From positions 241,001-305,000 of the forward strand of contig JAWQEG010000729.1 of the NCBI GenBank assembly GCA_033782935.1: DNA of 64,000 nt, given 5' to 3'. The notes under the pieces are model-generated. The model was not told the DNA's origin and ran no database searches. It saw only the letters and a list, made by a program, of their open reading frames with translations. A program made the position numbers and the translations under genes. Every line of letters starts with the position of its first letter. Position 1 is the first letter of the stretch. This stretch comes from Petrolisthes cinctipes (lineage: Eukaryota > Arthropoda > Malacostraca > Decapoda > Porcellanidae). Positions 1-64,000 of this stretch are shown piece by piece.

Positions 1-244
1 TTTGGCACGAAAAAATGGATAGGGGTGAAGAGAGAAATATATTTAAGTACTAAACCGGGAGAAAATCAACCAAGAAAGTCCAAGTAAAGAATTTTGTAAA
101 TATTTTACAGATTCTATTTGAGATGATTGTGGCTGTTGAGGAGGCGGATTATGGGGCGGAATGCTTTGATGTAATTCTGATTCAAGAGACACAATTAATG
201 ATGAACGACCCAACCAAACTGTTTGCCAACATACGGGTGAGAAT
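1..244. other. Unassigned flank
   Basis: I see no gene, RNA or repeat that I can support here. Short open frames lack recognisable motifs. Confidence 0.5.
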
Positions 245-560
245 TGACCTTGCGTATTGCTTGACTTACCCGTGTGTTGCATGACTTAACTGTGTTGCCT
301 GATTTACCTGTGAATTGCTTGAATTAGTGTGTTGTGTGTTGCTGCTTTATCTGTGTATTGTCTTACCGGTGTATTGCCTTTCCTGTGGGTTGCCTTAGCT
401 TTGTGCTGCTTTATCTGTGTATTGCCTTACCTGTGTATTGCCTTTCCTGTGTGTTGCCTTACCTGTGTATTGCCTTACCTGTGTATAGCCTTACCTGCTT
501 GAAATAATGTGTTGTGTGTTGCTGCTTTACCGGTGTATTGCCTTACCTGTGTGCTGCCTG
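245..560. repeat. Degenerate minisatellite (TGTRTTGCCTTACC-like unit)
   Basis: Short units of the type TGTGTATTGCCTTACC recur many times with variants (TTTACC, TTTATC, TTTCC). The same array type recurs at 6068-6312, on the other side of LINE-A copy 1, including the shared phrase GTGTGTTGCTGCTTTA. The two arrays may be one array split by insertions, or two copies of a local satellite. Confidence 0.8.
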
Positions 561-1361
561 ATGTACACTCTCCCAAAAAAGTATCGGCATTAAAACGAAT
601 GAACGAAAACGACAATAAACGTATCATTATGGTGCATTGATTTGAAACCTTATAGATAGTGGTATTCCTGCCGATCAGTTGCCAATTATGCATATTCGTA
701 TTGCTTCATGAGTCAGAGAATCTATAGTGGATGCAAATCGAAACATATTCGCATTTCTTTACGTATTAGAGAAATTTCAAATATTATCGTAAGATTTGCC
801 CATTTCTAATGCTGAAAACTCACCTACCTCGGGACAGGAGGCCGTCAGTCGTGGCCTGAGACTGAGACCCCAAGATTATCGAGTGAAGCTTTGAAGTGTT
901 GGTTGCTTCACGTGTTTATACACGTTACTTTCTGGAGAGGGCAATGTCTGTTTGTGTTACTTTACAAAACCTTATTTAGAAGTATGAGAAGAAAAAGCAT
1001 AAGCCTACTTAATCCTACCCTATGCTATAACTGCATTATATTTAAGACAAAATACTACAATTACAGCGAATCTACTCAAAGATTCCTTTTTGGTTAAAAT
1101 CCGATTTGGTAACTTTATTCTCTGGGTTATCATTCTCATTATATTCAATAATTCAGTAAATCCCCCCTCCCCCAAAACCATCAATTATTAAAATTACATA
1201 ACGTATATCTGTAAAAATGAAGTCACAACTCTTACTCCACGACTTGCCTAATGCATGAATTATGTATGCTAGAGGATTTCACGTTTGTACAAAAATGAGA
1301 GTCAACTCATTGCCAGCAAGAATACCAACCCCACAGTACAGTCATACACGTAGCTTCAGTC
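561..1361. other. Unassigned, AT-rich flank of LINE-A copy 1
   Basis: I recognise no gene or repeat in this stretch. LINE-A homology starts abruptly at AGTCTCACCCC (1362). I could not find a target-site duplication for copy 1. Confidence 0.4.
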
Positions 1362-1649
1362 AGTCTCACCCCAACCTTCCTGGAGTGAAGACGTGTTCCT
1401 GGCGCTCTGCCTGTGTTGTTGTTTGTGTTGTTGTTTGTCTTGTTTCAACGTTCTTGTTTGTGTGTTGTTGTGTCTGTGGTGTTATAGTGGTTGTTTATAT
1501 TTTCTATCTCGTTTTTTTTGGGGGTTTTGCTGTTTGTGGTATTGTTGTTTGTGGTTTATTTATTTTTTGTATTGTGGTTCTGTGTGTGTATGTTCGTGTG
1601 TTCGTGTGTGTTCAGTTGTTCGCTTCCCATCTAGGCCTTGCCTGGCCTA

Positions 1650-3131
1650 ATGGAGAGTGCGGATTCGGATGTGGCTTCCTGCCTGGAGGCCGACTTGGCC
1701 ATGTCGGAGGAGGATGAGTCACCTATCGAGGATCACTGGCCTGAGCTGACTTCTCGCAACCCTCCCCCCCTCTCCTCGGTCACTCCGCAGCTCAGGTTGC
1801 AGCCTTCCACCTCCTCAACCTCAACCAAGCGACCCGTTGATGCCTCGTCCGACTCCTTGCAGGATTCCGATGGTGTGGACTCTTTGCCTCCGGCTGCCAA
1901 GACTGCCAAGGGTGCTTCAGCTGTGCATGACGTACCTTCTCTGCCTCAACGTGGTGTTTCTTCCTTGTATACCAACTCCTTGCCCTCGTCCAACCTTCCT
2001 GCTTTTGCCCCAAGAGATGCCTATGTCAAGCTCTCCTTCTCTGGGAACCCATCTACGGACACAAAGTTGCGTTGGTTGTCTGATGTCAACAGGGCCTTCC
2101 AGCTGCAGCGTGAACTGGCTGAAGTGAAGATGGCTGCTGTCACCTCCCGGTTTGTCTACATCTCAAGGAAGCGTCAGGATATCATTGATAGAGTGAAGGC
2201 TGGTGAATTTTTGTCTCTGCCTCTCATTCTTGAAGACTCGCCCGAGAGGCCTCGTAAGTTCCCCAGCTACATCCTTACCCGTTTTCCTATTGATGTTGAC
2301 CCGAAACTTGCTAAGGGATACCCTGGTGTGTACTTTGCCCGTCGTTTTTTCCAAGATGGTTCCACCATTAGCCGTATTGTTGTTGTCTGGAGTCAACCTG
2401 ATCCACCTCCAAATGAGATTTCCTTTGATTTCCTCCCTTGTCTTCCACCGTGTGAGGTGAGGAAACTTCATAATGAACAGCCTTGGTGCTACAGGTGCTG
2501 GGGTGTGGGGCATATCTCCCGGTACTGTTCTGCCAGGCCGAAGTGTGCATGGTGTGCCGCCGACCATGATTCCAAGACGTGTCCTGTCAGAGGCGAACCA
2601 TCACGTCCTGCTGCCTCCACCTCTGAGCCTTCACCTCCTGAGGATACGTCTCTATGGAAGTGTCCACGATGCTTTCAGCCAGGGGTTAACGTGTGGCATG
2701 GATGTACTCGACGTAAGGTCCAGGCTCGTGTCACTACTATTGCTCCGCCTCCACCACCGCCACCACCACCACCTCCCGAGTCTGCTCCCCCTACCAGCCC
2801 TGCCTCACCTCCAGACCTGGCCCTCTGCAAGTCTGTTGCTACCGTCATGGAACGATGTACGGCTCTCGAGAACCGCTTTTCTGCCCTTGAAGCCAGGATT
2901 GATGGGCTAGTTGCAGCGCAGGCTGCCAATGACTCCAAACTCTCCACCTTGGTCGAGGCTCAGCAGGCCATCATCTCAACTGTCACTACCCTTACCGAAA
3001 AGATGGATACTGTTGCATCTCGCCTTGAAAAACTTTTCGAGTCACTCCCTTCTCCTGGTACATCTTCTTCTCCAGGTCGCTCATCTGCCCCCACTCACCG
3101 GACTCCTACCTCCAAATACAGAGTTCGTTAG
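1650..3131 (+). CDS. LINE-A ORF1, gag-like zinc-knuckle nucleic-acid-binding protein
   Basis: Open frame of 493 codons from the first ATG (1650); upstream in-frame TTG at 1638 is not a convincing start. The product should coat the LINE RNA in the retrotransposition particle. The N-terminal third is acidic and Ser/Pro-rich. A central region (about 110-270) has no motif I can name. It is followed by two CCHC-type knuckles at about 284-316 (WCYRCW..GHISRYC and CAWC..H..TC) and a third Cys/His cluster at about 340-360 (CPRC..H..C). Next come a polyproline run (about 371-382) and a heptad-rich likely coiled coil (about 405-470). The stop TAG at 3129-3131 lies inside the ORF2 open frame, so ORF2 is probably reached by reinitiation or frameshift. 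It is intact, unlike the same ORF in copies 2 and 3. Confidence 0.85.
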   Translation: MESADSDVASCLEADLAMSEEDESPIEDHWPELTSRNPPPLSSVTPQLRLQPSTSSTSTKRPVDASSDSLQDSDGVDSLPPAAKTAKGASAVHDVPSLPQRGVSSLYTNSLPSSNLPAFAPRDAYVKLSFSGNPSTDTKLRWLSDVNRAFQLQRELAEVKMAAVTSRFVYISRKRQDIIDRVKAGEFLSLPLILEDSPERPRKFPSYILTRFPIDVDPKLAKGYPGVYFARRFFQDGSTISRIVVVWSQPDPPPNEISFDFLPCLPPCEVRKLHNEQPWCYRCWGVGHISRYCSARPKCAWCAADHDSKTCPVRGEPSRPAASTSEPSPPEDTSLWKCPRCFQPGVNVWHGCTRRKVQARVTTIAPPPPPPPPPPPESAPPTSPASPPDLALCKSVATVMERCTALENRFSALEARIDGLVAAQAANDSKLSTLVEAQQAIISTVTTLTEKMDTVASRLEKLFESLPSPGTSSSPGRSSAPTHRTPTSKYRVR

Positions 3132-5493
3132 TGATTGCTGGCTGGATGTCATCTCCTGGAATGTGTGTGGTATCATCAGTTATGCTAAGCTCACTCAACT
3201 CAAGGCCTATGTTTTTCGTCATCATCCCAGTGTTATTTTTCTCCAGGAAGCATTTCCAGGACGGCTGCTCGCTGCTGGACAAGCTCCTCCTCTCTCAGGT
3301 TATGTGCCATATGTTCATCTGGTAAGGAATGGTCTCCTGACTTACATACATAGCTCCTTGCAACATCGCCTTCTCCGTACCTCCACTGATCCTGACATGA
3401 CCTTTCAGCTATTTGAGGTTCTACCTGGGAATGGAGTACTACAACTATGTAATGTCTATTCTGCCCCAGCTAGACTCACTCTTGAGGCTCTTCCTTCTCC
3501 AACAGTGCGTGGTATGGTGTATATGGGAGATTTTAATGCTCGGCATTCTGATTTGGGTGATGGTACTGGCTCTATTAATCGTAATGGTGTTCGTCTCCTT
3601 TCATACATCCGCAAGCATCATCTGACACGCTGGGACTCTGGCGGTGCCACTCATTGCCGGGGAGGTACTCTGGATTACATCCTCTCGTCTGGCCTGATAG
3701 CATCTCTGGTCCAGTGCTCCTCCGTGCCAGACTTATTCTCTGATCACATTGCTCTTCGGTTTCATTATTCTTTAACTGCTGGGTCAGGGGCTTCAGCCAC
3801 TCGTTTGCATATTGCTGTGCCCCCTAAATATTGCCCGACTTACATCTTATTTATGGCCCATGTATTCCCTTCATTTGACATATCATCAGCTCAACAGTTG
3901 TACTCTGATCTTGTATCTGCTACTCATGACTTTTATAGGCTATACGTCTCCCGGCCACACCTCCAGCATCACCATACTGCCCACTCCTGGACGCTGGATA
4001 CACGTATACTGGAGGCAAAGGAGGAGGCTGAACGTGATGGCCTATTGTTTCAAGCCAACCCAACCCCTGACCTACTCCATCATTACCAGATGTCTAGGGA
4101 CGCTTTAGTTGCCCTGCAGGAGTGTGCTCACACTGAGTCTTGGCAGCGGTTCACGGACAGCATCAACCAGCAAACAAGTGTGGCTTCTATGTGGCACCTC
4201 ATCCATCGGGTTGTTAAAAAGACACCGGCCACTGCTCGTCATCACACTCCTGCCGACTATGCAAAACAACTTGTCGATGCCTGGTCAGAACAATCTACCC
4301 CAGCCAGTCTACCCATCCACATACAAGATGCACTCGCTTCCCGTGCTGCTGTCCATCGGCTACGTCTAATGTCTGCTCTGTTACAAGATGATGACGATGA
4401 TGCAGAGGAGATAACTGAGGAGGAGTTGCGACGTGCTCTCTGCCGGGGTAGAGCTTCTTCCCCTGGTGATGATGGTATTACTTATGCTGTGCTGCGCTTA
4501 CTTCAAAAAGTTCCTGGGAACCCTCTACTTCGACTGTACAATCTTTGTCTTCGTGACGGTTGTGTACCACGAGCCTGGACCAGCAGCACAATAATACCCA
4601 TCCCTAAGCCCGGCACTGCGAAGTTCAGGCCTATTTCCCTTACTTCCTGTTTCTGTAAGGTTATGGAGAGAATCTTACTCAATCGTCTCATGTACAGACT
4701 GCAGGATCGCCTTTCTCCATGGCTGTTTGGTTTCCTTCCCCAGCGGAGCACACATCACTGCCTGTACTCTCGCCTTTCCAGGGACAGTGTGGTGGCCTTC
4801 ATTGACCTTCGAAGTGCTTTCGATGTTGCTAATAGAGACGTCATTTTGGATCAACTGGTTGACTTTGGGATAAAGGGTAATCTATTACGGTGGATTCGGG
4901 GCTACCTGAGTAACAGGACCTCCCGTGTGTTTTTCTGTGGTGCACTCAGTCCTTTGCGCAGTTTTTATCTTGGTACGCCTCAAGGTGGTGTTCTCAGACC
5001 ATTGTTATTTAATATTCTGATGCATCGGTTGCTCACTTCTCTCCCTGATATTCCTGGAACTACAATTACGTGCTATGCTGATGATATCTGTGCTCATTCT
5101 ACCTCACCAAGGGATCTCCAGCGGTTTCTTGACTCCTTCTCTGTGGCCTCCTCTCACTGTGGCATTATTGTCTCCCCAGATAAGAGCAGAATATTCACCT
5201 GCCGCCTTCCTCAAGCTCAGCCAGTGTTCACCATTGGAGGGACTGTCATTCCCATGTGTTCCCAGTACTGCTACCTGGGTGCGCCAGTCAATATTTGGCC
5301 GATTGTCCCTACCAGACCTCAAGACCATCCCATTGTCCAGGACTTATTGGGTCGTCTCCAGCGCCGACTTACACCACTTCAATGGCTATCTAACAACTCC
5401 TTGGGCATCTCCATCCCAGTAGCCAGGACCATCTATATTGCTTTTATCCATTCAGTTGTTGATTACCTTTCCCCTGCTTTGATTCAACTTTGA
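2929..5493 (+). pseudogene. LINE-A ORF2 (endonuclease + reverse transcriptase), truncated by internal deletion
   Basis: The open frame overlaps the end of ORF1; 2929 is only the first ATG in frame and the true start may lie nearer 3100. An APE-type endonuclease follows: ISWNVCGI (about 3154), IFLQEAF, MGDFNARHSD, GTLDYIL and FSDHIAL. The reverse transcriptase shows IIPIPKPG, FRPISLTSCFCKVMERI, FIDLRSAFD, TPQGGV and the catalytic CYADD box near 5074. The frame ends at a TGA just after SPALIQL, where copy 2 continues for about 400 more residues including RNase H. Two small local defects also differ from copy 2: loss of three codons after QRSTHHCL, and GGVLRP in place of GGVLSP. The protein would lack RNase H and the C-terminal zinc finger, so this copy is very likely dead for autonomous movement. 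Confidence 0.85.
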
Positions 5494-5693
5494 CACCTGG
5501 TTTGTCGACACCTGCTGAACCATCAGGTTCTGGAGGAACTTCTGGTGCGCCACCCTCGTTTTGGTGGATTTAAGTAGGTCATGATGTAAATATTTGTCTG
5601 TGTGCTTGTGCTTCATTCTGTTGTGTTTTCGTGATGTGTGTGTGTGTGCTTGTATGTGTGTGTGGTCATTGGGTTCTCGTGAGTCCCGCCTAC

Positions 5694-5739
5694 CCTTGTG
5701 TACTGTTGTCTGCCTATTGACTGACGCTACGGCGCAATG

Positions 5740-5774
<35 letters not shown>

Positions 5775-5820
5775 GTGTACTGTTGTCTGCCTATTGACTG
5801 ACGCTACGGCGCAATGAATT
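5694..5820 (+). repeat. Duplicated LINE-A 3' tail
   Basis: The last about 50 bp of the LINE-A 3' UTR (CCTTGTGTACTG to GCGCAATGAATT) occurs at 5694-5743, then poly(A), then again at 5771-5820, followed by a second shorter A-rich tail. The two 50-bp blocks look identical by eye. Confidence 0.9.
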
Positions 5821-5833
5821 AATAATAAAAAAA

Positions 5834-5992
5834 AAGGCACCCCCCCCTCCTACCCTCCTCAAATCCCTCCTTACTTCTCCCTCTCACCAGTGAATGGTTC
5901 GAGCGAGCAGAGCTCACAACTAGTGTTTCGGGGTTATCTCGGCCAACATTGACAACGCTGGGTGGGCCTCACGGAAGTGTGACCAGCTGTAC
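5834..5992 (-). mobile_element. XY element terminal arm (ends in CAGCTGTAC)
   Basis: This is the reverse complement of the XY terminus at 28574-28713 and 47221-47370, sharing CACTAGTTGTGAGCTC, the GAACCATTCACTGG block and the outer end. It ends at GTAC (5989-5992), the same four bases that border the other XY termini. Its inner edge abuts the A-rich tail of LINE-A copy 1. Confidence 0.75.
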
Positions 5993-6067
5993 AATGTTAC
6001 CAGAACCGATATCACACCACTTAAAAGGTGTCTTGCCTGGGGGTGTCTTTACTTCTATGAGTGACTG

Positions 6068-6312
6068 TACATGTGAGTTGCTTGAATTAATGAATTGTGT
6101 GTTGCTGCTTTACCAGTGTATTGCCTTACCTGTGTATTGCCTTACCTGTGTTTTGCTTTACCTGTGTGTTGCTTTACCAGTGTATTGCCTTACCTGTGAA
6201 TGGTCTTACCTGTGTATTGCTTAACTTGTGTTTTGCCTTAAATGTGTGTTGCTTTACCAGTGTATTGCCTTACCGGTGTATTGCCTTTCCTGTGTGTTGC
6301 TTCACCTGTGTG
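6068..6312. repeat. Minisatellite, second array
   Basis: Tandem TGTATTGCCTTACC-type units with TGTGTTGCTTTACC variants, same family as 245-560. Confidence 0.8.
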
Positions 6313-6471
6313 TTCCAGAGTTTATATGCTGCTAGATAAATACTGAGTCGTGTATAATTTGGTAGTAACTTGTCCTGGATTACATTGCGTTTCCCGGTAG
6401 CCGGTACATTTCTGCAAGTGAAAAATAAAAATAAAGAGAATAGCTTTCATTTTCTATGTAAATAAAAGTAA

Positions 6472-6472
<1 letters not shown>

Positions 6473-6516
<44 letters not shown>
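6473..6516. repeat. (GT)n microsatellite
   Basis: Uninterrupted GT dinucleotide run of about 44 bp. Confidence 0.95.
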
Positions 6517-6520
<4 letters not shown>

Positions 6521-6984
6521 ATAGTCTGCGAACAGCATCATCCCACATATCACCCTCATCCTTACCCATATCCATCGTATCAAAGGAGACATCTTCGTAA
6601 ATAACTTAATTTTATGTTCTAATTAGTAGTCAAACTATTAATTTAACAGTCAATTCTGGGACACTATTTTCTTGATGAGTGTTTAAGTAGAAAAAGCATA
6701 AGATGTTTGAGTTTATCTCTGTCATATCATATCCTGAGTCACTTAATTATGATCAATATATTATAATCACTTGAGAGGAAAGCATCAATCGTTTACAAAC
6801 AGAGAATGAACAGGTTGTACAGAAAACCTCACTACATTGATACTTTTTTATTTATTACACCAGAAGTGGCTGAAACCGAGTGGCGATGTGTTCTTGGTGG
6901 AGCAGAACAGCTGTCCCGACCCCTTGCCTTCAGGTCTGTATGATAGATGAAGAGATGATTTAGGGCTTTATGCCTATCGACTCA
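6517..6984. other. Unassigned AT-rich sequence
   Basis: Nothing recognisable; no ORF with motifs, no repeat shared with the rest of the window that I could find. Confidence 0.4.
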
Positions 6985-7208
6985 TGGTGTTGGTCATTAA
7001 GGCAGTCAAGGTTTGTTACATCAACACATCTTCCCCCAGCCTACAAGGTTGCTATCCTGCTCTTACAGCCGGGTACCTACTTACTGCTAGGTGAACAGGG
7101 ACATAGGGTGCTTGAAAAATTGTCCAACAATTCCACTGACCTGGGGATCGAGCACGGAATTTCTCGCTTGCGAGGCGAGTGTGCTAACCATTACACCATC
7201 AGCACCCC
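6985..7208 (-). mobile_element. tRNA-derived SINE-like element
   Basis: Read on the minus strand, 7208 to about 7137 resembles a tRNA head. It has an A-box-like TGGTGTAATGG, a stem-loop CTCGC/CTCGCAA/GCGAG in the anticodon-arm position and a B-box-like GCTCGATCCC. The adjoining body (CTACTTACTGCTAGGTGAAC on the plus strand) resembles SINE bodies I associate with decapod genomes; that resemblance is from memory and unverified. No poly(A) tail was identified. Confidence 0.6.
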
Positions 7209-7252
7209 ATGATAGATGGTTTTGGGATCGTATTCATAGAACCTCTCAGAGT

Positions 7253-7430
7253 TTGTACACTCGTGATACATAATTTCTGACCAGAGTGTGAGGAGCCGAA
7301 AGCTTCGAATCGCCTGGTATGGTTCATTTCCCCACCCAGTACACATATAATGGTTGAGTTCGAATGCAGGGTATGTGTGGTGCCTGCCGTTAGTCTCTGG
7401 CAGAGATTACGTATCACGAGTGTACGTGTT
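7253..7430. repeat. Small inverted-repeat element
   Basis: Arms of about 35 bp: GTACACTCGTGATAC at 7255-7269 and its exact reverse complement at 7411-7425, with imperfect pairing extending inward. Possibly a MITE remnant. Confidence 0.6.
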
Positions 7431-7937
7431 CTTATGCTTACGTTACTGACCTCGCAACTAAAGTGGTTCATTTCACATTTCAAAGCAGTGGATTGTGTTC
7501 CTCATCTGAGGAAAGAGATGTACGGTACCTATATCAATACAAGTCAATATTATAATTTCAAAATATAGTATAATTTTATCCTAGCAATGAATGAACCGAG
7601 TAAAATATTAGCTAAAGAATAAACATTACTTTAATAAATACTAGCCTTAGTGATTATAAAGTCCAGATAACAACAGAACGGGACACTTACTGACCGAAAA
7701 TGGGTCCCTGTTGCGAATGACATTATGAAAATTGTCCCTCCTCTCCAGTTGTCATTGATGCTCATGTCCAGACCTACAGTATTGTTATTAGGACTTTGTA
7801 AACACCATGTCCCGTATTTAAGTAGGTATAGTTCACACCTAAGCTATAATTTTTGTTTCGTAAGCATTCATTCATGGCAAGGAATAAAACTCGGCACTGT
7901 TTTGCAATCATAATTTAGATTAGTATTTATAAAGGTA

Positions 7938-8093
7938 CAGGCACGAGCACTAATAAGTATACAGCATTGGTTGAAGCTTTAGGCCGTCCAATTCACCAAC
8001 GAACTAATTCCAATGGAGATCTTATTGTCCATTTATTTACTGTCTCTCTAGGTATTCGAAGCACACCTGAATACTTATTAGTGCTCGTGACTG
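7938..8093. mobile_element. TA-target MITE, copy 1 (Tc1/mariner-like)
   Basis: About 156 bp with inverted ends CAGGCACGAGCACTAATAAG and CTTATTAGTGCTCGTGACTG. It starts after TA (7936-7937); the right-hand TA has become AA. A clearer copy lies at 58870-59027 with shared interior (CAATGGAGATCTTATTG). No coding capacity, so it is a non-autonomous element mobilised in trans. Confidence 0.75.
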
Positions 8094-9183
8094 AACAATA
8101 CACTCCAAAGGTAATATTTTGTTCTTAGGAGTTATTCATGGCAAGGGAGTTTACTTTAGGTGATTCCTTTGATTACTGACAAGTGGTGGCTTTCATGGTT
8201 CTCTTTAAACTCCTCACTCAGGATCAACTTATAAATAGGCCAAAATTATGGACTTGATTAAACATTCAAAACTATCTTTTTCCCAGCAGTATGTAAATCA
8301 CAAACTTTACATTTGGGAGTCTTGTGTGAGATGTTTATACGTGATAATCATCGCCTTTTCTGTCTCTAGATGTTGAGTGGAAACGTCCCTCGAAGATTGT
8401 CTCCTAGAACGAGCTTCACGAAAAGATTACTGTTAAAGGGGATTAACAAGGCTGAGCTGATGTCCGTGAAAATTGTTGAAAAAAGTCAGCATGTGTATCT
8501 ATGCAGATATTGTTATTATTGATAAATATTATTGTTATTGCTATTATCATTGTCATTGTTATTATCTTTTACAGGACCAGCAGAAAAAGTACAGCCAGTA
8601 GCATAAGCATTTGAAGTGATGGTATGGTGGTGACTTTAGAGGTGGTGGTGGTAAGATAAACAGATAAATTTATATCTAAATATCCAAAATCCATGGTTAT
8701 CATTTAATGTGTTACGATGTTGACATTTTTATTCAGCATTGTATTGCTTCTTCTTAAAGTTTGAATAAAACTCTATTATACTAAGCAACATGGTTTTATT
8801 CAGTAGCAACCTCAAAGATCATTATGGATTCGTTTTCAACCGTTCCACGTAGATAAATACTCTTTTGGTGAATTCGGGGCTTCTGAGCCGGAATCACAAA
8901 ACATTTCAGAATATAAAATAAAATAATAATTAATTCAAAATAATTAATAATAAATTAATTAAGAACCAAAACGTGAACTATATTCTCCACCAAATCATGA
9001 AGTCATTCGACTCGGGTGGGCAAGGGATTGTAGACTGTGAGTGTATGTAAGCAAATGAGTAGATCTGATGTGTGGAAAAGAACTCTGTAGGTTTCCAATA
9101 CGTCATCGAGAGCGTAGGTATTCCCTTCATGATTTACCTCTGCTTAGAACATAATTAATAGCACGCCACACAGGTGCCTCTAG
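8094..9183. other. Unassigned AT-rich sequence with an ATT-rich patch
   Basis: A low-complexity ATT/ATC-rich tract lies at about 8505-8570. Otherwise I see no gene, RNA or shared repeat. Confidence 0.4.
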
Positions 9184-9683
9184 AGGCCTCCATAGACTAT
9201 CATTCATGCCTGCGCAAACTGGATGACTTTAGATTTGCCACACACTAGCAAGAAGACTGAGCAGTCACCACACCTTATCATGCATCACTATACAAGCGTG
9301 TGATTGACGAAAATCATGTTGGATATGGTTTACTTATTTGCGCAAACTATCAATCACACACCACGGTTATGCTTGGACAACCACCCAGTTTGGGCAGGTA
9401 TGAATGATAGTCTATGGAGGCCTTTAAGGCCTCCATAGACTATCAATCATGCCTGCACAAACTAGATGACTGTGCAATCATTTAAATTTGCCACACACTA
9501 GCAAGAAGACTGAGCAGTCACCACACATTATCATGCATCACTGTACAAGCGTGTGATTGATAAAAAGCTTTTTGGATATGGTTCAGTCATTTGCGAAACT
9601 CACCAATCACACCCACACACCACGGTTATGCTTGCACAACCACCCAGTTTGTACAGACATGATTGATAGTCTATGGAGGCCTT
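9184..9683. mobile_element. Two tandem copies of a TIR MITE (AGGCCTCCATAGACTATCA ends)
   Basis: Copy one is 9184-9424 and copy two 9426-9683. Each starts AGGCCTCCATAGACTATCA and ends with the reverse complement TGATAGTCTATGGAGGCCT, and the interiors share ACACTAGCAAGAAGACTGAG. The copies abut head to tail at the palindrome AGGCCTTTAAGGCCT. Longer TIR pairing includes the CAAACT/AGTTTG segment. A diverged, larger relative is at 59036-59848. Confidence 0.85.
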
Positions 9684-9887
9684 AATAAGAAATGATAAAT
9701 TAAATGCACAGTCGTACGCCACAATCCCTATAGTCCGAGCGATGGTTAAGTAGAACCTGGCACTAAATCATATAAAACATTTTATGTCTGATCTTGTATA
9801 TTTCTGAAGTCCTGAGTCGAAATCCGATGGAGGCCAAACGGCAAATGTTGAGCATTTTTCAGTATCCAAGATGGCTGCCAACTAATG

Positions 9888-9900
9888 CATAGTAAACAGT
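9888..9900. repeat. Target-site duplication of LINE-A copy 2 (3' side)
   Basis: CATAGTAAACAGT occurs here and again at 18287-18299, exactly bracketing the LINE. Confidence 0.9.
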
Positions 9901-10093
9901 TTTTTCTTTTTTCTTTTCTTTTTAATAATTAATTGCGCCGTAGCGTCAATCAACAGGCAGGCAACAATACATACTGGTAGGCGGGACCCATGAGAATACA
10001 ACGACTACAACCACACACACACACCACACACACACATCACGAAAACATAACAGAATGGAGCACAAGCACACAGACAAATATCTACATTATGAC

Positions 10094-13000
10094 CTATTTA
10101 AATCCACCAAAACGAGGGTGGCGTACCAGAAGTTCCTCCATAACCTGGTGGTTCAGCAGGTGTCGACAAACCACATCAAGTGGCAGGCCCTAAGGCAGCA
10201 AGTGTCGGACAGTGGGGCAGGCCAGGCAATAGTGCTCTATAGTGTTAGCACGAGGCGCTCGACACAAGCTCAGTGAAGGGAGGCTCACCCTGCATCCTAG
10301 CAACCTGCCATGGTGGACGGTAGCCAAGCCTCAAACGAACAGAGACAACATTTTGCCTCCGAACCATGAGGCCTCGACGACGGTAGGAATATTTGTGATG
10401 GCAGACAGACTCATAATGTGTGATGGAGATGCTGAAGGGCCTCTCTGCATCCTTGCGTCGCCGTACAGGGAGGAGAGCGGCGGAGCGGACTTTAGAGAGG
10501 TAACATGTCAGGGAGGGAGGACGTCCAACACCACGAGGAGGCAGATGGCAGGCTTCCTTTGCGAGTCTGTCAACTGTACCATTTTGACGTAAACCTACAT
10601 GGGATGGCACCCATAAAAATTTGACAGTCAAGTTACGATGACGCAATAAGGACAAAATCGATAAAATCTGCTGAACAACAGTAGAGTGTGTGGGCTGAAC
10701 ACTAGAGAGAGAATGAAGGGCAGGTCTGGAGTCACAAAAAATGGCAGCATTCACTCCACGTTGACAAACAACACTAACAGCATCCAGCATGGCATACAGT
10801 TCACACAATGTTGAGCTAGAGTGGTTACAGAGACGACGGCCAACCCAGCCCCCTGGAGGTGACTCCATGTCAGGTGAGAAAACGGCACAACCTGCTGCAC
10901 CATCCACTTGCAGTGAGCCATCAGTGTAGAGGCAGTATGGATCTGTGATGGAGGACGTCACTGTTTCTATGTGTTCCAGAGCCAACTGTCGCTGTAGAGA
11001 AGGCAGTTCCGACTTGGAAGTAGGTGTGAAGCTCACATCAGGTGTTGGTAGCATCCACGGAGGGGGTCCTGGGGGCACGTCGGCCACCATTATATCTATA
11101 TTAAGACTACGGAGCATAGAGGAAACAGACCTTATAAGAGTACGTCCAGCAGGCAGTATGGGAGGGACCAGGTAGTTTGGTCTAAGAGAAATCCTGACTA
11201 ACTGAGAGTAATGGGGTGAAAGATGTGGGAAATGGAGGCACTTGACAGTGAAACAAGTAACATTAGAATAAATTCTCTCCACTAACGGGGGAAGACGCAA
11301 CTCACGCTGCATATTCACTATCCTGGTCGACATTGGACAGACGAGAATTATTCTCATTGCTCTATTCTGAAATTTTTCTAAAGTTTCAAGAGTAGCCCTG
11401 GGAAGTTGAATCAGAGCAGGGGAGAGGTAATCAACAACTGAACGGATAAAGGCAATATAGATAGTTCTGGCTACTGGGATGGAGATGCCCGAGGAGTTGT
11501 TAGTGAGCCATTGAAGTGGCGTAAGTCGGCGCTGGAGACGACCCAATAAGTCCTGGACAATGGGATGGTCTTGAGGTCTGGCAGGGACAATTGGCCAAAT
11601 ATTGACTGGTGCGCCCAGGTAGCGATACTGGGAACACATGGGAATGACAGTCCCTCCAATGGTGAACACTGGCCGAGCTTGAGGAAGGCGGCAGGTGAAT
11701 ATTCTGTTCTTATCTGGGGAGACAATAATGCCACAGTGAGAGGAGGACACAGAGAAGGAGTCAAGAAACCGCTGGAGATCCCTTGGTGAGGTAGAATGAA
11801 CACAGATATCATCAGCATAGCACGTAATTGTAGTTCCATGTATATCAGGGAGAGAAGTGAGCAGCCGATGCATCAGAATATTAAATAACAATGGGCTGAG
11901 AACACCCCCTTGAGGCGTACCAAGATAAAAACTGCGCAAAGGACTGAGCGCACCACTGAAAAATACACGGGAGGTCCTGTTACTCAGGTAGCCCCGAATC
12001 CACCGTAATAGATTACCCTTTATCCCAAAGTCAACCAGTTGATCCAAAATGACGTCTCTATTAGCAACATCGAATGCACTTCGAAGGTCAATGAAGGCCA
12101 CCACACTGTCCCTGTTAAGGCGAGTGTACAGGTCGACTAGGCAGTGGTGTGTGCTTCGCTGGGGAAGGAAACCAAACAGACATGGAGAAAGGCGATCTTG
12201 CAGTCTGTACATGAGACGATTGAGTAAGATTCTCTCCATAACTTTACAAAAACAGGAAGTCAGGGAAATAGGCCTGATCTTCGCAGTGCCGGGCTTAGGG
12301 ATGGGTATTATTGTGCTGCTGGTCCAGGCTCGTGGAACACAACCATCACGAAGACAAAGATTGTACAGTCGAAGTAGAGGGTTCCCAGGAACTTGTTGAA
12401 GTAGACGCAGCACAGCATAAGTAATACTATCATCACCAGGGGAAAAAGCTCTACCTCGAGAGAGAGCACGTTGCAACTCCTCCACAGTTATCTCATCTGC
12501 ATCATCGTCATCATCTTGCAACAGAGCAGACATTAGACGTAGCCGATGGACAGCAGCACGGGAAGTGAGTGCATCTTGTATGTGGATTGGTAGACTGGCT
12601 GAGGTAGATTGTTCTGACCAGGCATCGACAAGTGGTTTGGCATAGTCGGCGGGAGTGTGATGACGAGCAGTGGCCGGTGTCTTTTTAACAACCCGACGGA
12701 TGAGGTGCCACATAGAATCCACGCTTGTTTGCTGGTTGATGCTGTCCGTGAACCGCTGCGAAGACTCAGTGTGAGCACACTCCTGCAGGGCAACTAATGC
12801 GTCCCTAGACATCTGGTAACGATGTAGCAGGTCAGGGGTTGGGTTGGCTTGAAACAATAGGCCATCACGTTCAGTCTCCTCCTTTGCCTCCTGTATACGT
12901 GCATCCAGCGTCCAGGAGTGGGCAGTATGGTGATGCTGGAGGTGTGGCCGGGAGACGTATAGCCTATAAAAGTCATGAGTAGCAGATACAAGATCAGAGT

Positions 13001-13757
13001 ACAACTGTTGAGCTGATGATATGTCAAATGTAGGGAATACATGGGCCATGAATAAGATGTAAGTCGGGCAATATTTAGGGGGCACAGCAATACGCAAACG
13101 AGTGGCTGAAGCACCTGACCCAGCAGTTAGAGAATAATGAAAACTAAGAGCGATGTGATCAGAGAATAAGAGCACAGGACCCGAGATGCTATCAGGCTAG
13201 ACGAGAGGATGTAATCCAGAGTACCTCCCCGGCAATGAGTGGCACCGCCAGTGTCCCAGCGTGTCAGATGATGCTTGCGGATGTATCAAAGGAGACGAAC
13301 ACCATTACGATTAATAGAGCCAGAACCATCACCCAAATCAGAATGCCGAGCATTAAAATCTCCCATATAAACCATACCACGCACTGTTGGAGAAGGAAGA
13401 GCCTCAAGAGTGTATCTAGCTGGGGCAGAATAGACATTACATATTTGTAGTACTCCATTCCCAGGTAGAACCTCAAATAGCTGAAAGGTCATGTCAGGAT
13501 CAGTGGAGGTACGGAGAAGGCGATGTGGCAAGGAGCTATGTATGTAAGTCAGGAGACTATTCCTTACCAGATGAACATATGGCACATAACCTAAGAGAGT
13601 AGGAGCTTGCCCAGCAGCGAGCGGCTGTCCTGGAAATGCTTCCTGGAGAAAAATAACACTGGGATGATGACGAAAAACATAGGCCTTGAGTTGAGTGAGC
13701 TTAGCATAACTGGTGATACCACATACATTCCAGGAGATGACATCCAACCGGCAATCA
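10094..13757 (-). pseudogene. LINE-A ORF2 (EN-RT-RNase H), broken
   Basis: This is the only near-complete ORF2 of the family here. The order is endonuclease (ISWNVCGI, MGDFNARHSD), RT (IIPIPKPG, FIDLRSAFD, TPQGGVLSP, CYADD), RNase H and the ORF2 tail. RNase H shows YTDGS, an ELYAM helix, CDSRPAL and WVPSHVG. Breaks visible against copies 1 and 4: TCA to TGA in the endonuclease (near 13287), TGG to TAG near 13198, and a deletion of about 13 bp near 13175. A 5-bp loss near 10260 shifts the frame just before the C-terminal Cys/His finger. The original stop corresponds to 10094-10096. Most of RT and all RNase H remain open from 13175 to 10245. Confidence 0.9.
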
Positions 13758-14935
13758 CTAGTGAACTCTGTATTTGGAGGTAGAAGTCCGGTGAGTGGGG
13801 GCAGATGAGCGACCTGGAGAAGAAGATGGACCAGGAGAAGGGAGTGACTCGAAAAGTTTTTCAAGGCGAGATGCAACAGTATCCATCTTTTCGGTAAGGG
13901 TAGTGACAGTTGAGATGATGGCCTGCTGAGCCTCGACCAAGGTGGAGTGTTTGGAGTCATTGGCAGCCTGCGCGGCAACTAGCCCATCAATCTTGGCTTC
14001 AAGGGCAGAAAAGCGGTTCTCGAGAGCCGTACAGACTTGCGGAGGGCCTGGTCTGGAGGTGAGGCAGGGCTGGTAGGAGGAGCAGACTGGGGAGGTGGTG
14101 GTGGTGGCGGTGGTGGAGGCGGTGCAATAGTAGTGACACGAGCCTGGACCTGACGTCGAGTACATCCATGCCACACATTAACCCCTGGCTGAAGGCATCA
14201 TGGACACTTTCATCGAGACTTATCCTCAGGAGGTGAAGGCTCAGAGGTGGAGGCAGCAGGGTTTTATGGTTCGCCCCTGACAGGACACGTCCTGGAATCA
14301 TGGTCGGCAGCACACCATGCACACTTCGGCCTGGCAGAACAGTACCGGGAGATATGCCCCACACCCCAGCACCTGTAGCACCAAGGCTGGTCATTATGAA
14401 GTTTCCTCACCTCACACGGTGGAAGACAAGGGAGGAAATCAAAGGAAATCTCATTTGGTGGTGGATCAGGTTGACTCCAGACAACAACGATACGGCTAAT
14501 GGGGGAACCATCTTGGAAAAAACGACGGGCAAAGTACACAACAGGGTATTCCTTAGCAAGTTTCGGGTCAACATCAATAGGAAAACGGGTGAGGATGTAG
14601 CTGGGGAACTTACGAGGCCTCTCGGGTGAGTCTTCAAGAATGAGAGGCAGAGACAAAAATTCACCAGCCTTCACTCTATCAATGATATCCTGACGCTTCC
14701 TAGAGATGTAGACAAACCGGGAGGTGACAGCAGCCATCTTCACTTCAGCCAGTTCACGCTGCAGCTGGAAGGCCCTGTTGACATCAGACAACCAACGCAA
14801 CTTTGTGTCCGTAGATGGGTTCCCAGAGAAGGAGAGCTTGACATAGGCATTTCTTGTGGCAAAAGCAGGAAGGTTGGACGAGGACAAGGAGTTGGTATAC
14901 AAAGAAGAAACACCACGTTGAGGCAGAGAAGGTAC
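13758..14935 (-). pseudogene. LINE-A ORF1, 3' portion (copy 2)
   Basis: Same zinc-knuckle protein as copy 1, from the P insertion to the stop at 13758-13760. The knuckle block WCYRCWGVGHISRYC is intact. A frameshift lies in the region after the knuckles, since the polyproline and coiled-coil parts are in other frames. ORF1 is also interrupted upstream by the P element, which separates it from its start at 18012. Confidence 0.85.
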
Positions 14936-15169
14936 AGCTCCGGACAGATCAATGGTCCACACCCCATCCATCAGCGACTTGGTTTGGGCCTGATCGGATC
15001 TGGTAACAGTTGCAGGTGGAGGGAGGGGGGATGTTAGTGGGAGAGGAGGAGAGAAATGTGGGCGGAGTTATATAGGAGGGTAACGAATGATCAGGTAGAG
15101 AAGCCGTGTGTCAGGAGGAATGAATGAAGCATACACTGTGAACGGTATCGAATCACCAACAGTTTAAAG

Positions 15170-15603
15170 CAGGGTTCTTCAATCTTTTTCAGTCATGACC
15201 CAGTTTTTACTATGACATCATTCTCGCGACCCATACAGAAAGATATTTTACAAATGATCATAATTATCAACCTAAGAAAATACAAGGCCAGACGCTGAAA
15301 CATATTATTTATGATTAAAAGGCATTCTAACCAGAATTATAAACACTGCCTCACCTACCCTCCCTCTCTCTCTTTCACACACTCATTCAAGAAGGCTAAT
15401 ATTTGTGCAATGATTTTGTTTTATTTATAATTAAATATATGAATATTCGATTATAAAAATATGTTAGGTGGATTCATGTATGAACTTCATATTTATTTTA
15501 TTGTCACGAATATTATTATTCTATTTTATTCATGTATTTATTTTTGTGAGCCTACGACGCAGTTTGGAGGAATTCGGGACCCGTAATTTGAAGAACCCTG
15601 CTG
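15170..15603. mobile_element. hAT-type MITE in P left arm
   Basis: Inverted ends CAGGGTTCTTCAA and TTGAAGAACCCTG, with an exact 8-bp duplication GTTTAAAG at 15162-15169 and 15604-15611. An 8-bp duplication with CAG-starting ends is typical of hAT. The interior has no coding capacity. Confidence 0.85.
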
Positions 15604-17058
15604 GTTTAAAGAAGTGCATACTGCATTAACGTAAGTGAATATATAGAAGAGAAGAAATGTGATGATTTGAGGAGAGGGTGAGGGGGAAGAGGGTAAGAAA
15701 AATGAAGGTGATTAGTTGAAAAGTAATAACAAACAAATATAATTAGAATATCTGTTACATTATTATGTCCTTTAAATAAAGGCACTGTCTTTTGTTCACC
15801 ATCGTAGTAGGATAGACTACTGAATATATATTATCCTTTGAATATTAGACAGCTATCCCTGTATTCCTTTTATCTCTCGTGCTTACCCCGTAGGGGGGTA
15901 TTGCCTGTAATGATGTGGGCAATACTTTAAGGGTTTTGGCGCCCCTTCGGCCCCAGCCACTAGCTTACATTTCTTCAACTGTCCCTCCTATCTTCCTATT
16001 TCCTTCTTGCTTGCTGTCACACCTCTCTATCACCTTTTCCCGGTGCTATTTGACCTCGCTGTTGCGCCACCTAATATCAATCAAATCCCTCGTGCTTGTA
16101 ATCTGTTTTTTTTTTTTTTTTTTTTTTTTTTGGCAGAAGACGGTTTAATGTTCTACATTTTTTAATAATCATATTTGTCAACAAATTCATTAAGCTATTT
16201 ACCAGGATTTTTTCTTCTAAACATGCATTTCAATAATCAATGTTAAACTTAAATAGGCGCCGCTATATGGCGTTTTCAATAAACTTGGTCTAATTTTATG
16301 CATAGCCAGCATAGGCTATATATATTACAGTATCTCTCAAGTAACTGGCAACCTTACACATCCTCCGTACTGTCTTATCCCTCTCTCGCTTGCCCTTCCC
16401 TCCTTTCTTACCATTTATCTTTTCTTTCTCATATTTTTAACCTTCTCATTCGTTCTTAAAAAGTTTTAATGCCATAGGCCCTTCTCCCCTATCACTTATA
16501 GTCCAATTATATGATTCGAAAAACTGCGGCTGAGATTATGTTGTTGATCGCATTTTGGTTCTCAATATGTAGAGGTTGATTGATTGATTGATATTAGGCG
16601 CCGCAACAGCGAGGTCATATAGCGCCAGAAAACGGTGATAGAGAGGTGAGACAGCAAGCAGGAAGGAAATAGAAAGAAAAGAGAGATAATTGAAGAACTA
16701 AAAGCTAGTGGCTGGGGCCGAAGGGGCGCCAAAACCCTTAAAGTATTGCCCACATCATTACAGGCAATACCCCCCTACGGGGCAAGCACGAGGGATAAAA
16801 GGAATACAGGGATAGCTGTCTAATATCCAAAGGATAATATATATTCAGTAGTCTATCCCACTACGATGGTGAACAAAAGACAGTGCCTTTATTTAAAGGA
16901 TATAATGTAACAGATATTCTAATTATATTTGTTTGTTATTACTTTTCAACTAATCACCTTCATTTTTCTTACCCTCTTCCCCCTCACCCTTGCCTCAAAT
17001 CATCACATTTCTTCTCTCCTATATCCACCTACGTTAATGCAGTAAGCACTTCTTTAAG

Positions 17059-17503
17059 CCCGGGTTCTTCAAACTACGGGTCCCGAATTCCTCCAAACTG
17101 CGTCGCAGGCTCACAAAAATAAATGCATGAATAAAATAGAATAATAATGTTCGTGACAATAAAATAAATATGAAGTTCATACATGAATCCACCTAACATA
17201 TTTTTATAATCGAATATTCATATATTTAATTATAAATAAAACAAAATCATTGCACAAATATTAGCCTTCTTGAGAGAGAATGAGAGAGAGAGAGAGAGAG
17301 AGATGGGGGGGGGGGTAGGTGAGGTAGTGTTTATAATTCTGGTTAGAATGCCTTTTTATCATAATTATTGCGTTTCAGTTTCTGGCCTTGTATTTTCTTA
17401 GGTTGATAATTCTGGTCATTTGTAAAAGATCTTTCTGTATGGGTCGTGAGAATGATGTCATAGTAAAAACTGGGTCATGACTGAAAAAGTTTGAAGAACG
17501 CTG
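17059..17503. mobile_element. hAT-type MITE in P right arm (inverted copy)
   Basis: Reverse-complement counterpart of 15170-15603 in the other arm, with GGGTTCTTCAAAC and GTTTGAAGAAC ends. A (GA)n expansion at about 17283-17303 and a G run distinguish it. The flanking octamer is degraded. Confidence 0.8.
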
Positions 17504-17726
17504 CTTTTTACTATTGATGATTCGATACCGTTCACAGTGTATGCTTCATTCATTCCTCCTGACACACGTCTTCTCTACATTACCTCCTATATAGCCCCGC
17601 CCACATTTCTCTCCTCCTCTCCCACTAACATCCCCCCTCCCTCCACCTGCAACTGTTACCAGATCCGACAAGGAACAAACCAAGTCGCTGGTGGATCGGG
17701 TGTGGACCCTTGATCTGTCCAGAGCT

Positions 17727-18012
17727 GTACGTCATGCACAGCTGAAGCACCCTTGGCAGTCTTGGCAGCCGGAGGCAAACAGTCCACACCATCGGAATCC
17801 TGCAAAGAGTCGGACGAGGCATCAATGGGTCGCTTGGTAGAGGTTGAGGAGGTGGAAGGCTGCAACCTGAGCTGCGGAGTGACCGAGGAGAGGGGGGGAG
17901 GGTTGCGAGAAGGCAGCTCAGGCCAGTGATCCTCGATAGGAGACTCATCCTCCTCCGACATGGCCAAGTCGGCCTCCAGGCAGGAAGCCACATCCGAATC
18001 CGCGCTCTCCAT
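17727..18012 (-). pseudogene. LINE-A ORF1, 5' portion (copy 2)
   Basis: Starts at ATG (18010-18012) with MESADSDVASCLEADLAMSE as in copy 1, and is open until the P insertion after the codons for AVHDV. Frame continues into P for about 30 codons before a stop. Confidence 0.85.
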
Positions 18013-18286
18013 CACGCTAGGCAGGGCCTAGATGGGAAGCGAACAACTGAACACACACAAACACACGAACATACACACACAGAACCACAATAAAACAAAT
18101 AAACCACAAACAACAATACCACAAACAGCAATACCACAAAAAAAAACGAGATAGAAAATATAAACAACCCCTATAACACCACAGACACAACAACACACAA
18201 ACAAGAATGTTGAAACATGACAAACAACAACACAGGCAGAGCGCCAGGAACACGTCTTCACTCCAGGAAGGTTGGGGTGAGACTAC

Positions 18287-18299
18287 CATAGTAAACAGT
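18287..18299. repeat. Target-site duplication of LINE-A copy 2 (5' side)
   Basis: Second copy of CATAGTAAACAGT, directly adjacent to the LINE 5' end. Confidence 0.9.
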
Positions 18300-18504
18300 G
18301 AGAACTCAAACAATTTTCAAAACATTAATAATCATATTTTGTAACATCATACCAGATAATTTTTATTTTTCAACTTTTACCTAGGTATGGTCACAATAGA
18401 CAAGAAATACATATTCACTAACACAAACACACACATACACACACATCAGCATTGTAATATATATACTATGGCCCATTAGTGAGCTGGAGTACATTCATCC
18501 TTTT

Positions 18505-18985
18505 CATTTGGGTGCTTCCCAAAACTCCAGATTGCATAAAAAATAACCCATAAAATTCCCCAGCTATTGGTACTAGCAGATAGTCGGTTTAAAGGACTAG
18601 TCTGGAGATAATAGCAATAATTATAAAAATAAAAAGTATAATAATTCTGTTCGTCAAAATTTTGGTTTGTTTTTGGTGGATTTTGGTTAATTCGGGTGCT
18701 TCAATAAACTTCAGATTGTACAAAACATAGCCCATGAAATTTCCCATCTATTGGTACTAGCAGATAGTCTGTTAAATGGCCCAGTATGGAGATAATGGCA
18801 ATAATTATACTAATAGTAGGTATAATAATTCTGTTTCGGTCAATAATTGTATTTATTTTTTAATATTTTTGGTTGACTCGATTGCTGTAGACTAATTCTG
18901 ATTCTGTCAAAAAATAGCTAATAAAATTCCACGAATAATGGTAGTGGCAGATAGTCTTTTGAATAGCCCAGTTAGCTGAAAATCG
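18505..18985. repeat. Diverged tandem repeat, about 185-bp period, nearly three units
   Basis: The landmark GGTACTAGCAGATAGTC starts at 18569 and 18753, with a diverged third version at 18940, giving periods of 184 and 187 bp. Flanking blocks (ATAACCCATAAAATTCC-like, GGAGATAATGGCAATAATTA) repeat in register. Confidence 0.8.
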
Positions 18986-19250
18986 CACTAACGTCGATTC
19001 CATATTTTCCATCGGGACTAAATTTTATATACAAAAATTCTTTAGTTTTTGGATAATATTGGATTATTTTTCCCACGTGGAGATAGTGTTTGGCGGGATG
19101 TTTTGTTGTAATTGGGCAAGGAACCTGTGTGTAAAGTTGGTCATGTATGAAAAGCAATGGATAGTGTGCAGGCATTGAAAAAATATATATATTATTATTA
19201 TTGATATTAATATATGTGTCTATCAATTATATATTCTAATATATTTATTA

Positions 19251-19283
<33 letters not shown>

Positions 19284-19608
19284 TGATTAACCATTAATAT
19301 TATTATTATTATGATATATTCATTAATTATAATTCTGCCTGTTTATTCTTTATATCAGCTCTCACGACGACTTTACTATGCAAATAAAACATAAAATATA
19401 TAATACGCATGAGCCCATAGTACCCTTCCGCATAGAAAAGTAGTTCCCAACTATTTCTTAATGATATTACAAATGCTCAACATTTCGGAAGTGGCCTCCA
19501 TCTGATTTAAAATAAGCAGCACTTGATTGACAACTACATGAAAAAAAAAATCATATATCTTTCAAAGCTAGGTAAAAAATATTATTCATTAGGCTACGCT
19601 CGGACTAA
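18986..19608. other. Unassigned AT/ATT-rich sequence
   Basis: ATT-rich low complexity at about 19190-19340. No supported gene. Confidence 0.4.
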
Positions 19609-19766
19609 ACTGAGTCGAAGCCCGAGATATGAAGTAGGAGGTTTCTGGACGACAGGCCACCCAAACATGGAGCCCATGCACCCAAACCTTCCCGAGGACA
19701 AATGGAGGCTTTGGGTGAGCTGTCGTCCAGAAACCGCCTGCTTCAGATATCTGGCTTCGACTTAGT
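19609..19766. repeat. Foldback MITE 1
   Basis: Arms of about 57 bp pair: left includes GTTTCTGGACGACAG and right CTGTCGTCCAGAAAC, with AGTCGAAGCC at the outer left and GGCTTCGACT at the outer right. Confidence 0.8.
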
Positions 19767-19798
19767 GGGCTAGAGATTGTGGTGCGTGAGTGTACAGT

Positions 19799-20019
19799 CT
19801 CCTCCACTCCCGCTTTCACCAGTTCAGCGTTGCCATCGTATACACCCGGCATCTTGTGAGCTACCAGTTCCGACTCTCGCATCTGAAACACCTGCCATCA
19901 ACCCTAACTCTTACTGACAGGTGTTTCGGATGCGAGAGTCGGAACTGGTAGCTCAGACGAAGCCAAGCCGGGTGTATATGTTGGCAATGCTGAATTGGTG
20001 AAAGCGGGAGTGGAGGAGC
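19799..20019. repeat. Foldback MITE 2
   Basis: Arms of about 104 bp (19799-19902 and 19915-20019) separated by about 12 bp. The core ACCAGTTCCGACTCTCGCAT pairs with ATGCGAGAGTCGGAACTGGT. Confidence 0.85.
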
Positions 20020-20054
20020 CTTACACATACATACACACATACATACATACATAT

Positions 20055-20058
<4 letters not shown>

Positions 20059-20139
<81 letters not shown>
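20059..20139. repeat. (CT)n microsatellite
   Basis: Uninterrupted CT run of about 81 bp. Confidence 0.95.
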
Positions 20140-20143
<4 letters not shown>

Positions 20144-20565
20144 TACATACATGCATATTTTCTCTTTCTCTCACACATATATACATACACGTACACTCCA
20201 CAAGATTTCTAACTGGACCACCCCCTCACTTGGCTTGGCTAACGTGGCAACAGCGCTTCGCTTGTGTGAGCTCATGTGCATATCCAAGACAACATTTCGA
20301 ATCGGCAAAGCTTCATCTTCCGTATTCGGGTCGGAGAAAGGTGGAGGGAGAGGTGACAGACGGCTTGGTGGGTGGAAGGAAGGATGGTGGTGCAGAGAAG
20401 AGAAATCACATGTGCTAATGCAACATTATAGCCACATTAATATATTTATTATCATATTAGTAATGTGTTATCCCCCAAGTAATACAAAATTTATTTACAT
20501 ATATTCATTTTTGTAGACACACCTGACACCTACACACATGGACACCAAACATAGTTCACTTCATC

Positions 20566-21185
20566 GTCTCGCCCCAACCTTGTTGGTGTGAAGACGTTCT
20601 CCTGGTGCTCTGCCTGAATTCTTGTTTGTGTTGCTTTTACACTCTTGCTTGTGTTGTTGTTTGTATTGTTTGTGCATTCTTGTTTGTGTGTTGTTGTTTC
20701 TGTGGTGTTGCTGGTGTTGTTTGTCTGTTGTGATTCTGTGTATTGTATTGCTGTGATTGTCTGTGTGTGTGTGTGTGTACTTGGCTGATTGAGTGTTCAG
20801 CTGTTCGTGTTGTTGTTTGCTTCCCATCTAGGCCTTGTTTGGCCAGATGGAGAGCGCAGATTCGGATGTGGCTTCCTGCCTGGAGGCTGACTTGGCCAGA
20901 TGGAGAGCGCAGATTCGGATGTGGCTTCCTGCCTGGAGGCTGACTTGGCCATGTCGGAAGAGGCTGAGTCACCTATCGAGGATCACTGGCCTGAGCTGCC
21001 TTCTCGCAACCCTCCCCCCCTCTCCTCGGTCACTCCGCAGCTCAGGTTGCAGCCTTCCACCTCCTCAACCTCTACCAAGCGACCCGTTGATGCCTTGTCT
21101 GACTCCTTGCAGGATTCCGATGGTGTGGACTGTTTGCCTCCGGCTGCCAAGACAGCGAAGGGTGCTTCAGGTGTGCATGACGTAC
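20566..21185 (+). mobile_element. LINE-A copy 3, 5' fragment of a diverged subfamily
   Basis: Begins GTCTCGCCCCAACC, matching the family 5' end. The 5' UTR differs more from copies 1 and 2 than they do from each other. It ends at GTAC (21182-21185), where a P arm begins, at the same ORF1 position as in copy 2. The remainder of the LINE is missing from this site. Confidence 0.85.
20900..21185 (+). pseudogene. LINE-A ORF1 N-terminal fragment (copy 3)
   Basis: MESADSDVASCLEADLAMSE is followed by the Ser/Pro-rich N-terminus up to the P junction. A 53-bp direct duplication (starting GGCCAGATGG at 20841 and again at 20894) repeats the start codon region. As 53 is not a multiple of three, only the second ATG (20900) opens the ORF1 frame. 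Confidence 0.8.
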
Positions 21186-21849
21186 AGCTCTGGACAGATC
21201 AAGGGTCCACACCCCATCCAACAGCGACTTGGTTTGGGCCTCATCGGATCTGGCAACAGTTGCTGGTTGAGGGAGGGGGGATGTTAGTGGGAGAGGAGGA
21301 GAGAAATGTGGGCAGGGCTATATGGGAGGGTAACGAATGATCAGGTAGAGAAGACGTGTGTCAGGAGGAATGAATGAAACATACACTGTGAACGGTATCG
21401 AATCACCAATAGTATAAAGCAGGAGTTCTTCAAACTTTTTCAGTCGTGACCCAGTTTTTACTATGACATCATTCTCGCGACCCATACAGAAAGATCTTTT
21501 ACAAATGACCAGAATTATCAACCTAAGAAAATACAAGGCCAGAAACTGAAACGTAATATTTATGATTCAAAGGCATTCTAACCAGAATCATAAACACTGC
21601 CTCACCTACCCCTCCCTCTCTCTCTCTCTCTCTCAAGAAGGCTAATATTTGTGAAATGATTTTGTTTTATTGATAATTAAATATATGAATATTCGATTAT
21701 AAAAATATGTTAGGTGGATTCATGTATGAACTTCATATTTCTTTTATTGTCACGAACATTATTATTCTATTTTATTCATGTATTTATTTTTTTGTGAGCC
21801 TGCGACCCAGTTTGGAGGAATTCGGGACCCGTAATTTGAAGAACCCCTC
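21186..21849. mobile_element. P element single arm with hAT-type MITE
   Basis: Starts AGCTCTGGACAGATCAA after GTAC and is colinear with the P arm of copy 2, including the hAT-type MITE at about 21420-21847. Homology stops right after the MITE (GAAGAACCCC), so the rest of P and the second arm were lost. Confidence 0.8.
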
Positions 21850-22735
<886 letters not shown>

Positions 22736-22948
22736 CACGAAGTTAAACGAAGAACTAGGTTAGAAAGGAGACTGTTACAGATGTGGGAGTGAAGAGGTAT
22801 AAAGAAGAAACACTGTAGGTGGTGAAGGAGGTAGACCAATTATCAGTTTATGAACTTATGGATGTGGCGGACTCAGCCACACCTGTCATGAAGTATACAT
22901 GCCTTCCTTATTTGTTATGTATATGTTCTGTGCAATACATGCACACCG

Positions 22949-23615
22949 GTGTAAATGCTGTTGGGCCCGCCAGGGTGTGCTTGATCTAACATGAATTAAG
23001 AGGGAGGGAGTGGGACCATGGGAAGGGCATGTAGAGAGGGAGGAGGTGGTGTAGGACTAACCGCGGCCTCACCCCCTACCCCTCCACCCAGGGTAATAAA
23101 ATAATTATCAGCTTATGTACTTACATATCAGGAAAAGAGATATGTACAGTGTGTGTGTGTGTGTGTGTGTGCAATATTGGTGATGGTTTTGGTCGTGGTT
23201 TTAGTGGTAGCAATGGTGGTAGTAATTGTGGTTAGGTTACATACATAACCAGTATTTGTACATACTGGTTATCAATATACTTTCACACCCAAGCATTATA
23301 TAAATATAAAAGCATTAGGCTACATAATACATTGTACATAGTACATTGATACCCAGTATGTATAAATGGTTTAGCAATTGTGTATGTAGCCTAATAGCCT
23401 AGTAAAAAAAAATATATGCGGGAACGACATGTTTGATCAAGCACACTCCGACACCATATTCACTCCTACTGCCACAACTTACTAAGCACGAGTGCAGTAT
23501 TACATATATACCTATGGTATATTATATATCATCATTGAAAAGAATTATGATGCATGGTTTTTATTCGTTTACAGAATGGACAGGTGGTATAGAGAGGAGA
23601 GACAAAAAAAAAAAA

Positions 23616-23647
<32 letters not shown>

Positions 23648-24240
23648 AGATTGTAATATTGAACCTTTTTATTATCTTATGTTTTTTATATATACCTCAA
23701 CCTCGGGGATTGGTTGGGTTATTTTTTTTTTTTATTTGTCTTTTACTTCATTTTTATCATTATCCTGTTGTGAATATTTGCTTACACAGGGTTGGTCTTG
23801 GGGGGGGGGAGAAATAAATACAAATTTCCCTTATTTTATTATAAAGTAACCCCCCAACCCCACCCTTTTCCGACCAGCATTCAATTTTCGCATAATAAGT
23901 ATAGTTTTCTTTTGACTTCGCTCTTCCTCTCTGTACCACCTGTCCATTCTGTAAACTAAGAAAAACTTTCATCATAACTCTTCTCAATAATGATATATAA
24001 TATACCATATAATGAAAAATAATCACTAGACGAAAGCATGCATCCTTACCCTCTTGTCCATCGAGTAATAATGAAATTATCGGTGTAAATGCTGTTGGGC
24101 CCGTCAGGGTGTGCTTGATCTAACATGAAATAAGAGGGAGGGGGTGGGACCGTGGGAAGGACATGTAAAGAGGGAGGAGGTGGTGGAGGGCTAACCGCGG
24201 CTTCACCCCCTACCCCTCCACCCAGGGTAATAAAATTTAC
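22949..24240. repeat. Local duplication bracketing an inverted-repeat element
   Basis: About 155 bp (GTGTAAATGCTGTTGGGCCC to ACCCAGGGTAATAAAAT) occurs at 22949-23102 and again at about 24083-24238, same strand. A second shared block, ACCAGTATTTGTACATACTG, is at about 23249 and 24741. Between them, about 23505-24012 has inverted ends: GAATGGACAGGTGGTA near 23574 versus TACCACCTGTCCATTC near 23935, and outer GGTATATTATATATCAT. Confidence 0.7.
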
Positions 24241-26892
24241 TGGACATTTTACATTTCCTCATTTGAGGCTTGGATGCAGGGCAGTTATGACGCACTGTAC
24301 ACCACTCCAAGATTTAGAGGCGGCTATCTGGCTTGGCCACATGTATCATGAGGTGGAGGAGGAGAAAGAGATGCCTTGGTGGTATCGAAACCTTTGGCCT
24401 ATCATTTGTGCACCCGGCTTTTTGAGCCTACTGGTGTTTTTGATAGTTGTGGTCATTCTATTCTTGTAGGATGGCCACCTTACTGCTGTTTCTCTTATTC
24501 CTGGTTTGTTTCTCCCTCTAACTTTCCTTCATTTTTCCCTCTTGAAACTGTACTGTCCATCTCTCTGACTATCAAACTTCACTATATACAAAAGCGTCAT
24601 TGCGCACAGTACGTGCATAAGTACTGTACGTACATACAGTGTGTGTGTGTGTGCGAAGTAGTGAAAGTACTAGTGAAAATTGTGGAGTGTGTACGATCAA
24701 ACGTTCACGCATAATTTTGTTTATTAGGCTACATACACAACCAGTATTTGTACATACTGGTTATCAATCTACTTGTACAACCATACGTGTAGATATGTAT
24801 ATGTACCGGGTACACTTACATATAATGTTATCATGTTGGTAGAAATAAGTTCATTTTTACCTCATCTTTCAAATACAACTGACGAGAGAGGGAGAGGTTG
24901 TGTGTGGTCTCACCATCACACACCGTCCCTTTGCGGTCATTGAGCCACTCCCTCTCCAGTGTGTGTGTGTAGCGATTGGGTGTCTCTAGCATACTACTGT
25001 ACAAGACCAATAAGACTAACAGGTCTTGTCATACAAGAGTAAAAATGTGTCCCAGCCGCGCATGTCGTCAGGGCCAGGATACACCACAGAACAAGTTGCC
25101 AGACACTGATAAACAGGCTCATTTTCTAGTCAGTTCACAGTAGGTCAAAGGTGAGACAGGTCATCTCTCTATAGTGTCCACCAAGTGCCCAGTGTGAAAA
25201 TGCCATGCAACTGCATGTGCATGTCTTCCCCATCGATACAGAATCCTGATCTCTTTCCATCTCTTTCTCTTTGTGAGTGTATCTGTGTGTGTGTGTGTAG
25301 TACCAAGGTCAAGATATATATCTCTTGGCCTTGTGTAGTACAATGCTTAATTTTTAATGAAAATTCACACGGACATACTGCCATGTAGCCAAAATAAACA
25401 CAAAATAGTAACTGGTAACTACTCAAGTGAGTTGCTGATGCTTATACTTCTCCACGTTTATTTTTTTCATATTGCGGTCTTGTCAAGGTAAAGTAAAATG
25501 AAAAGCTTAGCAGTCATCTTAACTGTTCGAATTGATGTGCAATTGTAACAGGTTTTGCATACAATAGGGATGAAATTAGACTTGGTGTCCAGTAATTGGG
25601 AAGTCTCTGGCAATCACCTATCCCCATCTACCCCCACATTTCCTCTATCTATTCCCTAGAGACCACGTTTCCTCCACTCCAGGTGATGGATGTTCATAAG
25701 TACCTCCCATTTGTCTTAGACTGCAAAACAAGTGTTCTATAACATCCTGATTTAGCCTATGTGTGCGTATATATGAAATGCCATATTTTTCTTTCAGCAT
25801 TTCATATAGTTTGGGCAAAGATTTGGAACACACAATACATATTTTGTTTCACTCCACAAACTTTCATTGACATGGCTGTATCAAGCATATCATGCAAAAC
25901 TTTGTTTTGTTGCTCCAAATGAAGTCCCTAGTGAATTTATTAGCGAATGCAAATCTGGAGTTGAATAAATCAAACCAGCTGTCCACTAATCCCTCAGACA
26001 TACTCGTCGATCAGCTGACATAAGCATAATTATTAGGTTTTATGTTAGATGTAGGGTATTCTTCAGGATACATATATTAAACAGAGAAATGGGTAGCAGC
26101 AAAAGAAAGCTAGCAAATAAAGTATTTAAGTCAAAGAAATGAGATGTATGACAATACATGACACTACTGGAATGTAATAAATGGTAATATATCAAGTTTG
26201 TTTGCAAATTTTATAGTTTACCTTTAACTTGCATGTTCAACTTAGACTAATTGTGTTTAAACATGGTATGCATGAATGTTCAATGAATGGAAGGGAGATG
26301 AAAGGATGGTGAGGGCATATAGTTATCTTTAACTTAACTCCTAATCACCATTAGATCATTCTCATTATAATTTAATAACTTACACTACTCCTCTCACAAC
26401 CTTTTTCATTTTTCATAATTGCTTCCTAACCTGGGTAATTTCATCTGATGATAACTAGAACAAAACGATAAAAGCCGACAGGATATTGAACAGAGAAAGA
26501 AGAACAAACTTTGTCACGGGATCACGGTATGCCCGCCTGTAGGCGACCTCACTCCCATACCTGTCACCATGTGAGGTGATTGGGGGCAGAGGCTGGGGGG
26601 GTTGTGGGGGGGAAATGGAGAGAAAATGGGGGTGAAGTCCACCACGCCATGACGTCACTACATCTGCTCAGTACTACTGGCTGACAAGACCTGTTAGTGT
26701 TATTGGTCTTGCTACTGTATAGGAGGGCACAAGAAGAGCTTTCTGTGTTGTCCCCCGTGACTTGTGACTTCACTTATTGCTGAGGAAGCTTGGTTCCCAT
26801 AGACCCGTTTATGTCAGGTCAGCTAGTTTGAGCGATCATGTGAGGGTACATGGTATATGACTCACTACCTATGCAGGTATTACATGTAGGTA
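24241..26892. other. Unassigned, no gene recognised
   Basis: Only minor repeats: short GT tracts, and a block ACTAACAGGTCTTGTCA near 25017 that recurs inverted near 26680. Open frames here are short and without motifs. Confidence 0.4.
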
Positions 26893-28150
26893 TTATTAGG
26901 GTCGAGATATAACCGTCGATGCATAGGAGACATTTGGTGATGGAGTCACTTGCCATCCCATCACCACCTTCCTCGCATCATAATAGGAGATACCTCGCAC
27001 TACCTTCACCGAGCAGACCTCCTTCTCCAGCTTCCACTTGGGACAATCCCTCGAGGAAGTGGAGTAAGCACCCTTACAATGAAAGCAGGAGAGCTCCACT
27101 GATATGCACTTTTCCTCAGCATGGCCAGGCGTCGCACACCTGCCACACACTGGAGAAGAAGCCTTACAAGTTCTATTACCATGTCCATAGATTTAACAGT
27201 TCAAGCATCTAAGAGGGTTGGGGATAAAGGGTCTTACTTTAACAATTTCATAACCGATTTTGACAGTTTCAGTATGTGAAACTTTGCCAAAAGTCAGAAT
27301 AACTGTTGCAGTCTTCTTCCTCATACCATCCTCTAAACGAGTTATAAATCTAGCATCAATTATATCTTGTGTCCTCATTTCCTCGATTATTTCCGTCTCT
27401 TCCATCATCATTAAATCCCTACAGGTGATTACTCTCCTGCAGGAATTCGTGGCTTGAGGAATCTTGGCTTCAACTTCGTAATCATGGAATTGACGACATT
27501 TCAGCAAACTTGTTACCTGTTTAGAATTGAAAGTTTTGACAAGGATGTCTCCAGTTGCCAGTTATTTTAACAGATTCAACCTCACCAGCCCAGCCATCAA
27601 TTACCTTTTTAATAATGAAGGGATTGAGGCCGGCCAGTGGGGCCGAACCAGTAGCATGAAACATAACAAATGAAGCATTTTTAACGTCTATGTCAAGGGG
27701 TGTTCGAATCTCGGTTCGTCCGTCGTTTCATGGTGGTGGTCGGTCATGGGGAGGAGGGGTTGGGAGAGAAAGTTACCACTTTCCCCAAGGGTGGGGGGAA
27801 GTGGGAAGAGGAAAAGAAAAAAACAGCAAGGGATTTATACCAGCCCTAATTAACTAATATTTGAGATCAACCTCTCAACCCACACTAAGGTGGTACGACT
27901 GTGTCTATTCACACCCAAAGCTATCAGTGGGGGAGTCCACCATAGGTAGGAGGCAAAGTTGATCTCAGTATAAAGATATAAACACCTACTATATCTTCTA
28001 CCAGCTATGGAGGGAATGAATACTAGCTAAGCCTAGTGGTCACCAGAAGGGTGTAAAAAAAGGAAACTACTGCCAGTGCGGCAGGCCCTGGCAGCTAGAG
28101 GAGAGCTCAAACCATACGTCCTCTCTCTCCACGACCCAGTCTCAAAGGTC
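26893..28150 (-). mobile_element. LINE-B copy A (5' part of a LINE)
   Basis: Colinear with copy B at 49195-50234. The 5' UTR ends at a shared GAGACTGGGTCGTGGAGAGA block (about 28122-28144). Next is ORF1 with a knuckle region on the minus strand. The 3' side stops inside ORF1 at about 26893. Confidence 0.75.
26896..27660 (-). pseudogene. LINE-B ORF1 fragment (zinc-knuckle protein), frameshifted
   Basis: The N-terminal part reads NPFIIKKVID (about 27610) in one frame and, after a stop and frame change near 27530, continues to RTQDIIDARFITRLEDGMRK. The knuckles are CGRCATPGHAEEKC and CFHCKGAYSTSSRDCP, followed by the EKEVCSVK..ISYYDARK signature. That signature is found after the knuckles of I/Jockey-type ORF1 proteins. 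It would bind LINE RNA if intact. Confidence 0.75.
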
Positions 28151-28569
28151 TGAGCAAATGACTTTTTTTTTTTCTTTTTTCTTTTTACGTTAAAAAGCCA
28201 TCACCCCTGATGGGGGTATTAGGCTTGCAACTCCAGCATCTATAACCTTGCGACCCCAGGATGACATAAATGTAAACAAATATGCCAACCCAGTAGTTCG
28301 CTCCAGTCATAGATGCTGGCTCATGTGAACAATGAAGGACACATCAGTATGCGAGAATTGCCTCAGGAAAAGCACCTCCTCGCATACGTCATTTGTAATC
28401 CTTCATCATTATGCTAATTCAAAGGCAAAACAATACAAAAATTTACTTTTTTATCAAGCTAATCTCATATATAAAAATAAATGTATCTAAAAGATAAATC
28501 TAATATACACAAATAAATATATATATATATATATACAAAATACATTTATCGTTAGTCCTGATAATTGTT
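28151..28569. other. Spacer with T-rich and short (AT)n tracts
   Basis: T-rich at about 28164-28187 and (AT)n at about 28517-28534. Nothing else recognised. Confidence 0.4.
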
Positions 28570-28713
28570 GTACAGCTGGTCACACTCCCGTGAGGCCCTA
28601 CCAGCGTTGTCAACATTGGCCGAGATAACCCCCGAAACACTAGTTGTGAGCTCTGCTCGCTCGAACCATTCACTGGTGGGGGGGGGATTTGAGGAGGGTA
28701 GAGGGGGTGCCTG
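28570..28713 (+). mobile_element. XY element, left part, split by the Ginger1-like insertion
   Basis: Begins GTACAGCTGGTCACACTCC and matches 47217-47370 nearly base for base up to GGGGTGCCT. At that point the 13.3-kb element begins; XY resumes at 42015. The target duplication CCTG is 28710-28713. Confidence 0.85.
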
Positions 28714-28773
28714 TGTAGCAGTAGGAAATGGGATGTGACTGGAACGTATCAACTGTGCATGCGTGGGGGTTGA
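28714..28773 (+). repeat. Left terminal inverted repeat of the Ginger1-like element
   Basis: TGTAGCAGTAGGAA, then ACTGGAACGTATCAACTG, matches the complement of 41955-42014 with about eight mismatches. It starts with TG, as Gypsy LTR and Ginger termini do. Confidence 0.85.
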
Positions 28774-29183
28774 AGGTGCCAGGCGCACGAGTCACGATGG
28801 CAAGAGAGCAGCGTTGCCAATTTAGCAAACATTTACACTTCTTTGAAGAAGATAACGACAGAATAATTGTAAAAGCTTTGTTTGAGCTAGACAGCCAAGA
28901 AGAGACAGAAAATATAAAGAAATATTGTATGATATGTGGATAATGAGAGAAAACAAAGAAGAAAATTAGAATCAGGAGAAATTTCTAAACAACACAGAGA
29001 AGAAAGAGGACGACAGGGGGGCCGTTGAAAAGGTTATCTCCCAAAACCAAAAGCATTACAGTGATTGTTACACTGATACACTCGCGCACAGTTTTACACT
29101 CGAGTTCCTGTTGCTCCGATCTTTTGCACTTTTGTTGCTCGTTCTCTAACAGTGAGTGAAGTAACTACTACTACTTGATCATC

Positions 29184-30087
29184 ATGGCTTTGACGTAAGT
29201 AAGCTATTTATTTTCATATATTAAGTCTATGGTATGAGTAATCCGTTATGTGTTTTATGAGATAACTAACTTGAGCACCGCATGGTAGGCAGATACATTG
29301 AAAGATTCCAAGTTGGGAAAGTTTTAATAATATAAGATTCTATAATAATCCGGTGTGGTGGCTTGTTACTTTATACCTGTAAGTTAAAAGTCATGTTAAG
29401 CAGCAAATATTGCTTTAGTGTAATAAGTGTCTTAATGATAAATTTAGCTACGAGCGGTTAGCGCAGTAGGAAGCTTATAGAACCTCATGAATCTGCTTGC
29501 CTATAGTGATACCGTTATAATTATAAAACTTAAACTGGGAAGCTTCTACTATATTGCATAAACATGGAAAGCTGTAAAATGTGAATAGGTGATCATACTA
29601 AGCAAATTTGGAAATCATTTATCTGTTATATACTGTTTAAGATATTGTACTGTATTATTAGACAAAGAAGTTATATATATATATATTATCTTTTAAACAA
29701 ACGAGGTTGAAGGATATGGCTTGTTCTGCATTTATGAGTTTTTTATTTATGCTTTCAATGGACGCAGCGCCAGAATCAGACGCCACCCCCATCCACCAAT
29801 CACTAGGCTGCTGACATGGTGGCCCCGCCCACCCCACATACGGAAATTGGATAAATACCGCTCACTCACCCAGAATCACCACTTCTCCCTGAAGATGTCC
29901 TATGTACTGGACGAAACGTCGACCTCCCCCAACAACTCAACATTTGCCTCACTTATCCACCATCTAAGTGAAGATTTAAGAAAAATTGTTAGATCCATTG
30001 AAAGCATAAATAAAAAACTCATAAATGCAGAACAAGCCATATCCTTCAACCTTGTTTGTTTAAAAGATAATATACTCCCTGGCTATA

Positions 30088-30172
<85 letters not shown>

Positions 30173-33100
30173 GGTTTGAGATTCTTATTTTGCAACATTA
30201 CTCCTGACTATTCTCTCTCATTTTTTCAGCAACCAGTTCTGTAGAAAGTTACATATACAGTACATAGCCTCTAACCTAAATCCTTAATTTCTACCTGGGA
30301 TATTTATGATGTACCTATGGCAGCTGATAAATACTGTATATGTCTGAATGTTATGAACTATTTATTTAACAGATCAAACAACTCTGTGGAAGAATATATC
30401 CTGGCCTGCAGGAAGAGGTTTGCTGATGATGATGTGTTACATGAGAGGGTGATATTTTACCAGCAGACAAAACAACATGTTGATGGAATCACGAATGCCG
30501 AGAGGAAGCGTATTTGGAGGCGTTCATCATCATTTGAATGGAATGAAGCAGGCAAGTTATTTTATAATCTATTATACATTAGGTACCTGAGCTAATATTG
30601 CGATTATCTGCACCGGCGAACTACTGGTTAGGTTAGGTAGGATTCGGTTTCCCTTATCAATACTCAGTGGAATTATTTTAATATTACTGTATTGAGTTTC
30701 CCGCCCAATTGGACTACTTATTGTACATTTTTCCTACGATTTCCCAAGTGTGGACAAAATTAGCCTAAAACTTGGAAGTATCCCTGCATCTGGCAACAAT
30801 GCATGCAGAGTCGGGAAGCCGCTAGGAAAGCCGCACTCCTGTTTCAATGTAAAAAATATAAAAGTAAATACATACAAATAATAATCACTCGTTTTACATA
30901 TTTCCACAAAAGAAAACAGTCTACAAAATAAAAAAGGAAAAGAAACGGGCAATTTTGGTTCCCAGAAAGTGTGAAAATCGAGGACGCAGATAATCGCAAG
31001 ATTTACCGATACCTGTTTTGGGAGCAACCTATCAGCAGTTTCTTTTATGAAATTGACAAACCTCTAAGGTTAAACCCAATCAGTGTTTGTACTGTTGTTT
31101 TATTCTCTTATTTTTTATTTATTTATATATTTATTTACTTTAGGTATGGTAATGAAATATCTACTTATCACATGGACAGCCAAATTTTATATTATTTTGT
31201 AGGAGCTGCCCTCTCTGACATCTCTAGATTGTGGTGTTGAAACTAGACAGTCAAGTAATGTACTGTATAGAGAAATTACTCTCCCATCTCCTCGTTTTTT
31301 TGTCTCACCCTCGTGGGTGGTATATACAGTAGGTATGAATGGTACACAGATAATGGACTTTTTCACCCAGAGGGATAATTGAGATAAATTGAAATAAGTT
31401 TATACCTATTTTGGACCATTCTAAGACATTTTTCATCTATGGGGTTTCTCTCGGAGATGCCCCGTTTTACAAACATAATTTAGAAATTAATCTGACCTAG
31501 ACCACAGTAGACTACCGGGACCTAACCTGGGCAAACTACCGGGATATAACCTGTGTAAACTATCATAAAGTGACCGGGGCAAATTCCCGAGACCTAGTCG
31601 AATGTGGTAACACTGCGCGGCCCTAGCCAAGAACACAGTCCTTCTATAATAATACCAAAGAACATTATGAGAATCTTGTATGTGTACTTAGTGTGATATG
31701 TATTTTACGTGGAATTTCTTAACTTACATATGTTTTACTTTCATTATTATACTTTCAAACAAGACGCTTTATTTCATACAAGCTGCAGCAAGTAGAAGGA
31801 AGGTACTGAGGAATTTTAACGACCTGCCCATAATCTTCAATTTGTACCATAGCAGTCCTGTTGGAGGGCACAGTGGCTGGAATGCTACATATGAGAAGAT
31901 CTCCAAGGTGTATTATTGGAGGAACATGACACAGGACATCCAGCATTATGTATGTGGTTATACACATGTACGTGTGTGTGTTTCTTGTGTAGACCATAAC
32001 ATGACACAAATACATTGATAAGTGTATATGTATTGAGTGGGATTCTAGTAAAGTGTTCATTCAATATTGAATGCATTACTCTCTAATTCCAATGCTGTAT
32101 TGCTCTCCTGTAATTTTAACATTTTTTCCAGATTTCTACTTGCAGTCAGTGCCAGAAGTATACACCACTGAAGATTCAGGCCCCAGAAATGCGTCCCATT
32201 AAGGTCAAGGAACCCTTAGAGTTACTTGGTGTAGACCTGATTGGTGAGTAATATATTAACATTGTTTCATCTTTGTTGGTTGAGGAGCTTCTTTGCTGTA
32301 GGTCATAATTACCCAGTTATGTATTCTTAATCAAACAATTACTGAGTTTTCATGCAACTTGCAACTGCCTATGTTGACTTGTAGTTTAGCTTTACTTCCC
32401 ATGGCTTGGTTCTGTGGTGCTTGGGTGCATGCTCTGTCTTGCATATATGCATTTGTGAATGAGACAAAAATACTAGAATAGGGTGATTTTGTGTGCTTGT
32501 ATATACTGTATATTATTTTGCTCGTATTGTGCTCTTTCTTGCAAAGGGTTTGAGATAGATATACATGAAAAAATCCAAACGTCTGTGCATGTTAATTAAA
32601 AAAAAACTTTCTCCAGAATGTGCCTGCAAAATCTATGCTTTATGCTTTGCTAGTTCTTGATGCTTTGCTGGTTCTTGATAGTTTGTCTTGATGTGTATTG
32701 TACTTGCTTTTGATCATTTAATATGATCTAGGTCCACTGCCTGTTAGTGATGAAGGGTTCAGGTATGCATGCACGTTTGTGGACTTCTATACCAAGTTTG
32801 TGGATTTCTTCCCTCTAAGAGATAAGAGTGCTTTTGGGGTGTCAAAGTGCATACGGTCCTTTATTCACAGGTAAATTTTTGAAAATTAAATTTTATTATT
32901 TCCTGTTGTAGATAATTGGTATGAAATTAGAGAGACTTGGGTACTCGTAATCTGTATGTATTGCAGTATGAGAGTTAGAGGTGTGTCTATATATCTACAG
33001 TATGTGTTTAACCATTTGTATTTTTCTTTAGGTGGGGCAAACCTGGGAGGATACTGTCAGACCAGGGACGTGAGTTTTGTGCATCGGTAAGCTGTGCTGC

Positions 33101-36041
33101 TGTTGTATCTTTCACTTGTTTAGTAGTGACATTTAGAAAAAGGAAATGTGTATCATAACATTACTGAAGGAGTTTTGTTTCTATGTATTTGGGTAGGTTT
33201 ATAATTTTGCTAGCTCAATTACTAGAAGAGCCAATATAATGCTAAAAAATTGAGATGCAGCAAGCCATCTTTGTTATATCCCCCTCAAATGGAAGGTAAC
33301 TAAAATAAGACACTTGTCATTGTGGAGAATTATATTATCACTGTGTCTACTTCTTTGATTGATGAACTAACTTTTTGTTTAATATATCAGGTTAATGATG
33401 AACTTTGCAAGGCCTACGGCATCAAGAGGAGTGTCACATCAGCGTATCATCCGCAGACGAACGGATTGGCGGAAAGGACCAACAGGACACTGAAGACCAG
33501 GCTTGCTAAACTGTGCAACACCAAGATGAGTGACTGGCCAGACTACCTCGAGGAAGTTGCCTACAGCATGCGCACTCAAAAACAAAAGAGCACAGGCTTC
33601 ACACCATACCATTTGATGTTTGGTCGTCAGCATAGACCAATCGATCAGGTAACCTGCTTTCTCATTTGTATCAGTTAGAGATTCTGATAAATAAGGCTTA
33701 ACAATCTTGGCTTTGTGTTTCTGCAAGTAGCAGTATTTAATATGAGGCATAAGCCAGTAATGTGATAGTCTATTTCATATCGTCTAAGCAAAGACTAACA
33801 GGATGTGTCTTGTATTGTTAAATGTTGAGATAAACATTTAACTTATGCCTTCATTAACAAACTTTCAGAGTTTTGGGATGCGAACAACACTCTTATAATA
33901 TGTTATAAGTCTAAATCATGCCAATATACATTGATGATATACAAGAAAGAACATATATACCAACAAAATATTGCCATATTTCCAAATAAAATCCCAAAAT
34001 CCCACTGCTCAAAGCCAATGAAATAGACTTAGTGCTTTATATGTAGGCTTTGTGTTAATCGCCTTGTAATCGGTGCTTGATTTTCAGGATGATATGGAGC
34101 TTGAGGTGGAGGAAGAAGGCCTAAGCCCTGCAGATGAAAGCACTGACACCAGCTGTGTAAGTAGAGTACTGCTACATTCATTTTGAGAGTCCTTCAAGCC
34201 TTAAAAGAACAAATTATCCTTTTGCTATTTAATGAGCATATGGATATTTCTACTTCATTTTTTCTATTTCATTTTTATATTTCAGTCTCTTGAAGGTTTG
34301 GTTAGTCTGCCCACTGCTAAAGAGGTTTTATTGTTTGTGCAGCATCAAGACCAGAAGCGTCAAGAAGTACACATCAAGGTATTAAATCATTACCTGTTTT
34401 CCCATGAAACATATTGTCTGTAACATTTTTAATCAAAATGTTATATTTTCCTCGTTTTATATTTTCTCTTTGTAGCGTGAAGAGAAAGTTAATGCTGCAC
34501 AAGAAAAACAGACAGCTGATTATAACCGAAGAAAGAAGAAGGGAAGCAAGATATATGACCTTAGTGTTGGGATGCATGTTCTCCAAAGTAATCTTCGGAA
34601 CGAGTCACGGAAGGGTGGGAAGATGGAACCGAAGTGGACTGGTCCACACAAGTAAGTGTTCATCCAGGAAATGACTTCTCATTTTAGGTGATTCATAAGA
34701 TTTTGTCAGTCTGGTGTAATGGTTTGATTGGCTGTACGTTGTACCTATTGACGTGGGTTTGAGCCCTCGTCGGAACATATTTGAAAAACGTTTAATTTTT
34801 TTACCACATTCATGTTGTCTCATTTTCATTCTCAGAATCCTGGACATAGACTGTAATCAGCGAGTGGCCTTAGAGACTGTGAAGAATGGCAAAAAACTCA
34901 ACAGACGTGTTTCCTACAACCAGCTACGTCCTTATCTCCACAGTCAGCTGCATGATGCAAGGTTTGTATGCCTTGGCATAAAGTAGTGGTTTAGTAGTTA
35001 AAGTCAGGTTCTGTATAATACTACACCTGAAAACCTCACTTTTGATAATTCCTTAAACTCTCCTCCATTCATCCTCTCCACAAACTATTCCTTTTCACTC
35101 ATTATACACTTCATTCCATCGGGTTCTATCATGTTACTTGTCCCCTATACACACTGATTGCTCACCATCACACCTTGTCACCACATGGACCTCTCAGATA
35201 ACAAAATTTTGTCTTCAGGTCGGCTGCTGGATTGGAACACCAGGTTGTATCAACTGATACAGAAAATCTGGTGACAGTTCAGCAGCGTGACGTCCACTTA
35301 GCCCCTGGCCATGGAGATCCATGTGTAGCAGCGAGGGAAATCTCCATTGAAGGAAAGTGGTTGAATGATACACATATAGATCATGCACAGTGTTTGCTTG
35401 GGAACAGTTTTCCTACCATCTCTGGTTTCCAGTCGACTGTTGTATTTGAAGGTAAAGACTGTGTACATGTTAAAACTCCTAAAGCTAAATTTGTTCAGAT
35501 TTTGAATGTACACGGTAACCACTGGCTTACAGTGAGTAACGTTCAGTGTAATAGTAACACGATTAAAATTTATGACAGCTTGAAAAGCAGTCGGCTGGAA
35601 ACCTCTGATAAGTTCAATTGCCAGGTGGCTGCCTTGATGGACTGTCCAAGCACCTCAATTAGAGTAGAGTTAGCAAGTATTAAACAGCAAAGAGGATCTT
35701 CAGATTGTGGTTTGTTTGCTATTGCCTGTGCTACAAGTCTTTGTTTTGGCCTGTCACCTGAGACACAAAATTTTATTGAAGATGAGATGAGGAGCCACCT
35801 TGGAAAATGTTTTTTGGAAGGAATAATGAGCCTATTTCCTGTTAGTCAATCCAACTTAACCCCTGCAAATAACAACTTTTATGATATTCTTTTATGTTGT
35901 AAATGTAGAATGCCAAAGTTTTCAGAAAATAGTTTAATTCAATGTTTGTTCTGTAACCGGCTGTTTCATTTAAACTGTGATAAGACTCCCTGTGACCTCT
36001 TTATTTGTAGTGACTGTACACAAGAAGTAGAGTTCCTTTAA
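29184..36041 (+). CDS. Ginger1-type transposase: integrase + Ulp1 protease + PHD finger, 12 exons
   Basis: I infer exons 29184-29194, 30373-30551, 31783-31949, 32132-32243, 32732-32870, 33032-33086, 33391-33648, 34088-34156, 34286-34378, 34476-34651, 34836-34961 and 35219-36041. All introns are GT-AG except intron 2, which has a GC donor (CAG/GCAAGT). Phases agree and the joined frame is 735 codons without a stop. Visible domains: HHCC finger (H86, H93, C123, C126) and integrase core D154, D213, E249 with exactly 35 residues between the last two (SDQG, HPQTNGLAE). An acidic linker (308-330) and a GPY/F-like WTGPH (415-419) follow. The Ulp1/C48 protease has H563 (GNHW), D581 (YDS), Q619 and C625 (SSDCGLFA). 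A C4HC3 PHD-type finger ends it (C688, C691, C704, C707, H712, C715, C725, C728). Role: nuclear cut-and-paste transposase; the protease role is unknown. The 11-nt first exon is the weakest call. Confidence 0.85.
29671..30086 (+). mobile_element. Penelope-like 3' fragment with inverted ends, in intron 1
   Basis: About 85-bp inverted arms (TATTATCTTTTAAACAAAC at the left, complement at the right, including GGATATGGCTTGTTCTGC) flank a 240-bp centre with a hammerhead-like motif. Both sides run into (AT)n, at about 29665 and 30091-30168. Penelope-like elements typically carry such motifs in terminal repeats and show inverted partial copies. No reverse transcriptase is present here. Confidence 0.6.
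29889..29920 (+). ncRNA. Hammerhead-ribozyme-like motif
   Basis: CTGAAGA (29889-29895), a stem GTCC/GGAC closing an 8-nt loop, then GAAAC and GTC (29918-29920). These match the conserved CUGANGA and GAAA core boxes and a GUC cleavage triplet. I cannot find a convincing stem I around it, so activity is doubtful for a single unit; Penelope-like minimal hammerheads are reported to work as dimers. Confidence 0.45.
30091..30168. repeat. (AT)n microsatellite in intron 1
   Basis: Uninterrupted AT run adjoining the Penelope-like fragment. Confidence 0.95.
34703..34773 (+). mobile_element. Possible tRNA-like SINE head in intron 10
   Basis: A-box-like TGGTGTAATGG and B-box-like GGGTTTGAGCCC lie about 40 bp apart, in the spacing of a tRNA promoter. 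No body or tail was recognised; this may be chance. Confidence 0.35.
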
Positions 36042-36061
36042 ATGCACAGTACTGTACAGTA

Positions 36062-37524
36062 TACTCCGTTTATTTTTACTTGTCCAGCCGCTCGACCGAG
36101 TCCATGGTGAGCCTAGCCCGAGATATGAATGGAGTTCTGGGATTGGCTGCCGTGACACTCGCTTTACCTGTCCTTCTCTGTAAGCATTGACTCTACACTT
36201 GCAACACAACACCACACATCTCTATTAATTTCCGTATAACTTGACTATTATATTTTTTATGTATATTTTTTTTATAGAATTACCCTCTGCATTAAATTTT
36301 GAACTTAAACATGTTTTCCAGAATAAAATACAGCCCAAAGAAAAATTCTTATTGCGAGTTTAACCCAAAATGCGGCTTGAAAATATTTATACCACTTATT
36401 GCATTGAAATGTATTTTGCTGCATCAATAAGATTCATATGAACATATAACATTCATTCTTATCCACAATTTTCTCGTGAAAATGACAATGGCGTCAGATT
36501 TGAGATAAATATAAATATAAAAGAAATACAAGACGTTTAATGCGAAGGTGTCATTCCCGATTTCAACAAGGTTTATATAAAATTATTATATTTCTTTTAT
36601 TTGTGACTATAAGTTTCCTACAAACAGAATATGTTATACATTATTGGATACAGACAGTTTGGTTTGTCATGCATGTCATATGGAAGGAAAATATTGCATA
36701 TATGTAATTAGAGAAAAAAAAAATTGGACAAGTGGCAACTTGTGCACTTGTAACTGCCTGTGGGAGCGAAGGACAGTACATATTGTACGAACCTTCGTAG
36801 TTCGTACTTGACTCAGTGACAAGCTGGCTGTGGCGTGGAGTAGGCTTATTGCTCCGTTTGCAGTCTCTCTCTTTATTCTCTAATTACATATAGATAATAC
36901 TTTCCTTCGTATGTCATGCATGGTAAGCCTCACTTTATCTAAAAACATGTAACATAATATGTTTGTAGGAATCCTATAGTGGCAAATAAAAGAAATAATG
37001 TTGTTTTATATATAAATCTTTTTTGAGATCGGGAATAACATCTTCCCATTAAATGTATCGTATCTCTCTTATATCTATATTTATCTAAAACCTGATGTCA
37101 CTGTCATATTCACCAAAAAAATTTGTATGAGAATGAATGTTATATTTATACATAAATCTTATGGATGCAAAAAAAAAAATGTAAAAAGTTCTATAAACAT
37201 TTGCAAGTAGTGTTATGACTTTTAAACTCGCGATAATATTTTTTATTTGGACTGTATTATGTTTTGGAAAATGTGTTTAAGTTCCAAATTTAATGCTGAG
37301 TTTAATGGTGTAAGACAAATATTTATAACCTAAATAATAGCCGAGCTTCACATAAAATATTAGAGGTATGTCGTCTTGCAAATGCAAGTTAGTTCCTGGA
37401 TGTTTGGAGAGGTGGCAAGGAAGGCCATTGTGACGGCAGTCAATCACAGAGCTCCATTCATATCTCGGGCTAGGCTCACCATGGACCCGGTCGAGCGGCT
37501 GGACAAGTAAAAATAAATGGAGTA
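36062..37524. mobile_element. 1.46-kb foldback element with TA duplication
   Basis: Outer arms pair almost perfectly over about 95 bp: ACTTGTCCAGCCGCTCGACC and its complement, ending TACTCC/GGAGTA. They are flanked by TA at 36060-36061 and 37525-37526. The inner sequence is also inverted: ATTCCCGAT..CTTTTATTTG near 36555 pairs with CAAATAAAAG..ATCGGGAAT near 37000, and ACATTCATTCT near 36448 pairs with AGAATGAATGT near 37130. The whole element is thus one imperfect palindrome with arms of about 700 bp. The TA target suggests the Tc1/mariner group. It lies 20 bp after the transposase stop codon, in what should be its 3' UTR. Confidence 0.85.
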
Positions 37525-40437
37525 TAGTTTTCTATCAGCCCTTTCATCTGAGGCCAGTTTGGAAGAATACTGCTAACATTATATTTACATCTTTAAGGGC
37601 AGCTGAGAGAGACGCGAGCTGGGAATCTTCTCATCTGTGTTCTCATATGATGAGACAAGACACCAAGTGAAAGATGGAAGAGTGATAAACTCTCGTAGGT
37701 TGCCTTGTTTTGGTAAAATCTTATATCACTAAGTATTGTCAGGTTTCTGAAAAGTACTTGAAAAAAAGCACTGTATTGCCAATCCTTTGACATTATTTGT
37801 AAACAAAAAATGCATTTGATTTCTAAACATCAATAGTTTTAGGGCAAAAATAATAAATTAGGGGTTCTTAAACTGAAGTTCATGAGGATTAGATATTAAT
37901 TAGTTAACATATGTATCCACTATACAACCAATAGGCTGTATAAGTGATGAAGACCTCAGTGCCTCTAAAACGTTTAAGAACCAGTGCTATAAATGTTGAA
38001 GTACCTCGGTGATGAATTTTAAGACCAATTCATTTTGTTTGTTACAGATCCACTGCTATGGACCACCACGTCGCCGTCGTGCAGTGGCCAAAGTACCCTG
38101 ACAGAGTGAGTTGTGGTGGTGGTGGAAGGCAGTGGATAGTTAGGATGTATACACATCATCTGTACCACCACCTTACACCACCACACAAAATGGTAGGGGG
38201 AAAACAAAGCGTGGTCCAAAACAGATGGCTAAACTAGGAGATTGGTCCTACTCCTAGCTGCACACCTCCTTTAGAAGAGTCTCCAATTACCTCTTATAGT
38301 CCCCCCAGCGGTGGCAGAGCTCATAAAGCTGTGTGTGCTTACTGTCTTAGCATAGCGGTTCAAATCCGTCTGGAGACACATACTGGTGTGGTTATATCCA
38401 GATTCTGTGGTGTGTAGGATTTGTTAAATATGTATAGGCCTATTACTGTACTTAATACAAAATACATAATTAATTTGTTTGAAACATAATTAAGAATTTA
38501 GCTTACCATCTAGCGCATTGACAACATTGTGCTTCAGTTTGGCCATATAATTGATTTTTAATAATGTTAAACTTAGGTAAATTTGCCTTGCTTCTGCATT
38601 GTCACACTTGACTTTGACGGATATTTGTTGTTAATCTAACAAATATATCAACCATCGAGATGGAATGCCATATTTAATATTTGATAAAAATGTTTACAGT
38701 AATACTAGTAATTATAATGTTGATTTATTTTGTCCATATTTTCTAAAATAATTTTATTTATTTCACCCACAATTATATACTGTACCAGCTGTTATAAAAA
38801 TATGTCTTTTGAGTTATGTACAATATTAATGGTTTATTATAGGAAATAAAGTTCTTTATACTGTACTTGATGTTTTGAAAGACCCTACCTTATTGTATTT
38901 ATACTGTAGGTGATATTTTGTCACTAATATAGTTTTATAATAATGCTATCTCTGTCTGAACTCTACAAATTCCCTACATTCTCTGTCACACTACTTAAGA
39001 GTTTTCTGTTTGAAACTAATTTATTGCCCAGCATTTAACTTCATACAGCTCAGATATATCCCCTATCACCCATAGATTTCATACATTACTAGAGTGACAT
39101 AAGACCCATTAGGGCTTGCTGATGCTAATCTTGATACTGTATACAAGAAAGAGTATAGTATTATGTAATGTCATCATGAGCCAAGTTTGCCCAATAATTC
39201 AGCTAGCTACTTAGTGTATTCATTTACTTGTGGCAAAAGAACATTGGCCTAAATAGTCAAGGTTGATCAATTTAAAAATATTACAGTACTGGTTATTTGT
39301 ACATAATTATAGTACAGGCACAATCATCTCATCCTTAAGAATTGAAATATTGTCAATCTCTACTTCTAGTCAAAGTTTAGGGAAAATTAAAATATGCCTC
39401 ATTATAGGGTTATACTGGAAAGAACCTCTTGTTTCTTCACTTCTTCAATGAGTCATGCTTCTTCAACAGAGGTGAAATGAGATTCCCTATACAGTTGGTG
39501 TAAGGGTGAGGTGACCCCACTTCACACTTGCATTTTTCACTGGATGGAAGAAAATTATGATGCAGGGAAGAATATTATGATTGCATAACAAGTCATACTG
39601 AGGCTATATTTCTGCACAAACAGCATACACACTATGATGAAAGTGTTCTAGCTGTGGAGATGTGCTTAACTATAATAGTATCTTATTTAAGGACTTAGAT
39701 TTCGATTTGGAAGGTAAAGACAGTGATAGAAGAGAAAGCTCTTCACTTCATAGGTGGCTATATACTAAAAAAAAATTGCAGGAACATATCCATATTTAGG
39801 AAATAAGGCCATCAATTGTGCCACTGTTTGCTTAATTAATTAAGTAAATCATGGACTGAAAGGATTAATAGAGGTAAGCTATGCACTATCTCCCTTCAGA
39901 TAAATTTGTTATCGGTTAAGATGAGATAAATGTTTAAAGCAGTTCATGGTGAAAGCCTTGAAGGCTCACTTAATTGCTTCTCTAATAGAACGTGTGGGAA
40001 TTGATTTACCCAAAGATGTAGTGTTCTGATGTATAATATCTGTGTACTTGAGAATGAAATTAAACATCTAAACAAAATCATTGACAAAGAGAAGAAGGAA
40101 GAAAAATAGTCATATAATTTTGTAAATTATACCGTAATTTAATATACTGTATGCACTGTATATACAACAAAGTTTGTATTGATATATTCTATTAGAATAT
40201 GAGAGGGTTAAGATATGTAAGCTTGTCTAGAATATCGGTAACATATATTAAGTCATATACAGCGATGATGTGATGGAGGGAGACATATATATTTATTGAG
40301 CTTGGTATGTTACAAGTACGAATGATAATTGAATGTTTATTGTAGTGAAACGTGAATTATGCGAGGGAAAATAATGATTTAGCTTGTCACTGCACATTCT
40401 CGCGATCAAGGTATTTGGTACGCAGAGCGGTATAGGG
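37525..40437. other. Non-coding interior of the Ginger1-like element
   Basis: AT-rich with no long ORF. A possible small exon at 38048-38105 (acceptor GTTACAG, donor GTGAGT) is noted as a finding. A tRNA B-box-like GGTTCAAATCC lies near 38360 without a convincing A-box. Confidence 0.4.
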
Positions 40438-41659
<1,222 letters not shown>

Positions 41660-41954
41660 GTATAGGGTGTGGTGGTACGGAGCAGCGCTCATCATGCCCT
41701 CCTCGTACAGCGACTACTTATTTATGACATTTATTCCTTACTCGGGATATTCCATGCGCTGTTTTTTGTGCCAATCGCTTGCAAATCATATCGAGTTTGC
41801 TATTTCATACATAAATATTGACATAGTAAACGAAATGCGAAATTGGAAAATAAATTACTGCCGGAGCATTTTCCCATAATAAAATACATAGGGAGAGATG
41901 TCTTATCATAACAAAGGTCATGTGTTTTGTGTACTGTGGCGCGGAATGACATGT

Positions 41955-42014
41955 TGGGCCCACACTCATGCGCAGTTGATACGTTCCAGTGGCATTCCAC
42001 TTCCTACTGCTACA
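41955..42014 (-). repeat. Right terminal inverted repeat of the Ginger1-like element
   Basis: Reverse-complement partner of 28714-28773, ending CTACTGCTACA, followed by the CCTG duplication at 42015-42018. Confidence 0.85.
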
Positions 42015-42490
42015 CCTGCATATACAAGATAGGTGAGAAATTATTCTTTGGGAGGTGAAAAATGTGTGGAAGCCCAGTTATCAATTATTTATATACCGAC
42101 ATTCGTGTCAATTATTAGCATCATTAAATGTAAGATTAAGTTTTTAATATTATGATGTAAAACAAAAACAACTGAGGTAATATTATTGTATACGGTACTT
42201 TTTCGTATAATATTCAATGGTTATTATCAAGCACTAAACGCTGAAAAATACTTACACAATAACTGAATAAGAATCATGAACCAGAATGCTCTTTATTAAA
42301 TGAAGCAAATGTAAATACCTCCATATTGCATGTGTCAAGTGTTGATACCACTAACACACACTTCCATTTCCCCCGTATCTACCTAACAGTTTATAATCAA
42401 GGCTCTCATCCCTCACGTGATAGCAGCCTTGTAATATTCTGAATACTTTTAATAATAGCTCGTTGTATTGAATATAGTGAACACGTGGTG
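42015..42490 (+). mobile_element. XY element, right part
   Basis: Matches 47368-47826 colinearly (GGTGAGAAATTATTC, CAATTATTTATATACC, GCACTAAACGCTGAAAAATA) and completes the copy begun at 28570. Homology between the copies stops at AACACGTG(G/C)TG in both. Confidence 0.85.
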
Positions 42491-42590
42491 ATTCATTTGG
42501 ATGATTAAGTTGTCAGGCCATACATATAAATATAAATATGTAAAATAAAAAGAATACCCATCTCACACATAAATAATAATATAATCTAAG

Positions 42591-45500
42591 TCACATCTCT
42601 CTGAGTAGTCCGGTCTCTTTCAAGAAAGTCATCAATTTATCAGTCACACCAGGATCCCCATCACCCAAGACAGAGTTCAGATTCATGGGGACTTGATTTA
42701 CCCTGCAATAGGCAGCCAGAGGCTGACGCTCCCCAACATACCTACTACAGTGCAAAATGATGTGACTGATTGATAGCACCACACCACAGGTGTTACATTG
42801 TGGTGGGAAACTATGATTGATGTAAGGCAACATATGAGTTAAAAGTGTGCTATTCATTCTTAATCTTGCAAGTACTACTTCTTCTCGGCGATGTTGGCGA
42901 TATGCTGATGGCCAGTCTTCAATGGTGGTCTTAACGGTGGGTATAGCCAGGTCGGTCCACTGACTTTGCCACAGAAGATTAATTGATATCTTACCGAAAG
43001 AGAGACTCGACTGTAGCTCCCGAGGGACTTCCCACATCTCCTCAAGTTCTACCGCCGACTATGCAAGTAAGTCAGCCTATTCATTACCGAAGATTCAACA
43101 ATGTCCAGGCACCCAGATCAGAGAGAAGGACTTAGCAGACACATGTAATTTATTGATAATATTGCACAGGATTTCATTTTTAGTCGTTTTGCAAGATTTA
43201 ATTGCCTGAAGGGCTGACTATGAATCCGAAAAGATGACAAAACTGTCGTAATTTGAATTTTCAGCAAAATCTATAGCTCTGGCTATGGTAAATAGTTCTG
43301 CAGTAAACACAGATGCATATATGGGCAACCAGTATCTAAGACGACACTCCACTGACCATACACTTGCACCCACACATTCATCCGTCTTAGAGCCATCAGT
43401 GTACAAGCGGAATGACGCTAGGTTTCTAATGAGGATCTTCCGGAACAATTGTCTGACCTCCACCTCCGGCGCCTGGGACTTGGCGGTGGGGAGCCAGTCA
43501 GTAATAATAGCGGTGGGACTAGACTCCCAGGGCGCTATATTTAACATGATGAGTCGATCCCCACTAGAGAGGTCGTACCCTAGCGCTTGACAGAGGAAGT
43601 GAAGCCGCACAGCCACGGACTTGAGGGCCCCATGCAGCAGATGTTCCCACTGCAGGAGGATCCCACAAGCCGGGATGGCCAGCGATCGTTTTCGGTAGGT
43701 GGTAATACCGTATGATAATAATAGGTGGTCACGACGAATATGGAGGGGAGGTATATTAGCCTCTACTTCCATTCGCTCCACACGAGTACATCGAAGAGCT
43801 CCAAGACATAATCTTAAACATACATTCTGAAATACATCCAATCTCTTGAGTGTCGCCTCAGATGCCGACCCATACACCTGTGTGCCATAGTCAAGCTTTG
43901 AACGTATGAGGGACTTATACACCATCAATAAAGATGTTCTGTCAGCTCATGTTTTTCCGGATGAATATTTAAGGACATTTAATTTCTTTCTACAACAAAC
44001 AAGCAAATAATTAATATGACTTTTCCAATAAAGCCTACTGTCAAAATGTAGGCCTAGGAATCTTACTGAATTTTGAAAAGGTATTGGCTGATTATCTAAA
44101 GTAATATGCAAATCATGTACTCTACATTTACGTGTGAAAACAATGCCGACACAATTAGGAACAGAAAACTTGTAACCCCACTGCGCGGCCCACGGGTGAA
44201 CAGAGTCAAGTGCTAATTGAATCTGCCTTGCCGAAAATTAAACATTGGGGGATGAGTGCCACAATGCACAATCGTCAGCATACAGTGAGTATTTAAGGTT
44301 TCGGGGAACAGAAGCTGATGACAGAATATCATTAATAGCAATACTGAAAAGAGTCGGGCTAAGTACACTTCCTTGGGGCGCCCTATTTTCTTGGACAATT
44401 ATGTCAGATGTTATATTATAGGGCAACCTGACAGAAAATGTCCTGTCAGCAAGGAAGTTACTGATAAATATAGGCAAATTACCCTTTAAGCCATAGGCGA
44501 AAAGTTTCTGTAGTAGTCCGTTACGTCATGTCATGTCGTATGCTTTTTGAATATCCAAAAATATACCTATCATGAAATGTTTCCGAGCAAATGTCTCGGC
44601 AATGCAATGCTCCAAATGCATTAAATGGTCTAGAGTGGACCGATGGTGACAAAATCCACTCTGTTGAACATTTAACACATTCTTCGACTCTAAAACAAAA
44701 ACCAGTCTTTTATTTACCATACGTTCAATGACCTTACATAGACAGTCAGTCAGTGCAATAGGATGCAACGAACTGGGATTCGTAAGGCGACCGTCTCGTT
44801 TAGGTATTGACACGACATGCGCTTAGTGCCATGAGTTTGGAAACGTTCGAGACATCCAAATCCCATTAAACACCGCTAACAGATTACTCAGGTTGTCCTG
44901 AGTATGATGCTGAATCATACCGTACGTAATGGCTGAGGGGCCGGGACTGGAGCCTTTACAGGATTTCAGGGTGAGGAGAAGTTCGTTAATCGTAAACTCT
45001 TTGTTGTAGCTAGAATTTACGTCTTCAGGCAAAGTCTATCTCTTGCAGCTCAGCCTCCCGTTTGTGGTCTTGAAAACGGGGGTCGTAGTTAGCTGAGCTG
45101 CTTACGTCAGCAAATAGTCTAGCAATGGTGTTAGCTATGTCCACGGGATCGTCGATGATGTTACCGCCCACCTCAAGGGTGATGATGGGCGTGAGTGTGT
45201 ACTTGTCATTAAAAATATTTATTGTGGACCAGACCTGACCTAGTGGTGTGGTACGATTAACCGTGGACACGAAACTCCTCCAGGAGTCTCGTTTTGCTGA
45301 CTTAATTATTCTCCTTGCCTCAGCCCTTGCTGCCTTATAGGCAATGAAGTGAGCTTGTGTTGGCTCTCTGTCGAAAATACTGTATCGCCTATTACGCTTA
45401 GTGAGTGCTTGTCGGCATTCTGGTGTCCACCAAGGAACTCTTCGCCTATCGTGGGTTGTAGCTGTTTTAGGAATAGCAGCCTCGGCTGCATGTAAAATGG

Positions 45501-46264
45501 ATGTCTGTATGTGTTCGACTTTTTCATCTATATTTTCTCCCGAGATATCTAGATTGGCGATCCCGGAAAAGTAACCCCAATCTGCTTTCTTACATTTAAA
45601 TTTTGGCATTGGTGGTGGTGGCCGAAAGTTGCCGCATGAATAAGTAAGACAGATGGGTAAGTGATCGCTTCCAGGGAGTCGTCATATGTTGCCCAGGTGA
45701 TGTCTGTTAGTATTTCGGGGAAAGATAAAGATAAGTCAATGCATGTGGTTTGGCCGGTATGATCATCTACACGAGTCGCACGACCATCATTCAATAAACA
45801 TAAGTTGGAAAGTAATAAAAGGTCAGCAATCTGATTCCCACGTCCATCCGACCTCAAGCTACCCCATTGATGGTGATGGGCGTTAAAATCGCCAAAAAAT
45901 AATTTTCTACTGGGCAATGAATCAAAAAGTGAAGTAAAATCATCATCATCAATGCGACAGTACAGAGAGCAAATTGTCAGGTACTGTACATGTTGCCGAA
46001 TTTCACTCTGTATGCGACGGCTTCCAGAGGAGAATTCAGCCCCACTGCTGAATGGGGTATTGACTTATGAACGTAATTAGCTATCCCATGACCGTCATGT
46101 TTCCTGTACGAATGGTAGTGCTTAAAAAGTTGAGGATCAGGCTGATCTCTCAATAACGTCTCCTGCAGAGAAACTACCTGAGGCACGTGTTGATCTAGCA
46201 CGGGTGCAAGTTGTGGTGCTTTATTCCTAATACCTCTACAATTCCACTGGAGAATATTATACAT
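42591..46264 (-). pseudogene. LINE-B ORF2 (EN-RT-RNase H), multiply frameshifted
   Basis: The endonuclease starts ILQWNCRGIRNKAPQL (46258) with VVSLQETLL and a FGDFNAHHHQWGS block (about 45890). RT: AITYGMIQ, HPIALTDCLCKVIERMV, GIFLDIQKAYD, APQGSVLSPTLFSIAIND and the catalytic LYADDCA (about 44280). RNase H: FRLYTDGSKTDE, AELFTIARAIDFA, VIFSDS, ending in frame near 43218. A Cys/His finger (CNTCGVVLSISHIILHC, about 42780) is at the C-terminus. At least six frame changes or stops separate these blocks. Confidence 0.85.
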
Positions 46265-46294
46265 GATGGAGGTTTAAAGGGTTTAATGAAGTGC

Positions 46295-47216
46295 CTAAGA
46301 GTATTTAGCCTTCTTATTCTTTGGAGGAGTACCTCCACCACCGGGCCTCGATCGGCGGTTGTCGATGGACACCTCCATGTTCCCTTCGGAGGAGCGAGAT
46401 CTGTTCGCTCCTCTCACGGGGGTAGGCTGGGCCATCACGTGAGAGTTGGGTTGCTTCGTGAGGCGAGTCATATTGAATTCATTCTTACGGTTCTTCTTGC
46501 CATTCTGTTTCGGAGAAGTAGTAATAACATCAGAGTACAGCAGTGAAGATACATCAGGGGTTGAAGAGATAGATTGAGGGTTGCAGGAAACATGTTCATT
46601 AGAAAAAGATGAAGCAGAGGGGGTTGGGTCAGAAATCTTAGAGAAAATCTCAGAAAGTGGTGGTAGTCCAGGAACAGGTTCAGTCTGCATACAGATTGTC
46701 TTTATCACGGGTCGGGCCTTCGCAACCGAAGCATAGGAAGTGTTAGGGGTCGGTGTTGTACGTGACGCCATAACGGTCTTCCTTGCCTCGAGATACGAGA
46801 CACTAGAAGTAGCCTTCACCGCACAGACCTCCTTCTCCACCTCCCACACGGGACATGCCCGAGAGGAAGGATTGGTACCAATGCAATTCACGCACTTCTC
46901 AACCTCAGAAGTACAATCTTTATCAGCATGATCCTGACTCGAACACTTCCCACAGACTGAGACAACAGAGCGGCGAAAATTCATTACCTGTCCAAATTTC
47001 TGGCACTTAAAACATCTCAAGGGGTTCAGAATAAACGGTCTTACGTTACAAATTTCATATCCAACTCGAATAGATTCAGGTAGTGAAGCTTTACCAAAAG
47101 TCAAAGTAACCGAAGCAGTCCTAACTCCCTCGCCATACTCCAAACGTAAATGCGACGTGCAGCAATGACATCCTGATCTCTCATTTCATGGACGATGTCT
47201 GTCTCCTCCATGTACT
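46295..47216 (-). pseudogene. LINE-B ORF1, C-terminal part (zinc knuckles)
   Basis: An open frame of 282 codons follows a frameshift near 47143; upstream codons (MEETDIVHEM, about 47205) continue to the XY junction. Knuckles: CFKC..., CGKCSSQDHADKDC and CVNC...ACP, then VEKEVCAVKA and SYLEARKTV, the I/Jockey ORF1 signature. The stop is at 46295, about 30 bp before the first ATG-like start of ORF2. Confidence 0.8.
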
Positions 47217-47826
47217 GTACAGCTGGTCACACTCCTGTGAGGCCCACCCAGCGTTGTCAACGTTGGCCGAGATAACCCCGAAACACTAGTTGTGAGCTCT
47301 GCTCGCTCGAACCATTCACTGGTGGGAGGGAGAAATAAGGAGGGATTTGAGGAGGGTAGGGGGGGTGCCTATACAAGAAAGGTGAGAAATTATTCTTGGG
47401 GAGGTGAAAAGTTAATTAAAGCTTTAATAAAAGTACGAAAATACACCCGGTTATCAATTATTTATATACCTATATTCGTGTCAATTATTAACATCATTAA
47501 AGGTAAGATTAACTTTTTCATATTATGATGTAACACAAAAACAACTGAGGTAACATTATTGTATACTATTTTCGTATAATATTTCATGGTTATTATCAAG
47601 CACTAAACGCTGAAAAATACTTACACAATAACTGAATAAGAATCATGAACCAGAATGCTCTTTATTAAATGAAGGAAATGTGAATACCTTCATTTCCCCC
47701 GTATCTACCTAACAGTTTATAATCGTGTCAAATATCAAGGCTCTCATTATCTCTCACGTGATAGCAACCTTGTAATAATAGCGTTTAATAATAGCTCGTT
47801 GTATTGAATATAGTGAACACGTGCTG
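47217..47826 (+). mobile_element. XY element without Ginger insertion (near-empty site paralogue)
   Basis: GTACAGCTGGTC to GGGGTGCCT (47370) continues directly into ATACAAGAAAGGTGAG. The Ginger-bearing copy has the 13.3-kb insert plus CCTG at this junction. A 4-bp difference (GCAT absent here) shows it is a related copy, not the literal pre-insertion allele. Confidence 0.85.
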
Positions 47827-48239
47827 TTTGGTAATTTACTTTAAATCCCTCAGTATTTCATCTGTTTCTAGGTAGCAATTTTTTTTATTTTGGCAGATAA
47901 TACATGTGAGCAGAGGCCATGGAGACAGCGTCTGGCACCCACAGGCTTGTCAACTGTATTTTTTTTTTTTTTTTTTGCACTAATTAGAGACTGAAGTTGA
48001 CTCTAGTCTCGTTAGCCCACATTAGTTTTGATACTCGAAGAGGATTATGAGTTGGTTGAAAACCACTAAACTGGTAAGGGTATTGAAGACTGAGTGTAGA
48101 AATATTCCCTCTCCAACATGTTGGCAGTCCTAATGACCTGAAGATGTGTAAGGTGGTGCAGTCAGTCAGTTCACAAGACAAAGTGTATATGAAAAGTCAC
48201 ACTGATCGCTCTGGGGTCAGGATAACCTGAGACGCGGCC
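47827..48239. other. Unassigned, with a T run at about 47960-47977
   Basis: No gene recognised. Confidence 0.4.
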
Positions 48240-48698
48240 ACCTCGTAGTGTCTTGAGAGGTTGTGAATGTAGATTTCCTCAATGGGTAACGTTTACTTCC
48301 CTTGTTTTCCGGCGTGCGAACAATCACTTTCCCCGTAGGGGGAAGTGAGTCATGATGGAACCCCCTCCCGCCCCTCTCCCCATAGGGGGTAGGGGTCCTG
48401 ACCCGGCTCAACCGTCGATAAGGCCTGAAAATGCTAAGTTTGTGACGTTTCGCGCATCTGGGACAACTCCTATAACAAGTGTCAACCCCTTCATTATTAA
48501 GAAAGTGATTGACTATTGTTGTGGTGAGGTGGACAAGGTCAAGAAATAGTCGAATGGATCCCTCCTTGTTAAGACGATTAATGCTGGCCAAATCAATGAT
48601 CTTTTGAAGATGACCAAGTTTCACTGTTACGATGTTGTTTGTTCGATTCCTGAGTCCATGAACTCGTGCAGGGGAGTTGTCTCCTGTAGGGAGTTCTT
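48240..48698 (+). pseudogene. LINE-B ORF1 N-terminal part on the plus strand (fragment D)
   Basis: Reads KFVTFRASGTTPITSVNPFI, then IKKVIDYCCGEVDKVKK, stop, NGSLLVKTINAGQINDLLKM, to NSCRGVVSCREFL. It corresponds to the part of ORF1 missing upstream of the copy C break. It ends at a GTAC (48699-48702) beside an XY terminus. Confidence 0.7.
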
Positions 48699-48779
48699 GT
48701 ACAGCTGGTCACACTCCCGTGAGGCCCACCCAGCGTTGTCAATGTTGGCCGAGATAACCCCGAAACACTAGTTGTGAGC
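48699..48779 (+). mobile_element. XY terminus fragment
   Basis: GTACAGCTGGTCACACTCC to CACTAGTTGTGAGCTC, then abrupt change to LINE-B copy B sequence. Confidence 0.8.
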
Positions 48780-50234
48780 TCATGGCGGCCTGAGCGCTTA
48801 GTCTTCTTGTGCCGCCCGCTGCCTGGCGAGTGGCTACCGGGGGACCTTTCCCGGTTATTGCGTCCGGAGACATCCATTGCTTCCTCATCAATGGTGAGTC
48901 TCCCAGACTCCACCAAGGAAGAACTATCCCTTCTCTCCCCCGATGAAGTGGGAGTAGAGTGTGTGCAAGAAAGTGACTTGTTTGGTTTAAGGGTGGTGTA
49001 TTTTACTTTGTCATACATGTCTGACTTCTTCTTTTGCTTCTCTGACGGCAAAGAAGCTGCAGCCTGAGAATAGGAGTTGGTAGATGGGGTAATAGTCTTA
49101 GAGGGGGTAATAATAGTAGGTGTAGAAATAGAGTGATCAGCCTGTTCGTTTGGCTCTGACTCAGTCTGAGTACTAATAGTACACATCACGGGTCGAGATA
49201 TCACCGCCGATGCATACGAGACATTGAGTGATGGAGTCGCTTGCGATCCCATCACCACCTTCCTCGCATCATAATAGGAGATACCCGCACTGCCTTCACC
49301 GAGCAGACCTCCTTCTCCAGTTTCCACTTGGGACAATCCCTCGAGGAAGTGGAGTGAGCACCCTTACAATGAAAGCAGGAGAGTTCCACTGATGTGTACT
49401 TTTCCTCAGGATGGCCAGGTGTCGCACACCTGCCACACGCTTGAGAAGAAGCCTTACAAGTTCTATTACCATGTCCATGAATCTGACAGTTCAAGCATCT
49501 AAGAGGGTTGGGGATAAGGGGTTTTACTTTAACAATTTCATAACCGATTTTGACAGTTTCAGGAGGTGAAACTTTGCCAAAAGTAAAAATAACTGTTGCA
49601 GTATTCTTCCTCATACCATCCTCTAAACGAGTTATAAATCTAGCATCAATTATATCTTGTGTCCTCATTTCCTCAAATTATTTCCGTCTCTTCCATCATC
49701 ATTAAATCCCTACAGGTGATTACTCCCCTGCAGGAATTCAATGTCAAGGGGTGTTCGAGTCTCGTATCGTCCGTCATTCCGTGGTTCGTTAGTTCGTGGT
49801 GGTGGTCGGTCATGGCCACCTCCTCCGCTGTACGGAGGAGGGGTTGGGAGGGAAGGAGGCATAGTGACCACTTCCCCCAAGGGTGGGGGGAAGTGGGAAG
49901 AGGAAAAGAAAACACCAGCAAGGGATTTTTACAAGCCATAATTAACTAATTTTTGAGATCAACCTCTCAACACACACAAAGGTGTTCAAAGACTGTGTTC
50001 AATTACACCCAGAGCTATCAGCGGGGAAGTCCACCATAGGTAGGAGGCAAAGTTGATCTCTGTATTAAGATATAGACACCAACTATATCTTCTACCAGCT
50101 ATGGAGGAAATGAATACTAGCTAAGCTTTGTCGTCACCAGAAGGGGAAAAAAATACTGCTGGTCCGGCAGGTCCTGGCAGCTAGATGAGAGCTCAAATCA
50201 TACGTCCTCTCTCTCCACGACCCAGTCTCAAAGT
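48780..50234 (-). mobile_element. LINE-B copy B, 5' part
   Basis: Colinear with copy A from the 5' boundary (about 50234, TTGAGACTGGGTCGTGGAGA) through ORF1. A deletion within ORF1 joins CTTGACATTG directly to AATTCCTGCAGG; copy A has about 250 bp there. It ends at 48780 against an XY fragment, so no ORF2 is attached. Confidence 0.8.
48785..49940 (-). pseudogene. LINE-B ORF1 (copy B), N-terminally deleted and frameshifted
   Basis: MACKNPLLVF (49939) is probably not the native start because it reads through UTR-like sequence. From NSCRGVITCRDL the protein continues to RTQDIIDARFITRLEDGMRK. The knuckles CGRCATPGHPEEKY (final Cys replaced by Tyr) and CFHCKGAHSTSSRDCP follow, then EKEVCSVKA. A frame change near 49255 precedes the Ser/Thr-rich, basic C-terminus ending GRHKKTKRSGRH. 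Confidence 0.75.
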
Positions 50235-50239
50235 CCGTT

Positions 50240-53200
50240 TTAATGCTTGCGTTTTGGATTTATTGTCTATCAACCAGTGGCATATAACCAAAGGTCTTTA
50301 AGCCAATGGTTCCATTTTATTATATCAATCTATATTTAGGTCATAAAGTTTTGTCTCGTTCAGAAAATTCATCAGTTTGTTTATAATATTCTTATCTGAT
50401 AGAATATTTTCGATGGTGAAAGCCATCTTTTTTCTTTAAAATATTTTTTAATGTTACTTCGTTGATTTTCATAATCTGTACAAAATATTATTAAATGATT
50501 TATCGACATTATTGATGTGCATGATGGGCACTCAGGGGGAAAATTTCTGTTAACATATGGTTCAAGATGTGTTAACCATGTGGCATTGACCCTGAGACAG
50601 GCCAACACCACCTCGTCCCTACGGCTATGCCATGATGACGTAGCCCAGGGTTCTATGACTTTTTTTTTTTATTATTTCTGATGTTTAATCTGGTCCACTG
50701 CCTTTGCCACAGGAGATGAATTCGAGACTTAATGAGGGAAACACCTGAGATCCGTACGGACTATGCTAAGGTCCAGATCAACAGTTGACCCGGCTAGTAT
50801 ATCAGCCTGTTCATTGCCATAGATATCATAATGTGAAGGTACCCATATTAGCTTGATTGATTTATTGGCACAAAACAGCTTACTAATGATATTACCCTGT
50901 ATTTCGTTGTTAGTTGTATTTAAAGATTTAATAGCTTGAAGTGAACTTAATGAATCAGTAAAAATAACTATCCTATCATGGGTTGTCAAAAGGGCAAAAT
51001 CCAAAGCTTTATTAATAGCAAAAAGTTCTGCAATAAAAATAGATGTATGATTCGGCAGTCTGAATCTTAACTGACATTCAGTCGACCACACACCTACACC
51101 CACACATTCATCCGTCTTGGAGCCGTCGATATACAGATGGAAATATGAAAAATGTTTAACAATTATCTCACAAACCCCTGGTGTACCTCCACCTCCGGCA
51201 CCCGGGAATTAACCCCTGGCAGCCAGGAATCCATAAAAGTGAAGGGGGTGTTACCCAGGGTGCAATGTTTACTAAAACCAGGGAATCGATTGTTGATAAT
51301 TCTATACCGACACACTCTACGAGGTCGTGGAGTCTTGCTCTGAGAGACCTCACGCCAGTGCCCTCATGGGCCATGCGATGCCCAGGCGGATAACTCGGCC
51401 CTTCCAGGGGGCCTATTGCCATGGCCCCCTGGCTGCAAATGCATCACCAAGGCATTACTGGGAGGATGACTCGGCTCCCTGGATTTCTTAGCACAGTATA
51501 CTAGAAGTTGTTGATCTCTTCTCAAACGGAGGAGAGGCACTTGTGACTCCACCTCTAGACGCTTGATTCGAGTGCAACGTAGGGCTCCAAGACACACACG
51601 CAAACACGCATTCTGCACAACATCCAAACCTTTCAACACAGACTCAGATGCCGAACCATACACTATTGACCCATAGTCTACTCTAGATCTAATCGGGGCT
51701 TTATATAGCATTAGCAATGACTTCCTATCTGCTCCCCATTTGGTACCAGAAATGCACTTCAGCAAATTGAGTGCTTTTAAGCATTTAATTTTTAACTGAC
51801 TGACATGGACTCGCCATGTCAGTCGACTGTCAAAATGCAGTCCAAGAAATTTAGTTGAATTTAGAATAGGTAGGGGGTTGTCACCCATAGTCAGCCGGAT
51901 GTCTGGCTTCTTCCTATGAGTGAAAATCACCCCTACACTCTTTCTTATTGAAAACTTAAAACCCCACTGGAGGCCCCAATTGTGAATCAAATCCAGTGCC
52001 AATTGGATCCGAGTTGCCGAAAACTCTGCATTACAGCTGGAGTGCCATATCGCACAGTCATCGTCGTACAGTGAGTATTTAAGATTTCGAGGAGGAGCTG
52101 GTAGAATGTCACTGATCATACATAGAAATAAGGTCGGAGACAGAACACTCCCCTGGGGCACCCCATATGGTTGAACAAATATGTCCGAGAAAGTGACTGT
52201 GTCCGAAAATAGCTTGACAGACAATGTTCTGTCAGAAATGAAGTTTTTAACAAAAAAGGGCAGGTTACCGCGTAATCCCATCGCATATAGTTCCCTGAGG
52301 AGGCCATGTCACCACGTAATGTCGTAGGCTTTTTCAATATCTATAAATACTGCAATCAAAAGATGTTCTTTGGCAAATGCCTCTTGAATTTGAACTTCCA
52401 GGTTTACTAGCTGATCAAGCGTCTGGCAAATTCTTGGAATTTTAAAAATGCAATAGCCTACGATTAACAATTCGTTCCATGACCTTGCATAAGTAACTTG
52501 TGAGCGCAATAGGGCGATACAATGAAGTCGATCTGGGGTCCCCCCCTCCCTTCGGTATGGGAATGACATGTGAAAAGTGCCACGAGTTTGGAAAGGTGTG
52601 ACCCCTCCAAATCTCGTTGAACACCTGCAACAACTTGATCATGGAACTATGATCAATATGCTTTATCATCTCATACCGAATCACATCGGGTCCTGGGGAT
52701 GTCCCACTACAGGCTCCTAGGGCTTGGACAAGATCATGCAATGTTAGATCACTGTTGTAATCTAATTCATCTCCTGTGGCAAAGTCAATATGCTGCAGCT
52801 CTGATGCTTTCTTTATGGGCAGGAAAGCTGGATGGTAATTTTCAGAGCTGCTAGCAAAAGAGAACTGTCATAGTTGATGTTAGTAAAAGTAATGTTGGTA
52901 ATTTTATTAGATGTTTTTTTCTTATTTAATTTTCTTACAGTGGACCAGACTTGGGAAATTGATGTTTCACTGTTTATACTAGAGACAAAGCATCGCCAGG
53001 AGTCTCGTTTGGCTTGTCTGATGGTTCGACGAGCCCTAGCTCTCGCAAGTTTATATTTGCGAAAGTTCTCATCACTAATGTGATTTTTGAAAAGCCTGTA
53101 GGCTCTATTCCTCTCACACAGTACCCTGCGGCAATCTGGCGTCCACCATGGAACTCTATGCTTTGCGCTATCTATCGAAATCTTAGGAATTGTTGCCATT

Positions 53201-54360
53201 TCGGCTTTGAGGATATTATCTTGTATATTATTTACTTAATCATCAATGGTTTCTCCAACAATTTCAATATTGACACCCTTTGTGAAGGACACCCAGTCTG
53301 CTTATTTTACGTTAAATTTAGGTGCTGAAGGCTCTTTAATAGTGTCGCTTTTAAATTTAATCAAAATAGGAAAATGGTCGCTTCCCAATGAGTCATCAAT
53401 GCGTAGCCACTGGCAAGAGGCTGCAATTGATGGGGAGACCAGAGATAGGTCAAGGACGCTAAAATTACCAGTATTATCATCAACTCTCGTGGGACTACCG
53501 TCGTTCAGAAGAACCAAATTGGAATAACTGATTAGCCTAGCCACATGTTCCCCCTTTCTATCATCCTGCAGGGAACCCCATAACGTATGATGAGCATTAA
53601 AATCTCCTAAAATTAATTTTCTACAGGGCAGACTGTCCTGTAGATCAAAAACATCATCATAAGTTACTGTATCAGGAGGACAGTAGACAGAACAGATAGT
53701 CAGATAGGTGCCACCGAATTTTACTCTGCAAGCGACACTTTCCAGAGGAAAATTACTGGGCACATCAGTGAAAGGGAGGTTATGGCGGATGTAGATTGCC
53801 ACTCCACCTCCACCCCTCCCCCCACGGTCCCTCCTAATTAACCTGTAGTTTCGAAGCTGAACAACCTCGTCTTCGACTTGGTCGTTCAGACGAGTTTCCT
53901 GAAGGGCATTAATATCGGCAGCGTAAGAACAAGCGAAAAGTTTGAGTTCATTTAATCTAGCTCTAGGTCTTCGACAGTTCCATTGGAGTATGGTTAGCGC
54001 GAAGATTATCGCTGTTTGTGGTTTTTTTTGGAGCCTCCCTCGGGATGGTTTCGCGATGGTAGCCTCCATCGCCTGTTCTTCTCCATGAGGTACAGAGCCA
54101 GTCCTCGAACGGCTCGTCTCGCGACGAGCCGGACGACTCCCGGATGTAGGCTTCATGGGAGTCACCTGAGTGAGAACATGAGATCTTGAAGCTGATACGG
54201 TATCATCAGCCTTGTGGTGTTTCTTTTGCTGGGTTGATTCTCAACAATGTCTTCTAATTTCTTTGTCAAATTTTCTACTTGAAGCATTAATTTGCTTAAT
54301 TGATCTTTTAATTCTTTAATTTCTTTTTCTTTGTGTTCATCTCACCACACAAAGGCAAAG
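50240..54360 (-). mobile_element. LINE-C copy, related to LINE-B, decayed
   Basis: Minus-strand order: coiled-coil ORF1 tail (about 54360-54170), ORF2 (54165 to about 50340) and a short 3' region next to LINE-B copy B. Protein motifs are clearly related to LINE-B ORF2 but much diverged. Confidence 0.8.
50340..54165 (-). pseudogene. LINE-C ORF2 (EN-RT-RNase H), multiply frameshifted
   Basis: The endonuclease has TILQWNCRRPRARLNELK (about 53995), INALQETRL, LILGDFNAHHTLWGS and SLGSDHFPIL, open for 287 codons. RT: HVIPIPKGGGD, RPIALTSYLCKVMERIV, AVFIDIEKAYD, GVPQGSVLSPTLF and a variant active-site box YDDD (LYDDDCAIWHS, about 52050) where the relatives have YADD. RNase H: GVGVWSTECQLRF, AELFAINKALDFA, IFTDSLSSL and WVPSHYD (51103-50729). 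A C-terminal CPSC..INHLIIFC finger is near 50540. Each block lies in a different frame, so it is inactive. Confidence 0.85.
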
Positions 54361-54389
54361 ATACTTTTGAGCGGGTAGACATACTAATC

Positions 54390-54536
<147 letters not shown>

Positions 54537-54617
54537 AAAGATAAATTTATAAACCTAGCACATCTTTACTGTGTAATTCTAGTGATACTTTTTGGATTAC
54601 ATTTGTTTTATATTTGT

Positions 54618-54921
54618 GAGGTACTGTATGTAAGTTTCAAACCCAAGGCGTACCTAAGAAGCATTCATTATATTAGTTTCGGTATTTACCGTTATTACCG
54701 ATTATCTTTGCGAGGTTTCGGAAGTTTCCAAGCCAAAGCGTACCTAACAAGCACATGTTATATTAGTTTTGTGTTTTATCGCTATTAGCGTTTTTATTGG
54801 CGAGGTACGGAAATTTCCTACCCCAAGGCGTGCCTAACAAGCACATGGTATATTAGTTTTGTGTTTTATCGCTATTAGCCTTTTTTAGTGGCGAGGTACG
54901 GAAATTTCCTACCCCAAGGCG
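54618..54921. repeat. Tandem repeat, 90-94-bp period, about 3.3 units
   Basis: GAGGT(A/T)-starting units begin at 54618, 54712, 54802 and 54893, each with AAGGCGT(A/G)CCTAA and TATATTAGTTT blocks. The two right-hand units are nearly identical and the left one is most diverged. Confidence 0.9.
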
Positions 54922-54954
54922 TGTTAATCCTGTACCCTTCCAATTCAATACCTG

Positions 54955-55075
54955 ACCTCACCTCACCTCGCCCCCAACCCTTCACCTCACCTCACCTCAC
55001 ATAAGGCTACTCTACCTAAGCCCAACCGTCCTTTATCTCTCACCTCACTTCATCCCAACCCTACCTTCACAAGGT
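54955..55075. repeat. CCTCA-rich low-complexity tract
   Basis: Repeated CACCTCACCTCACCTC phrases, C-rich on the plus strand. Confidence 0.7.
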
Positions 55076-55105
55076 CAGACCTCTCCCCCCTCAATCCTCT
55101 CCAAT

Positions 55106-55294
55106 ATGGCACCTCAACATACATGTAGTATATGTACGGGAAGGTTCGGACCTTCAATATTTGAAAACATAGACGAACTAATTTGTCGATTCTGCCGGAT
55201 ACGAGACGAATTAAATGAAAAATTAAACAATAATATATATAATAAAACAATATATATATATTTTTTTTATATATATATTTTTTTCTATATATAA
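55106..55294 (+). CDS. Short CxxC..CxxC open frame, possible LINE ORF1 N-terminus
   Basis: MAPQHTCSICTGRFG, then ICRFCRIRDELNEKL, about 44 residues of ordinary composition before the frame enters AT-rich low complexity. The paired CxxC motifs suggest a zinc ribbon followed by a helix. The adjacent LINE-C minus-strand ORF1 tail is also coiled coil, so this may be a displaced ORF1 start; I cannot confirm it. Not a convincing stand-alone gene. Confidence 0.3.
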   Translation: MAPQHTCSICTGRFGPSIFENIDELICRFCRIRDELNEKLNNNIYNKTIYIYFFYIYIFFYI

Positions 55295-55640
55295 TTTTTT
55301 TTATAATTTGTTTTATATATTTGTTTTTATTTTTGTATATAAAAATTTAATTTTACATAATTTTTTTATATAATTTTATTTATATATATTTTTTTTATAT
55401 AACATTTTTTTATATAAATTTTTTTATATAAAAATGAAATTTTATATAAATTTTGTTTTATATATATTTTTTTTTTATAAATCTATTTTTATATATATTT
55501 TTTTATTTGTTTATATAATTTTTTTTATATAAAAAAAAATTATATAATTTTTTTTTATATAATTTTTTTTTTTATAATTTTCTTTTTATATAATTTGTTT
55601 TGTTATATAAAATTTTTGTTTATATATACATTTTTTTTCA
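55225..55640. repeat. AT-only low-complexity array
   Basis: Degenerate TATATAATTTTTTTTATATA-type units, almost free of G and C for about 400 bp. Confidence 0.85.
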
Positions 55641-56398
55641 TTAAGCTATTTACCTCCTCACCCTCGCCTCAAATCATCATATTTCCACCTACGTTAATGC
55701 AGTATGCACTTCTTTAAACCCGGGGTCTTCAAACTACGGGTCCCGAATTCCTCCAAATTGGGTCGCAGGCTCACAAAAATAAATACATGAATAAAATAGA
55801 ATAATAACGTTCGTGACAATAAAAGAAATATGAAGTTCATACATGAATCCACCTAACATATTTTTATAATCGAATATTCATATATTTAATTATCAATAAA
55901 ACAAAATCATTGCACAAATATTAGCCTTCTTGAGAGAGAATGAGAAAGAGAGAGGGAGGGGTAGGTGAGGCAGTGTTTATATTTCTGGTTAGAATGCCTT
56001 TTAATCATAAATATTATTAATTTTCAGTTTCTGGCCTTGTATGTTCTTAGGTTGATAATTCTGGTCATTTGTAAAAGATCTTTCTAAATGGGTCGCGAGA
56101 ATGATGTCATAGTAAAAACTGGGTCACGATTAAAAAAGTTTGAAGAACCCTGCTTTATACTATTGGTGATTCGATACCGTTCACAGTGTATGCTTCATTC
56201 ATTCCTCCTGACACACGTCTTCTCTACCTGATCATTCGTTACCCTCCCACATTACCTCCTATATAGCCCCGCCCACATTTCTTTCCTCCTCTCCCACTAA
56301 CATCCCCCCTCCCTCCACCTGCAACTGTTACCAGATCCCACGAGGCCCAAACCAAGTCGCTGATGGATGGGGTGTGGACCATTGATCTGTCCGGTGCT
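55630..56398. mobile_element. P element single arm with hAT-type MITE, inserted in a Mutator-like gene
   Basis: Colinear with the right arm of P in LINE-A copy 2, ending CCATTGATCTGTCCGG..GCT followed by GTAC (56399-56402). The hAT-type MITE occupies 55730-56152, flanked by CTTTAAAC and CTTTATAC. The short block CATTAAGCTATTTACC at the inner edge also occurs in the P spacer at 16189, so an internal deletion removed the rest. Confidence 0.8.
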
Positions 56399-56402
56399 GT
56401 AC

Positions 56403-57209
56403 CTGGCAATTCAACAGCTGAGTCCCTATGATGTTCCTGTACAGAAGGAGGAGTGCATCAACCACGTAAGCAAGAGGCTTGGAACCAGACTACGAAAATT
56501 GAAGAAGGAGATGACTACCACTGTTACCTCCAAGACTGGTAAGGAAATGAAGAAGAATGTGTTGGGTGGAGCCGGCCAGTTGACTGATAACGTCATCAAC
56601 AAATTGACCAGGTACTTTGGTAAAGCTATTCGTGGAAACAAGGACAAGCCCAACACATCAACTCATGAAATAAGGAAGAACATCCTTGCCTCCTACTTTC
56701 ACGCCTCCTCTACATATGACAGACCTATACACAAACACTACCCTCCAGGTGTCAATTTATGGTGCTTTTATAAAAGAGGTGAATCGGACAAGACCAAACC
56801 TTGCAGACGACACAGTGATAAACCACCATACTTGTCAAAGATACCCTATGAACATCGTCAAGCCATCATGAAGGTGTATATGGATCTCACAACTGAAGAG
56901 CTACTCAAACGATGTATGAAGAGTCGGACCCAAAACTCAAACGAAAGTATTCACTCAAAGTTGTTGATGAAAGTAGCAAAACACAAATTTGGTGGCCTGC
57001 GCAGGGTGAACTTTGTGCCCCAGGTGGTAGTTATGGAGCACAACTTTGGGTATGAGGCATCCTACTTTCCAAGCCTACTAGGGTTCAACACTACGTTGTC
57101 CAAGTCTGTCAACCTCAAGAGTCTCCAAGATGAGTGCAGAAGATCAAATACCACGAAGACAAGTAGACATAGTAAGAAGGGACAAGAGTACACAAGAGAG
57201 AGATTTTAA
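56403..57209 (+). pseudogene. Mutator-like transposase C-terminal fragment
   Basis: Open for about 268 codons after the P junction; the upstream reading frame belongs to P, so there is no native start. Recognisable blocks are LTDNVINKLTRYFGKAIRGN, ILASYFHASS, HYPPGVNLWCFYKRGES, LLKRCMKSRTQNSNESIHSK and VMEHNFGYEASYF. This is the pattern I know from the C-terminal half of Mutator-like transposase-domain proteins common in invertebrate genomes (family from memory, not searched). The catalytic N-terminal half is absent. It ends just before a (GA)n tract. Confidence 0.65.
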
Positions 57210-57212
57210 CTG

Positions 57213-57279
<67 letters not shown>
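57213..57279. repeat. (GA)n microsatellite
   Basis: About 67-bp uninterrupted GA run; A-rich sequence follows to about 57415. Confidence 0.95.
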
Positions 57280-57283
<4 letters not shown>

Positions 57284-57429
57284 ACTGGCGTGAAAGAGAG
57301 GTGCATGGAAGAGATAAGTGTGTGAAAGCTATAAAAAAAATAAAAAAATAAAAAAGTAAAATTAAAAATAAATAAATAAATAAAAATAAAAAAGAACAAA
57401 AAATAAAAACCAATACAAAACCAATGCCA

Positions 57430-57570
57430 TGTCAATCCTATTTCCCGGTAACACTGAGTTATCGGACTCATAACCGAGAGTCCTTTAGGGGATACCATGG
57501 TCGGATATTGCTTGCAGTGCTGCAGGTAGTACGTCAAGGGTTTTTGCGCCCCTTCCGTCCCTTTCACTTC
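57430..57570. repeat. Diverged short interspersed repeat related to a P-internal segment
   Basis: TCAAGGGTTTTTGCGCCCCT and surrounding sequence resemble TTAAGGGTTTTGGCGCCCCT at about 15930 and its inverted copy near 16720 inside P. Possibly a SINE body shared by both. Confidence 0.5.
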
Positions 57571-58869
57571 TATCTCTGTAATTTCGTTCCACCTGTTCTC
57601 TAATTGCTTGCTCACCATTTTCTCTATTCTTTCTTCACCCTACTGGGTATTACAGCCCAAAGGCGATCTTTTGTTTACCTTCTCTTTATTCACGCATGAC
57701 AGTTGTTTGGAATAGGGTGGGAGAGACCTAACGAAAAAAAAAAGACATTGGTTTCACGAAGATCATTCACATAACAATCAAAAGTGCAGAAATGGTTACA
57801 TAACAGCCTTTGAGTTGCGGCTTTTTTTTTCATTTAGTCTTCTCTAACATGCAGAGTGCAATCTCAAACTTTGCAGGCGTTTTTCTCGAAATGATGGTTG
57901 GCGAATTTTGAGATCTATAGGCTCTGTTATTATCGACCGTAGAAGGATCACATATATATCATTCAAAATCTCGTAAAAAGTTCTATAAATGTGCAGTGGT
58001 GATTTTACAAAATCCTTCTCGTTTTCGTACAGCTAATTTTTAAGATAAGAAAAATAACAAAAATAGTTTGTATAACTTTCTATTCCTCTAAGATGTCTAT
58101 CAGGCAAGAAATCAAAACTTGCCACGGTACAAGTTAGGATATACTTTCTGTGACTTGATTTAATTGCACAGGAAGATGATGCAATTGAAATTGTAGAAGA
58201 TAGAATTTTAGTTATGATATGATTTAGGTCTAAAAAAATCGTAACTTTAAAACCAGGAGACCGATTTTCAATTGTGAGGTATTTATCATTATCTCTTATA
58301 ATCCTCTATAAATGCGCCAAATTTAATTGGCATCGGCCGAACTTCACAGACACGTTATAGAGTAAAAACAGGGCGGTCCCCTTAAATAGCATATGTGAAA
58401 TAATACATACCAAGTGTTCTGTTCCATCCTGTACACACCTCCACCTGTTCATCCAGTAGGCAGGGTATATAGTCTGGTAATACTTCAAGCAGCAACACAT
58501 TGGCTACACTTGTAATGAACATCTGCACTACATTCTGTATGGGATGGATTCATTTATTATTTTTTCAGCAACACAACAGTTAAGGTAACATGTTGCTGAT
58601 TCTATATGGGATGGAAAAGGAAAGGTATTATCCAAGTAAATGCTTCATACAAAGTTATTATCCTACTATAATTATTATGAGTAATGTGTGTGTCTGTCTG
58701 GTAATAATACTAGCAGGAAAACACTGGCTGTACTTGTGATTTAACTGAAAATTATCACATCCAGAGAATTAACCTTTTTGAGAAACATGATGGTTTTAAA
58801 ATTTAGAATGTCTCCTTGAGGTGGAGTGGTGGAGTGGATTTAATACTGTTCCTTCATTGAGTATAGGTA
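57571..58869. other. Unassigned AT-rich sequence
   Basis: No gene or shared repeat recognised; open frames are short and motif-free. Confidence 0.4.
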
Positions 58870-59027
58870 CAGTCACCAGCACTAATAACTATACAGCTGT
58901 GGTTGAAGCTTTAAACAGTCCACCAATTCACTAATGATCTAATTTCAATGGAGATCTTATTGTGCATTAATTATACTGTCTCTAGGTATTCAAAGCACAC
59001 CTGTATACTTATTAGTGCTTGTGACTG
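58870..59027. mobile_element. TA-target MITE, copy 2
   Basis: 158 bp from CAGTCACCAGCACTAATAA to TTATTAGTGCTTGTGACTG with TA on both sides (58868-58869, 59028-59029). Same family as 7938-8093. Confidence 0.85.
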
Positions 59028-59035
59028 TATTGCTT

Positions 59036-59848
59036 TTAAGGCCACCCATACACTATCAATCATGATTGTGTAAACAGTTCAATCATTAGTTTTGGCCACA
59101 CAATAGTAATGAGATTGTGCAATGGTTAGTTGTTGTATGTGATTCATCCAGTCAAGATGAGTAGGTTGTACAGTCTGTGTCAAATATAATCATCCATATA
59201 GGAGTAACTCACGTAAGAGTTTGACAGCTTCCCTCTGTTCCTTAGATGATAAACTTTACAATAAATAGGTTAACTACCATCTTTTAATTTAATACAAGCA
59301 GCTACACACTACTTAAAATAATAACACACACACACACAGGTTAACTACCATCTTTTAATGTAATACAAGTAGCTACACACTACTTAAAACAATAATATCA
59401 TATGTTAACGTGAAAACATTACACAGTAAATTGTTTGAGATACCAATATGTGGATGATTATTATTGATACAGACTGTATGTATGTATGTATATATGTGTT
59501 TGAGATACCCATATGTGGATGATTATTACTGACACCGACTGCATGTACTGCCATTGTCCTTGCCCTAGAGAGCATGGAACCAAAGAAGAAAAGGAAAATA
59601 AAGGTGTGGATGAAGGTATACTCTCCATGGCTGGTGGTAGAAGACTGACGTGTTTGTCCAATCATTGTCACACACTGTCACTCATCATTGTACAAATGTT
59701 ATGATTGACGGTAAAATATCAAACCATGTTGAACCTTTTTCAATCATCTTCAATCATTTGCACAATCCTTCAATCATACCCACAAACTTTGGATATGTTT
59801 ACACAATCACCATGTTTATACAATCCTGTATGGGAGCCTAACCTAAAA
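59036..59848. mobile_element. Larger relative of the AGGCC..CACTATCA TIR MITE
   Basis: The left end AAGGCCACCCATACACTATC and the right end ATACAATCCTGTATGGGAGCC recall the 9184-9683 elements. Interior homology includes TATGATTGACGGTAAAATA versus TGTGATTGACGAAAATCAT. A 60-bp tandem duplication (GGTTAACTACCATCTTTTAA at 59279 and 59339) and a 66-bp one (near 59436 and 59502) expand it. Confidence 0.5.
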
Positions 59849-60128
59849 GCCTGTCTGTCCACACAAGTGGGCAGCCCCGACGGACATTAATTTCTGTGAG
59901 AAATATCCCTCGCTTTTTATCACTGTCACCAGATAGGCAGTTCCCATCGACCATTGCCTATAATAATGAGCACACTTGTGTTGTCCACACTGTGATTTGG
60001 TAATACTTGTTTGCCCGTCGAGGCTGTCCGTTTGTGTTAACCTAACCTAACCTTACACTGTCATCTACCCTTGACACCCTACACAGCACCTCTCTTAGTG
60101 ACCAATTTGGCCTTTCCTATTTTATTCC

Positions 60129-60415
<287 letters not shown>

Positions 60416-60446
60416 TGATGAGTACCAAGACAAACCACCAACCTAA

Positions 60447-60599
<153 letters not shown>

Positions 60600-60602
60600 A
60601 CC

Positions 60603-61438
60603 CGGTAAGGATAATGACACATTAACGCTAATGGGCAACGCATTTTTACTGGGCAATGAAAATTGCGCATTAGTGTTAATGGGCATTTTATCGCCCGTTA
60701 ATACTATTGCGTAACTATTTGTATATATCTGTTCGGGGTTTCGATAGACTAAAAGTCGAGTTGTTCGTGCCGTGCAGTGAAACACCTTGAACAAATACCA
60801 GGGGGGTGGGATTCGAAGCCACCGCCTTCCCCGAGCAGATTCGAAAATTACGTCATCGAGTCACAGTGTCAAGATTTACTGAAAAATACCACGCAGTCAG
60901 AGTCATGTCATTTCGCTGGCAAGTTTACCCATGAATGGAGTATCCTTCATTGATAAAAAAATAAATAAATTTAGAGAGAGTTGCATTAGAGGGGGTGTGA
61001 AGATCAAGCATTCGGCCAGATATTTTTACCCTTTTTATAAATTAATGAAATGAATGTGTGTGAACAAATAAAACAATCTTTAATAAAAATGTATTTATTC
61101 AGACGATCTTCGCATAATTACAGAGTGAATCTAGCAATCAGTAGCTCAGCATGGAAGATTCCTACTCAGCACTTTTCACAGGATGTTGTGTCTAATGAAA
61201 CTGGCTTGAACTGCTTTCAGCCCTAACGGTATATTCCACCGCCCATAGGTGTATAATGTATCGCGAACGTGATCAAAATTGGCCATTACCGTTAGTGGTT
61301 GCCCACTAGCGTTAATGGCCAAGTTTTTCCCACTAGCGTTAATGGCCAAGTTTTTCCAAGTGGGCAATTCACTCTGCCCAGTATGGTTAATGAACAAAGT
61401 GCTCTAGACCATTAGCGTTAATGTGTAATTATCCTTAA
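60603..61438. mobile_element. TIR element with ATTAGCGTTAATGG-type subrepeats
   Basis: The outer ends pair: GGATAATGACACATTAACGC at the left, and GCGTTAATGTGTAATTATCC at the right. The motif AGCGTTAATGG recurs at least six times in both orientations near the ends. No ORF, so non-autonomous; the superfamily is not recognisable. Confidence 0.65.
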
Positions 61439-61441
61439 CGA

Positions 61442-61890
61442 GCATTAGTGTTAATGGGCATTTTATCGCCCGTTAACAGTATTGCGCAACTATTTGTATA
61501 TATCTGTTCGGGGTTTCGATAGACTAAAAGTCGAGTTGTTCGTGCCGTGCAGTGAAACACCTTGAACAAATACCAGGGGGGTGGGATTCGAAGCCACCGC
61601 CTCCCCCGAGCACATTCGAAAATTGCGTCATCGAGTCACAGTGTCAAGATTTACTGAAATATACCACGCAGTCAGAGTCATGTCATTTCGCCGGCAAGTT
61701 TACCCATGAACGGAGTATCCTTCATTGATTAAAAAATAAATAAATTTAGAGAGAGTTGCATTAGAGGGGGTGTGAAGATCAAGCATTCGGCCAGATATTT
61801 TTACCCTTTTTATAAATTAATGAATGTGTGTGAACAAATAAAACAATCTTTAATAAAAATGCATTTATTCAGATGATCGCATAATTACAG
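61442..61890. repeat. Tandem partial copy of the preceding element
   Basis: GCATTAGTGTTAATGGGC at 61442 restarts the sequence of 60667 onward (offset 775 bp) and is nearly identical for about 450 bp, up to ATAATTACAGA, where LINE-A copy 4 was inserted. Confidence 0.9.
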
Positions 61891-63382
61891 ATTTTTTTTT
61901 TTTTTTTTTTTTTTTTTATTAATTGCGCCGTAACGTCAATCAACAGGCAAGCAACAATACATACGGGTAGGCGGGACTCATGAGAATACAATGACTACAA
62001 CCACACATACACACGCACACACACACACACCACACACACACATCACGAAAACATAACAGAATGGAGCACAAGCATACAGACAAATATTACATTATGATCT
62101 ACTTAAATCCACCAAAACGAGGGTGGCGTACCAGTAGTTCCTCCAGAACCTGGTGGTTCAGCAGGTGTCGACAAACCACATCTAGTGGCAGGCCCCGGGG
62201 CAGCAAGTGTCGGACAGTGGGGCAGGCCAGGCAATAGTGCTTTACAGTGTTAGCACGAGACGCTCGACACAAGCGACACTCAGTGAAGGGAGGCTCACCC
62301 TGCATTCCAGCAACCTGCCAAGGTGGCCAGTAGCCAAGCCTCAAACGAGCAGAGACTACATTGTGCCTCCGAACCATGAGGCCTCGACGACGGTAGGAAT
62401 ATTTGTGATGGCAGACAGACTCGTAGTGGGTGATGGAGATGCTGAAGGGCCTCTCTGCATCCCTGCGTCGCTGTACAGGGAGGAGAGCGGCGGAGCGGAC
62501 TTTAGAGAGGTAACATGTCAGGGAGAGAGGACGTCCAACACCACGAGGAGGCAGATGGCAGGCTTCCTTTGCGAGTCTGTCAACTGTACCATTGTGACGT
62601 AAACCTACATGGGATGGCACCCATAAAAATTTGACAGTCAAGTTACGATGACGCAATAAGGACAAAAACGATAAAATCTGCTGAACAACAGTAGAGTGTG
62701 TGGGCTGAACACTGGAGAGGGAATGAAGGGCAGGTCTGGAGTCACAAAAAATGGCAGCATTCACTCCACGTTGACAAACAAGACTAACAGCATCCAGTAT
62801 GGCATACAGTTCACACAATGTTGAGCTAGAGTGGTTACAGAGACGACGGCCAACCCAGCCCCCTGGAGGTGACTCCATGTCAGGTGAGAAAATGGCACAA
62901 CCTGCTGCACCATCCACTTGCAATGAGCCATCAGTGTAGAGGCAGTATGGATCTGTGATGGAGGACGTCACTGTTTCTATGTGTTCCAGAGCCAACTGCC
63001 GCTGTAGAGAAGGCAGTTCCGACTTGGAAGTAGGTGTGAAGCTCACATCAGGTGTTGGTAGCATCCACGGAGGGGATCCTGGGGGGACGTCGGCCACCAT
63101 TATATCTATATTAAGACTATGGAGCATAGAGGAAACAGACCTTATAAGAGTATGTCCAGCAGGCATTATGGGAGGGACCGGGTAGTTTGGTCTAAGAGAA
63201 GTCCTGACTAGCTGGAGTAATGGGGTGAAAGATGTGGGAAATGGAGGCACTTGACAGTGAAGCAAGTAACATTAGAATAAATTCTCTCCACTAACGGGGG
63301 AAGACGCAACTCACGCTGCATGTTCACTATCCTGGTCGACATTGGACAATCGAGAATTATTCTCATTGCTCTATTCTGAAAT
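61891..63382 (-). mobile_element. LINE-A copy 4, 5'-truncated
   Basis: The poly(A) tail (as T run 61891-61917) and 3' UTR are followed, in minus-strand reverse, by the last about 430 codons of ORF2. Family homology ends at about 63382 (ATTCTGAAATT). This is a typical 5'-truncated LINE insertion. Confidence 0.9.
62099..63382 (-). pseudogene. LINE-A ORF2 C-terminus (RNase H and zinc finger)
   Basis: Open from 63265 to the stop at 62099-62101, with a frame change near 63215-63265. It shows RNase H (YTDGSLQVDG, ELYAI, CDSRPAL, WVPSHVG) and the intact C-terminal CRLCRAS..VKHYCLAC finger that copies 1 and 2 lack. It supplies the family's true ORF2 end (HPRFGGFK). Confidence 0.85.
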
Positions 63383-63470
63383 TGTGTAAAGTTTTAATTG
63401 AAAAACTATGTTTGATTTACACATCAACATAAAAATACTTAAATCAAACAAAAGATATTGGGTCGATTCC

Positions 63471-63644
63471 ACAGTGGTTGGTATTGGTTTGTAAGCACAC
63501 AAAGCTTTTAGTTGGTCAGCTTACAAACCAATAGCACTGTGTAATGTAAAGGGTATTACAGTGGTTGGTATTGGTTTGTAAGCACACAAAGCTTTTGGTT
63601 GGTCAGCTTACAAACCAATAGCACTGTGTAATGTAAAGGGTAGT
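63471..63644. repeat. Two tandem 87-bp hairpin units
   Basis: ACAGTGGTTGGTATTGG starts at 63471 and 63558. Each unit contains ATTGGTTTGTAAGC and its complement GCTTACAAACCAAT, so each folds into a hairpin; unit ends ACAGTG and CACTGT also pair. Confidence 0.85.
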
Positions 63645-64000
63645 ACAGTACTAACCTGGTCCGATGACACCGAGCCCTCTCCAGAGGACCCGGCGATGAC
63701 CACACCCTCTACACAGGGTGTGGCCAACAGCAACTGTAGGGGGGCAATGACATGTTGCAAGTTGCCTTGCATTAGTTAAATACATACATATATATATATA
63801 TATATAATAAAATACATCCTGACATTTTATTAAGTTAATAAAATTTTATTAAATCCTGACATTGTACAATCTAATAATACATACACACACAAATACAATA
63901 CACATACACACACACACTCATACACGCCAGCGAAGCTCCCTCGTTGCAACATGTAATAGTAATAGTAATAGTAATAATAATAGTAGTAATAGTAATAGTA
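63645..64000. other. Unassigned, with low-complexity end
   Basis: Short (TA)n near 63788, (CA)-rich at about 63880-63925 and a TAG/TAA-type trinucleotide tract from about 63955 to the window end. Confidence 0.5.

What the first reader, a model, noticed from the sequence alone, without database searches (positions are those of the whole stretch)
29184..36041. Intact 12-exon integrase-Ulp1-PHD transposase
All twelve exon joins keep frame over 735 codons, with a full HHCC finger, D,D(35)E triad, GPY/F-like motif, full Ulp1 catalytic set (His, Asp, Gln, Cys) and a C4HC3 finger. Retained coding capacity in a locus loaded with later insertions suggests either recent activity or selection. The C-terminal PHD-type finger is an addition I do not clearly recall from published Ginger1 proteins.
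Basis: partly seen in the sequence, partly recalled or inferred. Interest (0 to 1): 0.88.

Follow-up and report, generated by a model that had tools for sequence, protein, structure and literature searches.

The report
Young crab Ginger1 transposon, slightly broken
This stretch of a porcelain crab genome is one of about forty closely similar copies of a Ginger1 "cut-and-paste" DNA transposon whose 12-exon gene is predicted to encode an integrase-like transposase with a SUMO-protease domain and a zinc finger at its end; the family likely moved recently, but this copy has lost one of its splice sites, so it is a well-preserved member of a known kind rather than a new machine.

Summary
The 12-exon gene is real. 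But "intact" is not right. The conserved exon-3 acceptor is broken in this copy; 23 of 24 other copies checked keep it.

The gene sits inside a complete element, 28714-42014, with ~56-bp inverted repeats starting TGTAG, a 4-bp duplication (CCTG) and a paralogous empty site at 47216-47829. Seven of 10 distinct insertion sites read have CCGG, so this is Ginger1. The host is Petrolisthes cinctipes.

The closest copies (99.9% in the last exon) share this copy's flank, so they are alleles or duplications, not new jumps. Copies at different sites are still up to 99.8% identical, which shows recent movement. Singleton changes within the family look neutral (dN/dS 1.12); between families every domain is constrained (0.17 overall). 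That is selection on the moving lineage, not on this locus.

The PHD finger is not new: Ginger1-9_HM has Ulp1 plus PHD (Bao et al. 2010). What stands out is 11 introns and ~12 kb, against at most 4 introns and ~7 kb in the published table.

The parts
28714..42014 (+). whole Ginger1 element, 13,301 bp in this copy (about 11.9 kb in the C1820 copy, which lacks the nested hAT-like insertion and differs by other indels)
28710..28713 (.). left target-site duplication CCTG (CCGG at most other sites)
42015..42018 (.). right target-site duplication CCTG
28714..28769 (+). 5' terminal inverted repeat, TGTAGCAG...
   Evidence: 48 of the first 55 positions match the 3' repeat
41959..42014 (-). 3' terminal inverted repeat
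29184..29194 (+). exon 1 (start codon, three codons and a split fourth)
   Evidence: identical 11-nt exon and GT donor in sister copy L046
30373..30551 (+). exon 2; GC donor, conserved in both families
32132..32243 (+). exon 4 (end of H2C2 finger, first catalytic Asp)
32732..32870 (+). exon 5 (integrase core)
33032..33086 (+). exon 6 (second catalytic Asp)
33391..33648 (+). exon 7 (catalytic Glu)
34088..34156 (+). exon 8 (acidic linker)
34286..34378 (+). exon 9
34476..34651 (+). exon 10 (GPY/F-type domain; GPH in this copy)
34836..34961 (+). exon 11
35219..36041 (+). exon 12: Ulp1/C48 protease domain, C-terminal PHD finger, stop
29687..30090 (.). hairpin-bearing insertion in intron 1, absent from copy L043
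36060..37526 (.). imperfect inverted repeat (arms about 76-90%), also present in copies L040, L042 and L044, so part of the family
38017..38098 (+). block 85% identical to sister family, with splice-acceptor-like edge; possible 3' UTR exon
40438..41659 (.). nested hAT-like insertion, TIR CAATGTCACTTATA, 8-bp duplication GTATAGGG; absent from C1820 copy
47216..47829 (+). paralogous copy of the repeat into which the element inserted: the empty site

Best explanation
This is one copy of a multi-copy Ginger1 DNA transposon (28714-42014) in the porcelain crab Petrolisthes cinctipes, whose 12-exon gene is predicted to make an integrase-like DDE transposase that would cut the element out at its TGT...ACA ends and paste it mostly into CCGG sites. 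Shown: the ends, the 4-bp duplication, a paralogous empty site, about forty related places in the genome, ten distinct insertion sites, the exon structure conserved in a sister family, and constraint on all protein domains between the two families. Inferred: splicing of the full message, excision and integration chemistry (as in Gypsy/retroviral integrases), removal of SUMO or a similar modifier by the Ulp1 domain, and chromatin or histone-tail binding by the PHD finger. This particular copy likely no longer makes the full protein, because its exon-3 acceptor is broken; the cryptic acceptor would give a protein ten residues short, with unknown activity. Its ends remain and could still be moved by transposase made elsewhere. 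The same insertion, with the same flank, is on three other contigs, so it has also been multiplied as part of a larger stretch or is partly seen as alleles.
Against: The window copy's duplication is CCTG, and two other same-family sites read CTGG and GTGG on the one side seen, so the published CCGG/CCGT/ACGG rule holds at 7 of 10 sites. For ten of the same-family copies tried the 5' end was not reached. The three close relatives of this copy whose ends were read (C854, C1948, C959) share its flank, so part of the copy number is not transposition. Element length (~12-13 kb) and 11 introns lie outside the published range. PHD is below Pfam's cut-off in this protein. No transcript was examined. 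One of 11 RT-bearing rows (P0052) falls inside the Ginger1-like set of the tree, and the labels 'Ulp1' and 'OTU' are not single groups there.
Confidence: 0.92

Rival explanations
1. The locus is a domesticated host gene, like Imagin in malacostracans or GIN1/GIN2 in vertebrates, kept by selection.
For: Many introns, as in the vertebrate GIN genes (6-8 introns, PMC2836005 section 8); long open frame; constraint between families.
Against: Own terminal repeats, target duplication and empty site; copies at ten distinct sites in two families; catalytic triad kept, whereas Imagin has lost it and is single-copy in an MMUT intron (abstract and passages of PMC12863088); singleton changes within the family are neutral.
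Confidence: 0.02
2. This copy is fully functional and autonomous: the cryptic exon-3 acceptor is used and the ten missing residues do not matter.
For: The cryptic acceptor keeps frame and all catalytic residues remain.
Against: The lost residues lie in a stretch before the zinc finger that both families and the Homarus protein P0009 have; GPY/F tyrosine replaced. One of 20 further copies lacks the same acceptor, so its loss is not unique.
Confidence: 0.15
3. The gene is the integrase end of a Gypsy-type LTR retrotransposon that acquired introns and extra domains.
For: Integrase core is closest among solved structures to retroviral and Ty3 integrases.
Against: Inverted, not direct, terminal repeats; 4-bp, mostly CCGG sites; no long frame besides the gene listed from 27000 to 42014 (those frames were not searched against families); ten of 11 RT-bearing rows fall outside the Ginger1-like set.
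Confidence: 0.01
4. The element belongs to an endogenous large DNA virus that took up a Ginger transposase, as sesarmid-crab nimaviruses did.
For: Such viruses exist in crabs and carry Ginger2-like, intron-bearing transposases (passages of PMC10871703).
Against: Those insert into AT repeats with a different 46-bp end; here mostly CCGG sites, ~12 kb between the ends and no other long frame listed.
Confidence: 0.01

Closest known systems
Ginger1-9_HM (Hydra), Bao et al. 2010, PMC2836005
   Same: Integrase-like transposase with Ulp1 and PHD at the C-terminus; TIRs (120 bp there); Ginger1 group with 4-bp CCGG-type duplications
   Different: 3.8 kb and 2 introns there; about 12 kb and 11 introns here
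Ginger1-5_HM (Hydra), same paper
   Same: Ulp1 domain, several introns, and a GC-AG intron as its first intron; here the second intron (the one after exon 2) is GC-AG in both crab families
   Different: 4 introns, 7.1 kb; intron positions could not be compared because figures are not held
Imagin, domesticated Ginger1 gene of malacostracans (PMC12863088)
   Same: Same host group; H2C2 finger, YPYY motif, integrase core, introns
   Different: Single copy in an MMUT intron, lost DDE residues, no inverted repeats; the crab element is multi-copy with DDE and repeats
Vertebrate GIN1/GIN2 host genes
   Same: Derived from Ginger1, 6-8 introns
   Different: Host genes, not mobile
Homarus americanus proteins P0004 and P0009 (public predictions)
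   Same: 48% and 41% identical over the aligned parts (50% and 29% of the query); Ulp1 above and PHD below Pfam's cut-off in P0004
   Different: Partial or tandem gene models; element ends not examined

Membership tests
Ginger1 DNA transposons | Terminal inverted repeats of about 40-270 bp, 5' end TGTNR | tested here: met
   About 56-bp repeats starting TGTAG
Ginger1 DNA transposons | 4-bp target duplication, CCGG or CCGT/ACGG | tested here: met
   CCGG at 7 of 10 distinct sites read (3 same-family, 4 sister), at both ends in C1820; CTGG at C578, GTGG at C2599 (one side only) and CCTG at the window's site
Ginger1 DNA transposons | H2C2 finger, DDE core | tested here: met
Ginger1 DNA transposons | GPY/F motif | tested here: met
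   GPY in 20 of 24 other copies and in sister copy L046; GPH in the window and 4 of 24
Ginger1 DNA transposons | YPYY motif upstream of the finger | tested here: inconclusive
   The corresponding region aligns with Homarus, coral and other proteins, but the motif's exact residues come from a figure that is not held; part of the region is lost here if the cryptic acceptor is used
Ginger1 DNA transposons | C-terminal OTU or Ulp1, sometimes PHD | tested here: met
   Ulp1 by Pfam and fold; PHD by full-length but sub-threshold Pfam match and conserved ligands
Ginger1 DNA transposons | Phylogenetic place apart from Gypsy integrases | tested here: met
   Inside a 30-row set with support 99/99; 1 of 11 RT-bearing rows also inside. 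46 sequences given (43 picked from 100 hits), 5 dropped as too short in the core
Ginger1 DNA transposons | Published size 2.6-7 kb and 0-4 introns (a range, not a definition) | tested here: not met
   About 11.9-13.3 kb, 11 introns
Imagin domesticated gene | Loss of the DDE triad | tested here: not met
   D152, D211, E247 present
Imagin domesticated gene | Single copy, no inverted repeats | tested here: not met
[quoted passage not shown]
   no search for MMUT was made
Gypsy LTR retrotransposon | Reverse transcriptase and LTRs | tested here: not met
   Inverted repeats at the ends; frames downstream of the gene at most 109 codons, others from 27000 to 38000 at most 160 codons besides exon 12; no family search was run on those frames

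The most novel reading that the evidence does not exclude
Two young crab Ginger1 families keep the same 11 introns, including a GC-AG intron and an 11-nt first exon, at a synonymous distance of about 0.9 while still jumping. Splicing would then be a selected part of the mobile gene (for example a germline switch, as in the P element). In the sister family the Ulp1 domain has lost its catalytic Asp in 5 of 5 copies yet is still constrained against the window family, so the domain would serve as a SUMO-type reader rather than a protease.
Probability: 0.2. Interest if true: 0.6.

Novelty: new member of a known kind. Interest (0 to 1): 0.36.

Why it matters
It adds a well-bounded, recently active Ginger1 family from a decapod, with more introns and a larger size than any in the 2010 table, in the group where a domesticated Ginger1 gene (Imagin) was described in 2026. 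It gives mobile relatives with the triad in place to compare with Imagin, and a natural set of ~40 copies to test why an integrase-type transposase carries a Ulp1 protease and a PHD finger.

Tried and rejected
Host-gene reading: rejected on ends, distinct sites and neutral singleton changes. 'Later insertion' reading of the 36060-37526 inverted repeat: rejected, because other copies carry it. Second gene in the 3' part: no frame over 109 codons, only conserved short blocks. An RNA family in the intron-1 insertion (a hammerhead-like core seemed visible by eye, from recall): Rfam at gathering thresholds gave nothing there. Literature checks on Ginger with Ulp1, PHD, introns, crustaceans and decapods. 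No listed title or abstract start shows a 12-exon Ginger1 element in a crab, but Repbase and most subscription papers were not searched. Count of all element ends in the genome: not obtained, the search did not complete.
Full report
Where it is. The window lies in a 1.48-Gb genome of 9,385 contigs. Two contigs of that genome (C1820, 787,993 bases; C438, 811,959 bases) have exactly the lengths of the contigs that carry Petrolisthes cinctipes proteins P0002 and P0038. Size and contig number fit the published assembly of that porcelain crab, 1.49 Gb and 9,391 contigs (passages of PMC10849366). I take the host to be P. cinctipes.

Test of the gene model. A sister family, 72% identical in the last-exon protein, was compared exon by exon through copy L046. 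All twelve exons are there in order. Nine lengths are identical; exon 3 is 3 nt shorter, exon 12 15 nt shorter, and exon 8 is longer by 6 nt if its nearest acceptor is taken (another lies further upstream). The spliced reading of L046 is open for 739 codons. This rules out chance joining.

The flaw. In the window copy the acceptor there is broken; it is kept in 8 of 8 copies of both families and in 19 of 20 further copies of the same family. These 20 are half of the 40 places listed. The frame stays open, but the protein lacks part of a conserved stretch before the zinc finger. Also, the GPY/F tyrosine is histidine here and in 4 of 24 other copies.

The element. A search for inverted pairs around the gene found one pair with TGT...ACA ends and a 4-bp duplication: 28714-42014, CCTG. 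The two flanks align through the joint to a second copy of the same genomic repeat at 47216-47829, with a 4-base difference at the joint and other indels. That is the empty site in a paralogous repeat. Other sites: copies C1820, C684 and C1645 have CCGG before TGTAGCAG, C578 has CTGG and C2599 GTGG; C1820 has CCGG at both ends; four of five sister copies were read and have CCGG in unrelated flanks. So 7 of 10 distinct sites are CCGG. For ten further same-family copies the end was not reached. These are the published Ginger1 hallmarks (PMC2836005: abstract, passages and two sections read).

Shared site. The copies C854, C1948 and C959 have the window's own CCTG junction and at least 1.85 kb of the same upstream flank at 97.9-99.4%. 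So the window's insertion happened once and is now seen on four contigs. Alleles alone cannot give four; a duplicated larger unit or assembly duplicates are possible. C854, C1948 and C959 keep the exon-3 acceptor, so the window's lesion is likely younger than that multiplication.

Nested changes. The 29687-30090 stretch in intron 1 is absent from L043, and 40438-41659, with hAT-like ends (label recalled) and an 8-bp duplication GTATAGGG, is absent from C1820, so both are later additions. The 36060-37526 inverted repeat is in L040, L042 and L044 at 96-98%, so it travels with the family.

Age and selection. Exon 12 was compared in 26 other copies: identity to the window 96.1-99.88%; 3 copies have stops, one is gapped, one partial, and 5 of the 25 that reach it lack the exon-12 acceptor. 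The closest (C854, 1 of 823 bases) shares the window's site. Between copies at different sites identity is 96.4-99.76% in the last exon, and 99.4-99.8% over 6.1 kb among four sister copies at different sites: recent movement. In 25 sequences (window included; the gapped and the partial copy dropped) singleton changes were 13.3 synonymous and 58.7 non-synonymous, ratio 1.12, and shared changes 8 and 16, ratio 0.51; same-site copies were not removed from this count. Against sister copy L046, dN/dS is 0.17 over 737 codons: rve 0.03, Ulp1 0.21, PHD 0.26, acidic linker 0.48. This pattern is expected of a moving lineage under selection whose individual copies drift. It does not support host selection on this locus. 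In the sister family the Ulp1 Asp is Asn in 5 of 5 copies, which argues that protease activity is not needed there, or is altered.

Comparison. Introns number 0 to 4 in the published table, and the first intron of Ginger1-5_HM is GC-AG; here there are 11, with GC-AG at intron 2. Imagin is a domesticated relative in the same animals (PMC12863088: abstract, section 7 and passages), but it has lost the triad and the repeats. A third, intronless Ulp1-type family (31-32% identical, L050/L051 read) shares this genome.

Limits. No transcript was seen. The genome-wide count of element ends did not complete by the tool. Letters from the genome were limited, so only some copies were read in full, and copy numbers are lower bounds. 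The mechanism (cut, paste, deSUMOylation, chromatin reading) is inferred from domains.

Noticed in passing
window 26792-28713 with L092, L093, L094: The window's insertion and at least 1.85 kb of its upstream flank recur on contigs C854, C1948 and C959 at 97.9-99.4%: a duplicated larger unit, assembly duplicates or alleles.
   Followed up: partly
window 40438-41659: Nested insertion with CAATGTCACTTATA inverted ends and 8-bp duplication GTATAGGG, hAT-like (label recalled).
   Followed up: partly
window 36060-37526: 1.5-kb imperfect inverted repeat just after the stop codon, carried by other copies of the family; role unknown.
   Followed up: partly
window 37590-37650 and 38017-38098: Short blocks that resemble the sister family's sequence (the second 85% identical), with splice-acceptor-like edges; possible 3' UTR exons or an alternative end of the protein.
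   Followed up: partly
L045-L049: Sister family: Ulp1 catalytic Asp replaced by Asn in 5 of 5 copies although the domain is constrained (dN/dS 0.21, L046 against the window).
   Followed up: partly
L016, L028, L029, L030, L032: Five copies lack the exon-12 acceptor AG, perhaps one subfamily or one multiplied insertion.
   Followed up: no
L050, L051: Third family, 32% identical, integrase plus Ulp1 in one intronless frame of 595-624 codons.
   Followed up: partly
window 29880-29930: Inside the intron-1 insertion, a stretch that by eye recalls a hammerhead core of Penelope-like elements; Rfam at gathering thresholds found nothing.
   Followed up: partly
window 5843-5994, 28568-28712, 47216-47370, 48694-48781: Copies of one genomic repeat; the Ginger1 element sits inside the second.
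   Followed up: partly
window 7132-7205, minus strand: Borderline tRNA-Ala (CGC) match.
   Followed up: no
window 26896-27561, minus strand: Open frames with CCHC-type zinc knuckles, retroelement gag/ORF1-like by eye.
   Followed up: no
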